This document shows positions 1 to 64,000 of a stretch of DNA of 64,000 nucleotides, one piece after another; the first letter of the stretch is position 1, and every line of letters starts with the position of its first letter. The position numbers were made by a program, and so were the translations under genes. Origin of the DNA: Aquincola tertiaricarbonis. GTDB taxonomy: Bacteria > Pseudomonadota > Gammaproteobacteria > Burkholderiales > Burkholderiaceae_C. Under the pieces are notes generated by a model. It was not told the origin of the DNA. It saw only the letters and a program-made list of their open reading frames with translations, and searched no databases. The stretch covers positions 1 through 64,000 of the forward strand of contig NZ_JZUE01000001.1 in assembly GCF_000969605.1 (NCBI RefSeq). The letters run 5' to 3'.

Positions 1-31
1 CGCCGGCGTCGTTGCCAAGATCATCGAGTAA
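1..31 (+). CDS. tuf: Elongation factor Tu, C-terminal end only (partial)
   Basis: Only the last nine codons are inside the window: they read AGVVAKIIE and then TAA. This is the conserved C-terminus of bacterial EF-Tu, the GTPase that delivers aminoacyl-tRNA to the ribosome. A tuf copy directly upstream of rpsJ is the classical str/S10 junction, which supports the call. The rest of the gene lies before position 1. Confidence 0.85.
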   Translation, partial: AGVVAKIIE

Positions 32-42
32 TTGCGTGACGG

Positions 43-64
43 CCCGGGCTCTGGCGAGCCCGGG
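43..64 (+). terminator. GC-rich hairpin in the tuf-rpsJ gap
   Basis: An 8-bp perfect stem (43-50 with 57-64, arms CCCGGGCT/AGCCCGGG, 6-nt loop) follows the tuf stop. It has only TT after it, so it is at best a weak or Rho-assisted terminator, or simply an mRNA-stabilising hairpin. A 16-bp palindrome (77-92) follows before the rpsJ ribosome-binding site (AAGGA, near 103). Confidence 0.35.
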
Positions 65-114
65 TTCCACAACTCCGCGGCCCGCGGGCCGCAACGCTCT
101 TTGAAGGAACCGTC

Positions 115-426
115 ATGCAAAAGCAAAAGATCCGCATCCGCCTGAAGGCATTCGATTACAAGCTGATCGACCAGTCGGCCCTGGAAATCGTCGACACCGC
201 CAAGCGCACCGGCGCCATCGTCCGTGGCCCCGTGCCGCTGCCCACGCGCATGCAGCGCTTCGACATCCTGCGTTCGCCGCACGTCAACAAGACGTCGCGC
301 GACCAGTTCGAGATCCGCACCCACCAGCGCCTGATGGACATCGTCGACCCGACCGACAAGACGGTCGATGCGCTGATGAAGCTCGACCTCCCCGCCGGCG
401 TCGACGTCGAGATCAAGCTGCAGTAA
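115..426 (+). CDS. rpsJ: 30S ribosomal protein S10
   Basis: S10 of 103 residues, the usual length, with the family opening [17 protein letters not shown] and the conserved GPVPLPT loop and [13 protein letters not shown] segment. It belongs to the 30S head and is also the NusE partner of NusB in antitermination (family knowledge). ATG is preceded by AAGGAA. It lies between tuf and rplC, as in the str/S10 junction, but about 190 bp of structured leader separate it from rplC, so rpsJ may be expressed partly apart from the rest of the S10 block. Confidence 0.97.
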
Positions 427-433
427 CCCCAAA

Positions 434-479
434 ACCACGCTCGACGTGGTGTGTGAGCGTGGCAGACCCTCGGGTCTGC
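434..479 (+). promoter_or_regulatory. Two tandem hairpins in the rpsJ-rplC leader
   Basis: The first hairpin pairs 434-439 with 445-450 (ACCACG/CGTGGT). The second pairs 462-468 with 473-479 (GCAGACC/GGTCTGC, loop CTCG). Neither is followed by a T-run. They could end or attenuate the tuf-rpsJ transcript, or be a ribosomal-protein binding leader for the S10 block. In enterobacteria L4 controls this operon from a leader upstream of rpsJ. Whether that applies here is not shown. Confidence 0.35.
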
Positions 480-485
480 TACACT
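480..485 (+). promoter_or_regulatory. Possible -10 element for rplC
   Basis: TACACT directly follows the second hairpin and resembles a sigma-70 -10 hexamer. No convincing -35 sits 16-18 nt upstream. If used, it would give rplC a leader of about 120 nt. Low confidence. Confidence 0.3.
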
Positions 486-613
486 CGCAGGCTTTTCGCG
501 ACTTCCGTGGCTCGTCCACGGCGTGATCGCGGGAAACAAGTCAACCCGGCCAATCGATGTCGGGTGTTGTGCAACCGGGCTTCTTGCATCAGGCAAGGGG
601 CTGGAGAAGAACC

Positions 614-1294
614 ATGACGACCGCAAGCGCGAGCCATCGGCTCGGATTGCTGGGCCGCAAGGTGGGCATGATGCGCATCTTCACGGACGACGGCGACGCC
701 GTTCCCGTGACGGTGCTCGACGTGTCCAACAACCGCGTCGCCCAGGTCAAGACCGTCGAAACCGACGGCTACAGCGCCATCCAGGTGGCGTTTGGCACCC
801 GTCGCGCCTCGCGCGTGACCAAGCCTGAAGCAGGGCACCTCGCCAAGGCGGGCGTGCTGGCAGGCGAAGTGCTCAAGGAATTCCGCGTGCCCGCCGAAGT
901 GGCGGCCGAATACAAGCCGGGCGCCACCGTGCCCGTCACGTTGTTCGCCGCGGGCCAGATCGTCGACGTGCAGGGCACCTCGATCGGTAAGGGCTTCACG
1001 GGCACCATCAAGCGCCACAACTTCGGTTCGCAGCGCGCGTCCCACGGTAACAGCCGCTCGCACAACGTGCCCGGCTCGATCTCGATGGCGCAGGATCCTG
1101 GCCGCGTGTTCCCGGGCAAGAAGATGTCCGGCCACCGTGGCGACGAGACCGTGACGACCCAGAACCTCGACATCGTGCGCGTTGACGAAGCCCGTCAGCT
1201 GCTGCTGGTCAAGGGTGCCGTCCCGGGTGCCAAGAACGGCCACGTGGTCGTGCGTCCGGCCATCAAGGCCAAGGTTGCGAAGGGAGCCCAGTGA
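614..1294 (+). CDS. rplC: 50S ribosomal protein L3
   Basis: L3, 226 residues, with the family N-terminal signature [18 protein letters not shown] and the 50S-core loop [16 protein letters not shown]. It binds 23S rRNA early in assembly. I start at ATG 614 because GGAGAAGA (603-610) is well placed before it; an upstream in-frame ATG at 557 would add 19 unrelated residues. The first nine residues (MTTASASHR) are a short extension compared with many L3 proteins. Its TGA overlaps the rplD ATG, which indicates translational coupling. Confidence 0.96.
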
Positions 1295-1914
1295 TGCAAC
1301 TCGAGCTCCTGAACGAACAAGGCCAGGCCACCGAGAAGGTGGACGCGCCCGATACCGTCTTCGCGCGTGACTACAACGAAGCGCTGGTGCACCAGATCGT
1401 CGTGGCCTACCAGGCCAATGCACGCCAGGGTACCCGCGCCCAGAAGGACCGCGGCGTCGTCAAGCACTCGACGAAGAAGCCGTTCCGCCAGAAGGGCACC
1501 GGCCGCGCTCGCGCCGGCATGACCTCGTCGCCGCTGTGGCGCGGGGGCGGTCGCATCTTCCCGAACAGCCCTGACGAGAACTTCACTCAGAAGGTCAACA
1601 AGAAGATGTACCGCGCCGGCATGGCGTCGATCCTGTCGCAGCTCGCGCGCGACGGTCGCCTGGCCGTGGTGGACTCGTTCACCGTCGACACGCCGAAGAC
1701 CAAGCAGCTCGCCCAGAAGTTCAAGGGCATGGGCCTGGATTCGGTCATGGTCATCGCCGACAGCGTCGACGAGAACCTGCTGCTCGCTTCGCGCAACCTG
1801 GCCAACGTGCTGGTTGTCGAGCCGCGCTACGCTGATCCGCTGTCGCTGGTCTTCTACAAGAAGGTGCTGGTGACCAAGGCGGCCATCGAGCAGCTCAAGG
1901 AGATGTTTGCATGA
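1294..1914 (+). CDS. rplD: 50S ribosomal protein L4
   Basis: L4 of 206 residues with the conserved loop [15 protein letters not shown] that lines the peptide exit tunnel, and the following SSPLWRGGG. In several bacteria L4 also represses its own operon (family knowledge). ATG 1294 overlaps the rplC stop (TGATG). A GTG three bases earlier is also in frame but is the less likely start. The 3' end overlaps rplW by four bases. Confidence 0.96.
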
Positions 1915-2231
1915 GCACCGCTCCGCAAAAATTCGATGAGGGCCGCCTGGCTCAAGTGCTGGTCGCCCCGATCGTCTCGGAAAAGGCCACCAGCGTCGGC
2001 GAGAAGAACAACCAGGTGTTGTTCAAGGTGCTGCGCAACGCCACCAAGCCGGAGATTAAGGCTGCCGTCGAGCTGATGTTCAAGGTCGAAGTGGACTCCG
2101 TCCAGACCGTGAACCAGAAGGGCAAGGTCAAGCGTTTCGGTCGTTCGATCGGTCGCCGTGACCACGTCAAGAAGGCCTATGTGTGCCTGAAGAACGGCCA
2201 GGAACTGAACTTCTCCGGGGAGAGCGCGTAA
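1911..2231 (+). CDS. rplW: 50S ribosomal protein L23
   Basis: L23, 106 residues. It lies at the tunnel exit and is the docking site for trigger factor and SRP. The segment [15 protein letters not shown] is the family hallmark, and [12 protein letters not shown] is the basic rRNA-contacting part. Its start overlaps the rplD end (ATGA), and its TAA shares a base with the rplB ATG (TAATG), so the three genes are tightly coupled. Confidence 0.96.
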
Positions 2232-3055
2232 TGGCTGTCGTCAAGGTCAAGCCGACTTCGCCTGGCCGCCGTGCCGTGGTGAAGGTGGTGCACAAGCACC
2301 TGCACAAGGGTGCGCCGGAAGCATCGCTGCTCGAGCCGCAGAAGCAGAACGCCGGCCGCAACAACAACGGTCACATCACCATCCGCCACAAGGGCGGTGG
2401 CCACAAGCATCACTACCGCGTGGTGGACTTCCGTCGCAACAAGGACGGCATCCCGGCGAAGGTCGAGCGTATTGAATACGACCCGAACCGTACCGCCCAC
2501 ATCGCGCTGGTGTGCTACGCCGACGGTGAGCGCCGCTACGTGATCGCCCCGCGCGGTCTGGAAGTCGGCGCCACGCTGATGAGCGGTGCCGAGGCCCCGA
2601 TCAAGGCCGGCAACACGCTGCCGATCCGCAACATCCCGGTGGGCTCGATCGTCCACTGCGTCGAGCTGCTGCCCGGCAAGGGCGCGCAGATCGCACGCTC
2701 GGCCGGCACATCGGTGACGCTGATGGCCCGTGAAGGCGCCTACGCCCAGCTTCGGCTGCGCTCGGGTGAAGTCCGTCGCATCCACATCGATTGCCGCGCC
2801 ACCATCGGTGAAGTGAGCAACGAAGAGCACAGCCTGCGCCAGTACGGCAAGGCCGGTGCGATCCGCTGGAAGGGCATCCGCCCGACCGTCCGCGGTGTGG
2901 CGATGAACCCGGTGGATCACCCGCACGGTGGTGGTGAAGGTCGTACCGGCGAAGGCCAGGTGCCTGTGTCGCCGTGGAACACGATGACCAAGGGCTACCG
3001 TACCCGCAGCAACAAGCGCACGCAGACGTTTATCGTCTCGCGTCGCAAGAAGTAA
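2231..3055 (+). CDS. rplB: 50S ribosomal protein L2
   Basis: L2 of 274 residues, one of the most conserved 50S proteins, needed for subunit joining and the peptidyl-transferase centre. Visible signatures are [16 protein letters not shown] near residues 50-65 and the C-terminal loop [15 protein letters not shown], which holds the histidine linked to activity. ATG 2231 overlaps the rplW stop. An in-frame ATG at 2183 lies inside rplW and is rejected. Confidence 0.97.
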
Positions 3056-3072
3056 ACAGGCGGAGGACAGCC

Positions 3073-3348
3073 ATGACACGTTCTCTCAAGAAGGGCCCCT
3101 TCGTCGACCAACACCTTCAGGCCAAGGTCGAGAAGGCGGTGGCCATCAAGGACAAGAAGCCGATCAAGACCTGGTCGCGCCGCTCGACGATCCTCCCCGA
3201 ATTCATCGGTCTGACGATCGCCGTGCACAACGGCAAGCAACACGTGCCGGTGTACGTGAGCGACCAGATGGTCGGCCACAAGCTTGGCGAATTCGCTCTG
3301 ACGCGGACCTTCAAGGGTCACCCGGCAGACAAGAAGGCCAAGAAGTAA
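3073..3348 (+). CDS. rpsS: 30S ribosomal protein S19
   Basis: S19, 91 residues, from the 30S head next to S13. It opens [12 protein letters not shown] and contains [17 protein letters not shown], both diagnostic. The start at 3073 is set by GGAGG (3062-3066). An in-frame ATG at 2974 inside rplB is not used. It lies 17 bp after rplB and 12 bp before rplV. Confidence 0.97.
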
Positions 3349-3360
3349 AGGACAGCGACG

Positions 3361-3690
3361 ATGGAAACCCAAGCAATCGTTCGCGGCGTGCGCCTTTCCT
3401 GCGACAAGGGTCGGCTGGTGGCCGACCTGATCCGCGGCAAGAAGGTCGATCAGGCGCTCAACATCCTGACGTTCACGCCCAAGAAGGCCGCCGGCATCAT
3501 CAAGAAGGCGCTCGAGTCGGCCATCGCCAACGCCGAGCACAACGACGGTGCCGACATCGACGAACTGCGCGTCAAGTCGATCTACGTGGAGCAAGGCGCC
3601 ACGCTGAAGCGGTTTTCCGCCCGGGCCAAGGGCCGCGGCAACCGCATCAGCAAGCCGACCGCGCACATCTACGTGACCGTCGGCAACTAA
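3361..3690 (+). CDS. rplV: 50S ribosomal protein L22
   Basis: L22 of 109 residues, with the extended beta-hairpin that reaches into the exit tunnel. Family markers are the opening [20 protein letters not shown] and the hairpin region [15 protein letters not shown]. Changes in that hairpin are known to affect macrolide sensitivity in other bacteria; nothing abnormal is visible here. It is spaced normally inside the S10 operon between rpsS and rpsC. Confidence 0.97.
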
Positions 3691-3699
3691 AGGAAGACC

Positions 3700-4536
3700 A
3701 TGGGACAGAAGATCCATCCGACCGGCTTCCGACTGCCCGTCACCCGTGCCTGGGCTTCGCGCTGGTTCGCGAACAACAAGAACTTCGCCACGATGCTGGC
3801 CGAGGATCTGGATGTTCGTGAGTACCTGAAGGCGAAGCTGAAGAACGCCGCGGTGTCGCGCGTTCTGATCGAGCGCCCCGCCAAGAACGCCCGCATCACC
3901 ATCTTCTCGGCGCGTCCGGGCGTGGTGATCGGCAAGAAGGGCGAGGACATCGAAAACCTGAAGGCCGAACTGACCCGCCGCCTCGGCGTGCCGGTCGCGG
4001 TGAACATCGAAGAAGTGCGCAAGCCTGAAGTCGATGCTCAGTTGATCGCCGACTCGATCACCCAGCAGCTCGAGAAGCGCATCATGTTCCGCCGCGCCAT
4101 GAAGCGCGCCATGCAGAACGCGATGCGCCTGGGCGCGCAGGGCATCAAAATCATGTCGTCGGGCCGCCTGAACGGCATCGAAATCGCCCGCTGCGAGTGG
4201 TACCGCGAAGGTCGCGTGCCCCTTCACACCTTGAAGGCCGACATCGACTATGGCTTCTCCGAAGCCAAGACGACCTACGGCGTCATCGGCGTGAAGGTGT
4301 GGGTCTACCGCGGCGATCGCCTCGCCAACGGTGAAGTGCCCGCGCTCAAGTCGGACGTACCGGAAGACGATCGTCGCCCGCGCCGTGGCCCGCGTCCTGG
4401 TGGTGCCCCGGGTGGCCGTGGCCGCCCTGGCGAACGCCGTGACGGCGCCGCACCTTCGGGTGACGCGCGCGGCCCGGTCGGCGCGAAGCGCGTGCCGCGC
4501 ACGGCCACGGCCGTGCCCGGTGCCAAAGGAGAATAA
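3700..4536 (+). CDS. rpsC: 30S ribosomal protein S3, with a long basic tail
   Basis: S3, 278 residues. The opening [16 protein letters not shown], the KH-domain GxxG stretch in [14 protein letters not shown] and the C-terminal domain up to WVYRGD are typical. It lines the mRNA entry channel with S4 and S5. After about residue 212 comes a tail of roughly 65 residues rich in R, G, P and A (for example [18 protein letters not shown]). It is low-complexity and longer than in the 233-residue E. coli protein. Long tails of this kind are known in betaproteobacteria. Confidence 0.96.
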
Positions 4537-4538
4537 AA

Positions 4539-4955
4539 ATGCTGCAACCTTCCCGTCGTAAGTTCCGCAAGGAACAGAAGGGCCGCAACACCGGCGTGGC
4601 CACGCGCGGCGCTGCCGTGTCGTTCGGCGAATTCGGCCTGAAGGCCACCGAGCGCGGCCGCCTGACGGCGCGCCAGATCGAAGCGGCTCGCCGCGCGATC
4701 TCGCGTCACATCAAGCGCGGCGGTCGGATCTTCATCCGGATCTTTCCGGACAAGCCGATTTCGCAAAAGCCTGCCGAAGTCCGCATGGGCAACGGCAAGG
4801 GCAACCCCGAGTACTACGTCGCCGAGATCCAGCCCGGCAAGGTGTTGTACGAGATCAATGGTGTGCCCGAAGCCCTGGCCCGCGAAGCGTTCACGCTTGC
4901 AGCGGCCAAGCTGCCCCTGAGCTGCACGTTCGTCGTGCGCCAGGTCGGCACCTGA
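4539..4955 (+). CDS. rplP: 50S ribosomal protein L16
   Basis: L16 of 138 residues, the usual length, which helps position tRNA at the A site. It opens [17 protein letters not shown] and carries [17 protein letters not shown] and [15 protein letters not shown], all family signatures. It starts two bases after the rpsC stop, with AAAGGAG (4526-4532) at the rpsC end as its ribosome-binding site. It is followed by rpmC. Confidence 0.97.
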
Positions 4956-4969
4956 TCGAAGGAAACACC

Positions 4970-5170
4970 ATGAAAGCATCCGAACTGCGTACCAAGGACG
5001 TGGCGGCGCTCGAGAAGGAAGTCTCCGACCTGCTGAAGGCCCATTTCGGCCTGCGCATGCAGAAGGCGACCCAGCAGCTCAGCAACCACACCGTTCTCCG
5101 CAAGACCCGTCGTGACATCGCACGTGCCAAGACGGTGCTGAACGAGAAGAAGAAGGAGGCCGCGAAATGA
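4970..5170 (+). CDS. rpmC: 50S ribosomal protein L29
   Basis: L29, 66 residues, a two-helix protein at the tunnel exit. The sequence [18 protein letters not shown] and the C-terminal [20 protein letters not shown] match the family. GAAGGAAA precedes the ATG. The end overlaps rpsQ by four bases (ATGA). Confidence 0.95.
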
Positions 5171-5466
5171 GCGAGCAAGCCACCGAGCAGACGCAAGAGA
5201 AGGTCACGCCGAACCGCGTGCCCCGTTCGTTCATCGGCACGATCGTCAGCGACAAGCGCTCGAAGACGGTCACCGTGCTGGTGGAGCGTCGTCACATGCA
5301 CGAGCTGTACGGCAAGATCGTCGCGCGTTCCAACAAGTACCACGCCCACGACGAAGCGGGCGAGTACAAGATGGGCGACGTGGTCGAGATCACCGAAGGT
5401 CGTCCGATCTCGAAGACCAAGTCCTGGCGCGTCACGCGCCTGGTGAAGAAGGCGGAAGCGGTTTAA
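5167..5466 (+). CDS. rpsQ: 30S ribosomal protein S17
   Basis: S17 of 99 residues, an early-assembling OB-fold protein. Key segments are [20 protein letters not shown] and [18 protein letters not shown]. The first 15 residues ([15 protein letters not shown]) are a polar extension relative to the 84-residue E. coli protein. It is the last gene of the S10 operon here: a strong terminator follows at 5485 and the next gene is not ribosomal. Confidence 0.96.
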
Positions 5467-5484
5467 GCGCTGCTGCTGCCCACG

Positions 5485-5522
5485 ACGGCCGGTTCGCTAT
5501 CTCGATGGCGGCCGGCCGTTTT
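5485..5522 (+). terminator. Rho-independent terminator after rpsQ
   Basis: The 8-bp stem ACGGCCGG/CCGGCCGT pairs 5485-5492 with 5512-5519 and is followed by TTTT (5519-5522). It lies just after the rpsQ stop and before the peroxiredoxin gene, so it should end most S10-operon transcripts. Confidence 0.65.
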
Positions 5523-5555
5523 CCATGGTGTCATTCACTTGACGGAGCACATCCC

Positions 5556-6077
5556 ATGCTGAAGATCGGAGACCGGCTTCCCTCGGTCACGCTGCAGGAA
5601 TTCATCGACGTGGAAACCGAAGGCTGCGCCCTCGGCCCCAACCCCGTGGAGCTGGACAAGGCGCTGGCCGGCAAGACCGTGGCCATCTTCGCCTTGCCGG
5701 GCGCGTACACGCCAACCTGTTCGGCCAAGCATGTGCCGGGCTACGTGGCGCAGGCCGATGCGCTGCGCGGCGCTGGCGTGGACGAAATCTGGTGCATCTC
5801 GGTCAACGACGCCTTCGTCATGGGAGCCTGGGGCCGCGAGCAGGGCGTCGCCGGCAAGGTGCGCATGATCGCGGATGGCAGCGGTGAATTCACCCGGGCC
5901 GTGGGCCTGACGCTGGACCTCACGGCCCGCGGCATGGGCGTGCGCTCGCAGCGCTACTCCATGCTGGTGGTGGATGGCGTCGTGAAGTCGCTGGACATCG
6001 AGGCGCCGGGCAAGTTCGAGGTGAGCGACGCCGACACCATGGTCAAGCGCGCCACCGCCCAGGCGGTCGCCCAATGA
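5556..6077 (+). CDS. Peroxiredoxin of the Prx5/PMP20 type
   Basis: 173-residue thiol peroxidase of the AhpC/TSA superfamily, Prx5-like subfamily, expected to reduce H2O2 and alkyl hydroperoxides in the cytoplasm. The active-site block GAYTPTCSAKHVPGY puts the peroxidatic cysteine at about residue 55. Other cysteines are at about 24 and 80, so the resolving partner is uncertain. The start at ATG 5556 has GGAG 10 bases upstream; an earlier in-frame ATG at 5505 lies in the upstream terminator. The odd point is the place: it separates rpsQ from rplN, which are adjacent in many bacteria. The base and codon use looks like the neighbours'. Confidence 0.9.
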   Translation: MLKIGDRLPSVTLQEFIDVETEGCALGPNPVELDKALAGKTVAIFALPGAYTPTCSAKHVPGYVAQADALRGAGVDEIWCISVNDAFVMGAWGREQGVAGKVRMIADGSGEFTRAVGLTLDLTARGMGVRSQRYSMLVVDGVVKSLDIEAPGKFEVSDADTMVKRATAQAVAQ

Positions 6078-6082
6078 TTTTC

Positions 6083-6106
6083 GCCGGGCCTGTTGACAGG
6101 CCCGGC
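6083..6106 (+). terminator. 10-bp hairpin after the peroxiredoxin gene
   Basis: Perfect 10-bp stem GCCGGGCCTG/CAGGCCCGGC (6083-6092 with 6097-6106) with the tetraloop TTGA. There is no T-run. It probably helps end the peroxiredoxin transcript. Its loop and 3' arm overlap the -35 element of the following promoter, so terminator and promoter are nested. Confidence 0.45.
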
Positions 6107-6122
6107 ACTTCGACGCGATAAT
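6093..6122 (+). promoter_or_regulatory. Sigma-70 promoter of the spc operon
   Basis: TTGACA (6093-6098) and GATAAT (6117-6122) are spaced 18 bp apart, the best consensus promoter in the window. Transcription would start near 6129, giving an rplN leader of about 170 nt (6129-6300). The leader has one small hairpin (CTGCC/GGCAG near 6238-6252) and no obvious ORF. The leader is long enough for ribosomal-protein or antitermination control, but no known motif was recognised. Confidence 0.75.
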
Positions 6123-6300
6123 CGCGCCTTCGCCGCAAATCTGGTTTGTTTTCGAGCCCGCCGCCAGCGTCATGCGCAGCGCAGCAGGTCGAGCGAACAA
6201 GCCGATGAGCGGATCCGCCCACACCACGGGCCCAAGACTGCCTGGCGGGCAGCGCTGAAGTTCTCGGCGCGCCATCAGCCCGACAAGTTGGGATGACAAC

Positions 6301-6669
6301 ATGATCCAAATGCAATCGCGGCTTGACGTCGCGGACAACACTGGCGCGAAGTCCGTCATGTGCATCAAGGTGCTTGGTGGCTCCAAGCGTCGCTATGCCG
6401 GTATCGGCGACGTGATCAAGGTCAGCATCAAGGAAGCTGCACCGCGTGGTCGCGTGAAGAAGGGCGAGGTCTACAGCGCCGTGGTCGTGCGTACCGCCAA
6501 GGGCGTGCGTCGCCAGGACGGCTCGCTGGTGAAGTTCGACGGCAACGCTGCCGTCCTGCTGAACGCCAAGCTGGAGCCCATCGGCACCCGCATCTTCGGC
6601 CCCGTGACGCGTGAACTGCGTACCGAGCGCTTCATGAAGATCGTCTCGCTCGCGCCGGAAGTCCTCTGA
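6301..6669 (+). CDS. rplN: 50S ribosomal protein L14
   Basis: L14, 122 residues, the standard length, at the 30S-50S interface near EF-G. It opens [20 protein letters not shown] and contains [16 protein letters not shown], both diagnostic. It is the first gene of the spc operon, downstream of the consensus promoter at 6093 and its long leader. rplX follows after 26 bp. Confidence 0.97.
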
Positions 6670-6695
6670 CGCCTGCTAGCAAGGACAAGCAAGCC

Positions 6696-7013
6696 ATGAA
6701 CAAGATTCGCAAAGGTGACCAGGTCGTCGTTCTGACCGGTCGCGACAAGGGCAAGCGGGGCGTCGTCGCTCAGCGCGTCGACGCCGACCACATCGTGGTC
6801 GAAGGCGTGAACGTGGTGAAGAAGCACGTCAAGCCGAACCCCATGAAGGGCACCACCGGCGGCGTGGTCGACAAGACGATGCCGATCCACCAGTCCAACG
6901 TCGCGATCTTCAACGCGGCCACGGGCAAGGCGGATCGCGTGGGCGTCAAGCTGCTGGATGACGGCAAGAAGGTCCGCGTCTTCAAGTCCAGCGGCGAAGA
7001 GATCAAGGCTTAA
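6696..7013 (+). CDS. rplX: 50S ribosomal protein L24
   Basis: L24 of 105 residues, an assembly-initiating protein with an N-terminal KOW motif: [19 protein letters not shown] (residues 4-22) matches the KOW consensus. The segment [20 protein letters not shown] is also typical. It lies between rplN and rplE in normal spc order. Confidence 0.96.
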
Positions 7014-7018
7014 ACATC

Positions 7019-7651
7019 ATGGCGCAAGACAAAGCAGCCCAAAAGGCGAGCAAGGCCCCGAAGGCCGAGAAGTCGGTGGCAGTGCCGGCGGGTGAATCGT
7101 CGCCGGTCGGCGTCGCTCGCCTGCAGGCGATCTACCGCGAAACCATCGCCCCCAGCCTGGTCGAGAAGTTCGGCTACAAGTCGCCGATGCAGGTGCCCCG
7201 CATCACCAAGATCACGCTGAATATGGGCGTGAGCGAGGCGGTGTCGGACAAGAAGGTGATGGACCACGCGGTGGCCGACCTGACCAAGATCGCCGGCCAG
7301 AAGCCCGTGGTGACCAAGTCGAAGAAGGCCATCGCCGGCTTCAAGATCCGCGACGGCGTGCCCATCGGCTGCATGGTGACGCTGCGTGGCACCCGCATGT
7401 ACGAATTCCTTGACCGTTTCGTCACCGTGGCTCTGCCGCGTGTGCGCGACTTCCGTGGTATCTCGGGTCGCGCTTTCGACGGCCGGGGCAACTACAACAT
7501 CGGCGTCAAAGAACAGATCATCTTCCCCGAAGTCGACTACGACAAGGTGGATGCGCTGCGCGGTCTGAACATCAGCATCACGACCACCGCCAAGACCGAC
7601 GACGAAGCCAAGGCCCTGTTGACCGCCTTCCGCTTCCCGTTCAAGAACTGA
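7019..7651 (+). CDS. rplE: 50S ribosomal protein L5 with an N-terminal extension
   Basis: L5, 210 residues, part of the central protuberance that binds 5S rRNA with L18. The family core begins at [20 protein letters not shown] (about residue 31) and includes [20 protein letters not shown]. coli L5 is 179 residues; the extra 30 residues here are Ala/Lys-rich ([16 protein letters not shown]) and look disordered. The ATG at 7019 is only five bases after the rplX stop. No later ATG in the right place precedes the core, so the extension seems real. Confidence 0.95.
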
Positions 7652-7659
7652 GGTGCCCC

Positions 7660-7965
7660 GTGGCTAAAGTTTCCCTGATCCAACGCGAGCTGAAGCGCGA
7701 GCAACTCGCCGCCAAGTATTCCAAGAAGTACAACGACCTGAAGGCGATCATCAACGACTTCAAGCGTACTGAGGAAGAGCGCTACGCCGCCCGCCTCGAG
7801 CTGCAGCAGCTGCCCCGCAATGCGTACCCGACCCGCCAGCGCAACCGTTGCGAGCTGACCGGCCGCCCGCGCGGCACGTTCCGCAAGTTCGGCCTCGCCC
7901 GCAGCAAGATCCGTGACCTGGCGTTCAAGGGTGACATCCCTGGCGTCATCAAGGCCAGCTGGTAA
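7660..7965 (+). CDS. rpsN: 30S ribosomal protein S14 (zinc-free type)
   Basis: S14 of 101 residues, the long C-minus form: it lacks the paired CxxC zinc ligands, keeping only one Cys in [18 protein letters not shown]. It opens [20 protein letters not shown]. The start is GTG at 7660, with GAGGT (7650-7654) overlapping the rplE stop. It is in standard spc order before rpsH. Confidence 0.96.
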
Positions 7966-7989
7966 TCGGCACTCGAAGGAGATCCAGAA

Positions 7990-8382
7990 ATGAGCATGAG
8001 TGATCCGATCGCCGACATGCTGACTCGCATCCGCAACGCGCAGATGGTCGAGAAAGCCACGGTGACGATGCCTTCTTCGAAGCTGAAGGTGGCCATTGCC
8101 CAAGTCCTGAAGGACGAGGGCTACATCGAGAACTTCGCCGTCAAGGGCGACGGCAAGGCCGAACTCGAAGTGGCGCTGAAGTACTACGCCGGCCGCCCGG
8201 TGATCGAGCGCATCGAGCGTGTGAGCCGCCCTGGTCTGCGTGTCTACCGTGGCCGCCACGACATCCCCCAGGTCATGAACGGCCTGGGTGTTGCCATCGT
8301 GACGACGCCGCGTGGCGTGATGACCGATCGCAAGGCGCGCCAAGCCGGTATCGGCGGCGAAGTGCTCTGCTACGTCGCGTAA
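7990..8382 (+). CDS. rpsH: 30S ribosomal protein S8
   Basis: S8, 130 residues, a primary 16S rRNA binder that also represses the spc operon in E. coli (family knowledge). It opens [18 protein letters not shown] and ends with the conserved [29 protein letters not shown] (7976-7984) is a strong ribosome-binding site. No copy of the S8 operator was identified with confidence. Confidence 0.97.
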
Positions 8383-8394
8383 GGGGAGTCTGAA

Positions 8395-8928
8395 ATGTCC
8401 CGCGTAGGAAAAATGCCGGTCGTCGTCCCGCAAGGCGTGGACGTGGCCATCAAGGACGAGCAGATCGTCGTGAAGGGCGCGTTGGGCTCGCTGTCCCGCC
8501 CGGTGCACGGTCTGGTCAAGGTGAAGACCGAGGGCGGTGCCCTGCTGGTCGCGCCCGCCGACGAGTCGGCGGCTGCCAATGCGATGAGCGGTACCGTGCG
8601 CGCCCTGGTGGCGAACATGGTGACGGGCGTCAGCAAGGGCTTCGAGCGCAAGCTGAACCTGGTCGGCGTGGGCTTCCGTGCCCAGGCCACGGGCCAGAAG
8701 CTGAACCTGCAGATCGGGTTCTCGCATCCGGTGGTCAAGGAAATGCCGGCTGGCATCACCGTGACCTGCCCGACGCAGACCGAGATCCTGATCAAGGGTG
8801 CAGACCGCCAGGTGGTCGGCCAGGTCGCGGCAGAAGTGCGCGCCTTCCGTCCGCCCGAGCCTTACAAGGGCAAGGGGATCCGCTACAGCGATGAGCGTGT
8901 GGTCCTCAAAGAGACCAAGAAGAAGTAA
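8395..8928 (+). CDS. rplF: 50S ribosomal protein L6
   Basis: L6 of 177 residues, near the factor-binding site at the base of the L7/L12 stalk. The opening [17 protein letters not shown] and the C-terminal signature [16 protein letters not shown] are diagnostic of the duplicated L6 fold. It lies 12 bp after rpsH and 14 bp before rplR. Confidence 0.97.
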
Positions 8929-8942
8929 GGAGCGGCCACATC

Positions 8943-9314
8943 ATGACGACGACGACCAAGAAGGAACAACGCCTGCGCCGCTCGCGGCAGACGCGTGTCC
9001 GCATCGCGATCCAACGCGTTGCACGCCTGACGGTGTTCCGCTCCAACCTGCACATCTACGCCAACGTGCTGTCCGACGACGGCACCAAGGTGCTGGCCAG
9101 CGCTTCGACCGCCGAGAAGGAAGTCCGCGAGCAGCTGGGCGCCGCCGGCAAGGGTGGCAACGCTGCAGCAGCCTCGATCGTGGGCAAGCGCATCGCCGAG
9201 AAGGCGAAGGCCGCGGGCATCGAGAAGGTGGCTTTCGACCGGGCTGGCTTTGCCTACCACGGCCGCGTGAAGGCACTGGCTGACGCTGCGCGCGAAGCCG
9301 GCCTGCAGTTCTGA
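8943..9314 (+). CDS. rplR: 50S ribosomal protein L18
   Basis: L18, 123 residues, binds 5S rRNA with L5. The core [19 protein letters not shown] and the C-terminal [20 protein letters not shown] match the family. The first dozen residues ([12 protein letters not shown]) are basic. AAGGAG (8927-8932) at the end of rplF serves as the ribosome-binding site. Confidence 0.96.
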
Positions 9315-9333
9315 TTGAATTGAGGAACTAAAC

Positions 9334-9852
9334 ATGGCGAAGTTTCAACCTCGCGCCCAGACCGAAGCGAACGACGACGGTCTGAAGGAAAAGATGATTG
9401 CGGTGAACCGCGTCACCAAGGTGGTCAAGGGCGGCCGCACGCTGAGTTTCGCTGCGCTGACCGTGGTCGGTGACGGCGACGGCCGCATCGGCATGGGCAA
9501 GGGCAAGGCCAAGGAAGTGCCGGTTGCGGTGCAGAAGGCCATGGACTCGGCCCGCCGCAACATGGTCAAGGTTTCGCTGAAGAACGGCACCATCCACCAC
9601 ACGGTGCGTGGTGTTCACGGCGCAGCCAAGGTCATGATGGGCCCGGCCAAGCCGGGTGACGGCATCATCGCCGGCGGCCCGATGCGCGCCGTGTTCGAAG
9701 TGATGGGCGTGACCGACATCGTGGCCAAGAGCTTCGGTTCGACCAACCCCTACAACATGGTTCGTGCAACGCTCGACGCGCTGAAGAACTCGACGACGCC
9801 TGCCTCGGTCGCTGCAAAGCGTGGCAAGACGGTCGAAGAAATCTTCAACTGA
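9334..9852 (+). CDS. rpsE: 30S ribosomal protein S5
   Basis: S5 of 172 residues, located at the mRNA entry channel with S3 and S4 and important for decoding accuracy. The double-stranded RNA-binding N domain shows [18 protein letters not shown] and the segment [20 protein letters not shown]. The C domain carries [20 protein letters not shown]. Normal spc position. Confidence 0.97.
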
Positions 9853-9874
9853 GCCTGCGGACCGGAGAACTTTC

Positions 9875-10057
9875 ATGTCCGACAAGAAAACCCTGACCGT
9901 GAAGTTGGTCAAGAGCGTCGCGGGTACCCGCCAGTCGCACCGCGATACGGTGCGCGGCCTCGGCCTGCGCAAGCTCAACAGTGAGCGCCAGCTGGAAGAC
10001 ACGCCGGCCGTGCGCGGCATGATCAACAAGGTCGCCTACCTCGTGAAGGTGCTGTGA
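9875..10057 (+). CDS. rpmD: 50S ribosomal protein L30
   Basis: L30, 60 residues, the usual bacterial length. The stretch [20 protein letters not shown] and the pattern [16 protein letters not shown] are typical. The ATG at 9875 is supported by GGAG (9863-9866); an in-frame ATG at 9821 lies inside rpsE. The TGA overlaps the rplO ATG (TGATG). Confidence 0.95.
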
Positions 10058-10488
10058 TGCAACTCAACACGATCAAGCCGGGAAGCGGCTCCAAGCATGC
10101 GAAGCGCCGGGTCGGCCGTGGTATCGGCTCCGGTCTGGGCAAGACCGCTGGTCGCGGCCACAAGGGTCAGAAGTCCCGTGCGGGCGGCTACCACAAGGTC
10201 GGCTTCGAAGGCGGCCAGATGCCTCTGCAGCGCCGCCTGCCGAAGCGTGGCTTCAAGTCGCATTCGCTGAAGTACAACGCCGAAATCACGCTGGCCGATC
10301 TGGAAGCGCTGGCCGCCGACGAGGTCACGCTGGTGATGCTGAAGCAAGCCGGCCTGGTGGGCGAGCTGGCGAAGGTGGTCAAGGTCATCAAGTCGGGCGA
10401 GCTGACCAAGAAGGTTTCGCTGCAGGGCATCGGCGCGACTGCCGGCGCCAAGGCTGCCATCGAAGCCGCAGGCGGTTCGCTGGCCTGA
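10057..10488 (+). CDS. rplO: 50S ribosomal protein L15
   Basis: L15 of 143 residues, with the long glycine- and arginine-rich N-terminal arm that runs through 23S rRNA (for example [18 protein letters not shown]) and the [19 protein letters not shown] signature. The ATG overlaps the rpmD stop. An in-frame GTG at 10054 is an alternative but less likely start. secY follows after 27 bp. Confidence 0.97.
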
Positions 10489-10515
10489 TAGCGCGAGCTG
10501 CAAGGACAACCTCGA

Positions 10516-11826
10516 GTGTCAACCAACGCCAATCAGCTGGCCAAGAGCGGCAAGTTCGGTGACTTGCGTCGCCGGCTTGTGTTCCTGCTTCTGGCACTGG
10601 TCGTCTACCGCATCGGCGCTCACGTGCCGGTGCCGGGCATCGATCCGGTGCAGCTGCAGCAGCTGTTCAAGAGCCAGAGCGGCGGCATCCTGAACCTGTT
10701 CAACATGTTCTCGGGCGGGGCGCTGTCGCGCTTCACCGTGTTCGCGTTGGGCATCATGCCGTACATCTCGGCGTCGATCATCATGCAGTTGATGACCTAC
10801 GTCGTGCCCACGCTCGAAGCGCTGAAGAAGGAAGGCGAGTCGGGCCGCCGGAAGATCACCCAGTACACGCGCTACGGCACGTTGGGACTGGCCATCTTCC
10901 AGTCCCTGGGCATTGCGCTGGCGTTGGAAGGTTCGCCCGGCTTGGTGCTCGCGCCCGGCTTCGGCTTCCGGATGACGACGGTGGTCAGCCTGGTGGCCGG
11001 AACGATGTTCCTGATGTGGCTGGGTGAGCAGATCACCGAGCGTGGGCTGGGCAACGGCATCTCGATCCTGATCTTTGCGGGCATCGCCGCTGGCCTGCCG
11101 AGCGCTGTGGGCGGCTTGTTCGAGCTGGTGCGCACCGGTGCGATGAGCATCATCGCTTCGTTGTTCATCATCGCCGTCATCATCCTGGTGACCTTCGCGG
11201 TGGTGTTCGTGGAGCGCGGTCAACGCAAGATCCTGGTCAACTATGCCAAGCGGCAGGTCGGGAACAAGGTGTACGGCGGCCAGTCGTCGCACCTGCCGCT
11301 CAAGCTCAACATGTCCGGCGTGATCCCGCCGATCTTCGCGTCGTCGATCATCCTGTTGCCGGCGACGGTGGTGGGTTGGTTTGCGACCGGCGAGGGTCTG
11401 CAGTGGCTGAAGGACATCTCCGGGGCGCTGTCGCCGGGGCAGCCGATCTACGTGATGCTGTATGCCGCGATGATCGTGTTCTTCTGCTTCTTCTACACCG
11501 CCCTGGTGTTCAACAGCCGCGAGACCGCTGACAACCTGAAGAAGAGTGGCGCTTTCATCCCGGGCATCCGGCCGGGTGACCAGACCGCGAGGTACATCGA
11601 TCGCATCCTGTCGCGGCTGACGCTGGCCGGTGCGGTGTACATCACGGCGGTGTGCCTGCTGCCCGAGTTCCTGGTGCTGAAGTACAACGTGCCGTTCTAT
11701 TTCGGTGGAACGTCGTTGCTGATCATCGTAGTGGTGACCATGGACTTCTGGGCGCAAGTCCAGAGCTATGTGATGAGTCAGCAGTATGAGTCGTTGCTGA
11801 AGAAGGCCAACTTCAAGGCAAGCTGA
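10516..11826 (+). CDS. secY: Preprotein translocase channel subunit SecY
   Basis: SecY, 436 residues, the ten-helix channel of the SecYEG translocon in the inner membrane. The opening [20 protein letters not shown], the plug and TM2 region [20 protein letters not shown], and [20 protein letters not shown] match the family closely. It starts at GTG 10516 with AAGGAC upstream (10502-10507). Its place after rplO is the classical spc end, which couples translocon supply to ribosome synthesis. Confidence 0.98.
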
Positions 11827-11839
11827 AGCGCGAGACCGT

Positions 11840-12058
11840 ATGGCAAAAGACGATGTCATCCAGATGCAGGGGGAGATTCTCGAAAACCTCCCCAACGCAA
11901 CCTTCCGTGTGAAGCTCGAGAACGGCCACGTGGTTCTCGGACATATCTCCGGAAAGATGCGCATGCATTACATCCGCATTCTTCCCGGCGACAAGGTCAC
12001 CGTGGAGCTCACCCCGTATGACTTGAGCCGGGCACGCATTGTGTTCCGCGCGAAATAA
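11840..12058 (+). CDS. infA: Translation initiation factor IF-1
   Basis: IF-1 of 72 residues, a single S1/OB-fold domain that binds the 30S A site during initiation. [20 protein letters not shown] and [20 protein letters not shown] are diagnostic. It is placed between secY and rpmJ, the usual arrangement in betaproteobacteria (not the separate infA of E. coli). It lies 13 bp after secY and is probably cotranscribed. Confidence 0.97.
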
Positions 12059-12068
12059 GGAGAAGACC

Positions 12069-12182
12069 ATGAAAGTTGCAGCATCGGTCAAGAAGATGTG
12101 TCGCAATTGCAAGATCATCCGCCGCAAGGGCGTGGTGCGTGTGATCTGTACCGACCCGCGCCATAAGCAGCGCCAGGGTTGA
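12069..12182 (+). CDS. rpmJ: 50S ribosomal protein L36 (zinc-ribbon type)
   Basis: Tiny gene of 37 codons starting [20 protein letters not shown] and ending DPRHKQRQG. It has CxxC (Cys11, Cys14), Cys27 and a histidine at about 32, the complete zinc site of the C-plus form of L36. It sits in the standard alpha-operon position between infA and rpsM. GGAGAAG (12059-12065) is the ribosome-binding site. Confidence 0.96.
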
Positions 12183-12211
12183 TCAGCGCCGAACCAGATT
12201 AAGAGGACACC

Positions 12212-12577
12212 ATGGCACGCATTGCTGGTATCAACATTCCGCAGCACAAGCACACCGAGATCGGCCTGACGTCGATCTACGGCATCGGTCGCACGACCGC
12301 GCAGAAGATCTGCGTCGCTGCTGGCATCGAGTTCAACAAGAAGGTCAAGGACCTGACCGACGCCGACCTGGAGAAGATCCGGGACGAGATCGGCCGCATG
12401 ACGATCGAAGGCGACCTGCGTCGCGAGCAGTCGATCAACATCAAGCGCCTGATGGACCTCGGCTGCTACCGCGGCATGCGTCATCGCCGTGGCCTGCCGG
12501 TGCGTGGTCAACGCACGAAGACGAACGCCCGCACCCGCAAGGGTCCGCGCAAGTCCGGCGCGCTGGTCAAGAAGTGA
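12212..12577 (+). CDS. rpsM: 30S ribosomal protein S13
   Basis: S13, 121 residues, in the 30S head, contacting the P-site tRNA and forming bridge B1. The opening [20 protein letters not shown] and the C-terminal tail [16 protein letters not shown] are characteristic. It starts the alpha operon, with AGAGGA (12202-12207) upstream. Confidence 0.97.
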
Positions 12578-12612
12578 TCGACGCGGTCGGCAACGGATTG
12601 AAGGATTAAGAC

Positions 12613-13017
12613 ATGGCCAAGGCACCCAACAACAGCGCAGCACGTCGTGTGAGCAAGAAGGTCCGCAAGAACATTGCGGACGGCATCGCTCACGTGCACG
12701 CGTCGTTCAACAACACCATCATCACGATCACGGACCGCCAGGGCGGCGCGTTGTCGTGGGCCTCGAGCGGCGGCCAGGGCTTCAAGGGTTCGCGCAAGAG
12801 CACCCCGTTCGCGGCCCAGGTGGCTGCGGAAACCGCAGGCCGTGCAGCGCAGGAACAAGGTATTAAGAACCTCGACGTGCGGATCAAGGGCCCCGGCCCG
12901 GGCCGTGAGTCGTCGGTGCGTGCACTGGCATCGCTGGGCATCCGCATCACGTCGATCTCCGACGTGACGCCGGTGCCGCACAACGGTTGCCGTCCGCAGA
13001 AGCGTCGCCGCATCTAA
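12613..13017 (+). CDS. rpsK: 30S ribosomal protein S11
   Basis: S11 of 134 residues, on the 30S platform near the E site. [19 protein letters not shown] and the C-terminal [20 protein letters not shown] are family signatures. It lies between rpsM and rpsD. A 135-bp gap with two hairpins separates it from rpsD, unusually long for this operon. Confidence 0.97.
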
Positions 13018-13031
13018 GCGACGTTCCAAGG

Positions 13032-13066
13032 ACGTCGGTAGCGTCTCCAGGGCGCTGCCGACGTTT
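13032..13066 (+). promoter_or_regulatory. 12-bp hairpin with short T-run after rpsK (attenuator-like)
   Basis: A 12-bp stem with one G-U pair (ACGTCGGTAGCG at 13032-13043 with CGCTGCCGACGT at 13053-13064), followed by TTT. Lying in mid-operon 15 nt after rpsK, it could act as an attenuator or processing site. In other bacteria S4, the product of the next gene, controls the alpha operon by binding mRNA; whether this RNA is its target is not known. Confidence 0.45.
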
Positions 13067-13109
13067 GTCCTTCAGCCCACCGTTCGTGCCGTGACGTCGG
13101 CGCGGACTC

Positions 13110-13131
13110 ACGCGACAAACATCGGTCGCGT
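13110..13131 (+). promoter_or_regulatory. Hairpin just upstream of the rpsD ribosome-binding site
   Basis: A 7-bp perfect stem ACGCGAC/GTCGCGT (13110-13116 with 13125-13131) with an 8-nt A-rich loop, ending about 10 nt before the AAGGA of rpsD (13140-13144). The position suits translational control of rpsD. No known motif is assigned. Confidence 0.35.
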
Positions 13132-13152
13132 CAGATAAACAAGGAAAACCAA

Positions 13153-13776
13153 GTGGCACGTTACCTCGGCCCCAAGGCCAAACTCTCGCGCCGTGAAGGC
13201 ACCGACCTCTACCTGAAGAGCGCGCGTCGCCCCATCGGCGACAAGGCGAAGTTCGACAGCAAGCCGGGTCAGCACGGCCGCACCAGCGGTTCGCGTACCA
13301 GCGACTTCGGTCTGCAGCTGCGCGAGAAGCAAAAGGTCAAGCGCATGTACGGCGTGCTGGAACGCCAGTTCCGCCGCTACTTCGAGGAGGCTGAACGCCG
13401 CCGCGGCAACACCGGTACCAACCTGTTGACGCTGCTGGAATCGCGCCTCGACAACGTGGTGTACCGCATGGGCTTCGGCTCGACCCGCGCCGAAGCTCGC
13501 CAGCTGGTGTCGCACAAGTCGATCACCGTCAACGGCCAGGTCGTGAACATCGCTTCGTACATGGTCAAGGCGGGCGACGTGGTCGCCGTGCGTGAAAAGG
13601 CCAAGAAGCAGCTGCGTGTGACCGAGTCGCTGAAGCTGGCTCAATCCATCGGCATGCCGGCCTGGGTCGAAGTGAACGAGTCGAAGCTGGAAGGCGTCTT
13701 CAAGAAGACCCCGGATCGCGACGAATTCGGCGCCGAGATCAAGGAAGCGCTGATCGTGGAACTCTACTCGCGCTGA
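13153..13776 (+). CDS. rpsD: 30S ribosomal protein S4
   Basis: S4, 207 residues, a primary 16S rRNA binder and, in E. coli, the repressor of the alpha operon. It opens [20 protein letters not shown] and has the S4 RNA-binding domain [20 protein letters not shown] followed by [19 protein letters not shown]. It starts with GTG at 13153 with AAGGA upstream. It is flanked on both sides by strong hairpins, so its expression may be set separately from rpsMK and rpoA. Confidence 0.97.
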
Positions 13777-13789
13777 TCCAGGCGACTGA

Positions 13790-13830
13790 CGCGCGTGCGG
13801 CCGTGTGGCCGCGCGCGCGCGTTTTGTTTT
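13790..13830 (+). terminator. Terminator-like hairpin between rpsD and rpoA
   Basis: A 13-bp GC stem with one G-U pair (13790-13802 with 13807-13819, loop GTGT) is followed by GTTTTGTTTT (13821-13830), the shape of a Rho-independent terminator. It would cut rpoA-rplQ off from the upstream ribosomal genes unless read-through, antitermination or an internal promoter in 13831-13933 intervenes. Confidence 0.6.
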
Positions 13831-13933
13831 CGGCCGCTGTGTTTGCCGGGCACGCAGCGGCCTCGCATGGCCCGACATGTCCATCAGCCTTATCGGTGTA
13901 ACGAGCCGAGGGTATTGACAGGAACACCACTCA

Positions 13934-14926
13934 ATGCAAACCAATCTGCTGAAACCCAAAGCCATCCAAGTCGAGCCGCTGGGCGATCGCCGTGCCAAGG
14001 TGACGCTCGAGCCGTTCGAGCGGGGCTACGGGCACACGCTGGGCAATGCCCTGCGCCGTGTGCTGCTGTCGTCGATGGTGGGTTACGCGCCGACGGAAGT
14101 CACCATCGCCGGCGTGCTGCACGAGTACTCGACTGTCGACGGCGTTCAGGAAGATGTGGTCCACATCATGCTGAACCTGAAGGGCGTGACGTTCCGTCTG
14201 CACAACCGCGACGAAGTGACCCTGGTGCTGCGCAAGGAGGGCGAAGGCCCCGTGACTGCCGGCGACATCCAGACGCCGCACGACGTCGAGGTCATCAACC
14301 CCGACCACGTGATCGCGCACCTGGCCAAGGGCGGCAAGCTCGATATGCAGATCAAGGTCGAAAAGGGCCGTGGTTACGTGCCGGGCAACCTGCGCCGCTT
14401 CGGTGACGAGCCCACGAAGTCGATCGGCCGCATCGTGCTGGACGCTTCGTTCTCGCCGGTGCGCCGCGTGAGCTATGCCGTCGAGAACGCCCGCGTCGAG
14501 CAGCGTACCGACCTGGACAAGCTCGTGATGGAGATCGAGACCAACGGTGCGATCAGCCCCGAGGAAGCCATCCGTGCTTCGGCCAAGATCCTGGTCGAGC
14601 AGCTGGTGGTGTTCGCTCAGCTGCCGCACGAAGACGGCGAGATCTTCCAGGCGCCTTCGGCACCGCGAGCCGGTGGCAACTTCGATCCGATCCTGCTGCG
14701 CCCGGTCGACGAGCTCGAGCTGACGGTGCGTTCGGCCAACTGCCTGAAGGCCGAAAACATCTACTACATCGGCGACCTGATCCAGCGCACCGAGACCGAG
14801 CTGCTGAAGACGCCGAACCTCGGCCGCAAGTCGCTGAACGAGATCAAGGAAGTGCTGGCATCGCGCGGGCTGACGCTCGGCGCGCGCCTCGAGAACTGGC
14901 CGCCCCAGGGCCTGGACAAGCGTTAA
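13934..14926 (+). CDS. rpoA: DNA-directed RNA polymerase subunit alpha
   Basis: RpoA of 330 residues, the scaffold subunit of RNA polymerase. The N-terminal domain shows [20 protein letters not shown] (dimerisation and assembly). The C-terminal domain, which binds UP elements and activators, shows [20 protein letters not shown] and [23 protein letters not shown] 13934 follows CAGGAACACCACTCA, which holds an AGGA. It lies after rpsD as usual, but beyond a terminator-like hairpin at 13790. Confidence 0.98.
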
Positions 14927-14994
14927 TCAAACGCTGTCATGTGCAACCCCCGGTACCTGATCCGGCCGGGGTTCAATAAGTAAAGGAACGCACC

Positions 14995-15393
14995 ATGCGC
15001 CACCGCAACGGACTTCGCAAACTCAACCGCACCAGCTCCCACCGCCTGGCGATGCTGCGCAACATGGCCAACTCGCTGCTGCAGCACGAAGCCATCAAGA
15101 CCACGGTCCCCAAGGCCAAGGAATTGCGCCGCGTTGTCGAGCCGCTGATCACGCTGGCCAAGGAACCCACGCTGGCCAACCGCCGCCTGGCTTTTTCGCG
15201 CACCCGTGACCGCGATATCGTCACCAAGCTGTTCAACGAACTCGGCCCGCGCTACAAGGCGCGCCCGGGCGGCTACACCCGTATCCTGAAGATGGGCTTC
15301 CGTGTCGGCGACAACGCGCCGATGGCCTTCGTCGAGCTGGTGGATCGTCCCGACGTCGCCGTGGCTGAAGAAGCCACCGACGCTGCCGAGTAA
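14995..15393 (+). CDS. rplQ: 50S ribosomal protein L17
   Basis: L17, 132 residues, near the tunnel exit. It begins [20 protein letters not shown] and contains [20 protein letters not shown], both diagnostic. AAAGGAA (14982-14988) is the ribosome-binding site. It is the last gene of the alpha operon; a long imperfect hairpin follows. Confidence 0.97.
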
Positions 15394-15398
15394 GTCAC

Positions 15399-15458
15399 TT
15401 CGGCGTTGCAGCCCACTATTTTCGAACTTTGTTCGATAGGGGCTGGCAAGACGCCGAA
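15399..15458 (+). terminator. Long imperfect hairpin after rplQ
   Basis: The outer stem TTCGGCGT/ACGCCGAA (15399-15406 with 15451-15458), middle stem CAGCCC/GGGCTG (15409-15414 with 15440-15445) and inner stem TCGAAC/GTTCGA (15422-15427 with 15431-15436) make one 60-nt structure. It has no T-run. It probably ends or stabilises the alpha-operon mRNA just before the tRNA promoter. Confidence 0.45.
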
Positions 15459-15465
15459 AGCACGC

Positions 15466-15471
15466 TATACT
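15466..15471 (+). promoter_or_regulatory. -10 element of the initiator tRNA gene
   Basis: TATACT lies 12 nt before the tRNA 5' end and would start transcription at about 15478. No good -35 is visible, since the region 15442-15449 is GGCTGGCA. Low to medium confidence. Confidence 0.45.
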
Positions 15472-15483
15472 GTCAGCTTCCGT

Positions 15484-15560
<77 letters not shown>

Positions 15561-15569
15561 GAATCCGAG

Positions 15570-15604
15570 ACAGGCCCCCACGTAAGTGCGGGGCCTGTTT
15601 TTTT
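15570..15604 (+). terminator. Strong Rho-independent terminator after tRNA-fMet
   Basis: Stem ACAGGCCCC/GGGGCCTGT (15570-15578 with 15590-15598), extended inward by CAC/GTG around the loop GTAA, followed by TTTTTT. The remaining 80 bases before yajC hold two smaller hairpins (CGAAGC/GCTTCG near 15608-15624 and GGCCCG/CGGGCC at 15644-15662). Confidence 0.9.
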
Positions 15605-15684
15605 GTTCGAAGCTTTTTGCTTCGGATGGATTTTTTTCGATTGGGCCCGCATCGAACGGGCCTTTGTCTCAAGGACCGACCGCC

Positions 15685-16011
15685 GTGTTCATTTCCGAAG
15701 CCTTTGCCCAAACCGCACCTGCCGCCGCCGAGGGCGCGGGTTCCAGCCTGCTGAGCATGCTGCCGCTGGTGCTGATGTTCGTGGTGCTGTACTTCATCAT
15801 GATCCGTCCCCAGATGAAGCGGCAGAAGGAACACAAGGCGATGATCGATGCCATCGCCAAGGGCGATGAAGTGGTGACGGCGGGTGGTCTGCTCGGCCGC
15901 ATCAACAAAGTGGGCGAGAGCTTCGTGCACGTGGAACTGGCCAGCGGCGTCGAGGTGCAGCTGCAGCGCACCGCCATCACCCAGGTGCTGCCCAAGGGCA
16001 CCATCAAGTAA
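15685..16011 (+). CDS. yajC: SecDF-associated protein YajC
   Basis: YajC of 108 residues, the small inner-membrane partner of SecD-SecF. After a short periplasmic N-terminus (ISEAFAQTAPAAAEGAGS) comes one membrane helix, LLSMLPLVLMFVVLYFIMIR, then RPQMKRQKEHKAMIDAIAKG and the conserved GDEVVTAGGLLGRI. I start at GTG 15685 with AAGGAC upstream (15671-15676); an ATG at 15586 would lie inside the tRNA terminator. It is followed by secD and secF. Confidence 0.93.
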   Translation: MFISEAFAQTAPAAAEGAGSSLLSMLPLVLMFVVLYFIMIRPQMKRQKEHKAMIDAIAKGDEVVTAGGLLGRINKVGESFVHVELASGVEVQLQRTAITQVLPKGTIK

Positions 16012-16067
16012 CCCCGCCACCGTTCGTTTAAACCCGGCGCGGGCTCCCGCGCCAGGGGAGTCTGTCG

Positions 16068-17954
16068 ATGAACCGCTATCCGTGGTGGAAGTACGCGATG
16101 CTCGCCATCGCATTCGTGATCGGGCTGCTGTACACGCTGCCCAATTTCTTCGGCGAGGCACCTGCGGTGCAGGTGTCCAGCGGCAAGGTCACGCTGAAGG
16201 TGGACAGCTCGCTGGTGCAGCGGGTAGAGCGGGCGCTGGCGGACGCACAGCTGACGCCGGACTTCGTTCAGTTCGACGGCAATTCGGTGCGCGCCCGCTT
16301 CCGGGACACTGACACGCAGATCCGCGCGAAGGACGTGTTGTCTCGCGCGCTGAACCCCGACGCCAACGATCCGGCCTACATCGTCGCACTCAACTTGGTG
16401 AGCCGTTCTCCTGCATGGCTCACCTCCATGCGCGCCTTGCCGATGTACCTCGGCCTGGACCTGCGCGGGGGCGTCTACTTCCTCATGCAGGTGGACATGA
16501 AGGCGGCGCTGACGAAGCGTGCCGAGGCGCTGACCGGCGACATCCGCTCGCTGCTGCGCGAGAAGAACATCCGCCACACAGGCATCGTGCGCGACGGCAA
16601 CGTCGTGCGAGTGTCGTTCCGCGATGCGCCCACGCTGAACTCGGCGCTTGCCGAGCTGACGGCCTCACTGCCGGACCTGCAGTGGACGCAGGGCACCGCT
16701 GGCAGTGGCGATCTGCAGCTGACCGGTTCGCTGAAGCCGCAAGCCGCCACCGCGGTGCAGCAGGCGGCGCTCAAGCAGAATATCACCACGTTGCACAACC
16801 GCGTGAACGAGCTGGGCGTGGCGGAGCCCGTGATCCAGCAGCAGGGTGCCGACCGCGTGGTGGTGCAGTTGCCGGGCGTGCAGGACACGGCGAAGGCCAA
16901 GGACATCATCGGCCGCACCGCCACGCTGGAAGTGCGTCTGGTGGATGACAGCACGGAAGCGGCTGCGGCCGCCATCGGTTCGGCGCCGGTGCCGTTCGGC
17001 ACCGAACGCTACGTCGAGCGCGGCGGCGCCCCGTTGATCGTCAAGCGCCAGGTGATCCTCACCGGCGAGAACCTGACGGATGCGCAGGCCGGATTCGACG
17101 GCCAGAACCAGGAGCCGGCGGTGCACCTGACGCTGGACGCCAAGGGCGCACGGATCTTCCGCGACATCACGCGGGAGAACGTGGGCAAGCGCATGGCCAT
17201 CCTGTTGTTCGAGAAGGGCAAGGGCGAGGTCGTGACCGCGCCGGTGATCCGCAGCGAGATCGGCGGCGGGCGCGTGCAGATCAGCGGGCGCATGACGACC
17301 CAGGAAGCGAACGACACCGCACTGCTGCTGCGCGCGGGCTCGCTGGCCGCGCCGATGGAGATTGTGGAAGAGCGCACCATCGGCCCGAGCCTGGGCGCCG
17401 AGAACATCGCCAAGGGTTTCGACAGCGTGCTGTACGGCTTCATCGCCATCGCGGTGTTCATGTGCTGCTACTACCTGTTGTTCGGCGTGTTCTCCACCGT
17501 GGCGCTGGCGTTCAATCTGCTGCTGCTGGTGGCGATCCTGTCGATGCTGCAGGCCACGCTGACGCTGCCCGGCATGGCGGCCATTGCGCTGACGCTGGGC
17601 ATGGCGATCGACGCCAACGTGCTGATCAACGAACGTGTACGCGAGGAGCTGCGCAACGGCAGCGCGCCGCAGACGGCGATCCTGGTCGGCTATGAACGCG
17701 CCTGGGGCACCATCCTCGACTCCAACGTGACCACGCTGATCGCCGGCGTCGCGCTCCTGGCCTTCGGCTCGGGACCGGTGCGCGGCTTCGCGGTGGTGCA
17801 TTGCCTGGGCATCCTTACCTCGATGTTCTCGGCCGTGGTGTTCTCGCGTGCGCTGGTCAATCTCTGGTATGGCCGCAAGAAGAAGCTCAAGTCGGTGTCC
17901 ATTGGCCAGGTTTGGCGCCCCAGCGCTGAACCCGGCAAAGCGGCGCAGGCCTGA
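16068..17954 (+). CDS. secD: Protein translocase subunit SecD
   Basis: SecD, 628 residues, uses the proton gradient to pull secreted proteins through the periplasmic side of SecYEG. There is an N-terminal membrane helix (about residues 6-26), the D1 motif LGLDLRGGVYFLMQVD, a large periplasmic domain, and five C-terminal helices with GMAIDANVLINERVREEL, the conserved proton-path region. The ATG has GGGGAG (16055-16060) upstream. secF follows after 11 bp. Confidence 0.97.
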   Translation: MNRYPWWKYAMLAIAFVIGLLYTLPNFFGEAPAVQVSSGKVTLKVDSSLVQRVERALADAQLTPDFVQFDGNSVRARFRDTDTQIRAKDVLSRALNPDANDPAYIVALNLVSRSPAWLTSMRALPMYLGLDLRGGVYFLMQVDMKAALTKRAEALTGDIRSLLREKNIRHTGIVRDGNVVRVSFRDAPTLNSALAELTASLPDLQWTQGTAGSGDLQLTGSLKPQAATAVQQAALKQNITTLHNRVNELGVAEPVIQQQGADRVVVQLPGVQDTAKAKDIIGRTATLEVRLVDDSTEAAAAAIGSAPVPFGTERYVERGGAPLIVKRQVILTGENLTDAQAGFDGQNQEPAVHLTLDAKGARIFRDITRENVGKRMAILLFEKGKGEVVTAPVIRSEIGGGRVQISGRMTTQEANDTALLLRAGSLAAPMEIVEERTIGPSLGAENIAKGFDSVLYGFIAIAVFMCCYYLLFGVFSTVALAFNLLLLVAILSMLQATLTLPGMAAIALTLGMAIDANVLINERVREELRNGSAPQTAILVGYERAWGTILDSNVTTLIAGVALLAFGSGPVRGFAVVHCLGILTSMFSAVVFSRALVNLWYGRKKKLKSVSIGQVWRPSAEPGKAAQA

Positions 17955-17965
17955 AGGAGCGACAG

Positions 17966-18997
17966 ATGGAGTTTTTCCGCATTCGCCGCGACATCCCGTT
18001 CATGCGCCATGCACTGGTGCTGAATGCGGTGTCGTTGATCATGTTCGTGGCGGCCGTGTTCTTCCTCGTCACGCGCGGGCTGCACCTGTCGATCGAGTTC
18101 ACTGGCGGCACTGTTGTCGAAGTCGCCTACGCCCAGCCGGCCGACATCAACAAGGTGCGTGAGACGGTCGAAGGCATGGGCTTCGGCGAGGTTCAGGTGC
18201 AAAACTTCGGCACCTCGCGCGACGTGTTGATCCGCCTGCCGCTGCGTGGCGACGTCAAGCAGACCGAGGTGGTCGACCGGGTGTTCCAAGGCTTGTGCAA
18301 GGCCGAGGGGGGCACCGTCCAATCGATCGCCGTCACAGTGGCCGGCGACCCGGCCACCCGTCAGCAGTGCGCCGCCGGCGAGGCGCGGCCGCTGGAGCTG
18401 TCGCGCAGCGAGGTGGTGGGGCCGCAGGTGGGTCGCGAGCTGGCCATCGACGGCGCCAAGGCGCTGGCCTTCGTGATCATCGGCATCGTGATCTACCTGG
18501 CCATCCGCTTCGAATGGAAGTTCGGCGTGGCCGGCATCATTGCCAACCTGCACGACGTGGTGATCATCCTGGGCTTCTTCGCCTTCTTCCAGTGGGAGTT
18601 CTCGCTCACCGTGCTGGCAGCGATCCTGGCGGTGCTGGGCTACTCGGTGAACGAGTCGGTGGTGATCTTCGACCGGGTGCGCGAGGCTTTCCGCAAGTAC
18701 CGCAAGCTCAACACCGCGGAAGTGATCGACCACGCGATCACCAGCACCATCAGCCGCACCATCATCACCCACGGCTCCACGCAGCTGATGGTGCTGTCGA
18801 TGCTGCTGTTCGGCGGCCCTTCGCTGCACTACTTCGCGGTGGCGTTGACGATCGGCATCTGCTTCGGTATCTACTCGTCCGTGTTCGTCGCCGCGGCCAT
18901 CGCCATGTGGCTGGGCATCAAGCGCGAAGACCTGGTCAAGGGCGGCCCCGCCAAGGCCTCCGACCCCGACGACCCGAACGCCGGGGCGGTGGTGTAG
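17966..18997 (+). CDS. secF: Protein translocase subunit SecF
   Basis: SecF of 343 residues, partner of SecD. It has an N-terminal helix (about residues 15-37), the periplasmic motif FTGGTVVEVAYAQ, and five C-terminal helices including LGYSVNESVVIFDRVREAFR and SRTIITHGSTQLMVLSMLLF. GGAGC precedes the ATG. The C-terminal tail is acidic and polar. The -10-like TAGAGT for the next gene overlaps its stop codon. Confidence 0.97.
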   Translation: MEFFRIRRDIPFMRHALVLNAVSLIMFVAAVFFLVTRGLHLSIEFTGGTVVEVAYAQPADINKVRETVEGMGFGEVQVQNFGTSRDVLIRLPLRGDVKQTEVVDRVFQGLCKAEGGTVQSIAVTVAGDPATRQQCAAGEARPLELSRSEVVGPQVGRELAIDGAKALAFVIIGIVIYLAIRFEWKFGVAGIIANLHDVVIILGFFAFFQWEFSLTVLAAILAVLGYSVNESVVIFDRVREAFRKYRKLNTAEVIDHAITSTISRTIITHGSTQLMVLSMLLFGGPSLHYFAVALTIGICFGIYSSVFVAAAIAMWLGIKREDLVKGGPAKASDPDDPNAGAVV

Positions 18998-19000
18998 AGT
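18995..19000 (+). promoter_or_regulatory. Possible -10 element for the DUF1631 gene
   Basis: TAGAGT overlaps the secF TAG and would start a transcript at about 19007, 30 nt before the next ATG. No clear -35. Low confidence. Confidence 0.3.
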
Positions 19001-19036
19001 CAGTTCGCCCTCACAAGCGAACCTACGCACCCACGC

Positions 19037-21409
19037 ATGGCGACCGCAGCCGACTACTCCGCACTCGCGAACCAGGTTCGGCGTCTCTATACGGAAGAGC
19101 TGGTCAAGGGCTTCGTCGGTGTGTTGACGGCGGTGGAGGCGCTGGCCCGCCAGCAGCAGGACAAGCCGGCCGACTACACCACCACGCAACGCCGACGCGA
19201 TACCGTCGCGGCGCTGCAGCAGCGCGGCGGCGCCTGGCACCAGGCCACCGTCGGCGCGCTGCGCAACGCGATGCTGTACGGCGTCTCGGCGTCGCGCCCC
19301 GGCGACCTGCCACGGGCGCCGCGCGACAGCGAACAGAAGCTGTCGCTGGTGGATGACGACACGATCGAGCGCGAGATCCTTGGCTCGCGCCTGGCGCTGG
19401 CCATCATGGACCGTGCCTCCTGGGAGTTCACCGACCTGCGCTCGCGGGTAGCGCTGCTGGAGCGGCGCGAGGAGCTCGATGCCAACGACATGCTGCGGGC
19501 GCATGTGCTGGCCCGCATCACGGTGGACGCCTGGTGCAGCGCCGGCCTGTCCGTGGCTTCGTGGCGAGACCTGCAGCCCGTGCTGCACGAGGAACTGGCG
19601 GCGCTGGGCCAGGCGGCCTATCACCAATGCAACCAGTGGCTGGCGAGCCAGCAGGTGCTGCCCCAGGTTGATCTGCGGCCGATGATCCGCCGCAGCCCAC
19701 AAGGCGCCACCGGCTACGGAAGCCTGCCGCAGCGCAGCGGCGGCACCGTGCCCGGCGCACTGCCGGGTCAGGCCGACGCCTCGGTCACCGCGCGCACCGG
19801 CTTCTCGGGTGGGCGCACCCAGCAGGCACGCCTGCCATCGGGCGGACCCGGCCTGGGCAACTCGGACGAAACCCGCATGCTCACCTCCGCGGCGCCGCTG
19901 CCGCGCGGTGGCGAGCATGCGGAAGCCGTGCTCGGCCGGCTGAACCGCCTGGTGGGCCGCCAGCTGCCGGAATTTGCCGGCAGCACGCAGCGCAGCACCG
20001 CGCGCACGGCCTCGCCGGGCCTGACGGCGGCCATCGGGCTGGCGCAACAGGGCATCCAGCGGCGCTTCAGCGCGTCGCAGGTGGGCGTGGCGGGTGGTGC
20101 AGCGGGCACGGTGAGCGCGCCCACGCTGCTGGAGGACCTGCAGCAGCGCAAGCAGGTGCTGAAGAAGGCCGCCGAGACGCCGGTCGAGCGCGCCACCATC
20201 GAGATCGTCGCGCTGCTGTTCCAGGCCATCCTCACGGAGGAGAGCATTCCGGCCAGCGTGCGCGTGTGGTTCGCGCGGCTGCAGATGCCGGTGCTGCGGG
20301 TGGCGGTGACCGAGCCCGACTTTTTTGCCACCACCGACCATCCGGCGCGCAAGCTGATCGACCGGATGGGCGCCTGCGTGATGGGCTTCGATGCGTCGTC
20401 GCGCGCGGTAGGCGACGCGCTGGAGCGTGAGATCAAGCGGGTGGTGCAGGTGGTGGAGGCTTATCCCGACACCGGCCGCCGCGTGTTCCAGACGGTGCTG
20501 ACCGAGTTCGAGAAGTTCCTGGAGCACTACTTCCGCAACGAGAACGAGGCCACTCGCAAGGGCGTGTCGCTCGCTCAGCAGGTGGAGCAGCGCGAGACGC
20601 TGGCCATCCAGTACACCATCGAGCTGCGCAAGATGCTCAACGAGGTGCCGGTGCAGGAGGGCGTGCGCCAGTTCCTGTTCCAGGTGTGGGCCGACGTGCT
20701 GGCGATGACCGCCGTGAAGTTCGGCGTGCAGAGCGATGAGACCAAGGCCATGAAGCGCGCGGCCGCCGACCTCATCTGGTCGGCCAGCGCCAAGGTGTCG
20801 CGCGAGGACCGCGCGGAGGTGATCCGCCGCCTGCCGCCGCTGCTGAAGACGCTGCGCGAGGGCATGGCTTCGGCCGGGGTCACGCCGGACAAGCAGGACG
20901 AGCAGGTGCGTGCGCTGAACAACTCGCTGGCCGCCGCCTTCACCGCCAAGGCCGCGGCGATTCCCCACGACCGCTTCGAAGAGCTGATGGAGCGGCTGGA
21001 AACGCTGGAGGAACTGCTGCCCGACACCGAGGACGTGCAGATCGACGAATCGACGGTGCTGGACCTCTCGGGCCACGAGACTTCGGAGCTGGAAGTGGCG
21101 ACCGAAGGCGGCTCGGTGCCCACGCCTGCCATGCTGGCCTGGGCGCGGGAGCTGCAGGTGGGCAGCTGGTTCATGCTGGACTTCCGCGGGCGGAACGAAC
21201 CGGTGCAGCTCGCTTGGCAGGGGCTGCGTCGGCAGTTGAGCTTGTTCGTCACGCCCAGCGGGCGCTGCGTGCTGTTCCAGCAGCAGCGGCTGGCGGCGTT
21301 CCTGCAGGCCGGGCTGTTGCTGCCGGCGCAGGACGAGGCGCTGACGGTGCGTGCCACGCGCAATGCGCTGGCGCGGCTGGACGTGGACCCGGCCCGCTTG
21401 CTGAATTGA
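19037..21409 (+). CDS. DUF1631 family protein, function unknown
   Basis: Large soluble-looking protein of 790 residues that I place in DUF1631, a family common in beta- and gammaproteobacteria with no established function. It is mostly helical. Residues about 205-290 are Gly/Pro/Thr-rich and probably a linker. The middle domain (about 360-560) contains AILTEESIPASVRVWFARLQ and TDHPARKLIDRMG, which I recognise from the family. The last 90 residues (ELQVGSWFMLDFRGRNEPVQ onward) look like a small beta-barrel. No signal peptide and no membrane helix are visible. It stands alone between secF and the convergent smg gene. Confidence 0.8.
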   Translation: MATAADYSALANQVRRLYTEELVKGFVGVLTAVEALARQQQDKPADYTTTQRRRDTVAALQQRGGAWHQATVGALRNAMLYGVSASRPGDLPRAPRDSEQKLSLVDDDTIEREILGSRLALAIMDRASWEFTDLRSRVALLERREELDANDMLRAHVLARITVDAWCSAGLSVASWRDLQPVLHEELAALGQAAYHQCNQWLASQQVLPQVDLRPMIRRSPQGATGYGSLPQRSGGTVPGALPGQADASVTARTGFSGGRTQQARLPSGGPGLGNSDETRMLTSAAPLPRGGEHAEAVLGRLNRLVGRQLPEFAGSTQRSTARTASPGLTAAIGLAQQGIQRRFSASQVGVAGGAAGTVSAPTLLEDLQQRKQVLKKAAETPVERATIEIVALLFQAILTEESIPASVRVWFARLQMPVLRVAVTEPDFFATTDHPARKLIDRMGACVMGFDASSRAVGDALEREIKRVVQVVEAYPDTGRRVFQTVLTEFEKFLEHYFRNENEATRKGVSLAQQVEQRETLAIQYTIELRKMLNEVPVQEGVRQFLFQVWADVLAMTAVKFGVQSDETKAMKRAAADLIWSASAKVSREDRAEVIRRLPPLLKTLREGMASAGVTPDKQDEQVRALNNSLAAAFTAKAAAIPHDRFEELMERLETLEELLPDTEDVQIDESTVLDLSGHETSELEVATEGGSVPTPAMLAWARELQVGSWFMLDFRGRNEPVQLAWQGLRRQLSLFVTPSGRCVLFQQQRLAAFLQAGLLLPAQDEALTVRATRNALARLDVDPARLLN

Positions 21410-21413
21410 CGCA

Positions 21414-21434
21414 GCGGCGGCCGGCAGCCGCCGT
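21414..21434. terminator. Hairpin between convergent DUF1631 and smg genes
   Basis: A 7-bp stem CGGCGGC/GCCGCCG (21415-21421 with 21427-21433) fills the 24-bp gap between the two convergent stops. No T-run on either side, so the terminator function is tentative. Confidence 0.35.
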
Positions 21435-21886
21435 CAGTGGATCAGGCGGTCCTCCGGTGCGACGAACAGTTCGTCCAGCACCAGCGTGTCGGGCTCCTTG
21501 CCCAGGCTCCAGAAGACCATCAGCACGATGATCTTGATGTCGTCCAGCTCGATCGGCGCCACGCCGATGGCACTGGCGCGGTCCACCACCATCTCGCGCA
21601 TCGGCGGCGGCAGCACGCCGGCCGACTCCAGGAAGCTGATGAAGCCGATGGATTCCTCACCCAGCAGGTCCTGCTCGGCGGGCGTGTAGACGCGGATGCT
21701 CGTCTGGCGTTGCTCGCCGCTGTAGCACTCGGCCACGGTGGCGAGGCCGTCCAGCCAGGAAAGCGCTTCCTGGATCTCATCCGATTCAAAGCCGGCCGAC
21801 GACAGTTTCCGCGCCAACTGGTCGTGGTCCGGGCAGGCGTCCGGACGCCAGTAGTTTTCGTACAGATAGACGAGGACGTCGAACAT
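21434..21886 (-). CDS. smg: Smg family protein (DUF494)
   Basis: 150-residue Smg protein of unknown function, conserved next to dprA and def in many proteobacteria. MFDVLVYLYENYWRPDACPD at the start and the acidic C-terminal part (FFVAPED-like end LDELFVAPEDRLIH) are typical. I start at the ATG at 21886, where the family begins. A -10-like TATAGT ends six bases upstream and there is no Shine-Dalgarno, so it may be read from a leaderless mRNA as well as from the dprA transcript 90 bp upstream. Confidence 0.9.
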   Translation of the reverse strand: MFDVLVYLYENYWRPDACPDHDQLARKLSSAGFESDEIQEALSWLDGLATVAECYSGEQRQTSIRVYTPAEQDLLGEESIGFISFLESAGVLPPPMREMVVDRASAIGVAPIELDDIKIIVLMVFWSLGKEPDTLVLDELFVAPEDRLIH

Positions 21887-21892
21887 GAATTG

Positions 21893-21898
21893 ACTATA
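21893..21898 (-). promoter_or_regulatory. -10-like TATAGT, leaderless start for smg
   Basis: On the minus strand TATAGT is followed by six bases and then ATG, so a transcript would begin at or next to the A of the start codon. No ribosome-binding site is present. Confidence 0.4.
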
Positions 21899-21906
21899 CC
21901 CCAGGG

Positions 21907-21929
21907 GTTTCAGCCCGTTCGGCTGAAAC
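21907..21929 (-). terminator. Hairpin between dprA and smg
   Basis: Perfect 9-bp stem GTTTCAGCC/GGCTGAAAC (21907-21915 with 21921-21929) in the 89-bp gap after dprA. No T-run follows in the minus direction. It may reduce read-through into smg or stabilise the dprA 3' end. Confidence 0.4.
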
Positions 21930-21975
21930 AATCCGGCCTTTTCGAGGCTGTCTGGAGCCGGCCGACGGCGGAATT

Positions 21976-23106
21976 TCAGGCCAGTGCGCGGCGCTGGAAC
22001 AACCCACCGGGCAGCCGCACCACCAGGCCATCCAGTTCCAGCTCCAGCAGGCGCGCATTGAGCGCCGGCGCCGGCCAGCCGCAGCGCGCGATGAGCGCGT
22101 CCAGCGTGGCCGGGTCATGGCCCAGGGCAGCCAGCACCGGGTCGGACTCGGCCGGCGGCGGGTCGTCGTCCGGCGCCTGGAGATCGTCGGGCAGGTCGGT
22201 TTCCCGCGCAGGCAAGGGCGCCAGGCCGGCCAATTCCTCCAGCACGTCCTCCACCTGTTCCACCAGCTTCGCGTCCTGCTTGAGCAGTGCATGGCAGCCG
22301 CGGGACTGCACCGCATGGATGGAGCCGGGGATGGCGAAGACATCGCGTCCTGCTTCGAGTGCCATGCGCGCAGTGATAAGCGACCCGGAGCGCAGCGCGG
22401 CCTCCACCACCAGCGTGCCGCGCGACAGGCCGGCGATGATGCGGTTGCGCATCGGGAAGTGCTCGGCCAGCGGCGGCGTGCCGAGCGCGAACTCGGAGAG
22501 CAGCAAGCCCTCCTGCGCGATGCGGTGGGTCAGCGCCTTGTGGTGGCTGGGATAGATGCGGTCCAGCCCGGTGCCGACCACGCCGATGGTGCTGCCCGGC
22601 CCGGTGAGGGCGCCCTGGTGGGCCGCACCGTCGATGCCGAGCGCCAGGCCGGAGACGACCGTCCAGCCGGCGTGGCTGAGCGCGGTGCCGAAGGCGCGGG
22701 CGTTGTCGGTGCCCTGCGCGGTGGGATGGCGGCTGCCCACGATGGCGATGGCCTGGCGGTGCAGCAGCTCCAGCCGGCCGTGTGCCCACAGCATCAGCGG
22801 CGGATCGGCGGTGTGCAGCAATGCCGGCGGGTAGGCGGCGTCGCCCAGCATCAGCAGCGTCCGGCCCTCGCTCCGATCCAGCCAGGCCAGGGTGTCGGCC
22901 AGCAGGCGGCGGTGGAAGTCGTCAGGCTCCGCGGTGAGCAGAGCGGCGGCGGCCGGCCCGGCGACCTGGGCCAGCGCGGCCTCGCTTGCATCCAGCACCG
23001 CAGGCGCGCTGCCGAAGGCCGCGAGCAGCCGCCGCGCCTTGGCGCGTCCGAGCCCGGACCCGGCAGTCAACCTCAGCCATGCCCCCACTTCCCGAGGGTC
23101 GGACAT
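21976..23106 (-). CDS. dprA: DNA-processing protein DprA (Smf)
   Basis: 376-residue DprA/Smf, which loads RecA onto incoming single-stranded DNA in natural transformation. The Rossmann-like core (about residues 80-290) shows AIAIVGSRHPTAQG, VVSGLALGIDGAAHQGAL and GTGLDRIYPSHH, all family signatures. An N-terminal helical part and a C-terminal winged-helix-like DprA domain are present. I choose the ATG at 23106, 10 bp after the stop of the LysM gene. Operon lysM-dprA-smg, divergent from def-fmt. Confidence 0.95.
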   Translation of the reverse strand: MSDPREVGAWLRLTAGSGLGRAKARRLLAAFGSAPAVLDASEAALAQVAGPAAAALLTAEPDDFHRRLLADTLAWLDRSEGRTLLMLGDAAYPPALLHTADPPLMLWAHGRLELLHRQAIAIVGSRHPTAQGTDNARAFGTALSHAGWTVVSGLALGIDGAAHQGALTGPGSTIGVVGTGLDRIYPSHHKALTHRIAQEGLLLSEFALGTPPLAEHFPMRNRIIAGLSRGTLVVEAALRSGSLITARMALEAGRDVFAIPGSIHAVQSRGCHALLKQDAKLVEQVEDVLEELAGLAPLPARETDLPDDLQAPDDDPPPAESDPVLAALGHDPATLDALIARCGWPAPALNARLLELELDGLVVRLPGGLFQRRALA

Positions 23107-23116
23107 GGCGCGCCGC

Positions 23117-24295
23117 CTAGTCGGGTTGGGTGAAGCGGTCGCTGGCCCGGACGGGCGCCTGCACCTGGAGGATGAGCGCATACGACACGCGCTCGAACAC
23201 GCTGAACACGAACAGCAGCCCGTTGCGCTCGTCGGGCAGTTTCATCACTGCGCGCTGCGGGTCGCTGCGGTCCACCACGGTGTCGCCGCGCTGCCAGAGC
23301 GCCAGCACATGGCCGCGCTCGAGGCCGTCGGCCGAGCCGCGGTTGAGCGAGACGATCTGGTTCTGGCCGGCGCTCAACGCATCGCCGTACACCGAGATGA
23401 TGCGACCGCTCATCGGCGTGGCCGGTGCATGCGGTGCATAGCTGCTGAAGTCCTGGGCGGGCACCGGCACCAGCCGGTCGCCGATTCCCACTTCCTCGCG
23501 GTTGCTCATCACGCGCACCGTGGCAGGCACCACCTGGGCCTTGCCGTCGGGGGTGGCGATGGTGTCGCCGGCCCGCACGTACTCGGCCGTGCCCACAAAA
23601 CGTGCCTCGTAGCCCAGCACCTGCTGCGTTTCCGGGTCGCGCAGCGGCTTGGCTTCGCGGAACACGCGCCAATCGCGCATGCCGCCCATCTCGCCACGCA
23701 CGTAGGCGAGGTCGCCACGGGCCATCAGCACGCGGCCTTCCGGGGCGGCCACCACGCGCGGCGCCGTGCCGAGTTCGTCGCCGGAGAACACCACCGCTTC
23801 ATTGAGGAAGGGTGCGATCAGGTGCAGCGGCACCGAGGAGATGGCGTCGCCTTGCACCGGGCCGCTGCGCACCCGCGGCGAGAGCTTGACGGTGCCATCG
23901 GTGCGACCCACGGGTTGGCCCAGGCGCAGGCGCGCGCGTTCGCCGCTGCGGTCCAGGTAGACCACCTGGCCGGGATAGATCAGGTGCGGGTTGCGGATCT
24001 CGCTCAGGTTCATGCCCCACAGCTCGGGCCAGCGCCACGGCTTGCGCAGGAACAGGCCGGAGATGCGCCACAGCGTGTCGCCGGTCTTCACGGTGTACGA
24101 GTCGGGCGCGTCGGCGGCCAGTTCGTCGAAGGGCACGCCTTGCTGGGCCACCTGTTGCGCGGTGCTGCGCTGGGCCGGGGTGACAGGCAGCGTGGCGGGC
24201 TGCGCCATCGCCGCAGCCGCGGCAGCCAGTGCCAGCAAGCCGGCGCCTGCACGAAGGAAGCCGGCAGGACGCGGGCGCAAGGGGCGACGAATCAT
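23117..24295 (-). CDS. Secreted LysM-domain protein
   Basis: 392 residues with a signal peptide (RRPLRPRPAG then AGAGLLALAAAAAAMAQ, cleavage near residue 32) and one LysM peptidoglycan-binding domain (SYTVKTGDTLWRISGLFL to LIYPGQVVYLD, about 65-115). The remaining 270 residues match no domain I can name; they read as beta-rich with a tail like VIRVQAPVRASDRFTQ. It probably acts in the periplasm on or near the cell wall. It is cotranscribed with dprA and divergent from def, a pairing common in Burkholderiales. A GGAG is seven bases before the ATG. Confidence 0.88.
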   Translation of the reverse strand: MIRRPLRPRPAGFLRAGAGLLALAAAAAAMAQPATLPVTPAQRSTAQQVAQQGVPFDELAADAPDSYTVKTGDTLWRISGLFLRKPWRWPELWGMNLSEIRNPHLIYPGQVVYLDRSGERARLRLGQPVGRTDGTVKLSPRVRSGPVQGDAISSVPLHLIAPFLNEAVVFSGDELGTAPRVVAAPEGRVLMARGDLAYVRGEMGGMRDWRVFREAKPLRDPETQQVLGYEARFVGTAEYVRAGDTIATPDGKAQVVPATVRVMSNREEVGIGDRLVPVPAQDFSSYAPHAPATPMSGRIISVYGDALSAGQNQIVSLNRGSADGLERGHVLALWQRGDTVVDRSDPQRAVMKLPDERNGLLFVFSVFERVSYALILQVQAPVRASDRFTQPD

Positions 24296-24432
24296 GAGTG
24301 GGGATCTCCGGGGGCTTGCATCACGACCGAAACCGACGGTGCAAAATCACGGGTTGCCGAACGGTCTGCGACTGCACCAGCGAACGTGGCCTTGACCGGG
24401 CCGCGGAAATGCTCACATGTTGCCGCAGATTG

Positions 24433-24471
24433 TGCCCATAGACCCTTGATATCGCAACGAAAGTGCCCATT
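24433..24471. repeat. Two direct copies of GTGCCCAT in the lysM-def divergent gap
   Basis: GTGCCCAT occurs at 24433-24440 and 24464-24471, start to start 31 bp or about three helical turns, in the 244-bp gap between divergent lysM and def. Direct repeats in phase on the helix can be regulator sites, but chance is possible. No clear promoter was identified elsewhere in this gap. Confidence 0.35.
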
Positions 24472-24539
24472 TGTGGCACCTTCCGCAAACGCAGCCGCGG
24501 CACCGTGGTTGCCGTCCTGCCGGCGTACACGCATCAGCC

Positions 24540-25049
24540 ATGGCCCTGCTTCCCATCCTTCGTTATCCCGACCCCCGCCTGCACACCGTCGCCAAACCGG
24601 TGAAGGAGGTGGACGACCGCATCCGCCAGCTGGCCGACGACATGCTTGAGACGATGCGCGAGGCCGACGGCGTGGGCCTGGCCGCCACGCAGGTGGATGT
24701 GCATGAGCGGCTGATCGTGATGGACACCTCCGAGACGCACGACCAGCCGCGTGTGCTGATCAACCCCGAGATCATCGAGCGCAGCGAGGAGATGATGGTC
24801 GGCGACGAGGGCTGCCTGTCGGTGCCCAGCATCTACGACAAGGTGGAGCGGCATGCCCGCGTGAAGGTGCGCGCGCTGGGCCGCGATGGCCAGCCTTATG
24901 AATTCGAGGCGGAGGGCCTGACCGCCGTGTGCGTGCAGCACGAGATGGATCACCTGATGGGCAAGGTGTTCGTGGAATACCTGAGCCCGCTCAAGCGCAA
25001 CCGCATCAAGAGCAAGATGCTGAAGAAGGCGCGGGAAGACGAGAAGTGA
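24540..25049 (+). CDS. def: Peptide deformylase
   Basis: 169-residue metallo-enzyme that removes the formyl group from nascent proteins. All three catalytic motifs are present: GVGLAATQ (about 45), EGCLSVP (about 90) with the metal-binding Cys, and QHEMDHL (about 132) with both His and the Glu. ATG 24540 is chosen from the family start [14 protein letters not shown]. It overlaps fmt (GTGA), the classical def-fmt pair that adds and removes N-formyl groups. Confidence 0.97.
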
Positions 25050-26023
25050 CCGCCGCGCCCTTGCGCGTCGGGTTTGCCGGCACGCCGGAATTTGCCCAGG
25101 TGGCCCTGGCCCGGCTGCACGGGGCAGGCCACGAGCTGCCGCTGGTGCTGACGCAACCCGACCGGCCCGCCGGCCGGGGCATGAAGCTGCAGGCGTCGCC
25201 GGTGAAGCAGTTCGCTTTGGCGCATGGCATCCCGGTGGCGCAGCCGCGCAGCCTGCGCCTGGATGGCAAGTACCCTGACGAAGCGCAAGCTGGCCGCCAG
25301 GCGCTTGAGGCGGCCGCGCTCGACGTGCTGGTGGTCGCGGCCTATGGCCTCATCCTGCCGCAGTGGGTGCTCGACCTGCCCCGCCTGGGTTGCCTGAACA
25401 TCCATGCATCGCTGTTGCCGCGCTGGCGGGGTGCGGCGCCCATCCATCGCGCCATCGAGGCGGGTGACTTTCACACCGGCATCACCATCATGCAGATGGA
25501 TGCCGGCCTGGACACCGGCGACATGTTGCTGGTCGAGCGCATCGACATCGCGCCCGACGACACCACCGCCACGCTGCACGACCGCTTGGCTGCGCTCGGA
25601 GGCCACCTCATCGTCCAGGCGCTGGAAGCCGCGGCCCACGGTAGCCTGCAGCGCACGCCGCAGCCAGCGGAGGGCGTGACCTATGCGCACAAGGTCGAGA
25701 AGGCCGAGGCCGCCATCGACTGGCGGCTGCCGGCCGAGGCCATCGCCCGCCGGGTGCGCGCCTTCGATCCCTTTCCCGGCGCCAGCTTCGAATGCGCGGG
25801 CGAAACGCTGAAGCTCTGGCAAGCCCAGGCCCGGCCCGGCCCGGCGGGCACGCCCGGCACGGTGCTGGCGGCCGGGCCCGGAGAGTGGCTGGTGGCCTGC
25901 GGCCAAGGCGCGCTGGCCCTGCAGGTGGTGCAGCGCCCGGGCGGCAAGCGGCAGCCGGTTGCGGCGCTGCTGCAGGCGCGGCCGGTGGCCGTGGGTAGCG
26001 TGCTCGCACCGGCTGCCGATTGA
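25046..26023 (+). CDS. fmt: Methionyl-tRNA formyltransferase
   Basis: 325-residue enzyme that formylates initiator Met-tRNA with 10-formyl-THF. Seen are [18 protein letters not shown] at the start, the substrate loop around [13 protein letters not shown], and [18 protein letters not shown], which carries the catalytic Asn/His/Asp region motif. The start is GTG 25046, overlapping the def stop by four bases. Its tRNA substrate gene is at 15484 in this window. Confidence 0.96.
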
Positions 26024-26090
26024 ACTCCCGGCCCGGGGCCGCATCTATCGCAGCCAAGGTGCCACGCGGCACGACGAAAGGACGCATCAC

Positions 26091-26933
26091 ATGTTCAATT
26101 TGCTGAAAACCGCCGTCCTGATGGCGGCGATCACGGCGCTCTTCGTGGCCATCGGCGGCCTCCTTGGCGGCCGCAGCGGCATGCTGATCGCGCTGGCCGT
26201 GGCGCTGGGCATGAACTTCTTCAGCTACTGGTTCAGCGACAAGCTGGTGCTGAAGATGTACAACGCCCGCGAGGTGGACGAGACCACCGCGCCGCAGTTC
26301 TACCGCATGGTGGCCGAGCTGGCCCAGCGCGCGCAGCTGCCCATGCCCAAGGTCTACCTGATCCAGGAAGACGCGCCCAATGCCTTCGCCACCGGGCGCA
26401 ACCCGGACAACGCCGCGGTCGCGGCCACCACGGGCATCCTGCGCGTGCTCAGCGACCGCGAGCTGCGCGGCGTGATGGCGCACGAGTTGGCGCACGTGAA
26501 GCACCGCGACATCCTCATCAGCACCATCAGCGCCACGATGGCCGGTGCGATCTCGATGCTGGCCAACTTCGCGATGTTCTTTGGCGGCCGCGACAGCGAG
26601 GGCCGGCCGGCCAATCCCATCGCCGGGCTGCTGGTGATGCTGCTGGCGCCGCTGGCTGCCAGCCTGATCCAGATGGCGATCAGCCGCGCCCGCGAGTTCG
26701 AGGCCGATCGTGGCGGTGCCGAGATCTCCGGCGACCCGCAGGCGCTGGCCAGCGCGCTGCAGAAGATCCACAACTACGCCCGCGGCATTCCGTTCGAGAC
26801 CACCGAGCGCAATCCTGCGACCGCGCAGATGATGATCATGAATCCGCTGTCCGGCGGCGGCCTGCGCGGCCTGTTCAGCACCCACCCGTCGACCGAGGAA
26901 CGGGTGGCTCGGCTGCTGGCCATGGCGCGCTGA
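26091..26933 (+). CDS. htpX: Membrane zinc protease HtpX
   Basis: 280-residue M48 family inner-membrane protease for quality control of misfolded membrane proteins. Two N-terminal helices (residues 5-25 and 27-47 approximately), the zinc motif [10 protein letters not shown], and a third ligand Glu in [13 protein letters not shown] are visible. The C-terminal [18 protein letters not shown] is typical. AAAGGA (26077-26082) precedes the ATG. Often heat- or envelope-stress-induced; no heat-shock promoter is evident. Confidence 0.96.
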
Positions 26934-27010
26934 CGCCGGCACGGCCGGCCGAAAAGCGCCGTGATCCGGCCCCTGGCGGCGTTCAAGTCGTTGCGCCGGG
27001 GGCCGAAAAC

Positions 27011-27032
27011 GGGAGGGTCGCCCCACCCTCCC
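27011..27032 (+). promoter_or_regulatory. Hairpin overlapping the leader of the small lipoprotein gene
   Basis: Perfect 8-bp stem GGGAGGGT/ACCCTCCC (27011-27018 with 27025-27032) lies between htpX and the ATG at 27041. It may end the htpX transcript. The 3' arm and the following CCACCCTCCG are the opposite of a Shine-Dalgarno. Confidence 0.35.
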
Positions 27033-27040
27033 ACCCTCCG

Positions 27041-27424
27041 ATGTTCCGCCCCTCTGCTCCCTTGCTCGTGCTGATGGCGCTGGCCCTGTCCGGCTGCGAG
27101 CGCCTGGGCATCGAGACGCCGGAACTGCTGGCCCAGCGCAAGGAGGCCGAGGGCAAGGCCATCGGCGCCGCCTGCCGCCACGCGGCCCGCGCCATCGAGG
27201 ACTGCTACACGCTGAACAAGAAGGCCGACAAGGCCGCCGTGTTCGCCGGCTGGCGCGAGATGAACGACTACATGCGCGAGAACCAGATCGAGCCGGTGGC
27301 CCCGCAGATCGCCCGCGCGGATACGCCCGCCAAGCCGGCTTCCGGCGCCGAGGAGGCCGCGGCAGACGACGCTGCCGAGAAGCCCGCTGCCAAGCCCGCG
27401 AAGGGTCACAAGAGCGAGACCTGA
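27041..27424 (+). CDS. Small putative lipoprotein, unknown function
   Basis: 127-residue protein with a lipoprotein signal (APLLVLMALALSGC; lipobox LSGC, mature Cys at about 19), a helical middle part with two more cysteines (AACRHAARAIEDCYTLN) that could pair, and an Ala/Lys/Pro-rich low-complexity tail (EKPAAKPAKGHKSE). I do not recognise a family. No ribosome-binding site is visible before ATG 27041, so the exact start is uncertain. It lies between htpX and azlC. Confidence 0.65.
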   Translation: MFRPSAPLLVLMALALSGCERLGIETPELLAQRKEAEGKAIGAACRHAARAIEDCYTLNKKADKAAVFAGWREMNDYMRENQIEPVAPQIARADTPAKPASGAEEAAADDAAEKPAAKPAKGHKSET

Positions 27425-27445
27425 CGCCCTGGCGCAGCGAGCGCC

Positions 27446-27451
27446 GACAAT
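27446..27451 (+). promoter_or_regulatory. -10-like GACAAT, leaderless start for azlC
   Basis: GACAAT ends seven bases before the ATG at 27459 and overlaps an earlier in-frame ATG at 27450. If it is the -10, translation must begin at 27459 on a leaderless mRNA. No Shine-Dalgarno serves either ATG. Confidence 0.35.
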
Positions 27452-27458
27452 GGCGCGA

Positions 27459-28220
27459 ATGACTTCCGAAACAAACGGCAGCGCGCGCAGCAGCACGCCG
27501 CAGCTGCCTACCTGGCGACATCCGGCCTTCCGCCGCGGGCTCGTCGAGATGCTGGAGATCGCCCCCGGCCTGGCCGCCTGGGGCCTGGTGGCCGGGGTGG
27601 CCATGGCCAAGAGCGGACTGGGCGTGCCACTGGCCATCCTGATGTCGCTGGTGGTCTTCGCCGGCAGCGCGCAGCTGGCCTCGTTGCCGCTGATCGCCGC
27701 CGGTGCGCCGATCTGGGTGGTGTGGGCCACGGCGCTGTGCATCAACCTGCGCTTCGTCGTCTTCAGCACGCAATGGCGGCCGTACTTCGGCCACCTGCCG
27801 CGGCGGCTACGGGTCACGCTGAGCTACTTCACCGCCGACCTCAACTACGTGGTGTTCATGCGGCAGTTTCCCGACCCGCAGAAGTCGCGGCCCGACCAGC
27901 TGCCGTACTTCTGGGGCGGCGTGGCCTGCAACTGGATCACCTGGCAGGTGCCGTCGATCATCGGCATCGTGCTGGCCGACCAGATTCCCACGCAATGGGG
28001 CCTGGCCTTCGCCGGCACCATGGCGCTGGTGGCGCTCACCGGCACGCTGCTGGGCAGCTTCAGCACCTGGGTGGCAGCGGCGGTGGCGGGCCTGGCCACG
28101 GTGGCGGCCTATGCGCTGCCGCTGAAGCTGAACATCGTGATCGCCATCGCCGCGGCGGTGGCCATGGGCGTGATGCTGGAGCACCTACAGCCCCGGCAGG
28201 CCACCGGAGACGGGCGATGA
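27459..28220 (+). CDS. azlC: AzlC family branched-chain amino acid exporter subunit
   Basis: 253-residue polytopic membrane protein of the AzlC family, the large subunit of branched-chain amino acid efflux systems. RRGLVEMLEIAPGLAAWGLV, VVFAGSAQLASLPLIAAG and ATALCINLRFVVFSTQWRPY are family signatures, and about six to seven helices are visible. The start at 27459 is chosen because a -10-like element covers the alternative ATG at 27450. azlD overlaps its end by four bases. Substrate specificity is inferred from the family only. Confidence 0.9.
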   Translation: MTSETNGSARSSTPQLPTWRHPAFRRGLVEMLEIAPGLAAWGLVAGVAMAKSGLGVPLAILMSLVVFAGSAQLASLPLIAAGAPIWVVWATALCINLRFVVFSTQWRPYFGHLPRRLRVTLSYFTADLNYVVFMRQFPDPQKSRPDQLPYFWGGVACNWITWQVPSIIGIVLADQIPTQWGLAFAGTMALVALTGTLLGSFSTWVAAAVAGLATVAAYALPLKLNIVIAIAAAVAMGVMLEHLQPRQATGDGR

Positions 28221-28546
28221 GCACCTGGGAAACCATCCTGACCATCATCGGCCTGGGTGCCATCACGGTGCTCACGCGCTCGTTCTTCCTCATCCCCGAC
28301 AAGGAAGTGCCCATTCCCGGCTGGCTGCGCGAGGGCCTGCGTTATGCGCCGCTGGCCGCGCTGGTCGCGGTGGTGGTGCCCGAGTTGGTGATGACGCAGG
28401 GTGAGCTCATCGGCACCTGGCGCGATGCACGGCTGTTCGGCGCGGCGGCCGGCGGCCTCTACTTCTGGTGGCGGCGCGGCATGCTGGGCACCATCCTCAT
28501 CGGCACGGCGGTGATGCTGGTGCTGCGTTTCGTTCTCGGCTGGTAA
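28217..28546 (+). CDS. azlD: AzlD family small transporter subunit
   Basis: 109-residue protein with about four membrane helices, the AzlD partner of AzlC. The segment LTRSFFLIPDKEVPIPGWLR followed by LRYAPLAALVAVVVPEL is typical. It starts inside the azlC stop (ATGA), so the two are translationally coupled. The likely role is export of valine, leucine, isoleucine or analogues; no adjacent regulator gene is present. Confidence 0.88.
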   Translation: MSTWETILTIIGLGAITVLTRSFFLIPDKEVPIPGWLREGLRYAPLAALVAVVVPELVMTQGELIGTWRDARLFGAAAGGLYFWWRRGMLGTILIGTAVMLVLRFVLGW

Positions 28547-28579
28547 CGCGCGGCGCGGGGCGGGGCGCATTGCCGCTCC

Positions 28580-28585
28580 TAGAAT
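28580..28585 (+). promoter_or_regulatory. Possible -10 element for pgk
   Basis: TAGAAT ends 24 bases before the pgk ATG, with AGAGG (28599-28603) between them as a ribosome-binding site. The -35 is not recognisable. Confidence 0.35.
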
Positions 28586-28609
28586 CGCGGCCTTCAGTCA
28601 GAGGGCCCC

Positions 28610-29797
28610 ATGAACGTCATCCGCTTCTCCGATCTCATCGCGCAAGGCCGCGTCGCCGGCCAACGGGTTTTCATCCGCGCCGATCTCAACGTCCCGCAGG
28701 ACGACGACGGCCGCATCACCGAAGACACGCGCGTGCGCGCCTCGGTGCCCTGCATCCAGATGGCGCTCGACGCCGGCGCGGCGGTGATGGTCACCTCGCA
28801 CCTGGGCCGCCCGACCGAAGGCGCCTTCAAGCCAGAGGATTCGCTGGCGCCCGTCGCCCAGCGCCTGGGCGAGCTGCTGGGCCGCGACGTTCCGCTGGTG
28901 GCGGACTGGGTGGACGGCGTGGATGTGAAGCCCGGCAGCGTGGTGCTGCTGGAGAACTGCCGCGTCAACAAGGGCGAGAAGAAGAACAGCGAGGAACTGG
29001 CGCGCAAGATGGCCGCTTTGTGCGACATCTTCGTGCACGACGCCTTCGGCACCGCGCACCGGGCCGAGGCCAGCACCTACGGCATCGCGCAGTACGCCAA
29101 GGTGGCCTGCGCCGGCCCGCTGCTGGCCGCCGAGATCGACGCCATCACCAAGGCGCTGGCCAACCCGAAGCGCCCCTTGCTGGCCATCGTGGCCGGCTCC
29201 AAGGTGAGCACCAAGCTCACCATCCTGCAGGCGCTGTCGAAGAACGTGGACGGCCTGATCGTGGGCGGCGGCATCGCCAACACCTTCATGCTGGCCGCCG
29301 GCCTGAAGATCGGCAAGAGCCTGGCCGAGCCCGACCTGGTGAGCGAGGCCAAGGCGGTGATCGAGTCGATGAAGGCGCGCGGCGCGGCTGTGCCGATTCC
29401 GGTGGATGTGGTGACGGCGAAGGCCTTTGCGGCCGACGCGCCCGCCACGGTGAAGGACGCGGCCGACGTGGCCGACGACGACCTGATCCTGGACATCGGC
29501 CCCAAGACCGCCGAGATCCTGGCGCAGCAGCTCAAGGCCGCCGGCACCATCGTGTGGAACGGCCCGGTGGGCGTCTTCGAGTTCGACGCCTTCGCCAAGG
29601 GCACCGAGACGGTGGCCAAGGCCATCAGCGAGAGCAGCGCCTTCAGCATCGCCGGCGGCGGCGACACCCTGGCGGCCATCGCCAAGTACGACGTGAAGGT
29701 GGGCTACATCTCCACCGGCGGCGGCGCCTTCCTCGAAGTGCTGGAAGGCAAGACGCTGCCCGCGTTCGAGATCCTGCAGAAGCGCGCTGCAGGCTGA
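28610..29797 (+). CDS. pgk: Phosphoglycerate kinase
   Basis: 395-residue glycolytic enzyme converting 1,3-bisphosphoglycerate and ADP to 3-phosphoglycerate and ATP, also used in reverse for gluconeogenesis or CO2 fixation. [39 protein letters not shown] and the nucleotide-binding loop [17 protein letters not shown] are all present. It is followed by maeB, pyk and, after one inverted gene, fba, so lower glycolysis genes are clustered here. Confidence 0.98.
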
Positions 29798-29959
29798 AGC
29801 AAGCGTGACCCGGGGTGGGTCGCAGCGGTTCTTGGCGCGGCCCGGGTTGCATAAGACAAATTCGCGGGGGGAATGCGGGCGGGTGCCTGGTGTTCCGCAG
29901 TACCCTGCGAACCTTGCGTGAAGCTTTCAACACTTCGCGCAGTGATCCGAGGAGACCCC

Positions 29960-32287
29960 ATGGCACAAGAACTTTCCCCTGCCGAGCAGGCCCTGCGCGA
30001 GGCCGCGTTCGAATACCACCGCTCGCCCTCGCGCGGCAAGATCTCGGTCACGCCGACCAAGCCCCTGATGAACCAGCGCGACCTGTCGCTGGCCTATTCG
30101 CCCGGCGTCGCCTATCCCTGCCTGGCCATCGAGGAAGACCCGAACGCCGCCGCCGAATACACCTCGCGCGGCAACCTGGTGGGCGTGGTGACCAACGGCA
30201 CCGCGGTGCTGGGCCTGGGCGACATCGGTCCGCTGGCGGCCAAGCCGGTGATGGAGGGCAAGGGCTGCCTGTTCAAGAAGTTCGCCGGGATCGACGTGTT
30301 CGACATCGAGCTCGCCGAGAAGGACCCGGACAAGCTGATCGAGATCATCGCCGCGCTGGAGCCCACGCTCGGCGGCGTCAACCTCGAGGACATCAAGGCG
30401 CCCGAGTGCTTCTACATCGAGCGTGCGCTGAAGGAGCGCATGAAGATCCCGGTCTTCCACGACGACCAGCACGGCACGGCCATCATTTCGGGCGCGGCGC
30501 TGCTCAACGGCCTGGAGCTGGTGGGCAAGCAGTTGGCTGACGTGAAGCTGGTGGCCTCCGGCGCCGGCGCTGCCGCCATCGCCTGCCTGGACGTGATGGT
30601 GGGCCTGGGCATCCGCCGCGAGAACATCTTCGTGGTCGATTCGCGCGGGGTCATCCAGTTCGAGCGCGACGACGCCCGCAGCGGCAAGCTGGACGAAAGC
30701 AAGCAGCGCTACTGCCAGAAGACCAGCGTCCGCACGCTGGCCGACGTGGTCAAGGGCTGCGACGTGTTCCTGGGCTGCTCGGCCGCTGGCGTGCTGACGC
30801 CCGAGATGGTGGCCACCATGGGCCCGCAGCCGCTGATCCTGGCGCTGGCCAACCCCGAGCCGGAGATCCGCCCCGAGCTGGCGCTGGCCGCGCGGCCCGA
30901 CTGCATCATCGCCACCGGCCGGTCGGACTATCCGAACCAGGTCAACAACGTGCTGTGCTTCCCCTACATCTTCCGCGGCGCGCTGGATTGCGGCGCCACC
31001 CGCATCACCGAGGAGATGAAGCTCGCCTGCGTGCGCGAGATCGCGGCGCTGGCCAAGGCGGAGATCAGCGACGAGGTGGCGGCCGCGTATCCCGGCCAGG
31101 AGCTGCACTTCGGCCCCGAATACATCATTCCCAAGCCCTTCGATTCGCGGCTGATCCTGCGCATCGCACCCGCGGTGGCCGAAGCCGCTGCCGCCAGCGG
31201 CGTGGCCACGCGGCCCATCGCCGACATCGAGGCCTACCGCCAGTCCCTGACCCGTTTCGTCTACCAGACCGGCATGGTGATGCGCCCGGTGTTCGCCGCC
31301 GCCAAGGCCCTGCCGGCCCGCGTGGCCTATGCCGAAGGCGAGGACGAGCGCACGCTGCGCGCGGTGCAGATCGTGCTGGACGAAGGCCTGGCCAAGCCCA
31401 TCCTGATCGGACGGCCGGCGGTGATCGCCATGCGCATCGAGCGCGCGGGCCTGCGCCTCAAGCCCGGCGTCAACGTCGAGGTGGTCGACCCCGAGAACGA
31501 CAACCGCTACCGCGCCTACTGGGAGGATTACCAGCGCCTGATGGGCCGCGAGGGCGTCACGCCCGACATGGCCAAGGCCGCGGTGCGCCGCTCCAACACG
31601 CTGATCGCCGCGATGATGGTGCGCCGTGGCGACGCCGATTCCATGCTCTGTGGCCTGGTGGGCCGCTTCGAGCACCACCTGGACCATGTGCGCGACCTGA
31701 TCGGCCGTGCCCCGGGCGCCAACACCTTCGCCACGATGAACGCGGTGCTGCTGGAAAACCGCATGCTGTTCATCGCCGACACCTTCGTGAACGAGGAGCC
31801 CAGCAGCGAGGAACTGGCCGAGATCGCCTCGATGGCGGCCGACGAGCTGCGCCGCTTCGGCGTGCAGCCCAAGGCGGCCTTCCTGTCGCATTCGATGTTC
31901 GGCTCCAGCAGCCGCGCCTCGGCCAAGCGCATGCGCCGGGCCGCGGCGCTGTTCCGCGGCAAGCATCCGGACATCGAGTGCGAAGGCGAGGTGCATGGCG
32001 ACGCCGCGCTGTCGGAAGACATCCGTGGCCGCTTCCTGCCCGACAACCAGCTGACCGGCGAAGCCAACCTGCTGCTGCTGCCCAACATCGACGCCGCGCA
32101 CATCCTGTTCAACGTGCTCAAGGTCACCAGCGGCAATGGCGTGACCGTGGGCCCGGTGCTGCTGGGCGCGGCGCGGCCCGTGCACATCCTCACCCCTTCG
32201 GCCACCGTGCGCCGCCTGGTCAACATGACGGCGCTGGCGGTGGCCGAGGTGGCCGCCCAGGCGGCCGACGCCGCCAACGCCGCCTGA
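29960..32287 (+). CDS. maeB: NADP-dependent malic enzyme, fused to a phosphotransacetylase-like domain
   Basis: 775-residue MaeB type enzyme, decarboxylating malate to pyruvate with NADPH formation. The malic-enzyme part (about 1-430) shows [40 protein letters not shown] and the nucleotide fold [16 protein letters not shown]. The C-terminal part (about 435-775) is PTA-like ([38 protein letters not shown]) and is usually regulatory, responding to acetyl-CoA, rather than catalytic. The start at ATG 29960 follows AGGAGA. A hairpin (29915-29923 with 29933-29941) lies in the leader. Confidence 0.95.
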
Positions 32288-32328
32288 CCCCTTGAACCAA
32301 GCCTCCTGAACCGAGCTGACCCATCTCC

Positions 32329-33759
32329 ATGAACCGTCAAACCAAGATCGTCGCCACGCTGGGCCCCGCGTCTTCTTCACCCGAAGTGCTGGAGCGCATG
32401 ATCCGCGCGGGGGTTGACGTCGTGCGGCTGAACTTCTCGCACGGCAAGGCGCAGGACCACATCGACCGTGCCGCCATGGTGCGTGAAGTGGCCAAGCGGG
32501 TGGGCAAGGCCGTGGCCGTCATGGCCGACCTGCAGGGCCCGAAGATCCGCGTGGGCAAGTTCGAAGGTGGCAAGACGGAGTTGACGCCGGGCCAGCGCTT
32601 CGTGCTGGACGGCGGCACCACCGAGCTGGGCACCAACGAGCGCGTGGGCCTGGACTACAAGGAACTGCCGCGCGACGTGAAGCCCGGCGACGTGCTGCTG
32701 CTCAACGACGGCCTGCTGGTGCTGGACGTGGAGGGCGTGCACGGCGACCAGGTGCACACCATCGTGCGCATCGGCGGCGAGCTGTCCAACAACAAGGGCA
32801 TCAACAAGCAGGGCGGCGGCCTCACGGCGCCGGCGCTCACCGGCAAGGACATGGAGGACATCAAGACCGCGATGAGCTTCCAGTGCGAGTACGTGGCGGT
32901 GAGCTTCCCCAAGAACGCCACCGACATGGAGATGGCGCGCCAACTGGCCAACATGGCCGGCGAGCCGTGGCGCCACAAGCCCGCGATGATCGCCAAGATC
33001 GAGCGCAGCGAGGCCATCCCGGTGCTGGAGCAGATCCTCAAGGCCAGCGACGGCATCATGGTCGCGCGCGGCGACCTGGCGGTGGAAGTGGGCAACGCCG
33101 CGGTGCCGGCGCTGCAGAAGAAGATGATCAAGATGGCCCGCGAGATGGACAAGGTGGCCATCACCGCGACCCAGATGATGGAGAGCATGATCGTCAACCC
33201 GGTGCCCACCCGCGCCGAGGTGAGCGACGTGGCCAACGCCGTGCTGGACGGCACCGACGCGGTGATGCTCAGCGCCGAGACGGCCGCCGGCAAGTACCCG
33301 GTGGAAACCATCGAGCAGATGGCCGCCATCGCCTTTGAGGCCGAGCGCGCCGAGGACGTGCGGCTGGACGCCGACTTCACCAACAAGCGCTTCGGCCGCA
33401 TCGACCAGTCGATCGCGATGGGCGCGCTGTTCACCGCGCACCACCTGGGCTGCAAGGCGATCCTGGCGCTGACCGAAAGCGGCTCCACCGCGCTGTGGAT
33501 GAGCCGCCACCGGCTGCACACGCCGATCTACGGCCTGACCAGCCAGCCCGCCAGCGAGCGTCGCATGGCGCTCTACCGCAACGTGCAGCCGATGATCATG
33601 CCCACCTTCACCGACCGCGACGCCGCGCTCGAGAAGGCCGAGGCCCTGCTCATCGAGCGCGGCGTGCTGATGCCCGGCGACACCTACGCCATCACCTGCG
33701 GCGAGCCGATGGGCTACCCCGGCGGCACCAACATGCTGAAGGTGTGCCGGGTCGGCTGA
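32329..33759 (+). CDS. pyk: Pyruvate kinase
   Basis: 476-residue enzyme making pyruvate and ATP from phosphoenolpyruvate. The opening RQTKIVATLGPASSSPEVLE, the divalent-metal region RLNFSHG, the catalytic block MIAKIERSEAIPVLEQIL and AITATQMMESMI are diagnostic. It is placed 41 bp after maeB, so the two pyruvate-producing enzymes may be cotranscribed. No good Shine-Dalgarno is visible (ACCCATCTCC precedes the ATG). Confidence 0.97.
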   Translation: MNRQTKIVATLGPASSSPEVLERMIRAGVDVVRLNFSHGKAQDHIDRAAMVREVAKRVGKAVAVMADLQGPKIRVGKFEGGKTELTPGQRFVLDGGTTELGTNERVGLDYKELPRDVKPGDVLLLNDGLLVLDVEGVHGDQVHTIVRIGGELSNNKGINKQGGGLTAPALTGKDMEDIKTAMSFQCEYVAVSFPKNATDMEMARQLANMAGEPWRHKPAMIAKIERSEAIPVLEQILKASDGIMVARGDLAVEVGNAAVPALQKKMIKMAREMDKVAITATQMMESMIVNPVPTRAEVSDVANAVLDGTDAVMLSAETAAGKYPVETIEQMAAIAFEAERAEDVRLDADFTNKRFGRIDQSIAMGALFTAHHLGCKAILALTESGSTALWMSRHRLHTPIYGLTSQPASERRMALYRNVQPMIMPTFTDRDAALEKAEALLIERGVLMPGDTYAITCGEPMGYPGGTNMLKVCRVG

Positions 33760-33764
33760 AGGGG

Positions 33765-33850
33765 GCACCCGGTCCTGCGGGTACGCAGGCCCACCCGCCG
33801 GGCGGGTTGCGCGGCCGCCTTCGGAGCGGCCGGGCGGCGGCCGCGGGCGC
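33765..33850. repeat. GC-rich hairpin-forming intergenic element (pyk / DUF481)
   Basis: The gap between convergent pyk and the DUF481 gene holds two hairpins: 33793-33807 (ACCCGC/GCGGGT) and a 9-bp stem GCGGCCGCC/GGCGGCCGC (33811-33819 with 33836-33844). The segment around CTTCGGAGCGGCCGGGCGGC resembles an interspersed intergenic element I associate with Comamonadaceae and Rubrivivax-like genomes, and the second element at 46318 shares part of it in reverse. Probably bidirectional terminator function. Confidence 0.4.
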
Positions 33851-33855
33851 TTCGC

Positions 33856-34617
33856 TCAATCGATGCGGAAGGTCACGCCGGTGATGAACAGCGTGTCGCC
33901 CTTTTTCAGGCCGGGACCGGGATCGCTGTCGTAGCGGTGTGACACGCTGGCCGTCAGCGCCAGCCGGCTGGTCATCGCCACCGACAGGCTGGCGTCGAAG
34001 ATGGCGCGCATCTGGTCGTTGTTGCGCAGGTTGGGCAGCAGCGTCAGCTTCTGGCGGAAGGTGGTGGTGTCGGTCAGGCGGTGGCTCGATTCCTCGGCCA
34101 GGATCAGCTCGAGGTTGTTGTAGGAATCCCGCGAGCTGCCGTCCACCACTTCCGGCTCCACGTAACGCTCGCGGGAATAACCCAGGCCGGTCGACAGGTC
34201 GAACGTGAGGTCGTCGCGGCGGATGACGTGGTAGCCCACGCCCGCGCCCACCGAGGTGCGCGACGACAGGTTGGCCGGCTCGTCGCGCAACGCATCCAGC
34301 TGCGCGAAGCCGAAGATGCGCTGGTTCAGGTCGCGCTGGTAGTGGCCACCGGCGGCCATGCGGTTCTCCGATTCCGCACCATCGTTGTTCACGTACAGCG
34401 CCTTGGCGTTGAGCGTGATCTTGTCGATCTGCGTGGCCTTCACGGCTTCGCCGTTGAGGTTGATGCTGGTCGAGTCGCTGTTGCCCGACGAGATGCTGGC
34501 ACCGGCGGTGACCAGCGCACGCCATTGGCCGTCGTTCTTTACGGTGACCTGGGCCAGGGTGGCGATCGGCGCGGCGGCCAGGCAGGCGGCGGCGAGGGTG
34601 AGGCGCAAAGGCGGCAC
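33856..34617 (-). CDS. DUF481 family outer-membrane protein
   Basis: 253-residue secreted beta-rich protein of the DUF481/YdiY family. It has a signal peptide (LRLTLAAACLAAAPIATLAQ) and then strands typical of an outer-membrane barrel, with GASISSGNSDSTSINLNGEA and AGVGYHVIRRDDLTFDLSTG; it ends FITGVTFRID with a C-terminal aromatic two residues before the end. The start is GTG 34617, preceded by AAAGGA. Upstream in-frame ATGs give non-signal-like residues. Divergent from fba. Function unknown; salt induction is described for YdiY-type proteins elsewhere. Confidence 0.85.
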   Translation of the reverse strand: MPPLRLTLAAACLAAAPIATLAQVTVKNDGQWRALVTAGASISSGNSDSTSINLNGEAVKATQIDKITLNAKALYVNNDGAESENRMAAGGHYQRDLNQRIFGFAQLDALRDEPANLSSRTSVGAGVGYHVIRRDDLTFDLSTGLGYSRERYVEPEVVDGSSRDSYNNLELILAEESSHRLTDTTTFRQKLTLLPNLRNNDQMRAIFDASLSVAMTSRLALTASVSHRYDSDPGPGLKKGDTLFITGVTFRID

Positions 34618-34744
34618 GGGAAGTCCTTTCGGTGACGGAGTGGATGAAGGGTCTGGCCTCGTTGGCAACCGCCGATCCCGCACTGCAGCATTTGCTTGCG
34701 GCTCGCCCCGGTTACGAAGGGGGTACATGGCTGCCGCTGGACCG

Positions 34745-34750
34745 TAAAAT
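34745..34750 (+). promoter_or_regulatory. Possible -10 element for fba
   Basis: TAAAAT in the 207-bp gap between divergent DUF481 and fba genes would give a leader of about 70 nt. No good -35 is present. Low confidence. Confidence 0.3.
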
Positions 34751-34824
34751 CCGTCACATCGGGCGCCGGCCGCCATGCCGCGCGCGCCCCAAATGCATTA
34801 CTCACTCTCCCCAGGAAGTTCGCC

Positions 34825-35889
34825 ATGCCTCTCGTCTCGATGCGCCAGCTGTTGGATCACGCCGCCGAAAACGGCTACGGCATCCCGGCCTTCAACGTCA
34901 ACAACCTCGAGCAGGTGCAGGCCGTGATGTCGGCCGCGGACGAAGTGAATGCGCCGGTCATCCTCCAGGCCAGTGCAGGCGCCCGCAAGTACGCCGGCGA
35001 GCCCTTCATCAAGCACCTGATCCAGGCTGCCGCCGAGATGTATCCGCACCTCCCGCTGGTCATGCACCAGGACCACGGCACTAGCGTCAAGGTCTGCGAA
35101 GGCGCCATCCAACTGGGCTTCGGCTCGGTGATGATGGACGGCTCGCTGATGGAGGACGGCAAGACTCCGGCTTCCTTCGACTACAACCTGGACGTCACGC
35201 GCCGCGTGGTCGACATGGCGCACAAGGTGGGCGTGACGGTCGAAGGCGAGCTGGGCTGCCTCGGCAACCTGGAGACGGGGGAAGCCGGCGAGGAAGACGG
35301 CATCGGCGCGGAAGGCAAGCTCGACCACAGCCAGATGCTCACCGATCCGGAAGAAGCCGCCGTCTTCGTCAAGGGCACGCAGCTGGATGCGCTGGCGATC
35401 GCCATCGGCACCAGCCACGGCGCCTACAAGTTCTCGCGCAAGCCCACGGGCGACATCCTGGCGATCAGCCGCGTCAAGGAAATCCACGCCCGCATCCCCA
35501 ACACCCACCTGGTGATGCACGGTTCTTCCTCGGTGCCGGAAGACCTGCTGGCCATCATCAACCAGTACGGCGGCAAGATGAAGGAGACCTACGGCGTGCC
35601 CGTCGAGGAGATCCAGGAGGCCATCAAGTTCGGCGTGCGCAAGATCAACATCGACACCGACATCCGCCTGGCGATGACCGGTGCGGTGCGCAAGTTCATG
35701 GCCGAGAACCCGGACAAGTTCGACGCTCGCGAGTGGCTGAAGCCGGCCCGCGAAGCGGCCAAGCAGATCTGCCGGCAGCGTTACGTCGAGTTCGGATGCG
35801 AAGGCCAGGCCGGCAAGATCAAGGGCCGCTCGCTCACCGACATGGCCGCCGCCTACGCCACCGGCAAGCTGGCGCAGACGGTGGTCTGA
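34825..35889 (+). CDS. fba: Fructose-bisphosphate aldolase, class II
   Basis: 354-residue zinc aldolase (CbbA/Fba class II, subgroup B-like). It shows [20 protein letters not shown] with a zinc-binding His, [33 protein letters not shown] and [12 protein letters not shown]. It interconverts fructose 1,6-bisphosphate with two triose phosphates. CAGGAAG (34812-34818) precedes ATG 34825; an in-frame ATG at 34696 is too far upstream. purC follows after 76 bp with its own -10-like element. Confidence 0.97.
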
Positions 35890-35916
35890 ACCGGCTGTAC
35901 CCCAGGGGCCGCCGAA

Positions 35917-35922
35917 TAGAAT
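35917..35922 (+). promoter_or_regulatory. Possible -10 element for purC
   Basis: TAGAAT 43 bases before the purC ATG, the same hexamer as before pgk and the gene at 51403. The -35 is unclear. Confidence 0.35.
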
Positions 35923-35965
35923 CAGCGCTTCCTTTTCACCGGCCCTTACAAGGGCCTGCCGTGCC

Positions 35966-36868
35966 ATGACAGCCGCTCTCCACACGTCGTCGATCGCCTC
36001 GCTGCCCTTGCTTGCCCGGGGCAAGGTGCGAGACAACTACGCGGTGGGCGACGACCGGCTGCTGATGGTGGCGAGCGACCGGCTCTCGGCCTTCGACGTC
36101 ATCATGGGCGAGCCGATTCCCGGCAAGGGCGAGCTGCTCACGCGCATGGCCCTGTTCTGGTTCGAGCGGCTCAAGGACATCGTGCCCAACCACCTCACCG
36201 GCGAGGCGCCGGAAAGCGTGGTGTCGCCGGAAGAAGTGCCACAGGTCCAGGGCCGCTCGATGCTGGTCAAGCGCCTGACGCCGCTGCCCATCGAAGCGGT
36301 GGTGCGGGGCTACCTGGCCGGCAGCGGCTGGGCCGAATACCAGAAGACCGGCGAGGTGTGCGGCGTGAAGCTGCCCGCCGGGCTGAAGAACGCCAGCCGC
36401 CTGCCCGAGCCCATCTTCACGCCGGCCACCAAGGCCGAGATGGGCACGCACGACGAGAACATCTCGTTCGAGAAGATGATCGACGTCATCGGCCGCGATC
36501 GCGCCGAGGCGGTGCGCCGCGTCGCCATCCAGCTGTACACGGAGGCAGCGGCCTATGCGCTCACCAAGGGCATCATCATCGCGGACACCAAGTTCGAGTT
36601 CGGCCTGGACGAACACGGCACGCTGACGCTGATGGACGAGGTGCTGACGCCCGATTCGTCGCGCTACTGGCCGGTGGAAAGCTACGCCGAGGGCATGAAC
36701 CCGCCCAGCTACGACAAGCAGTTCGTGCGCGACTGGCTGGAGCAGGCGCAAGTGGACGGCCAGCCCTGGGGCAAGACTGCGCCGGCGCCGGCGCTGCCGG
36801 CCGATGTGGTGGCCAGGACCGCCGACAAGTACCAGGAAGCCTATCGGCGTCTCGTCGACGCCGGCTGA
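35966..36868 (+). CDS. purC: SAICAR synthase (PurC)
   Basis: Phosphoribosylaminoimidazole-succinocarboxamide synthase, 300 residues, the longer form found in betaproteobacteria and yeast. [37 protein letters not shown] and [13 protein letters not shown] are diagnostic. It joins aspartate to CAIR in purine synthesis. purE and purK, which make CAIR, lie 2-3 kb downstream, so most of this branch is clustered. The unknown gene that follows starts 10 bases after its stop. Confidence 0.97.
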
Positions 36869-36878
36869 GGCGAAGCGC

Positions 36879-38000
36879 GTGGCCGTCATGCGCTCCCGTC
36901 TCCTCACCCGGCTCGACACCGCCATCGCGAAGGCGCGCAATCCGGTCGAGGTGGCCTGCCTGAAGGCCGAGCGCGCCTGCTTCCTCGCGCGCCAGGGCCA
37001 CCTGGCGCAGGCGCGCGTGCTGGTCGATGCGCTGCACACGCAGTTCGCGTGGCGGCCGCATGCGGCGGTGAGCGCCTGGCTCAGCCTGGCCGAAGGCCTG
37101 AACGACTACTACAGCCACCTGTCCACCTCCGCGCGCGACCGGGTGATGCGTGCGCATGCGCTGTCCGGCGCGGCGCACCTGGCGCCGTTGCGTGCGCTCA
37201 GTGCCGCCTGGCTGGCCCACATGGACGTCGCCAACCACGACATGGGCCGCATGGTGCAGCATCTGCACGAGGCCCTGGCCGGTGCCGCGCCCGACCATCA
37301 CTCGGCCCGATCGCGGGCCTGCCTGGTGGTGGCCTATGCCTACCACTTCGCGGGCGACGAATCGCGGGCGTTGCCCTGGTATGCCCGCTCGCACTTCCAT
37401 GCCACCGCCGATGGCGACGAGGCCCATCTCTCGGCCTTGATGCACAACCAGGCTTCGCTGCGAGGCAACCAGGCGCGCCTGACGGCCATGTTCGGCGAGC
37501 CGTCGCCCGAGGCCACGCGGCAGGCCTTGCTCAGCAGCGAATCCATCACCCGCTTCGATGCCGGGATCGGCACCGCGGCGCTGGTGTCGTTGGTGCCGAT
37601 GATGCAGGCGCAGCTACTGACGCACGACCAGCGCTGGCCGCAGGCGCTGGCGCTGTTCGAGCTGCATTTCGATGCGGCGATGGCCGAGGGCCTGGAGCGC
37701 ATGAAGCCCTGCTTCCTGGCCGACCGTGCGTGGTGCCGGCTGCAGCTGGGCGATGCCAGGCTGGCCGCGGCCGATGCCCAGGCCGCCGAGGCCAGCCTGC
37801 GCCAGCCCTGCGACCTGGACGACCGCGCGCTGGCGCAGGCGAGGCTGGCGCAGGTGATGGAACGGTTGGGCCAGGCGCGCGAGGCCGCGCTGTTGCGCGA
37901 GCGCGCCCGCAGCGACCTGCAGGCCCACCGCGGTGAGCAGGAGCGCCTGGTGGCGCTGCTGGATGAGGGCCTGAAGGACATCGACCCCGCCACTGCATGA
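36879..38000 (+). CDS. Unknown alpha-helical repeat protein downstream of purC
   Basis: 373 residues (from GTG 36879; ATG 36888 is the alternative). Almost entirely helical with regularly spaced Ala/Leu and aromatic residues (ACFLARQGHLAQARVLVDAL, LAQARLAQVMERLGQAREAA), resembling TPR-type helical hairpins, though I cannot assign a named family. No signal peptide, membrane helix or catalytic motif. The start is favoured at GTG because GAGG (36867-36870) overlaps the purC stop at a good distance. It is probably cotranscribed with purC. Confidence 0.65.
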   Translation: MAVMRSRLLTRLDTAIAKARNPVEVACLKAERACFLARQGHLAQARVLVDALHTQFAWRPHAAVSAWLSLAEGLNDYYSHLSTSARDRVMRAHALSGAAHLAPLRALSAAWLAHMDVANHDMGRMVQHLHEALAGAAPDHHSARSRACLVVAYAYHFAGDESRALPWYARSHFHATADGDEAHLSALMHNQASLRGNQARLTAMFGEPSPEATRQALLSSESITRFDAGIGTAALVSLVPMMQAQLLTHDQRWPQALALFELHFDAAMAEGLERMKPCFLADRAWCRLQLGDARLAAADAQAAEASLRQPCDLDDRALAQARLAQVMERLGQAREAALLRERARSDLQAHRGEQERLVALLDEGLKDIDPATA

Positions 38001-38022
38001 GCAGTGGCAGGGCGCGGCGCCG

Positions 38023-38964
38023 TCAGAACAGCGCCATGCTCAGCTTGCGGCGGTACTGGTCCACCACCGGATCGGAGGGCGCCGCGGCGATCTTGCCGGT
38101 GACTTCCAGCGTGCCCTTGGCTTCGGCCGCGGCCGGCTTGGGCGCGGGCTTGGTCATCAGCTCCAGGATGGCCACGTAGTTCTTGCGCGCCAGCTCGTCC
38201 GACCACGCCTTGTCGCGCATGATGATCTCGAGCAGCTCGTCCATCGCCGCGGTGAAGCGGCCGGCGGCGAAGTGCGTCTGCGCCAGCTCGAAGCGGGCCT
38301 CGAAGTCGCGCTTGTTGGCCTGGATGGCCGCGGCCAGGGCATCGGCACCACGCGCCTGCGGTGCCTTCTCGGCGGCGGCCAGCCAGTGGCCCAGCGCGGC
38401 GATGCGTGCATCGACCATGGCCTTGCTGGCCACCGGCTCCAGCGCGGCGCGGGCCTGCGGCACCAGGCCGTTCTCCAGCAGCAGCTTCACATAGTCGGCG
38501 CGCACCGCGTCGTTGCCGGGGTCGATGGCCACCGCATGCTGCAGCTTGGCCAGCGCGGCATCGGTGTCGCCCTCGGCGGCCAGTTCCTCGGCTTCCTCGG
38601 TCTCCTGCTCGGCTTCCAGCGCGTCCACCGAGGGCACATGCTTGTCGAGGAACTCGCGGATCTGCGCTTCGGGCAGCGCGCCCACGAAGCCGTCCACCGG
38701 CTGGCCCTGGTGGAACATGACGCAAAAGGGAATGGAGCGCACCCCGAAGGCCTGGCTCAGCTGGCCGGCGATCTCGGGCTGGTCATCGCTGTTGAGCTTG
38801 GCCAGCGTGAAGCGGCCGGCATAGGCGACTTCCAGCTTCTCGAGCAGGGGGCCGAGCGTGCGGCAGGGGCCGCACCACGGCGCCCAGATGTCCAGCAGCA
38901 CGGGCTGCTGCATGGATGCCTGGATGAGGTCGGCCTCGAAGTTCTGGAGCGTGATGTCGATCAT
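38023..38964 (-). CDS. CnoX/YbbN-like thioredoxin-TPR chaperone
   Basis: 313 residues: an N-terminal thioredoxin domain (1-110) with the intact active site WCGPC at 30-34, and a C-terminal TPR-like domain (about 125-280) with ALAKLQHAVAIDPGNDAVRA. This is the layout of CnoX (YbbN), a chaperedoxin that protects clients from oxidation and hands them to GroEL or DnaK. E. coli CnoX lacks the first Cys of the motif; here both are present, as in other bacterial homologues with reductase activity. It is divergent from purE with a 65-bp gap. Confidence 0.88.
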   Translation of the reverse strand: MIDITLQNFEADLIQASMQQPVLLDIWAPWCGPCRTLGPLLEKLEVAYAGRFTLAKLNSDDQPEIAGQLSQAFGVRSIPFCVMFHQGQPVDGFVGALPEAQIREFLDKHVPSVDALEAEQETEEAEELAAEGDTDAALAKLQHAVAIDPGNDAVRADYVKLLLENGLVPQARAALEPVASKAMVDARIAALGHWLAAAEKAPQARGADALAAAIQANKRDFEARFELAQTHFAAGRFTAAMDELLEIIMRDKAWSDELARKNYVAILELMTKPAPKPAAAEAKGTLEVTGKIAAAPSDPVVDQYRRKLSMALF

Positions 38965-38992
38965 GGCAACGAGAGAGGTGAATGCGCACGCC

Positions 38993-38998
38993 TACAAT
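38993..38998 (+). promoter_or_regulatory. Possible -10 element for purE-purK
   Basis: TACAAT lies 31 bases before the TTG start of purE and inside any reading from the ATG at 38982, which argues for the TTG start. Confidence 0.4.
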
Positions 38999-39029
38999 TC
39001 AAGGCTTCCTGCAATCCACGGAGCGGCCC

Positions 39030-39527
39030 TTGAACAGCGCAGCGCCCGTGGTCGGTGTGGTGATGGGTTCCAGCAGCGACTGGGAAACCCTGCAACACGC
39101 GGCCGCGATTCTCGCCGAGTTCGGCGTTCCCCACGAAGCACGGGTCGTCTCGGCCCACCGCATGCCCGACGACATGTTCGCCTACGCCGAAGGCGCCCAG
39201 GCGCGCGGGCTGCAGGCCATCATCGCCGGGGCCGGTGGCGCCGCCCACCTGCCCGGCATGCTCGCCGCCAAGACGGTGGTGCCGGTGCTCGGCGTGCCGG
39301 TGGCCAGCCGCCATCTGCAGGGCGTCGATTCGTTGCATTCCATCGTGCAGATGCCCAAGGGCATCCCCGTCGCCACCTTCGCCATCGGTACCGCCGGCGC
39401 GGCCAATGCGGCGCTGTTCGCGGTGGCCATGCTGGCCACCCGCGACGACGCGCTGCGCACCAGGCTGGAGGCCTTCCGGGCACGCCAGACCGAAGCCGCC
39501 CGCGCGATGACGCAGGAGCTGAAGTGA
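39030..39527 (+). CDS. purE: 5-(Carboxyamino)imidazole ribonucleotide mutase (PurE)
   Basis: 165-residue class I PurE, which moves the carboxyl group of N5-CAIR to give [34 protein letters not shown] and [18 protein letters not shown] are diagnostic. I prefer TTG 39030: it follows GGAG (39020-39023) and gives the usual length. The in-frame ATG at 38982 has a -10-like TACAAT just inside it and would add 16 atypical residues. It overlaps purK (GTGA). Confidence 0.95.
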
Positions 39528-40690
39528 CCGCTGCCACGCAGGTGCTGCCCGGCGCCACGCTGGGCGTGATGGGCGGCGGCCAGCTGGGCCGCATGTTCGT
39601 GCATGCGGCGCAGGCCATGGGTTATGCCACCGCGGTGCTGGAGGCCGACGCCAGCAGCCCCGCCGGCCAGGCGTCGCAACACCATGTGCTGGCCGCCTAC
39701 ACCGACGAACAAGGCCTGGCGCAGCTGGCGGCGCTGTCGGCTGCCATCACCACCGAGTTCGAGAACGTGCCGGCGCAGGCACTGCAGACCTTGGCCGCGC
39801 AGCGCTTCGTTGCACCTGCTGCGGCGGCCGTCGCCGTGTGCCAGGACCGTGCGGCCGAGAAGGCTCACTTTCAGCGCTGCGGCGTGCCCTGCGCGCCGTA
39901 TGCGGTGATCGAATCGGCCGAGCAGCTGGCGGCGGTGACCGACGAGCTGCTGCCCGGCATCCTCAAGACCGCGCGGCTGGGCTATGACGGCAAGGGCCAG
40001 GCGCGCGTGGCCAACCGTACCGAGCTGGCCGCCGCCTGGGCCGCGATGAAGCATGCGCCCTGCGTGCTGGAGCAGATGCTGCCGCTGCACCGGGAGATCA
40101 GCGTCGTGCTGGCGCGCGGTGCGGACGGTGCCTGCGTGCAGCTGCCGGTGCAGCAGAACCTGCACCGCGACGGCATCCTGGCGGTGACGCAGGTGCCGGC
40201 GCCCGAGGTGCCGGCCGCGCTGCAGCAGCAGGCCATGGAATGCGCGCAGGCCGTGGCGGCCTCGCTGGACTATGTCGGCGTGCTGTGCGTCGAGTTCTTC
40301 GTGCTGGCCGATGGCCGGCTGGTGGCCAACGAGATGGCGCCGCGGCCGCACAACTCGGGCCACTACAGCATCGACGCCTGCGACCTGTCCCAGTTCGAGC
40401 TGCAGGTGCGCACGCTGTGCGGCCTGCCGCTGTCCACGCCGCGCCTGCATTCGCCGGCCGTCATGCTCAACCTGCTGGGCGACCTGTGGTTCGACGCCGC
40501 CGGCGCGCAGCGTGAGCCGGCCTGGGCCGAGGTGCTGGCCCTGCCCGGCGTGCACCTGCACCTGTACGGCAAGGCCGAGCCCCGCCGCGCTCGCAAGATG
40601 GGCCACCTGACGGTGACTGCCGCCACCGCGGACGAGGCACGCCGCGTGGCGCTGCAGGCCTCCGCCGTGCTGGGCCTGGCGCCCTTCTGA
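39524..40690 (+). CDS. purK: 5-(Carboxyamino)imidazole ribonucleotide synthase (PurK)
   Basis: 388-residue ATP-grasp enzyme making N5-CAIR from AIR, bicarbonate and [56 protein letters not shown] and [20 protein letters not shown] are family signatures. The start is GTG 39524 overlapping the purE stop. Forms the purEK operon, perhaps continuing into the Sua5 gene 10 bp later. Confidence 0.97.
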
Positions 40691-40700
40691 TGGCCACGTG

Positions 40701-41708
40701 ATGCGACTGGACGCGCAGGCACCAGGGGCCATCGAGGCCGCGGCGCAGCGACTGGCCGCTGGCGAGCTGGTGGCCTTTCCCACCGAGACGGTGTACGGCC
40801 TGGGCGCCCGGGCCGACGTGGACGAGGCTGCCGCGCGCATCTTCGCGGCCAAGGGCCGGCCCACCGGCCATCCGCTGATCGTGCATGTGGCCGACGTGGC
40901 CGGCGCCGCCGCCTTTGCAGGGCACTGGCCGCCGCTGGCGCAGCGCCTGGCCGAGCGCTTCTGGCCCGGGCCGCTGACGGTGATCGTGCCGCGTGCCGAG
41001 GGCATCGCCGCCACGGCCGCGGGCGGCCAGCCCACGGTGGGCCTGCGCTGCCCGGCGCATCCGGTGGCCCAGGCGCTGTTGCGGGCCGCGGCGGCGCAGG
41101 GCGTGCGTGGCGTGGCCGCGCCCAGCGCCAACCGCTTCGGCCGCGTCAGCCCCACCACGGCCGAGCATGTGCTTGCGGAGTTCGGCGACGACATGACGGT
41201 GCTGGACGGCGGCGCCTGCGGCGTGGGCATCGAGTCGGCCATCGTCGATTGCTCCCGCGGCATGCCGGTGCTGCTGCGCCCCGGCATGCTCACGGCGGCG
41301 GAGATCGAGGCGGCTGCCGGCCAGCCCCTTCATGCGCCTGATGCGGCGGCGCCGCGCGCCTCGGGCACGCTGGCATCGCACTACGCACCGCAGGCCAAGG
41401 TTCGGCTCATGCCGGCGGCGGCGCTGCGCGATGCGCTGCAGGTGTTCGGCCAGGCCGCCAAGGCCGGCAACACCCGCACACCGGGCGGCAAAACGCTGGC
41501 GGTATATTCCCGCACCGTGCCCGCCGGCACCGCTGCCGTGCTTCACCGGCGCATGCCGGACGACGCCGCCCGCGCCGCGCAGCAGCTGTTTGCGACGCTG
41601 CGCGAACTGGACGCCGCCGGCGTCTCGCTGATCTGGGTGGAACAACCGCCACCCGGGCCCGAATGGGACGGCGTGCGCGACCGCCTGCAACGGGCCGCGG
41701 CCGAATGA
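40701..41708 (+). CDS. L-threonylcarbamoyladenylate synthase (Sua5/TsaC type)
   Basis: 335 residues: a YrdC domain (1-200) with AAGELVAFPTETVYGLGARA and FAAKGRPTGHPLIVHV, then a C-terminal Sua5 domain (about 225-335), so it is the long Sua5 form rather than short TsaC. It makes threonylcarbamoyl-AMP for the t6A37 modification of ANN-decoding tRNAs. Its pathway partner TsaB is encoded 2.6 kb downstream (44260). ATG 40701 is chosen over an in-frame GTG three bases earlier. Confidence 0.95.
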   Translation: MRLDAQAPGAIEAAAQRLAAGELVAFPTETVYGLGARADVDEAAARIFAAKGRPTGHPLIVHVADVAGAAAFAGHWPPLAQRLAERFWPGPLTVIVPRAEGIAATAAGGQPTVGLRCPAHPVAQALLRAAAAQGVRGVAAPSANRFGRVSPTTAEHVLAEFGDDMTVLDGGACGVGIESAIVDCSRGMPVLLRPGMLTAAEIEAAAGQPLHAPDAAAPRASGTLASHYAPQAKVRLMPAAALRDALQVFGQAAKAGNTRTPGGKTLAVYSRTVPAGTAAVLHRRMPDDAARAAQQLFATLRELDAAGVSLIWVEQPPPGPEWDGVRDRLQRAAAE

Positions 41709-41736
41709 ATCCCGCACCCTTCTCAACGGAGAACCG

Positions 41737-42657
41737 ATGAATTTCAAGTTTGTATGGCGCGGCGCTGCTGCCCTGGCCGTGGCCGCGCTGCTGTCCGCGT
41801 GCGGTGGCGGGCAGGTGGACGAGTTCAAGCCCAAGCGCATCATCGCGTTTGGCGATGAGCAGAGCCTGGTCACCGCCGACGGCAAGAAGTACAGCGTCAA
41901 TCTCGCCCCCACCACCGACACCACCGACCAGGAATGCCGCACCTACCCGGTGTGGACGCAGATCGTGGCGGCCGAGTTCGGGCTGTCGTTCCCAGGCTGC
42001 CGGGTGGCCGGCGCGGCCGACAACGGCGTGATGAAGGCCACCGCCAATGCCAAGGTGGAAGACTTTGCGCGGCAGATCACGGAGATCAGCAGCACCTTCA
42101 CCGACGACGATCTGGCTACCGTGATGGTGGGTACGCACGACGTGCTGGAGCAGTACGCGCTGTATGACGGCAACAACAAGGCCGCGCTCCTGGCCGAATT
42201 GAAGGCACGCGGCACGCATTGGGGCGAGCTGATCAACTCGATCGCCAAGGCAGGTCCTCGTGTGCAGGTGGTGACCATCCCCGACCTGGGATTGGCACCG
42301 CGGTTCAAGACTCAATCGGCTGAACGCCGGGCCGTACTCACCGAACTCGTCGCCGCATACAACCTGGCGATGCGTCTGGCGCTGATCCAGGACGGCCGCA
42401 TGATCGGCCTAGTGTTCGGTGATATCGAAATCCAGCAGATGGTGCGCTACCCCGGCAGCTACAGCCTGAGCAACGTCGACACCGCGGTCTGCAAAAATGC
42501 GCTGCCCGACTGCACCACGGAATCCGTCATCGACGCCGTTACCCAAAGCGACCCCGTCACCGAATTCCTGTGGGCTGACGACATCCGCCCCGGCATCGAG
42601 TTCCACGACCGCCTGGGCGACCTGGCCTACTACCGCTCGAACAACAACCCGTTCTGA
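41737..42657 (+). CDS. SGNH/GDSL-like lipoprotein with degenerate active site
   Basis: 306 residues with a lipoprotein signal (lipobox LSAC, mature Cys 22). The fold markers of SGNH hydrolases are recognisable but altered. Block I reads IIAFGDEQSLV, with Glu at the nucleophile position of GDSxS. Block III reads VMVGTHDVLEQY, with His where Asn is usual. Near the C-terminus FLWADDIRPG stands where DxxHP is expected, with Arg for His. It therefore looks like a membrane-anchored non-hydrolytic relative, or a variant chemistry. GGAG (41726-41730 region) precedes the ATG. A terminator follows. Confidence 0.75.
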   Translation: MNFKFVWRGAAALAVAALLSACGGGQVDEFKPKRIIAFGDEQSLVTADGKKYSVNLAPTTDTTDQECRTYPVWTQIVAAEFGLSFPGCRVAGAADNGVMKATANAKVEDFARQITEISSTFTDDDLATVMVGTHDVLEQYALYDGNNKAALLAELKARGTHWGELINSIAKAGPRVQVVTIPDLGLAPRFKTQSAERRAVLTELVAAYNLAMRLALIQDGRMIGLVFGDIEIQQMVRYPGSYSLSNVDTAVCKNALPDCTTESVIDAVTQSDPVTEFLWADDIRPGIEFHDRLGDLAYYRSNNNPF

Positions 42658-42680
42658 CCGGCACGCCGGCTGGATCAAGA

Positions 42681-42703
42681 GGGCCGCGTCAGCGGCCCTT
42701 TTT
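42681..42703. terminator. Rho-independent terminator between convergent genes
   Basis: A 7-bp stem GGGCCGC/GCGGCCC (42681-42687 with 42692-42698, loop GTCA) followed by TTTTT (42699-42703). It ends the SGNH-like lipoprotein gene. The dacB stop codon begins at its last base, so it may also serve dacB less well. Confidence 0.8.
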
Positions 42704-44181
42704 CATGGCGTGGCCGCGGAGGCGTCGCGCAGCGTCCACTGCACCAGCGCATCGAAGGCGGGCCGCGCGGCGGCGGCGTTCGGATGGTTGACGATGGCCA
42801 CCAGCAGGTAGCGCCGGCCGCTGTCGCCCAGCACGTAACCGGCCACGCCGGCCACGTCGCGCAGCGAACCGGTCTTCAGGTGCGCGCGACCGGCCGCCAC
42901 CTGGGAGCGGCGCAGCGTGCCGTCGGTGGCCGAGGCCGGCAGCGAAGCCACCAGGTCGGGCATCACCGGGCTGCGCCAGGCCGCCTGCAGCAGCCTTGCA
43001 AGGACATCCGCCGTCAGCCGTGTCTCGCGCGAGAGGCCCGAGCCGTTGTCGATCAGCAGCTCGCCCATCGGCGTGGCGTCCACCCGCAGGCGCTCGGCCA
43101 TCCAGCGCTGCAGCACCAGCCGCGCGGCCTCGGGCGTGCCCTGGCCGCCGCGCTCCAGCCCCAGCGTGAGGAAGAGCTGCTGCGCCATCGTGTTGTTGCT
43201 GAACTTGTTGATGTCGCGCACCACCTCGGCCAGCGGCGGCGACTCGAACACGAAGGAGGGCGGCGTGGCGCTGGGCGCCGGGCCATGGCGCACGCTGCCG
43301 GTCAGGCGGCCACCCGCCTCGGCCCACAGCTGGGCGACCAGCCGGGCCGCATACGTCTCGGGCGCGGGGTCCGCCACCGGCCACTGGCGCTCGCCGCAGG
43401 CCGCGGGGTAGCGGCCCTCGAAGCGCACCTGCGCCGGCTCGTCGAAGCGCGGCTTGAGGGCGGCGCGCCAGTCGCCGCAGGCGCCGGTGGTGGCCAGCGG
43501 CGCCTCGGCCTGCACGCGGGTGCCCGCCAGCGCGGGCTCGGCGGTGATGCGTACCACGCCGCGCGGCGGGTCGGGCACGAAGCGGTAGTTCACCGTCTTC
43601 TGGTTCAGCAGCAGCGCATCGGCCCGCACGTTGTAGGGTCGCAGCGGCTCGTTGTCGAAGTCGGCCGGCTGCATGCGCGGCGGCGCGAAGGCTTCGTTGT
43701 CCAGCACGATGTCGCCGCGGATCTCGCGCACGCCGGCTTGCTGCACCCGCCGCAGCAGCAGCCACAGGCGTTCCAGCACCAGCTTGGGGTCACCCCGGCC
43801 CTGCAGGATGAGCGAGCCCGTCAGGACGCCGTCCTGCACCTCGCCGTTGATCCACACCGGCGTCTGCCAGGCCCAGGCCGGGCCCAGCAGGTCCAGCGCG
43901 GCGTAGGTGGTAAGCAGCTTGGTGAGCGAGGCCGGGTTCACCGCCCGCTCCGCCTGCCAGCGCAGGCGTGGCTGCGGCGTGGGCGGCGGACCCACCTCCT
44001 CGATGACCACCGACAGCGCCTCGGCCGGAATGCGTTCACGCTGCAGCACGGCAGCGGCTTCGGGTGGCAGCACGGCCGAAGACTGCGCCAGGGCCGGCGC
44101 CCCCAGCACGAGCCAGCAGGCTACCAGCCAGGCCCGCGCGGGCGCTGCGGATCGGCGCGGGCAGGGCGTTTGGGAAGGCAT
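42703..44181 (-). CDS. dacB: D-alanyl-D-alanine carboxypeptidase/endopeptidase (PBP4)
   Basis: 492-residue periplasmic class C penicillin-binding protein that trims peptidoglycan cross-links. A signal peptide (AWLVACWLVLGAPALAQ) is followed by the catalytic set: SLTK at 85-88 (Ser85, Lys88), FSNN near 325 and HLKTGSL near 430, in correct order with the insert domains of PBP4 between the first two. Length is close to the E. coli enzyme (477). Divergent from tsaB with a 78-bp gap. Confidence 0.96.
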   Translation of the reverse strand: MPSQTPCPRRSAAPARAWLVACWLVLGAPALAQSSAVLPPEAAAVLQRERIPAEALSVVIEEVGPPPTPQPRLRWQAERAVNPASLTKLLTTYAALDLLGPAWAWQTPVWINGEVQDGVLTGSLILQGRGDPKLVLERLWLLLRRVQQAGVREIRGDIVLDNEAFAPPRMQPADFDNEPLRPYNVRADALLLNQKTVNYRFVPDPPRGVVRITAEPALAGTRVQAEAPLATTGACGDWRAALKPRFDEPAQVRFEGRYPAACGERQWPVADPAPETYAARLVAQLWAEAGGRLTGSVRHGPAPSATPPSFVFESPPLAEVVRDINKFSNNTMAQQLFLTLGLERGGQGTPEAARLVLQRWMAERLRVDATPMGELLIDNGSGLSRETRLTADVLARLLQAAWRSPVMPDLVASLPASATDGTLRRSQVAAGRAHLKTGSLRDVAGVAGYVLGDSGRRYLLVAIVNHPNAAAARPAFDALVQWTLRDASAATP

Positions 44182-44246
44182 GCGGGGATCATCGCACGCA
44201 CCCCGGCGAGTGCCCCCGCGGTGCCGGGCGCCACGGGGGGTTCACC

Positions 44247-44252
44247 TACACT
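44247..44252 (+). promoter_or_regulatory. -10-like TACACT, leaderless start for tsaB
   Basis: TACACT is followed by seven bases (GGGCGCC) and the tsaB ATG. No Shine-Dalgarno is present, so a transcript starting at the usual distance would begin at or next to the ATG. Confidence 0.4.
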
Positions 44253-44259
44253 GGGCGCC

Positions 44260-45027
44260 ATGTCGTCGTCGCCCATCACCGCGTGCCCCCCGCACGCCGA
44301 GGCCACCGCCGCCTCGCCTGCCCTGCTGGCCATCGACACCTCCACCGAACGCCTGGCCGTGGCCGCGCAGGCCGCCGGCCGCCAGTCCGGGCTGGACGAG
44401 CCGGGCGGCGCGCTCGCCTCCGCCCGGCTGCTGCCGGCAGTGCAGGTGCTGCTGGCGCGGCTGGGCACGCGCATCGGTGCGATGGATGCCATCGCCTTCG
44501 GCCGCGGCCCCGGCGCCTTCACCGGCCTGCGCACCGCCTGCGCGGTGGCGCAGGGCCTGGCGCTGGGTGCGGCCAGGCCGGTGCTGCCGATCGACAGCCT
44601 GGCCATCGTGGCCGACGATGCCCGCGCGCAGCTCGGCAGCAGCGCGCCCGACACCATCACCGTGGCGATGGATGCGCGCATGAACGAGGTTTACGCCGCC
44701 ACCTACCGCTGGGCCGATGGCCGCTGGCACACGGTGCAGCCGCCCGCCTTGTGGCCGCTGGCGCTGCTGGCCGCGCAGTGGCGGGACCAGCCGCCCGCCT
44801 GCATCGCCGGCTCGGCGCTGGTGGCTTTCGCCGACCAGCTGCCCACCACCGGCGCCACCTGCGTGCCGGCCGAACACGACCGCGCCGCTGCGCTGCTGCG
44901 GCTGGCACTGCAGGCCTGGCATGCCAGCGAGGCCATCGACCCGGCGCTGGCCCTGCCGCTGTACCTGCGCGACAAGGTGGCGCAGACCACGGCCGAGCGC
45001 GAGGCCGCCAAGGCCGCCCTGGCATGA
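44260..45027 (+). CDS. tsaB: tRNA threonylcarbamoyladenosine synthesis protein TsaB
   Basis: 255-residue ASKHA-fold protein (YeaZ), scaffold for TsaD in t6A formation on tRNA. LLAIDTSTERLAVA at the start, IAFGRGPGAFTGLRTACAVA and TVAMDARMNEVYAATYRW are diagnostic. It begins the tsaB-rimI-udg operon, a common arrangement in Burkholderiales. The first 20 residues are an extra leader relative to the family; the ATG at 44260 is backed by the -10-like element just upstream. Confidence 0.95.
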   Translation: MSSSPITACPPHAEATAASPALLAIDTSTERLAVAAQAAGRQSGLDEPGGALASARLLPAVQVLLARLGTRIGAMDAIAFGRGPGAFTGLRTACAVAQGLALGAARPVLPIDSLAIVADDARAQLGSSAPDTITVAMDARMNEVYAATYRWADGRWHTVQPPALWPLALLAAQWRDQPPACIAGSALVAFADQLPTTGATCVPAEHDRAAALLRLALQAWHASEAIDPALALPLYLRDKVAQTTAEREAAKAALA

Positions 45028-45040
45028 GGAAAGCCCCGCG

Positions 45041-45541
45041 ATGAGCGCACGCCTCCAGGCCGCCGAGCCGCAAGCACCGCTGCAGTTCCGCCCGATGACG
45101 GTGCCCCTGCTGGACGCCGTGGCCGCCATCGAGCAGCAGGCCTACGCCTTCCCGTGGTCGCGCGGCAACTTCATCGACTCGCTGGCCGCCGGCTACAGCG
45201 CCACCGTGCTGCAGGCGGCCGATGGCGAGCTGATCGGCTACAGCGTGGCCATGCAGGGCGTGGACGAGGTGCACCTGCTCAACATCACCGTGGCGCCGCG
45301 CTGGCAGCGCCGCGGCCATGGCCAGGCGCTGCTCGACGAGGTGGTGGCCCAGGTGCGTGCCGCCGGCCTGCCCACGCTGCTGCTGGAGGTGCGCACCAGC
45401 AACGACGGCGCGCGGCTGATGTACGAGCGCGCCGGCTTCCTGCACATCGGCCAGCGCAAGGGCTACTACCCCGCGCCGCATGGCCAGCGGGAGGACGCCT
45501 TCGTCATGGCCCTGGCCGTGGAGCCGCGCGATGTGGACTGA
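45041..45541 (+). CDS. rimI: Ribosomal protein S18-alanine N-acetyltransferase RimI
   Basis: 166-residue GNAT acetyltransferase. The acetyl-CoA binding motif A is VAPRWQRRGHGQALLDEVVA, and LLEVRTSNDGARLMYERAGF is typical of RimI. It acetylates the N-terminus of S18 in E. coli. GAGGAAAG (45026-45033) precedes the ATG, which lies 13 bp after tsaB. Its end overlaps the uracil-DNA glycosylase gene by 11 bases. Confidence 0.92.
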   Translation: MSARLQAAEPQAPLQFRPMTVPLLDAVAAIEQQAYAFPWSRGNFIDSLAAGYSATVLQAADGELIGYSVAMQGVDEVHLLNITVAPRWQRRGHGQALLDEVVAQVRAAGLPTLLLEVRTSNDGARLMYERAGFLHIGQRKGYYPAPHGQREDAFVMALAVEPRDVD

Positions 45542-46337
45542 ACGCCAGCGGGCCATGCTGGCCGAAATGGGCGTGCGCGTGTTCGTGCAGCCGCCGCAGG
45601 CCGCGCCGGCGGATGTGCTGCTGCAGGACGAGCCCATGGCATCGGACCCGCCGCAGTCGCCGGTGGCCGACGCGCCCCCGCCCGTGCCGACCATCGCCCG
45701 CCCGCCACGCCCGGCATCCGCCGAGCCACCGATGCGCACGCCGTCCGCCATCGACACGCTCGACTGGGAGCCGCTGCGCGAGATGGTGGCCGGCTGCACC
45801 GCCTGCGCGCTGTGCGAATCGCGGCGCCACACCGTCTTCGGCGTGGGCCACACGCGGGCGCACTGGATGATCATCGGCGAGGCGCCCGGCGAGCAGGAGG
45901 ACCTGCGCGGCGAACCCTTCGTCGGACCGGCCGGCCAGCTGCTCGACAGCATGCTGATGGCCCTGGGCCTCACGCGCGAGGAGGCGCCGCCCGAACGCCA
46001 GGTGTTCATCGCCAACACGCTGAAGTGCCGGCCGCCGCGCAACCGCAACCCGGAGCCGGAGGAACTCGCCCGCTGCGAGCCCTACCTGCAGCGCCAGATC
46101 GCCCTGGTGCAGCCCAAGGTCATCCTGGCGATGGGGCGCTTCGCGGTGCAGTCGCTGCTGCGCAGCAACGAGCCCATCGGCAAGCTGCGCGGGCAGGTGC
46201 ACCAGTACCAGGGCGTGCCGCTGGTGGTCACCTATCACCCGGCCTACCTGCTGCGCCAGCCGATGGACAAGGCGCGCTCCTGGGACGACCTTTGCCTGGC
46301 CGCCGAGGTGATGGAACGGGGCCCCCAAGCTCGCTGA
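45531..46337 (+). CDS. Uracil-DNA glycosylase, family 4 (4Fe-4S type)
   Basis: 268-residue UDG that removes uracil from DNA. It shows the catalytic-water motif GEAPGEQEDLRGEPFVG, the C-terminal HPAYLLRQP, and four Fe-S cysteines (about 89, 92 and the pair in LKCRPPRNRNPEPEELARC). A Pro/Ala-rich linker of 55 residues (about 21-75) precedes the catalytic domain. Homologues fused to phage-type DNA polymerase have similar N-terminal regions. It starts at ATG 45531 inside the rimI end; its own end (RGPQAR) runs into an intergenic repeat. Confidence 0.92.
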   Translation: MWTERQRAMLAEMGVRVFVQPPQAAPADVLLQDEPMASDPPQSPVADAPPPVPTIARPPRPASAEPPMRTPSAIDTLDWEPLREMVAGCTACALCESRRHTVFGVGHTRAHWMIIGEAPGEQEDLRGEPFVGPAGQLLDSMLMALGLTREEAPPERQVFIANTLKCRPPRNRNPEPEELARCEPYLQRQIALVQPKVILAMGRFAVQSLLRSNEPIGKLRGQVHQYQGVPLVVTYHPAYLLRQPMDKARSWDDLCLAAEVMERGPQAR

Positions 46338-46392
46338 CGCTCGCGGCCCCGCAAGGGGGCGCGTTCGCCGCTGCCGCCCGGCCGCCGGCGGC
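46318..46392. repeat. GC-rich intergenic repeat-like element (udg / glmU)
   Basis: The stretch GGGGCCCCCAAGCTCGCTGA, then CGCTCGCGGCCCC and GCAAGGGGGC, followed by CGCCGCTGCCGCCCGGCCGC, resembles an interspersed element I associate with Comamonadaceae-type genomes, often at the end of convergent genes. It contains pairing GGGGCCCC/GGGGGC segments that could fold. It supplies the last six codons and stop of the udg gene. It shares the GGCCGGGCGGC core with the element at 33765 in the opposite orientation. Confidence 0.4.
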
Positions 46393-47763
46393 CTATTTCG
46401 GCAGCTTGGCCGGGCGCTTCCAGCCCGGCACCGTGAGCTGACGCGCGCGCGAGACGCTCAGCTGCCCGGCCGGCGCGTCCTTGGCGATGGTGGAGCCGCC
46501 GCCGATGGTGGCGCCGTCGCCCAGGGTCACCGGGGCCACCAGCACGCAGTTGCTGCCCACGTGCACGTCGTTGCCGATGACGGTGCGGTGCTTGTTCACG
46601 CCGTCATAGTTGGCGGTGATGGAGCCGGCGCCGAAGTTCACCCGCTCGCCCACGGTGCTGTCGCCCAGGTAGGCCAGGTGGTTGGCCTTGGCGCCATGGG
46701 CCAGCGTCGAGTTCTTCACTTCCACGAAGTTGCCGATGTGCACCTCGGTGCCCAGCACCGCGCCCGGCCGCAGCCGCGCATAGGGGCCGATCAGCGAGCC
46801 CGGACCCACCTGGGCCTGCTCGACGTGCGTGAAGGGGTGGATCACCGCGTCGGCCTCGATGCGGGCGCTGCGGATCACGCAGTTCGCGCCGATGCGCACG
46901 CCGTCGCCCAGCGTCACCTCGCCCTCGAAGATGCAGTTGACGTCGATCTCCACATCGCGGCCGCAGTGCAGCGTGCCGCGCACGTCGATGCGCGCGGGGT
47001 CGGCCAGGCGCACACCGGCTTCCATCAGCGCATCGGCCTGCGCCGCCTGGTGCAGCCGCTCCAGCTGCGCCAGCTCTCGCGGGCTGTTGATGCCGCGCAC
47101 CTCGATCTCGGCCGCCGCGGCCGACGCCACCACCGGCACGCCCTGCGCTACGGCCATCTTCACGATGTCGGTCAGGTAGTACTCGCGCTGCGCGTTCTGG
47201 TTGTCCAGCGCCATCACCGCACGCTTCAGCCAGGCGGTGGGCGCGGCCATCATGCCGGTGTACACCTCGCGGATCTCGCGCTGCGCGGGCGTGGCGTCCT
47301 TGTGCTCGACGATGGCCTGCACGCTGCCGCCATCGGCCGACCGCACGATGCGGCCATAGCCGGTGGCGTCGGCCAGCGTCACCGTCAGCAGCGCCAGCCG
47401 CTGGCCGCCGCAGGCCTCCGCCAGCGCGCGGGCTGTCTCGGCGCGGATCAGCGGCACGTCGCCGTTGAGGATCAGCGTGGTGCCTTCGTCGGGCAGCTCG
47501 GGCACCACCTGCTGGATGGCGTGGCCGGTGCCCAGCTGCGGTTCCTGCTTGACCATGCGCACGGCGGGCACATCAATTGCCTTTTGCACCTGGTCGGCGC
47601 CATGACCGACGATCACGAGCGTATGTTCGGCCTGCAGCGTGGCGGTGGTGTCGAGCACGCGCTGCAGCAGGCTGCGTCCGGCCAGGGTGTGCAATACCTT
47701 GGGCCGATCGGATTTCATGCGGGTGCCCTTGCCCGCAGCCATGATGACGATGTGGAGAGTCAT
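46393..47763 (-). CDS. glmU: Bifunctional UDP-N-acetylglucosamine pyrophosphorylase / glucosamine-1-phosphate acetyltransferase
   Basis: 456 residues. The N-terminal pyrophosphorylase (1-230) shows VIMAAGKGTRMKSDRPKVLH and ILNGDVPLI. The C-terminal left-handed beta-helix acetyltransferase (about 250-456) has hexapeptide repeats (IGANCVIRSARIEADAVIHP) and NFVEVKNSTLAHGAKANHL. It makes UDP-GlcNAc for peptidoglycan and LPS. ATG 47763 is the family start. glmS is not next to it here. Its start nearly touches that of the divergent lipoprotein gene. Confidence 0.97.
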   Translation of the reverse strand: MTLHIVIMAAGKGTRMKSDRPKVLHTLAGRSLLQRVLDTTATLQAEHTLVIVGHGADQVQKAIDVPAVRMVKQEPQLGTGHAIQQVVPELPDEGTTLILNGDVPLIRAETARALAEACGGQRLALLTVTLADATGYGRIVRSADGGSVQAIVEHKDATPAQREIREVYTGMMAAPTAWLKRAVMALDNQNAQREYYLTDIVKMAVAQGVPVVASAAAAEIEVRGINSPRELAQLERLHQAAQADALMEAGVRLADPARIDVRGTLHCGRDVEIDVNCIFEGEVTLGDGVRIGANCVIRSARIEADAVIHPFTHVEQAQVGPGSLIGPYARLRPGAVLGTEVHIGNFVEVKNSTLAHGAKANHLAYLGDSTVGERVNFGAGSITANYDGVNKHRTVIGNDVHVGSNCVLVAPVTLGDGATIGGGSTIAKDAPAGQLSVSRARQLTVPGWKRPAKLPK

Positions 47764-47782
47764 GCGTGAACCGTGCTCTGTG

Positions 47783-48667
47783 ATGCCGTGGCGTAAGTGG
47801 TCGCGGATTATCGGTGCCAGCCTGCTGGCACTCGCCCTCACCGGCTGCGCCGTGGTGCAGTTGGCCTACAACCAGGCGCCGGGCTGGACCTCCTGGTGGA
47901 TCAACAGCTATGCCGACCTGGACGACGAGCAGGGCCCGCGCACCCGTGACGCCATCGACGCTTGGTTCCGCTGGCATCGCAGCACGCAGCTGCCGGAGTA
48001 CGCGGGCATGCTGGCCCGCATGCAGGCGCAGGCGATGGACAACACCACCGGCGCCGCGCTCTGCCGCTGGGAGCCGGAGCTGCGCCAGCGCGCCGAGGCC
48101 GCGCTGATGCAGGCGGTGGCACCCGCTGCGGAGCTGGCCGTGACGCTGCGGCCGCAACAGCTGCGCCACATCGAGAAGCGCTACGAGCGCAACAACAAGG
48201 AATTTCGCGAGGAATACCTGCAGCCCGATCCGGCCGAGCGCCTGGAAGAGCTGCAGGAGCGCACCGTCGAGCGGCTGGAAAAGCTCTATGGCCGGCTGGA
48301 TGCCGCCCAGCGCGAGCGCGTGGCCAAGGCCCTGGCCGCTTCACCCTACGACGCGGAGCTGTGGCAGCAGGAACGCCTGGCCCGCCAGCGCGACACGCTG
48401 CAGACGCTGCGCACCCTCACCGCCGAGGGCCGCACCCAGCCGGCAGCGGCCGCGCAGGCCGAGGTCAAGGCCTTGATGGGCCGCTGGATGCGCTCGCCGC
48501 GCCCGGCCTATGCGGCCTACCAGCGCAAGCTGGTCGACTACAACTGCGCCTGGATGGCCGAGCTGCACAACAGCACCACGCCCGAGCAGCGACGCCATGC
48601 CCGCGACAAGCTGCGTGGCTGGGAGTCGGATGCGCGGGCGCTGGCGGCCGCGGCCGCCAGCGGTTGA
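47783..48667 (+). CDS. DUF6279 family lipoprotein
   Basis: 294-residue lipoprotein, signal RIIGASLLALALTGC (lipobox LTGC, mature Cys about 21), of a family I know as DUF6279, function unknown. The mature part is helical and charged: VQLAYNQAPGWTSWWINSYA near the N-terminus is its hallmark, followed by coiled-coil-like stretches (RLEELQERTVERLEKLYGRL). Start at 47783 has no Shine-Dalgarno; ATG 47762, preceded by GGAGAG, is an alternative that would overlap the glmU start. Confidence 0.8.
   Translation: MPWRKWSRIIGASLLALALTGCAVVQLAYNQAPGWTSWWINSYADLDDEQGPRTRDAIDAWFRWHRSTQLPEYAGMLARMQAQAMDNTTGAALCRWEPELRQRAEAALMQAVAPAAELAVTLRPQQLRHIEKRYERNNKEFREEYLQPDPAERLEELQERTVERLEKLYGRLDAAQRERVAKALAASPYDAELWQQERLARQRDTLQTLRTLTAEGRTQPAAAAQAEVKALMGRWMRSPRPAYAAYQRKLVDYNCAWMAELHNSTTPEQRRHARDKLRGWESDARALAAAAASG
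47807..47812 (-). promoter_or_regulatory. Possible -10 element for glmU
   Basis: On the minus strand GATAAT lies 43 bases before the glmU ATG, inside the signal-peptide codons of the divergent lipoprotein gene. The -35 is weak. Confidence 0.35.
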
Positions 48668-48674
48668 AGCGCGC

Positions 48675-49277
48675 CTACCGGCTGACCGGCACCACCACCC
48701 GGCGCGGGCTCACGGCCGGGGTGGGAAAGTCCTTCAGTGCCGCCTCGAACATCAGCGACAGCGATTCGCCGTCGGCGCCGATCAGGCTGTCGTTGACCGC
48801 GCGCGTCTCGTACAGCGGCGCGCCGGTGGCGCGGTCGCGGATCAGCACCGCCACCTCGCGCTCGTAGCGCGGGTTGTCGAAGCGGTAGCCCAGGCCGAAG
48901 CCGGGGCGCCAGCCGCCATAGCGGCCGTAGCCATAGCCCCAGTTCCACCACATCGGGTCGTCCCAGGGCGAGGTCTCGTAGCGGGTGATGCGCGCGCCAA
49001 GCTGGATGCTGACGTCGGCCCGCGCCGCATCGGGTGCCGGCTTGAAGCCGGCCATCTCCACGGCGGGCCGGGCGGCTTCCTCGAGCGCGGCCTGCTGCTC
49101 CGGCTGCGAGGCCTGCGAGGGCAGGCGCTCGAACACATAGGTGCCGGGGGCGCGGCCTGTGGGCCAAGTGCCGTAGCTGCGCACGTCGCTGCTCAGGGTG
49201 TTGAGCGATGCGCAGCCGCCCAGCGCCAGCGCCGCGGCACCGGCGGCGGCCCAACGCAGGGGGGACAGTGAGTTCAT
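48675..49277 (-). CDS. DUF4136 family lipoprotein
   Basis: 200-residue lipoprotein with signal WAAAGAAALALGGC (lipobox LGGC, mature Cys about 22) and a DUF4136 domain: SYGTWPTGRAPGTYVFERLP, AADVSIQLGAR-like ARADVSIQLGARITRYE and a tryptophan/tyrosine-rich insert (MWWNWGYGYGRYGGW). The family is envelope-associated with unknown role. AAGGAA precedes the ATG. It is convergent with the DUF6279 gene, seven bases apart, and follows ttcA on the same strand. Confidence 0.85.
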   Translation of the reverse strand: MNSLSPLRWAAAGAAALALGGCASLNTLSSDVRSYGTWPTGRAPGTYVFERLPSQASQPEQQAALEEAARPAVEMAGFKPAPDAARADVSIQLGARITRYETSPWDDPMWWNWGYGYGRYGGWRPGFGLGYRFDNPRYEREVAVLIRDRATGAPLYETRAVNDSLIGADGESLSLMFEAALKDFPTPAVSPRRVVVPVSR

Positions 49278-49293
49278 GACAGGGGTTCCTTCG

Positions 49294-50205
49294 TCAGGCC
49301 CCCGGGTGCAGCTTCACCACCGAGGTGGCCGGCGTGCCGCAGGGGTCCTCGTCTTCGTCGAATGCCTTGTCGCCCATGGGGTCGGCCATGCCGGTGGCCT
49401 GGAGCGTGGTGAAAGGGTACAGCTTCCGGTCCATCATGTGCGAAGGCACGATGTTGCCCATGGCGGTGAACATGTTGTCGATGCGGCCGGGGTACAGGCG
49501 GTCCCAGTCGCGGATCATCGACTTGATCTGCGCCCGTTGCAGGCCTTCCTGGTTGCCGCACAGCGTGCAGGGGATGATGGGGAAGGCGCGCTGCACCGCA
49601 TAGCGCTCGAGGTCGGTCTCGGCCACGTAGGCCAGCGGCCGGATGACCACGTGCTTGCCGTCGTCGCTCACCAGCTTGGGCGGCATGCCCTTCATGCGGC
49701 TGCCGAAGAACATGTTCATCAGCAGGGTGACCACCATGTCGTCGCGGTGATGGCCCAGGGCCACCTTGGTGGCGCCCAGCTCGCTGGCCACGCGGTACAG
49801 GATGCCGCGCCGCAGCCGCGAGCACAGCGAGCACATGGTCTGGCCCTCGGGGATCAGCCGCTTGACGATGGAGTAGGTGTCCTGCTCCTCGATGCGGAAG
49901 GGCACGTCCAGCGTGCCCAGGTACTGCGGCAGCACATGCTCGGGGAAGCCCGGCTGCTTCTGGTCGAGGTTGACCGCCACCAGCTCGAAGGGCACCGGCG
50001 CACGCTTGCGCAGGTTGATCAGGATGTCGAGCAGGGCATAGCTGTCCTTGCCGCCGGACACGCAGACCATCACCTTGTCGCCGGCTTCGATCATGTTGAA
50101 GTCGGCGATGGCCTGGCCCACTTGTCTATGCAAGCGCTTGGAGAGCTTGTTGGCCTCGAAGGCGGCCTTGCGGTCGGTCTCGGGGGCGGTGGCGATGTCG
50201 CTCAT
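49294..50205 (-). CDS. ttcA: tRNA 2-thiocytidine(32) synthetase TtcA
   Basis: 303-residue Fe-S enzyme that puts sulphur on cytidine 32 of certain tRNAs. The PP-loop SGGKDS is at 50-55, followed by the two Cys pairs CSLC (about 132-135) and CTLC (about 220) that hold the cluster. [19 protein letters not shown] is typical. The start is ATG 50205 ([11 protein letters not shown]); a longer in-frame reading from 50301 would overlap folB. Lies 10 bp after folB. Confidence 0.95.
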
Positions 50206-50215
50206 GGCAGTTCTT

Positions 50216-50611
50216 TCAACGCTTGATGCCGAACACTTCGATGCCGACCGCGTCGCAGTCGGGGTACACGTCGGGCTTTTCGGTGGACACGCGCGCGGCA
50301 CGCACGCGGGGGTTGGCCAGCATGGCCTTCAGCACGTCGTCGGCCAGCGTCTCCTGCAGGTGGATGTGGCCCTGCTGCACGCGCTCGGCCACGGTGCGGC
50401 GGATGAAGTCGTAGTCCACCACCTCGTGCAGCTCGTCGGTGGTGGGGGTGGACTGCGCCAGCGGCACGAACAGGTCGACGTTGATGACCACGCGCTGCTC
50501 GCCGCGCTTCTCGAAGTCATGCACGCCGATGTTGATCCACACCTCGTAGTCGCGCAGGAAAAGGCGGCGGCAGTCGGCCAGCTCGGGATGCAGGAGGTTC
50601 ATGGCGGCCAT
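50216..50611 (-). CDS. folB: Dihydroneopterin aldolase FolB
   Basis: 131-residue homo-octameric enzyme of folate synthesis, cleaving dihydroneopterin. [38 protein letters not shown] and the Lys in [11 protein letters not shown] are family features. The ATG follows the SDR stop without a gap (TGAATG); a second in-frame ATG is three codons on. Coupling with the FolM-like SDR suggests a shared pteridine role. Confidence 0.93.
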
Positions 50612-51385
50612 TCAGGCGAGAAAGTAGACGTCGCGCGGCTGCGCGGCGAGATGCTGGCCGCCATCGACCAGGATCGTGGTCCCGGTGATGGCGGGGGAAT
50701 CGAGCACGAAGCGCACGGTGCGCGCCACGTCCTCGGGGGTGGAGGAGCGCTGCAGCGGCGTCATGCGGTGCGCGCGCTGGAACTCGGCTTCGTTCATCGG
50801 CCCCGACGGCAGCGTCACGCCCGGTGCCACGCCCACCACGCGCACCTGCGGCGCCAGCGCCATCGCCAGCAGCGTGGTGGCGCTTTCCAGCGCGGCCTTG
50901 CTCAGCGTGTACGACAGGTGGTCGGGGTTGGGGTTCCACAGCTTCTGGTCCAGCAGGTTCACCACGCAGCCAGCCGGCGTGGCGTCGTCCTCGCGCTGGC
51001 CCAGGTGCGCATGCAGCGCCTGCGCCAGCAGGATGGGCGCGGCGGTGTTGGCGCGCCAGTGGCGCTCCATCGCGGCATGGCTGAAGCTGGCCACGTCGTC
51101 ATGCTCGAACAGCGAAGCGTTGTTCACCACCGCGTCCACCCGGCCCAGCTGCTGAACGGCCTGCGGCAGCAGCACGCGGCAGGCGGCTTCGTCGGTGAGG
51201 TCGGCCGGCAGCACCGCCACGCGGGCGCCTGCGGCCTGCAGTTCGGCGGCGGTGGCATGGGCTTCATCGTTGGCATGGTGGCAGTGCAGCGCGATGTCGA
51301 AGCCCTGCTGCGCCAGGTGCAATGCGATGCTGCGGCCGATGCGCCGGGCCGCTCCGGTGACGAGTACGACGCGGCGCGTGAGCAT
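50612..51385 (-). CDS. Short-chain dehydrogenase, FolM/pteridine-reductase-like
   Basis: 257-residue classical-type SDR. The nucleotide motif TGAARRIGR (10-18), with Arg rather than Gly pattern, and LHCHHANDEA resemble pteridine reductases (PTR1/FolM) more than generic SDRs. The catalytic YTLSK (about 158-162) and NNAS are present. Likely NADPH-dependent reduction of dihydropterins (inference from motif and from folB directly downstream). It is divergent from the MidA-type gene with only 17 bp between starts. Confidence 0.85.
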   Translation of the reverse strand: MLTRRVVLVTGAARRIGRSIALHLAQQGFDIALHCHHANDEAHATAAELQAAGARVAVLPADLTDEAACRVLLPQAVQQLGRVDAVVNNASLFEHDDVASFSHAAMERHWRANTAAPILLAQALHAHLGQREDDATPAGCVVNLLDQKLWNPNPDHLSYTLSKAALESATTLLAMALAPQVRVVGVAPGVTLPSGPMNEAEFQRAHRMTPLQRSSTPEDVARTVRFVLDSPAITGTTILVDGGQHLAAQPRDVYFLA

Positions 51386-51391
51386 GGTTCC

Positions 51392-51397
51392 TAGAAT
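51392..51397 (+). promoter_or_regulatory. -10-like TAGAAT, leaderless start for the MidA-type gene
   Basis: TAGAAT is followed by five bases and the ATG at 51403. An in-frame TGA (51379-51381) excludes an upstream start, and no Shine-Dalgarno is present, so a leaderless mRNA is the simplest reading. Confidence 0.45.
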
Positions 51398-51402
51398 GCG
51401 GC

Positions 51403-52515
51403 ATGCACGAAGTTGAACCCGCCAGTGTATCGAGCGAGCTGCTGGCCCACCTGCGCGAGGACATCGGCCGCGCCGGCGGGTGGCTGCCCTTCGACCGCTA
51501 CATGGCCGCGGTGCTGTACACGCCGGGCCTGGGCTACTACGCCAACGGCAGCGTGAAGTTCGGTGCCATGCCGTCCTCGGGCAGCGACTTCGTCACCGCG
51601 CCCGAGATGACGCCGCTGTTCGGCCGCGCGCTCGCCGCCCAGCTCCGCCAGGCGCTGGACGAGACCGGCACCGATGCCTTGTGGGAATTCGGCGCCGGCT
51701 CCGGCGCGCTGGCGGAATCGCTGCTGCAGGCGCTGGGCGATCGGGTGCAGCGTTACACCATCGTCGACCTGTCGGGCAGCCTGCGGGCGCGGCAGCAGGC
51801 GCGGCTGGCCGCCTTCGGCGACCGGGTGCAGTGGGTGGCCGAGCTGCCCGCGCAGATGCAGGGCGTGGTGGTCGGCAACGAGGTGCTGGATGCGATGCCG
51901 GTGCAGCTGCTGCACTTCGACGGCCAGCGCTGGTGGGAGCGCGGCGTGACGCTGGATGCCGACGGCGCGCTCAGCTTCGCCGACCGCGACACCGCGCTGC
52001 GCCCGCCAGTGGAAGCGGCCTTCGTGTCCGGCACCACGGTGGAGATCCATCCGCAGGCCGAGGCCTTCGTGCGCACGTTGGCGCAGCGGCTGCAGCGCGG
52101 CGCGGTGTTCCTCATCGACTACGGCTTTCCGGAGGATGAGTTCTACCTGCCCCAGCGCATCGGCGGCACGCTGATGTGCCACCGCCTGCACCGCGCGGAC
52201 ACCGATCCGCTGGCCGACCCCGGCCTGAAGGACATCACCGCCCACGTCAATTTCACCGGCGTGGCACTGGCCGGACAGGACGCCGGGCTGGAGGTGCTGG
52301 GCTACACCTCCCAGGGCCGCTTCCTGCTCAACTGCGGGCTGGCGCAGCTGCTCGGCGACGCCCAGGCCGCGGGCGACCTGCGGGCCTTGTCGGCCGGCCA
52401 GAAGCTGGTGGCCGAGCACGAGATGGGCGAGCTGTTCAAGGTGATCGGCTTCGCCAAGGGCGCGCCGTTCGACGCCATCGGCTTTTCGGCGGGCGATCGC
52501 TCGCACCGGCTGTAG
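51403..52515 (+). CDS. SAM-dependent methyltransferase, NDUFAF7/MidA family
   Basis: 370-residue class I methyltransferase of the MidA/NDUFAF7 family (DUF185). FDRYMAAVLYTPGLGYYANG, SDFVTAPEMTPLFGRALAAQ, the SAM motif LWEFGAGSGALAESLL and VVGNEVLDAMPVQLLHFDG are diagnostic. In mitochondria NDUFAF7 dimethylates an Arg of complex I; the bacterial target is not settled. ATG 51403 is the only possible in-frame start at the 5' end. Followed by a DUF2905 gene. Confidence 0.9.
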   Translation: MHEVEPASVSSELLAHLREDIGRAGGWLPFDRYMAAVLYTPGLGYYANGSVKFGAMPSSGSDFVTAPEMTPLFGRALAAQLRQALDETGTDALWEFGAGSGALAESLLQALGDRVQRYTIVDLSGSLRARQQARLAAFGDRVQWVAELPAQMQGVVVGNEVLDAMPVQLLHFDGQRWWERGVTLDADGALSFADRDTALRPPVEAAFVSGTTVEIHPQAEAFVRTLAQRLQRGAVFLIDYGFPEDEFYLPQRIGGTLMCHRLHRADTDPLADPGLKDITAHVNFTGVALAGQDAGLEVLGYTSQGRFLLNCGLAQLLGDAQAAGDLRALSAGQKLVAEHEMGELFKVIGFAKGAPFDAIGFSAGDRSHRL

Positions 52516-52527
52516 GCGCCGCGCCGC

Positions 52528-52719
52528 ATGCGCTGGCTGCTGGTCTTCCTCATCGCCTGCCTGCTGTTCAACGGCCTGCAGCACTGGCTGGCGCGCATCG
52601 GCCTGGGCAAGCTGCCGGGCGACTTCCGCTTCATCCTCTTCGGCCGCGAGTGGTACCTGCCGGTGGCCAGCAGCCTGGTGCTGAGCCTGATCGCGATGGG
52701 CGTCGGCTACTTCATCTGA
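52528..52719 (+). CDS. DUF2905 family small membrane protein
   Basis: 63 residues, two membrane helices (about 3-16 and 43-62) separated by LGKLPGDFRFILFGREWYLP. The LGxLPGD and PxxSSxxLS pattern is that of DUF2905, a small inner-membrane family of unknown function. It follows the methyltransferase by 12 bp and probably shares its transcript. Its end overlaps the cca end by 13 bases in convergent orientation. Confidence 0.8.
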   Translation: MRWLLVFLIACLLFNGLQHWLARIGLGKLPGDFRFILFGREWYLPVASSLVLSLIAMGVGYFI

Positions 52720-53966
52720 GCGCCGGCCCAGGCCTCCAGCGCCGCCTGCCGTGCCTCGGCGATCGCGCTGCCGATGCCCGGGCCCTGCACGCCGCGCGCC
52801 ACGGCCTCGGCCGCCACCTGCTTCACGTCCACCGCCTGCACGGTGTGCAGCGCGGCCAGCAGCCGTTCACGCTGCGGATAGGGCCGGTCTTCCAGGCCCG
52901 TGCGGCCGCGGGCGTCGCATTCGCAGGCCAGCAGCGCCTGCTCGAAGCGCTGTGGCCGGCGCAGCGCGTCGCAGCGTTCCAGCAGCCGCATCAGCGCCCT
53001 GGCGCCGAACTCCATGCTGCGGTGGATGTTGCCGTGCTCGCCGGCCACCAGCTGCGCCAGCTCGCGGCATTCCACCGGCACCCGAAGCCGGTCGGCCACC
53101 GCGGCGGCGAGCTTCACGCTGCGGGCTTCATGCGCGATGTGGCGCGGCCAGTCGTCCGGCCGCGTGGTGCCCTTGCCCAGGTCGTGCACCAGGCAGGCCC
53201 AGCGCACCGGCAGGGGTGCGCGCAGCGCAGCGGCGGTGTCCAGCACCAGCATGACATGCAGGCCGGTGTCCACCTCGGGATGGTGCTGCGGCGGCTGCGG
53301 CACGCCCCACAGGCGGTCCAGCTCTGGCAGCAGCCGCGCCAGCGCACCGCAATCACGCAGCAGGCCGAACATGCGGCTGGGCTGCGGCTCCATCAGCCCG
53401 CGCGACAGCTCCTGCCACACGCGCTCGGGCACGAGGGCGTCCACCTCGCCGGCATCCACCATGCGGCGGCACAGGGCCAGCGTCTCGGGGGCCACGCTGA
53501 AATCAGGCCAGCGGGCCAGGAAGCGGGCCAGCCGCAGGATGCGCACCGGGTCTTCCTCGAAGGCCTCGGACACATGGCGCAGCACCTTGGCCTGCAGGTC
53601 GCGCTGGCCGCCGTAGGGGTCGATCAGCGTGCCGTCCTCGGCCTCGGCGATGGCATTGACCGTCAGGTCGCGGCGCTGCAGGTCCTGCTCCAGCGTGACC
53701 GAGGGATCGGCATGCATGACGAAGCCGCGGTAGCCGGGCGCCGACTTGCGCTCGGTGCGGGCCAGCGCATATTCCTCGCGCGTGTGCGGATGCAGGAAGA
53801 CGGGGAAGTCGCGGCCCACTGGCACGTAGCCCAGCGCACCCAGCTGCTCGGCGGTGGCGCCTACCACCACCCAGTCGCGATCGCCGGCGTGCGGTGCCTG
53901 GTGCTGGCCGGCCTGCTCGCGCAGCAGGCGGTCGCGCACCGCGCCGCCCACGCAATACACCCGCAT
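52707..53966 (-). CDS. cca: Multifunctional CCA-adding enzyme
   Basis: 419-residue class II tRNA nucleotidyltransferase that builds or repairs the 3' CCA. The motifs VGGAVRD (6-12), the catalytic DRDW (Asp29, Asp31), QRRDLTVNAIAEAEDG and the EED/RR region (EEDPVRILRLARFLARW) are present. The C-terminal HD phosphohydrolase domain has LVHDLGKGTT. ATG 53966 is five bases after the NDUFA9-like gene stop, so the pair forms an operon. Confidence 0.96.
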   Translation of the reverse strand: MRVYCVGGAVRDRLLREQAGQHQAPHAGDRDWVVVGATAEQLGALGYVPVGRDFPVFLHPHTREEYALARTERKSAPGYRGFVMHADPSVTLEQDLQRRDLTVNAIAEAEDGTLIDPYGGQRDLQAKVLRHVSEAFEEDPVRILRLARFLARWPDFSVAPETLALCRRMVDAGEVDALVPERVWQELSRGLMEPQPSRMFGLLRDCGALARLLPELDRLWGVPQPPQHHPEVDTGLHVMLVLDTAAALRAPLPVRWACLVHDLGKGTTRPDDWPRHIAHEARSVKLAAAVADRLRVPVECRELAQLVAGEHGNIHRSMEFGARALMRLLERCDALRRPQRFEQALLACECDARGRTGLEDRPYPQRERLLAALHTVQAVDVKQVAAEAVARGVQGPGIGSAIAEARQAALEAWAGAQMK

Positions 53967-53971
53967 CGCCG

Positions 53972-54925
53972 TCAACGGCGTGCGCAGGCGCGCAGCGGAT
54001 CGAGCCGGGCGATGCCCTGGCGGCGGCCCAGGTAGCCCGGCGCCACCTGCTCCAGCGGCGCGGGCGTGATGCCCAGCGCCTGCAGCCCCGGCAGCTTGCC
54101 GGTGGCCACGTTGGGCACCTTCATCGAGTCGAGGTTGTCGCCCGACATCAGCGGCTCGCCCGGCATCAGCGACATCACGCCCGCCTGCAGCCGGCCCAGC
54201 GGGCCGGGCAGGCCGATCACCGGCCGCCGGTGGCCCGACCACTGGCCGGCCAGCTGCACCAGCTGCTTGAGCGTGTAGACGGTGGGGCCGGCGCATTCGT
54301 AGGTCTGGCCGATGGTCTCGGGCCGGTCCAGGCAGCGCACCAGGGCCTCGGCCACGTCGTCCACCCAGCAGGGCTGGAACTTCGCGTCGGCACCGGCCAG
54401 CGGCATCAGCGGGAATATTGACTGCAGACCGGCGAACATGTTCAGGAAGCGGTCCTCGGCACCGAACAGCACCGACGGCCGCAGGATGGTGACGTCCAGG
54501 CCCGACGATCCCAGCACCGCCTCGCCGGCGGCCTTGCTGCGCAGGTAGCGCGAAGGCGCATCGCTGGCCGCGCCCAGCGCGCTCACATGCAGCACCCGGC
54601 GTACGCCGGCCGCACGGCAGCTTTCGGCGATGTGGCGTGGCAGCTCGGCATGGGTGCGGCGAAAGGCCTCCTCGCTGCCGTGCAGGATCGCCACGAGGTT
54701 GATCACCGCGTCGCAGCCGGCCACCAGGCGGGCCAGCTGCTGCGGGTGGTTGACGTCGGCCTGCACCACTTCCACCGTGGGCAGCGAGCGTAGCCAGTTG
54801 CCGCGGTAGAAGCGGCGGGTGGGCACCAGGATGCGGCCACCCGCACCGCCACTGCGGCGCACCAGCCGCTCGGCCACCGCACGGCCGACGAAGCCGGTAC
54901 CGCCGAGCACGAGGATGTTGCGCAT
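53972..54925 (-). CDS. Atypical SDR, complex I NDUFA9-like
   Basis: 317-residue extended SDR with the Rossmann motif VLGGTGFVGRAVAERL at the start. VLHVSALGA and YLRSKAAGEAVLGSSGLDVT keep the YxxxK pattern weakly (Tyr-Leu-Arg-Ser-Lys). This is the bacterial group related to mitochondrial NDUFA9, also annotated as NAD(P)H-binding epimerase-like. Substrate unknown. GGAGAAC precedes the ATG. Between slt and cca, an arrangement conserved in Burkholderiales. Confidence 0.88.
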   Translation of the reverse strand: MRNILVLGGTGFVGRAVAERLVRRSGGAGGRILVPTRRFYRGNWLRSLPTVEVVQADVNHPQQLARLVAGCDAVINLVAILHGSEEAFRRTHAELPRHIAESCRAAGVRRVLHVSALGAASDAPSRYLRSKAAGEAVLGSSGLDVTILRPSVLFGAEDRFLNMFAGLQSIFPLMPLAGADAKFQPCWVDDVAEALVRCLDRPETIGQTYECAGPTVYTLKQLVQLAGQWSGHRRPVIGLPGPLGRLQAGVMSLMPGEPLMSGDNLDSMKVPNVATGKLPGLQALGITPAPLEQVAPGYLGRRQGIARLDPLRACARR

Positions 54926-54976
54926 GGGTTGTGTTCTCCGGAGATAGGAACTGCTGGATGAGGGAATGGGCGCGGC

Positions 54977-56989
54977 TCAGGGCAGGTCGCGGTCGCCGCT
55001 GCCGCCGGTGCGCGGGCCGATGGGCCCGCCCAGGCGCGGCTTCAGCGCGGGCGGCTTGCCCGTGATCAGCGCGCTGTAGACGGTGGCGTTGGACAGCACC
55101 TTCTTCACGTAGTCGCGCGTCTCGTTGAACGGGATGTTCTCGGCCCAGGCCGCGGCCTCGCTGGTGGCGCCTTCGCGCCAGCGGCGCGGGCGGCCGGGGC
55201 CTGCGTTGTAGGCCGCCGCGGCCATGGCCTGCGAGCCGCCGAAGTCGTCCAGCACCAGCTTGAGGTAGGCGGTGCCCAGCTTCAGGTTGGTGTCGCGGTC
55301 GGTGATCATGTCCTGGCTGTAGTCCAGGCCGATCTTCTTGGCCGTCCAGCGGGCGGTGGCCGGCATGATCTGCATCAGGCCGGAGGCGCCCACATGGGAG
55401 CGCGCATCCATGATGAAGCGCGACTCCTGGCGGATCAGGCCGTAGACGTAGCCCGGGTCCAGGCCGATGGCATTGGCCGCGGCCAGCACGTTCTGCCGCA
55501 GCGGCGTGGGATAGCGCTGGTCGAGGTCGATCTCGTTGCGGGTGCGGTCGCTGGTGTTGATGCAGCGGTCCCACACCTCGCGCTCGCAGGCCCACTGGGC
55601 GGCGGCCAGCAGCTCGCGGTCGCTCATGCCGCGCAGGCTGAAGTTCCATTCGCGCACGCCTTCGCCGCGCAGGCCCAGGCCGATGAGCTGCAGCGCGCGC
55701 TGCAGGCCGGGATGGTTGCGGGCGGCGGCCTTCTCGTCGGCGCTGAGCGGCGCGGGCGCCGGCGGCAGCGCCAGCGTGCGACCCAGGTCCTCGGTGGCCA
55801 GCTGGCCGTAGAAGGTCAGCGGCGAGGCGATGGCCTGCAGGATCTGCTCGGCCTCCCGGCGCTGGTTGTCGCCGCGCGGGCCTTCCACCGCGGTGGCCTT
55901 CAGCGCGCGCGCCTTCCAGTATTGCCAGCTGGCGTCGGCCTGTTCCTCCACGCCCATCTCGTCCACCGCCTGGGCGGCCATCGCCCAGCGCTCGGCGGCC
56001 GGGTATCGGATGGCGGCGCGAACCGCCCAGGACAGGGTCTCGTTGGTCCACTGCGAGTCGCCGGCGCGGGGCTTCTGCTCGCGCTGGCCGAAGGCTTCGG
56101 CAAAGGCGGTGACCGCATCGGGCTGCAGGCGCTGCGCATAGTTGCGGCCCACCTGCGACCACACCCAGCCGGCCTGGCCCTGCGGCAGCAGCCGGCCCCA
56201 ACGGGCGCGCAGCATCGCCACGGCGTTGTCGGGATCGTCGGCGGCCATGCGCACCAGGGCCACGGCGGTCACCTCGGCGGTGTCATGGCCCATCACCACC
56301 GACTTGCGGCCCAGCGGCTTGGCGGGCGAGGAGAAGGCCTCGGCGATGGCGGTGGCCGTCTGCGGGCCCAGCAGCGCGGCGGCCGAGCGGGCGGCGGCGG
56401 GCTTGTTGTATTCCGCCGCATCGCGGATGCGGGTCCACACGTCTTCCTTGGTGAACACCTTGGCCTCGAACAGCGTGCTGGCCATCAGCGCGCAGCCGTC
56501 GTCCATGTCGCGCTGGGCGCGCCAGGCGGGCAGGGCGGCGTCGCGCACCGGCTGGCCCTGCAGGTGGGCCGCCAGCAGCGCGTAGCAGGTCACCTGGCGG
56601 TCGTCGTTCATGCGAAAGCGCGGGAAGTCGCGCGACAGGTTGGCCCAGTCGCGCCGGCGGCCCAGCTCCAGCAGCCAGTCGTTGCGCAGCCGGTCTTCCA
56701 CGTAGCTGCCGGGCCAGCGGGCATAGAAGGCGTCCAGGTCGGCCTGCTGCAGCTCCACCAGGCGGCTGCCCATCTCCCAGTAGTCCACCCAGGATGCCAG
56801 CGGATGGCGGGTGGACTGGGCGGCGTCGCGCAGCGCCTGCAGGCGCACGCGATCGCGCTTGCGGGCGGCTTCCCGCGCTTCCAGCACCAGGCCGTCGGCG
56901 CCCTGGGCTTGCACCACCGGGGCGCACGCGGTCAACAACAGGGCGGTGGCCAGGCCGGTGAGGGCGGCGAGAAGGCGGGGCTTGGGCAT
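54977..56989 (-). CDS. slt: Soluble lytic murein transglycosylase (Slt70 type)
   Basis: 670-residue periplasmic enzyme with a lipoprotein-like signal (AALTGLATALLLTAC, lipobox LTAC), a long helical superhelix domain (about 30-470) and a C-terminal SLT catalytic domain (about 510-650). The catalytic Glu is in YGLIRQESRF, and ASGLMQIMPATA and AAYNAGPGRPRRW complete the signature. The enzyme cuts peptidoglycan making anhydro-muropeptides. Start ATG 56989 is taken at the signal; an in-frame upstream ATG adds 45 unlikely residues. Confidence 0.95.
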   Translation of the reverse strand: MPKPRLLAALTGLATALLLTACAPVVQAQGADGLVLEAREAARKRDRVRLQALRDAAQSTRHPLASWVDYWEMGSRLVELQQADLDAFYARWPGSYVEDRLRNDWLLELGRRRDWANLSRDFPRFRMNDDRQVTCYALLAAHLQGQPVRDAALPAWRAQRDMDDGCALMASTLFEAKVFTKEDVWTRIRDAAEYNKPAAARSAAALLGPQTATAIAEAFSSPAKPLGRKSVVMGHDTAEVTAVALVRMAADDPDNAVAMLRARWGRLLPQGQAGWVWSQVGRNYAQRLQPDAVTAFAEAFGQREQKPRAGDSQWTNETLSWAVRAAIRYPAAERWAMAAQAVDEMGVEEQADASWQYWKARALKATAVEGPRGDNQRREAEQILQAIASPLTFYGQLATEDLGRTLALPPAPAPLSADEKAAARNHPGLQRALQLIGLGLRGEGVREWNFSLRGMSDRELLAAAQWACEREVWDRCINTSDRTRNEIDLDQRYPTPLRQNVLAAANAIGLDPGYVYGLIRQESRFIMDARSHVGASGLMQIMPATARWTAKKIGLDYSQDMITDRDTNLKLGTAYLKLVLDDFGGSQAMAAAAYNAGPGRPRRWREGATSEAAAWAENIPFNETRDYVKKVLSNATVYSALITGKPPALKPRLGGPIGPRTGGSGDRDLP

Positions 56990-57139
56990 GGGCGGGCGGT
57001 GATGGGGTGGCGCGGCGGTGGGCGGCGTCAGGGCTGGAAGGCGGGTGCAGACACCCCGGACACGGGATGGCGGCAGTTGCATTTGAATGTAGCGCAGCGG
57101 TTGCGGCACCGGTTGACGCAGCACGGCCGCGAAGGCGGC

Positions 57140-58099
57140 TCAGTCCGGCTCGCCCACCGCCCGGCGCGTCTCGCGCGCCTGCTCGATCACCCAGTCGATG
57201 AAGGGCCGGAGCTCCGGGCGCTGCATGGCCGCCTGGCTGTGCGCCAGCCAGTAGGTGAAGGGCGATCGCTCGCGGCCGGCTTCGCCGAAGGGCTCCACCA
57301 GCTCGCCGCGCTGCAGCGATTCCTGCACCAGCGCCAGCCGGGCCAGCGCGACGCCCTGGCCGGCCAGGGCGGCCTGGATCTGCTGGTGTGTGTAGTTGAG
57401 GTACAGCCAGCGCAGCGGTTCCTGGTTGGGCAGGCCACGGCGGGCCAGCCAGTAGCGCCAGGTGAGGAATTCGGCGCTGGGGCGCGGGTCGTCCTCCTCC
57501 AGCAGCGTGTGGCGGGCCAGGTCGGCGGGCTCGCCCAGCGGCGGTGCCAGGCCGCGCTGGGCCTGCTCCGCCAGCGAATGGCCGACCACCGGCGTCAGCA
57601 CCTCGCCGAACAGCTTGGTGGCGCCGGGCGGCGCGTCCTTCGGATGGCAGTAACGCAGGGCGATGTCCAGCTCGGGGTCGTCCATCTCCATCACCACGTC
57701 GGAGGCGGAGATGCGGATGTCGATGTCCGGATGCAGGCGCTGGAAGGAGTGCAGCCGCGGGATTAGCCACAGCGAGGCGAAGGAGGCGAAGGTGGTGACG
57801 CTCACATGCCGCCGGCCCGTGGTGACGCGGATCTGCCGCACCGTCGCGTCCAGCCGGTCGAGCAGCGGCGCCACCGTGCGCAGCAGCGTCGCGCCGGTGC
57901 CGGTGAGCTCCACATGCCGCGTGCCGCGCAGGAAGAGCACCGCGCCCAGCTCTTCCTCCAGCGCGCGGATCTGCCGGCTGATGGCGGATTGGGTGAGGTG
58001 CAGCTCCTCGGCCGCGCCGCTGAAGCTCAGCCGGCGGGCCACCGCCTCGAAAGCCCGCAGCGGCCCCACGCCGAGCGGCCGCTGGCGCACTCTATTCAT
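57140..58099 (-). CDS. LysR-family transcriptional regulator (GcvA-like)
   Basis: 319 residues: an N-terminal winged helix-turn-helix (about 12-70: LRAFEAVARRLSFSGAAEEL and LTQSAISRQIRALEEELGAV) and a LysR substrate-binding domain. The RPLGVGPLRAFEAVAR start and the GTRHVELTGTG loop place it near GcvA-type members. Transcribed away from a DUF2917 gene with a 95-bp gap, the usual geometry for a LysR regulator and its target. No clear T-N11-A palindrome was seen in the gap. Confidence 0.92.
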   Translation of the reverse strand: MNRVRQRPLGVGPLRAFEAVARRLSFSGAAEELHLTQSAISRQIRALEEELGAVLFLRGTRHVELTGTGATLLRTVAPLLDRLDATVRQIRVTTGRRHVSVTTFASFASLWLIPRLHSFQRLHPDIDIRISASDVVMEMDDPELDIALRYCHPKDAPPGATKLFGEVLTPVVGHSLAEQAQRGLAPPLGEPADLARHTLLEEDDPRPSAEFLTWRYWLARRGLPNQEPLRWLYLNYTHQQIQAALAGQGVALARLALVQESLQRGELVEPFGEAGRERSPFTYWLAHSQAAMQRPELRPFIDWVIEQARETRRAVGEPD

Positions 58100-58133
58100 G
58101 ACCGAAGCGCATCAATCACCCCGCAACTCATCA

Positions 58134-58163
58134 TTCGACTTCCGGTGCTCAAGCTACCAGAAT
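58134..58163 (+). promoter_or_regulatory. Possible promoter of the DUF2917 gene
   Basis: TTCGAC (58134-58139) and CAGAAT (58158-58163) are 18 bp apart; a transcript would start near 58170, 25 nt before the ATG. The match to consensus is moderate. Confidence 0.35.
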
Positions 58164-58194
58164 TACCCTCATTCCACCTCCACCGGAGTATGTC

Positions 58195-58575
58195 ATGAGC
58201 ACTCAATTGATGAGCTTTCAGCAAGCTGCTGCCGCTTGGACGGTGGCCCTGCCCGCGGGCACCGCACGCCGGATCCCGGCCGCCAGCCACGCCCGCTGGA
58301 TCGCGGTGACACAAGGCCAGCTGTGGCTCACGCTGACCGACGCGCCGGAGGATGCCGGCGGCGACGTGTGGCTGCAGCCGGGTCAAGGCTTTGCGCTGGG
58401 TGCAGGCATGGAAGCGGTGGTGGAGGGTCGCGGCCATGCGGCGTTCCAGCTGCTGGAAGCGCCGGCACCGCGCAGCGTGCCCGGTCGCAGCGCCTGGCAG
58501 CGGGCCGGCGGCACGCTGGAAGGTGTGCGCCGCTCGCTGCAGTGGGGCGCGCCCGCGGCCACCTGCGCCGGCTGA
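58195..58575 (+). CDS. DUF2917 domain protein
   Basis: 126-residue protein with a small cupin-like beta domain: ARWIAVTQGQLWLTLTDAPE, GGDVWLQPGQGFALGAGM and the end AAFQLLEAPAPR match DUF2917. No histidine cluster for metal is obvious. Function unknown. CACCGGAG (58181-58188) precedes the ATG. It is divergent from the LysR gene and likely its regulated partner. Confidence 0.8.
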   Translation: MSTQLMSFQQAAAAWTVALPAGTARRIPAASHARWIAVTQGQLWLTLTDAPEDAGGDVWLQPGQGFALGAGMEAVVEGRGHAAFQLLEAPAPRSVPGRSAWQRAGGTLEGVRRSLQWGAPAATCAG

Positions 58576-58579
58576 GGCA

Positions 58580-58957
58580 TCAGCGGGCGCGGGGCCGGGG
58601 CGGCGCGCCCGCCCGCGCCTTCGCCTTGGCCAGCGCCGCCTGCAGCGCCAGGCGGGCCCACGGCGTCATCAGCGCCGGTGATTCCAGCGCCTCGGGCGGC
58701 ACCGTCCAGAAGCCCATCTGCACCCGCTTGCCGCCCCCGTCGTACACAAAGGGCTCGCAGCCCGCGGCCTCGAACCGCGGCTGCGTGTCGGCATCCGTCT
58801 TCAGGTACAGCCGCTCGTGGGTGAGGATGGCGATGAAGTGCTCGTCCAGGTACAGCCCATGGCCGCCGAACATGCGCTTGCTGCGCACGCTGCCCAGGGG
58901 AGCCATCAGCTCCACGCAATGGGCGACGAAGGGGTCGAGCGGGGCGGTGCTGCGCAT
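58580..58957 (-). CDS. TfoX N-terminal domain protein
   Basis: 125 residues with a TfoX-N domain: LMAPLGSVRSKRMFGGHGLY, FIAILTHERLYLKTDA and the C-terminal YDGGGKRVQMGFWTVPPEAL are typical. Unlike full-length TfoX/Sxy it lacks the C-terminal domain, so a role in competence should not be assumed. The C-terminal tail is Ala/Arg/Pro-rich. A -10-like TAGACT ends six bases before the ATG, with no Shine-Dalgarno. Confidence 0.85.
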   Translation of the reverse strand: MRSTAPLDPFVAHCVELMAPLGSVRSKRMFGGHGLYLDEHFIAILTHERLYLKTDADTQPRFEAAGCEPFVYDGGGKRVQMGFWTVPPEALESPALMTPWARLALQAALAKAKARAGAPPRPRAR

Positions 58958-58963
58958 GGGCCG

Positions 58964-58969
58964 AGTCTA
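58964..58969 (-). promoter_or_regulatory. -10-like TAGACT, leaderless start for the TfoX-N gene
   Basis: On the minus strand TAGACT is followed by CGGCCC and then ATG, the same geometry as at smg, azlC, tsaB and the gene at 51403. Confidence 0.35.
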
Positions 58970-58984
58970 GGCGCCGGGCGCGGC

Positions 58985-58990
58985 CACAAT
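58985..58990 (+). promoter_or_regulatory. Possible -10 element for the cyclo-ligase gene
   Basis: CACAAT lies 33 bases before the ATG at 59024, in the 66-bp gap shared with the divergent TfoX-N gene. Weak -35. Confidence 0.3.
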
Positions 58991-59023
58991 CGCGCATTTC
59001 CACCGCCGCCAGAGCACGCCGCC

Positions 59024-59626
59024 ATGCAGCCGTCCGACTTCAGCCTCGACCCGCCCCGTGACAAGAAGCTGCTGCGCCGACAGTTGCAGGCCGAGCGGCT
59101 GTCGATGATCGACCGGCATGAGCGTGCGATGCACCTGCAGCAGGTGCTGCGGGTGTGGCTGGTGGGCCGCAAGGAGCAGACGATCGGCGCCTACTGGCCC
59201 ATCAAGGGCGAGTTCGATGCACTGCCGGCGCTGTTCCGCTGGACCGAGGGCGCCCCCGAGCGCCGCATCGGCCTGCCGGTGATCGACCGCGAGACCAAGC
59301 AGCTGCGCTTCCATGTCTGGTACCCCGGCTGCCCGATGGAGGAAGACGCCTTCGGCATCCCGAAGCCCAAGGACACCGAGCAGTTCCAGCCGCAGATGCT
59401 GCTGGTGCCCTGCGTGGGCTACGGCCCCAAGGGCCTGCGGCTGGGTTATGGCGGCGGCTTCTACGACCGCACGCTGGCCGCGATCGAGCCCAAGCCGTAC
59501 ACCGTGGGCGTAGGCTATGCCCACGGCTACCTGCCCTGGCTGACGCCCGAGCCCCACGACGTGCCGCTGGACGCCATGCTGAACGAGGACGGCGTGGTCA
59601 CCGATGTGGACGCCGACGGCGCCTGA
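59024..59626 (+). CDS. 5-Formyltetrahydrofolate cyclo-ligase
   Basis: 200-residue enzyme (YgfA/MTHFS) that turns 5-formyl-THF into 5,10-methenyl-THF with ATP. RRQLQAERLSM near the start, TIGAYWPIKGEFD and the ATP-binding GYGGGFYDRTLA are diagnostic. It feeds the folate pool used by MetF, Fmt and purine synthesis, all encoded in this window. In many proteobacteria 6S RNA precedes this gene; there is no room for it here. Confidence 0.94.
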   Translation: MQPSDFSLDPPRDKKLLRRQLQAERLSMIDRHERAMHLQQVLRVWLVGRKEQTIGAYWPIKGEFDALPALFRWTEGAPERRIGLPVIDRETKQLRFHVWYPGCPMEEDAFGIPKPKDTEQFQPQMLLVPCVGYGPKGLRLGYGGGFYDRTLAAIEPKPYTVGVGYAHGYLPWLTPEPHDVPLDAMLNEDGVVTDVDADGA

Positions 59627-59647
59627 ACCCGATGCAGGAGTGATGCG

Positions 59648-60403
59648 ATGAAGCTGCCGATCCCGACCGCGGCCACCCTGTTGGCCCTGACCCTGCTGGC
59701 CGCCACGCCGGCCGCGCGCGCCGTGGTGCTGTACGACGCGGCCGCCGGTACGCTGCCCAGCGCGCAGGGTTGGTTCACCAGCAGCACCGCAGGTGCGGTG
59801 GCGGGCAGCCAGTCGGTGGCCGGCGGCGTGCTCACGATCGACTCCACCGGCGCGGGCGTCGTGGCCTTCGGCAACGCGCGCTTCAGCCCGGTGGCGCTGG
59901 ACGCCACCAGCGGCTATGCGGTCGACTTCTCGCTGAAGCTGCTGTCCGAAAGCCACGCCAGCGCCAATCGCGCCGGCTTTTCGCTGCTGCTGGTGGCCAG
60001 CAACCCGGCGCAGTCGGTGGAGCTTTCGTTCTGGGACAACCGGGTGTGGGTTCCGAGCTTCGATGCGGCCGACCCGGACCGCTTCGTGCAGGGCGCCGGT
60101 GCCGCTTTCGACACCACGGCCGCGATGACCGACTACCGCCTGGTGGTGCAGGGCGGCGGCTACAGCCTCAGCGCCGGTGGCCAGGCGCTGTTCAGCGGCA
60201 CGCTGCAGAACTACGCAGCCGGGGGCTCGCCGTACAACATGGCCAATGTCGTGTTCTTCGGCGACAACAGCTCGCGCAGCAGCGCCGCGGTGGCGCTGGG
60301 GGCCGTGTCGGTCAGCGCGGTGCCCGAGCCGGGCACCTGGGCGCTGATGCTGGCCGGCCTGGGCGCGGTGGCCGGCGCCGGCCGCTTCAGGCGCCGAGCC
60401 TGA
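59648..60403 (+). CDS. PEP-CTERM sorted exported protein
   Basis: 251 residues: a signal peptide (TAATLLALTLLAATPAARA), a beta-rich body of about 190 residues (FSLKLLSESHASANRAGFSL, VELSFWDNRVWVPSF), and a C-terminal PEP-CTERM anchor VPEPGTWALMLAGLGAVAGA followed by the basic tail GRFRRRA. Such proteins are processed by an exosortase (EpsH/XrtA-type) and linked to exopolysaccharide or biofilm. No exosortase is in the window. AGGAG precedes the ATG. Its 3' end overlaps metF by 17 bases. Confidence 0.9.
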   Translation: MKLPIPTAATLLALTLLAATPAARAVVLYDAAAGTLPSAQGWFTSSTAGAVAGSQSVAGGVLTIDSTGAGVVAFGNARFSPVALDATSGYAVDFSLKLLSESHASANRAGFSLLLVASNPAQSVELSFWDNRVWVPSFDAADPDRFVQGAGAAFDTTAAMTDYRLVVQGGGYSLSAGGQALFSGTLQNYAAGGSPYNMANVVFFGDNSSRSSAAVALGAVSVSAVPEPGTWALMLAGLGAVAGAGRFRRRA

Positions 60404-61223
60404 GCCGCCTGCACAGCTCCAGGGTCAGCGCGCTCTGGTTCATCGTGTAGAAGTGGATGCCCGGCGCGCCGCCGGCGATCAGCCGCTCGCACAGCGCGGT
60501 GATCACGTCCAGGCCGAAGGCGCGGATCGAGGCTGCGTCGTCCATGAAGCCTTCCATCTTCATCGCCACCCAGCGCGGGATCTCGATGCCGTCGCGCTGC
60601 GCGAACTGCGCGATCTTCGCGAAGTTGTGGAAGGGCATGATGCCCGGCACCACCGGCACTTCGGCGCCCAGCTTGCGCGTCTGCTCCACGAAGTGGAAGT
60701 AGGCGTCGGGGTTGAAGAAGAACTGCGTGATGGACGCACTGGCCCCGGCCTTGACCTTGTCGGCGTAGTGCTGCAGGTCGCGCGCGGCATAGCGCTGCTC
60801 GGGGTGGTATTCGGGGTAGGCCGCCACCTCGATCTCCCAGTCGGCGCCCTGCGTCTCGCGGATGAAGCGCACCAGCTCCGAGGCATAGCGGAACTCGCCC
60901 GCGGTGGCGGTGCCGCTGGGCAGGTCGCCGCGCAGCGCCACGATGCGGCGGATGTTCTGCGCGCGGTAGGTGGCCAGGATCTGCGCGATGCCTTCGCGGG
61001 TGGAACCCACGCAGGACAGGTGCGGCGCGGCTTCGAAGCCCGCGGCCGCGATGGCGCTCACGGTGGCCAGCGTCTTGTCGCGCGTGGCGCCGCCGGCGCC
61101 GTAGGTCACGCTGAAGAACTCGGGCTTCAGCGCGCCCAGGTCCTGCACCACGGTCTTGAGCTTGTCGTCGCCCACCGGCGTATTGGGGGGAAAGAACTCG
61201 AAGCTGATCGGCACGGTGTTCAT
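60387..61223 (-). CDS. metF: Methylenetetrahydrofolate reductase
   Basis: 278-residue FAD enzyme making 5-methyl-THF for methionine synthesis. VPISFEFFPPNTPVGDDKL, FFSVTYGAGGATRDKTLATV, RIVALRGDLPSG and the C-terminal APGIHFYTMNQSALTLELCR are diagnostic. The start is ATG 61223 (MNTVPISFE). It follows tlyA by 13 bp on the same strand. Placed with ahcY, it ties folate and SAM-cycle genes together. Confidence 0.96.
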   Translation of the reverse strand: MNTVPISFEFFPPNTPVGDDKLKTVVQDLGALKPEFFSVTYGAGGATRDKTLATVSAIAAAGFEAAPHLSCVGSTREGIAQILATYRAQNIRRIVALRGDLPSGTATAGEFRYASELVRFIRETQGADWEIEVAAYPEYHPEQRYAARDLQHYADKVKAGASASITQFFFNPDAYFHFVEQTRKLGAEVPVVPGIMPFHNFAKIAQFAQRDGIEIPRWVAMKMEGFMDDAASIRAFGLDVITALCERLIAGGAPGIHFYTMNQSALTLELCRRLRLGA

Positions 61224-61236
61224 GGTCGGTGTCTCG

Positions 61237-61971
61237 CTAGGTGCTTCGTGCATGCACGAAGAATTCGGTGTTGCCGTCGCCGCCGGCGATCGGGCTTTCA
61301 AAGTAGTCGGCCACCTGCAGGCCTTGGGCTTCGCAGGCCTGGCGCAGGCGCTGCTCCACCACCGGATACGACGCCGCGCTCTTCACCAGCCCGCCCTTGC
61401 CGATGTGCTCCGGCTGCAGCTCGAACTGCGGCTTGACCAGCATCAGCAGCTCGCCGGCGCCGGGCTGCAGCAGCGCAGCGATGGCCGGCAGCACCAGCGT
61501 CAGCGAGATGAACGACAGGTCGCCGACGATGAGGCCGAAGCGGCCGAGCGAGGCCTCCACGTGCCGCGCGTTGACGCCTTCCAGCGCCTGCACCCGCGGG
61601 TCGCTGCGCAGCCGCGGATGCAGCTGGCCATGGCCCACGTCGATGCCCACCACGCGCGCCGCGCCGCGTGACAGCAGCACGTCGGTGAAGCCGCCGGTGC
61701 TCTGGCCCACGTCCAGGCAGTCGCGGCCCGACGGGTCCAGCCCGGTGTGCTGCAGCGCGCCTTCCAGCTTGAGCCCGCCGCGCGACACCCAGCGCAGCTC
61801 GGCGTCGTCGGTCACCTCCAGCACGCTGCCCGGCGCCAGGTCTTCGCCCGACTTGCGCAGCACGCGGCCCTGGGCCCCCTGCATCCGAACGGCCCCGCGT
61901 TCGATCAAGCGCTGCGCCGCGGAACGCGTCGGCGCCAGGCCGAGTTGAACGATCAGCAGGTCAGCGCGCAT
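61237..61971 (-). CDS. tlyA: TlyA family rRNA methyltransferase/hemolysin
   Basis: 244 residues: an N-terminal S4 RNA-binding domain (DLLIVQLGLAPTRSAAQRLI) and an FtsJ-like SAM methyltransferase with CLDVGQSTGGFTDVLLSRGA and VVGIDVGHGQLHP. In mycobacteria TlyA makes 2'-O-methylcytidine in 16S and 23S rRNA; it was first named a hemolysin. The motif-I residue Gln in DVGQSTGG is Ala in most members. Its ATG lies 11 bases inside the end of the upstream toxin gene, so translation may be coupled to it. Confidence 0.93.
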   Translation of the reverse strand: MRADLLIVQLGLAPTRSAAQRLIERGAVRMQGAQGRVLRKSGEDLAPGSVLEVTDDAELRWVSRGGLKLEGALQHTGLDPSGRDCLDVGQSTGGFTDVLLSRGAARVVGIDVGHGQLHPRLRSDPRVQALEGVNARHVEASLGRFGLIVGDLSFISLTLVLPAIAALLQPGAGELLMLVKPQFELQPEHIGKGGLVKSAASYPVVEQRLRQACEAQGLQVADYFESPIAGGDGNTEFFVHARST

Positions 61972-62431
61972 CGTCGGCTTCCCGGTCGAGCGAGGCGAGG
62001 TGGCGTTGCGCCGCCTCGCCCAGCCGGCGGTCGAAGGTGAGCAGCGGGCAGCGCAGCGCATCGGCCAGGGCGAGGTAGCCCGCGTCGTAGGCCGACAGCG
62101 CATAACGGGTGGCGAGTGCCGCCACCACGGTGAAGTCGACCTCCGCACGCTGCAGAGCCAGCCGCGCCAGGTCGGCCAAGGCCTCACTGGCCGCTTCGGG
62201 CGCCGCGCCGCGGCGCATCTTGGTGACGGCGACGCTGGTCACTTCCCAATCGATCAGCGAAGGCGCATGCAAGGCATAGCCGCCGGCCGCGGCACGGGCC
62301 TGCTCGGCCTCGGGCTCGTCGAACAGCAGCGCGCAGATCAGGCTGGCGTCCACCACGGCGGGCGGCTGGGCCAGGTAGGCGGGCGGCGGTTCGGCCACCA
62401 GCAGTGCCCGCGGCGCAGGCTCACCGGCCAT
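61961..62431 (-). CDS. PIN-domain toxin (FitB/VapC type)
   Basis: 156-residue PIN-domain ribonuclease toxin. Acidic residues fit the active site: Asp28 (VVDASLICALLFDE), Glu63 (DWEVTSVA), Asp116 (YDAGYLALADAL) and Asp134 (LTFDRRLGEA). From ATG 62431, which overlaps the antitoxin stop, the protein has about 26 residues before the usual PIN start; GTG 62356 is an alternative. The gene is coupled on both sides by 11-nt overlaps. Toxicity and target are not shown. Confidence 0.88.
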   Translation of the reverse strand: MAGEPAPRALLVAEPPPAYLAQPPAVVDASLICALLFDEPEAEQARAAAGGYALHAPSLIDWEVTSVAVTKMRRGAAPEAASEALADLARLALQRAEVDFTVVAALATRYALSAYDAGYLALADALRCPLLTFDRRLGEAAQRHLASLDREADDAR

Positions 62432-62738
62432 CAGCTTCGTCGCGCAAGGCGCGCAGGATGTCTGTCGAGCGGCCGCTGGCCACGGGATCGGCGCCGAAAC
62501 GGCCCCGCGCCCGCTGCGCTGCCTCAGCCACCGACAGCGGCCGTGCGGCGAGGCCGGCCGACCGCACGGCAGGCATCCGGGTCGACTGCACCGGCATCGG
62601 GGTTGCCTCGTCTCCCACGGCGGCGCCAAGCAGCGCCATCAGCTCGCCTTGCAGCGAGCGATGGTGCTGTGCGGCCCGCTCACGCAGGCGCTGCGCCCAG
62701 GCGTCGGGAACGCCCTTGATCGACAGGTTGATGCTCAT
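62421..62738 (-). CDS. FitA/VapB-type ribbon-helix-helix antitoxin
   Basis: 105 residues with an N-terminal ribbon-helix-helix DNA-binding domain of the FitA/Arc class: NLSIKGVPDAWAQRLRERAA and HHRSLQGELMALL. The C-terminal part (about 40-105) ends GRSTDILRALRDEADGR, typical of the toxin-wrapping region. It precedes and overlaps its toxin, with GGAG seven bases upstream. It probably represses its own promoter through the dyad at 62745-62783. Confidence 0.88.
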   Translation of the reverse strand: MSINLSIKGVPDAWAQRLRERAAQHHRSLQGELMALLGAAVGDEATPMPVQSTRMPAVRSAGLAARPLSVAEAAQRARGRFGADPVASGRSTDILRALRDEADGR

Positions 62739-62744
62739 GGCAGC

Positions 62745-62783
62745 TCCGGATCCGGAATGGCACCATTCTGACGCCATTCCGGA
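62745..62783. promoter_or_regulatory. Dyad-rich operator of the toxin-antitoxin pair
   Basis: A 12-bp perfect palindrome TCCGGATCCGGA (62745-62756) overlaps an 11-bp inverted repeat TCCGGAATGGC/GCCATTCCGGA (62751-62761 with 62773-62783), and GAATGG/CCATTC (62755-62760 with 62763-62768) lies inside. Located just upstream of the antitoxin ATG (62738), it is a fitting ribbon-helix-helix operator. On the minus strand CAGAAT within it may be a -10. Confidence 0.65.
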
Positions 62784-62806
62784 ACGCCGTGCAGGTCAGG
62801 GGCCGA

Positions 62807-64000
<1,194 letters not shown>

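Follow-up and report, generated by a model that had tools for sequence, protein, structure and literature searches.

A lipoprotein of predicted SGNH fold with a replaced nucleophile, conserved behind tsaC/Sua5 in a group of Burkholderiales

The window analysed here, a stretch of 64,000 nucleotides from Aquincola tertiaricarbonis, encodes a lipoprotein that carries the conserved sequence blocks of SGNH hydrolases, with residues other than Ser, Asn and His at three of the catalytic positions. The question raised by this locus is why a cell would keep an esterase that has lost its nucleophile, and whether the gene is decaying, has acquired another chemistry or serves a role without hydrolysis. 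The initial annotation, made from the letters of the DNA, had interpreted the three replacements, set among intact blocks and behind an intact lipoprotein signal, as a sign of a selected non-hydrolytic role rather than of decay, and had considered a conserved family of proteins with GDE in block I to be possible. The features of the locus are listed in Table 1.

Table 1. Features of the lipoprotein locus in the window (residue counts refer to the 112 rows of clade A, the clade of the window protein)
Feature	Position	Strand	Remarks
tsaC/Sua5 (L-threonylcarbamoyladenylate synthase)	40698..41708	+	TIGR00057 above cut-off; ends 28 nt before the lipoprotein gene
Non-catalytic SGNH-fold lipoprotein gene (fold predicted)	41737..42657	+	ORF, ATG start, 306 aa plus stop
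Signal peptide and lipobox LSAC (residues 19-22); Cys22 the lipidation site, Gly at +2	41737..41802	+	Sequence reading
Block I GDEQS, residues 39-43; Glu41 codon 41857-41859 at the Ser nucleophile column	41851..41865	+	E in 109/112
Block III GTHD, residues 132-135; His134 codon 42136-42138 at the oxyanion-hole Asn column	42130..42141	+	N 96, H 9 of 112
Block V DDIRP, residues 281-285; Asp281 kept; Arg284 codon 42586-42588 at the catalytic His column	42577..42591	+	His 20, Arg 25 of 112
C-terminal NNPF, end conserved in clade A	42643..42654	+	P305 in 108/112, F306 in 101/112 rows
Hairpin AGGGCCGC-GTCA-GCGGCCCT then TTTT, GC-rich, between convergent genes; possible terminator	42680..42703	.	By eye
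dacB (PBP4 family), convergent neighbour	42703..44181	-	TIGR00666 above cut-off

The lipoprotein and its predicted fold

A protein search found the lipoprotein gene in a single copy in its own genome, which contains just two further SGNH-like frames, both on other contigs. The N-terminal signal with its lipobox Cys, recognized by reading the sequence, places the product among the lipoproteins, and the predicted model of the window protein contains an N-terminal helix at residues 7-20. The lipobox is followed by three glycines (LSAC-GGG). Having Gly at +2, and not Asp, is consistent under the Lol rule with export to the outer membrane, in which the protein may be anchored. As regards a mobile origin, no match to the protein was found in PLSDB by tblastn (plasmid carriage), nor among the PHROG families at E 0.01 (phage origin).

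A phmmer comparison with the sequences of the PDB gave a single match (E 0.24), and two Pfam profiles were matched below their thresholds: PF13472 (E 2e-5, 25.6 bits, threshold 32.9) and PF00657 Lipase_GDSL (E 2.5e-4, 21.7 bits, gathering cut-off 23.6). The structure model was built from an alignment of 72 sequences, in which the window protein was accompanied by 62 relatives of the same kind and 9 intact paralogues, and it reached a mean pLDDT of 92.2 and a pTM of 0.88; the model of an intact paralogue, predicted from a 13-row alignment, was poor, with a pLDDT of 69.9. As modelled, the domain of the window protein is a complete SGNH fold, with the three-layer architecture extending over its whole length (VIA Z 25.3 to 8hwp, 233 residues, rmsd 3.0). 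Foldseek gave the Vibrio thermolabile hemolysin as the best PDB match (E 8.6e-12), followed by a fungal GDSL esterase and ChoE, among others. Over model residues 24 to 306, VIA-align scored Z 25.3 for the Photobacterium GDSL esterase and Z of about 24 for thermolabile hemolysin, PlaA and ChoE. Among the matches listed, the folds nearest to the model appear to be those of lipid and choline esterases.

The alignment with relatives bears out the original reading of the catalytic positions: Glu41, His134 and Arg284 stand at the columns of the block I Ser, the block III Asn and the block V His, respectively, and the lipobox with Cys22 as well as the blocks GDEQS, GTHD and DDIRP can be read in the ORF. 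The block V Asp (Asp281) is present, and so is the Gly of block II (Gly97), in a column called block II from the alignment only. As the Ser, Asn and His typical of SGNH hydrolases were looked for and found to be absent, we describe the window protein as SGNH-fold and do not file it as an SGNH hydrolase.

Relatives and the fate of the catalytic positions

Of 150 genomes sampled within the window's GTDB family, 113 contained relatives (protein search, E 0.001). With the single protein as query, an initial scan of GTDB contigs found no relative; an alignment built from close relatives, run against the GTDB representatives, yielded 71 loci, which by NCBI ranks belong to Sphaerotilaceae (49), Comamonadaceae (2) and Burkholderiaceae (2), or have no family rank (18). 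An order-wide sample of 250 genomes gave matches in 26 at E 1e-10, and 22 of these genomes lie outside the GTDB family. The 23 frames inspected (22 outside the family and 1 inside) all had GxND and DxxHP, so no non-catalytic member was seen among them at this threshold.

The pooled SGNH frames comprised 224 rows after the removal of 16 identical rows and one short row. A FastTree tree divided them into three groups: clade A with the window protein (112 rows), its sister clade B with mostly Gly or Ala at position 41 (54 rows), and clade C, composed mostly of intact paralogues (58 rows). The clade A gene is retained as a single-copy orthologue in the Roseateles-Rubrivivax-Leptothrix group of Burkholderiales, and clade B belongs to the same GTDB family.

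At position 41, clade A has E in 109 rows (D 1, S 1, gap 1), whereas clade B has G 31, A 17, S 5 and D 1, and clade C has S 57 and D 1. Position 134 is occupied in clade A by N 96, H 9, Y 2, W 2, K 1, Q 1 and S 1, in clade B by S 34, A 10, T 2, H 2, N 1 and other residues, and in clade C by Asn throughout (58/58). The block V Asp is D in 48/112 rows of clade A, 52/54 of clade B and 57/58 of clade C. The His position holds L 41, R 25, H 20 and other residues in clade A; His is found there in 7/54 rows of clade B, where Tyr prevails (44), and in 57/58 rows of clade C. The conservation of the Asp and the substitution of Tyr for His in clade B indicate that this site does not drift throughout. Column 97 in clade A has G 62, A 39, S 7 and others 4. 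The window protein has a further His (H290) at a second His column, which carries His in 38/58 of the intact paralogues of clade C.

The lipidation site Cys22 is kept in 111/112 clade A rows, and the Cys columns 67, 88, 252 and 259 in 110 to 111 of 112; Cys252 and Cys259 are common to all clade B and C rows. The second Ser of block I (S43) is present in 94/112 clade A rows. As for an alternative triad, the alignment of clade A shows no other conserved Ser-His pair. A second triad built from other residues was rejected at the level of sequence, since His never exceeds 49/112 rows in any clade A column.

Several side observations were made in these alignments. One clade A row (L043:2385-3431:+) has Ser41, His284 and Gln134 and lies beside an intact paralogue; it may represent a regain or an early branch. 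Ser41 also occurs in 5/54 clade B rows, 2 of which have His284 as well, and none of the six Ser41 rows (1 in clade A, 5 in clade B) carries the block III Asn. The signal peptides of clade B (e.g. L064:2280-3230:- and L203:2807-3682:+) have Arg-Arg before the hydrophobic stretch, with R7 invariant and R8 in at least 90% of 28 rows, and so resemble a twin-arginine export signal; clade A does not show this motif. The intact clade C neighbours fall into a GDSLSD type, which has GxND, and a GDSLAD type, which has a shorter loop and GGGND (examples of clade C are L074:9076-10242:+ and L115:8311-9441:+).

The relationship of the clades was examined in a rooted tree of 79 rows, i.e. 25 A, 20 B and 22 C rows sampled together with 12 order-level SGNH outgroup sequences. 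Clades A and B fell together on one side of a branch with an SH-aLRT of 99.6, and clade A alone had 99, both values coming from a quick method without bootstrap. Two C rows were placed among the outgroup, one outgroup row within C, and one B row apart from the other 19. In the larger tree, midpoint-rooted without an outgroup, B joined C instead, with a support of 0.66. The rooted tree is most simply read as one loss of the Ser that preceded the split of A from B; the rows with Ser41 may instead point to its repeated loss or regain.

Nei-Gojobori dN/dS values were computed with our own script for pairs with dS 0.05 to 1.5; the high G+C content may distort them. In clade A the ratio was below 1 in all 22 independent pairs (range 0.067 to 0.62), and five pairs of clade C gave 0.061 to 0.413; in clade B no pair was close enough. 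When changes were counted on the tree, clade A had 2 at Glu41, 16 at position 134, 32 at the Asp and 42 at the His position, with a median of 30. Glu41 belongs to the 6% least changing of 278 clade A columns, along with G39, D40, G132 and D135. The same four catalytic columns changed 0 or 1 times each in clade C. In clade B, the counts were 16 at position 41 (median 17.5), 2 at the Asp and 10 at the His position. These counts suggest that constraint in clade A has moved away from the base and the Asp to rest on Glu41, and that in clade B it did not settle at position 41.

With Glu41 in 109/112 clade A rows, the replacement of Ser by Glu goes beyond chance. The claim that the hydrolytic residues are lost is supported, with no other complete triad visible by sequence. 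The initial annotation is right in outline, but the three changes are not conserved together: Ser to Glu is fixed, the Asn is kept in most of clade A and the His position drifts. The window protein shares its His at the Asn column with 9/112 clade A rows and its Arg at the His column with 25/112.

The locus behind tsaC/Sua5

Counted over distinct rows whose flank was long enough, the gene immediately upstream, on the same strand, is tsaC/Sua5 in 104/106 cases in clade A and 50/53 in clade B (117/119 and 50/53 when identical rows are included). The 111 sampled genomes in the tree comprise 54 with A, 54 with B and 3 with C only, and none of them has both A and B, or two of either. From the position behind tsaC/Sua5 and the absence of a genome with both, A and B are most simply regarded as one gene in two lineages.

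The suspected family with GDE in block I is supported by the conserved Glu41 and the shared locus, and selection instead of decay is favoured by the same locus together with the dN/dS values. We conclude that the window gene is probably a conserved orthologue that works as a non-enzyme and has not decayed; a working non-enzyme is preferred over decay because the relatives keep their copy in the same chromosomal place.

On the other side of the gene, a convergent dacB was present within 4.5 kb in 44/106 A and 32/51 B distinct rows tested, many of which have short flanks. An intact clade C paralogue of the GDSLSD type lies 3' of the gene in 22/108 distinct A rows (the window included in the count) and in 25/51 B rows, in tandem in A and convergent in 24/25 of the B cases. 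The window gene and 85 further distinct clade A rows have no intact paralogue adjoining, and the window as a whole contains none. In a plain Fisher test, which ignores relatedness, an intact neighbour in clade A was associated with the kept block V residues (p 0.028 for His284, 0.0005 for Asp281); in clade B the Fisher test gave no association. For His284 the link to the neighbour in clade A vanished in a sign test that used 6 independent pairs (median p 1).

By NCBIfam, the neighbours in the region are purE, purK, tsaC, PBP4 (dacB), tsaB, rimI and a family 4 uracil-DNA glycosylase. Within 40698-45538 of the window the lipoprotein gene and dacB lie between two genes of the tRNA t6A pathway, tsaC and tsaB, the latter followed by rimI; we do not claim a functional link to the lipoprotein. 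A pattern scan of the region, the hairpin at 42680-42703 included, reported no promoter-like and no terminator-like site.

Proposed role and comparison with known systems

Comparison with relatives shows the replaced nucleophile, the relaxed general base, the orthology and the purifying selection, and the model adds the fold. On this basis we lean towards the view that the product is an SGNH-fold lipoprotein and former serine hydrolase, in which Glu41 lies in the oxyanion hole and the pocket serves as a non-hydrolytic binding or docking site. Its ancestor would have been an esterase resembling the intact paralogue that adjoins the orthologues in some relatives. In a Vibrio relative with bound lauric acid (PMC10412561), three groups hold the carboxylate of the ligand: two NH groups, one of the Ser of block I and one of a Gly, and the Asn of block III. 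A Glu at the Ser position could put its own carboxylate there. The Glu41 carboxylate would then occupy the oxyanion hole, where the carboxylate of the fatty-acid product sits in the solved relative, and would be held by the side chain at 134, which is Asn in most relatives and His here. The old acyl pocket would bind without cutting, and what docks there may be an acyl ligand of the envelope or else a partner protein. A possible hydrogen-bond donor is present at 134 in all 112 clade A rows, and the sole Asp41 of clade B occurs in the row with the sole Asn134. This argument from donors is weak: clade B often has a donor at 134 as well, and Asp41 is paired with Asn134 in a single row.

A more daring version, which we put forward as a doubtful possibility, is that Glu41 might be a built-in product mimic: it would fill the protein's own oxyanion hole and so lock the acyl pocket in a product-bound state for sensing or docking, the sister lineage having solved the loss otherwise. 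That lineage, whose gene occupies the same locus, combines Gly or Ala at 41 with a small residue at 134.

Other explanations have to be weighed against a non-hydrolytic binding site. The protein might be a non-catalytic partner (a chaperone, allosteric subunit or decoy) of an active SGNH paralogue next door, as the intact paralogue following 22/108 A and 25/51 B distinct rows could suggest. We consider this unlikely, since the window gene and 85 other distinct clade A rows have no such neighbour, the two other SGNH-like frames of its own genome lie on other contigs, and the kept block V His is unlinked to the neighbour once relatedness is allowed for. An enzyme with a new chemistry, with Glu41 as nucleophile, base or metal ligand, would agree with the position of Glu41 among the least changing 6% of clade A columns. 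Such an enzyme is nevertheless very improbable: clade A has no conserved His column, its block V Asp is D in only 48/112 rows, and in the orthologous clade B position 41 is Gly or Ala in 48/54.

Even less credit is given to the idea that ester hydrolysis persists, weakly or by means of other residues. The fold and the general pocket are kept in the model, and degenerate triads can work, as exemplified by the Ser-His-chloride triad described for a relative, VvPlpA (PMC10412561); VvPlpA, however, retains the Ser and the His, both of which are replaced in the window protein. Moreover, S43 is the second Ser of block I, and no His column rises above 49/112. The least probable explanation is a decaying gene on its way out. 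Three catalytic positions are indeed altered here, and the His position lies above the median column in changes, but the open frame, the lipobox, the four Cys columns (110 to 111 of 112) and the C-terminal end are kept, dN/dS is below 1 in 22/22 independent pairs, and the gene stays in the same place across the family.

The non-hydrolytic reading has practical consequences. The PF00657 cut-off was reached by 3/4 other clade A rows, 3/3 clade B rows and 3/3 clade C rows tested; because members of both non-catalytic clades reach this GDSL cut-off, databases are likely to annotate the window gene as a hydrolase despite its missing nucleophile. The locus also offers a natural comparison, i.e. one chromosomal place with two nucleophile replacements and, in some genomes, an intact paralogue alongside, so that the reason for keeping a dead esterase can be tested directly. 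A literature search on SGNH pseudoenzymes, GDSL lipoproteins, Burkholderiales, Sua5, ChoE and Oskar, with subscription journals mostly outside its scope, brought up nothing on such a bacterial family.

Among known systems, the PF00657-type GDSL esterases, i.e. the Photobacterium J15 esterase, Vibrio thermolabile hemolysin/VDLT, PlaA, ChoE and the EstA passenger domain, resemble the window protein in the modelled whole-domain fold (VIA Z 22 to 25), the order of blocks I, II, III and V, and the block V Asp. The window protein differs from them in its replaced Ser, Asn and His and in being a lipoprotein, with 15 to 22% identity in the alignments listed, and it may work like a lipid-binding relative of these esterases. 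With the intact paralogues of clade C it shares the lipobox, the block spacing, Cys252 and Cys259, and an aromatic C-terminal end; in contrast to it, clade C keeps the Ser (57/58), Asn (58/58), Asp (57/58) and His (57/58). Clade B is similar in its locus behind tsaC/Sua5 (50/53), its common branch with A and the lost nucleophile, and the Asn is lost in B as in the window protein. It differs from clade A in Gly/Ala41, a small residue at 134, Tyr at the His position, the kept block V Asp, the lack of Cys67 and an RxRW end.

The OSK domain of Oskar binds RNA. Unlike the window protein, it is eukaryotic, fused to an OST-HTH domain and not a lipoprotein. OSK is described as an SGNH domain with disrupted Ser and His, likely enzymatically inactive and lipid-binding (PMC2848206), and no closer precedent for a dead SGNH domain came up in the literature searched.
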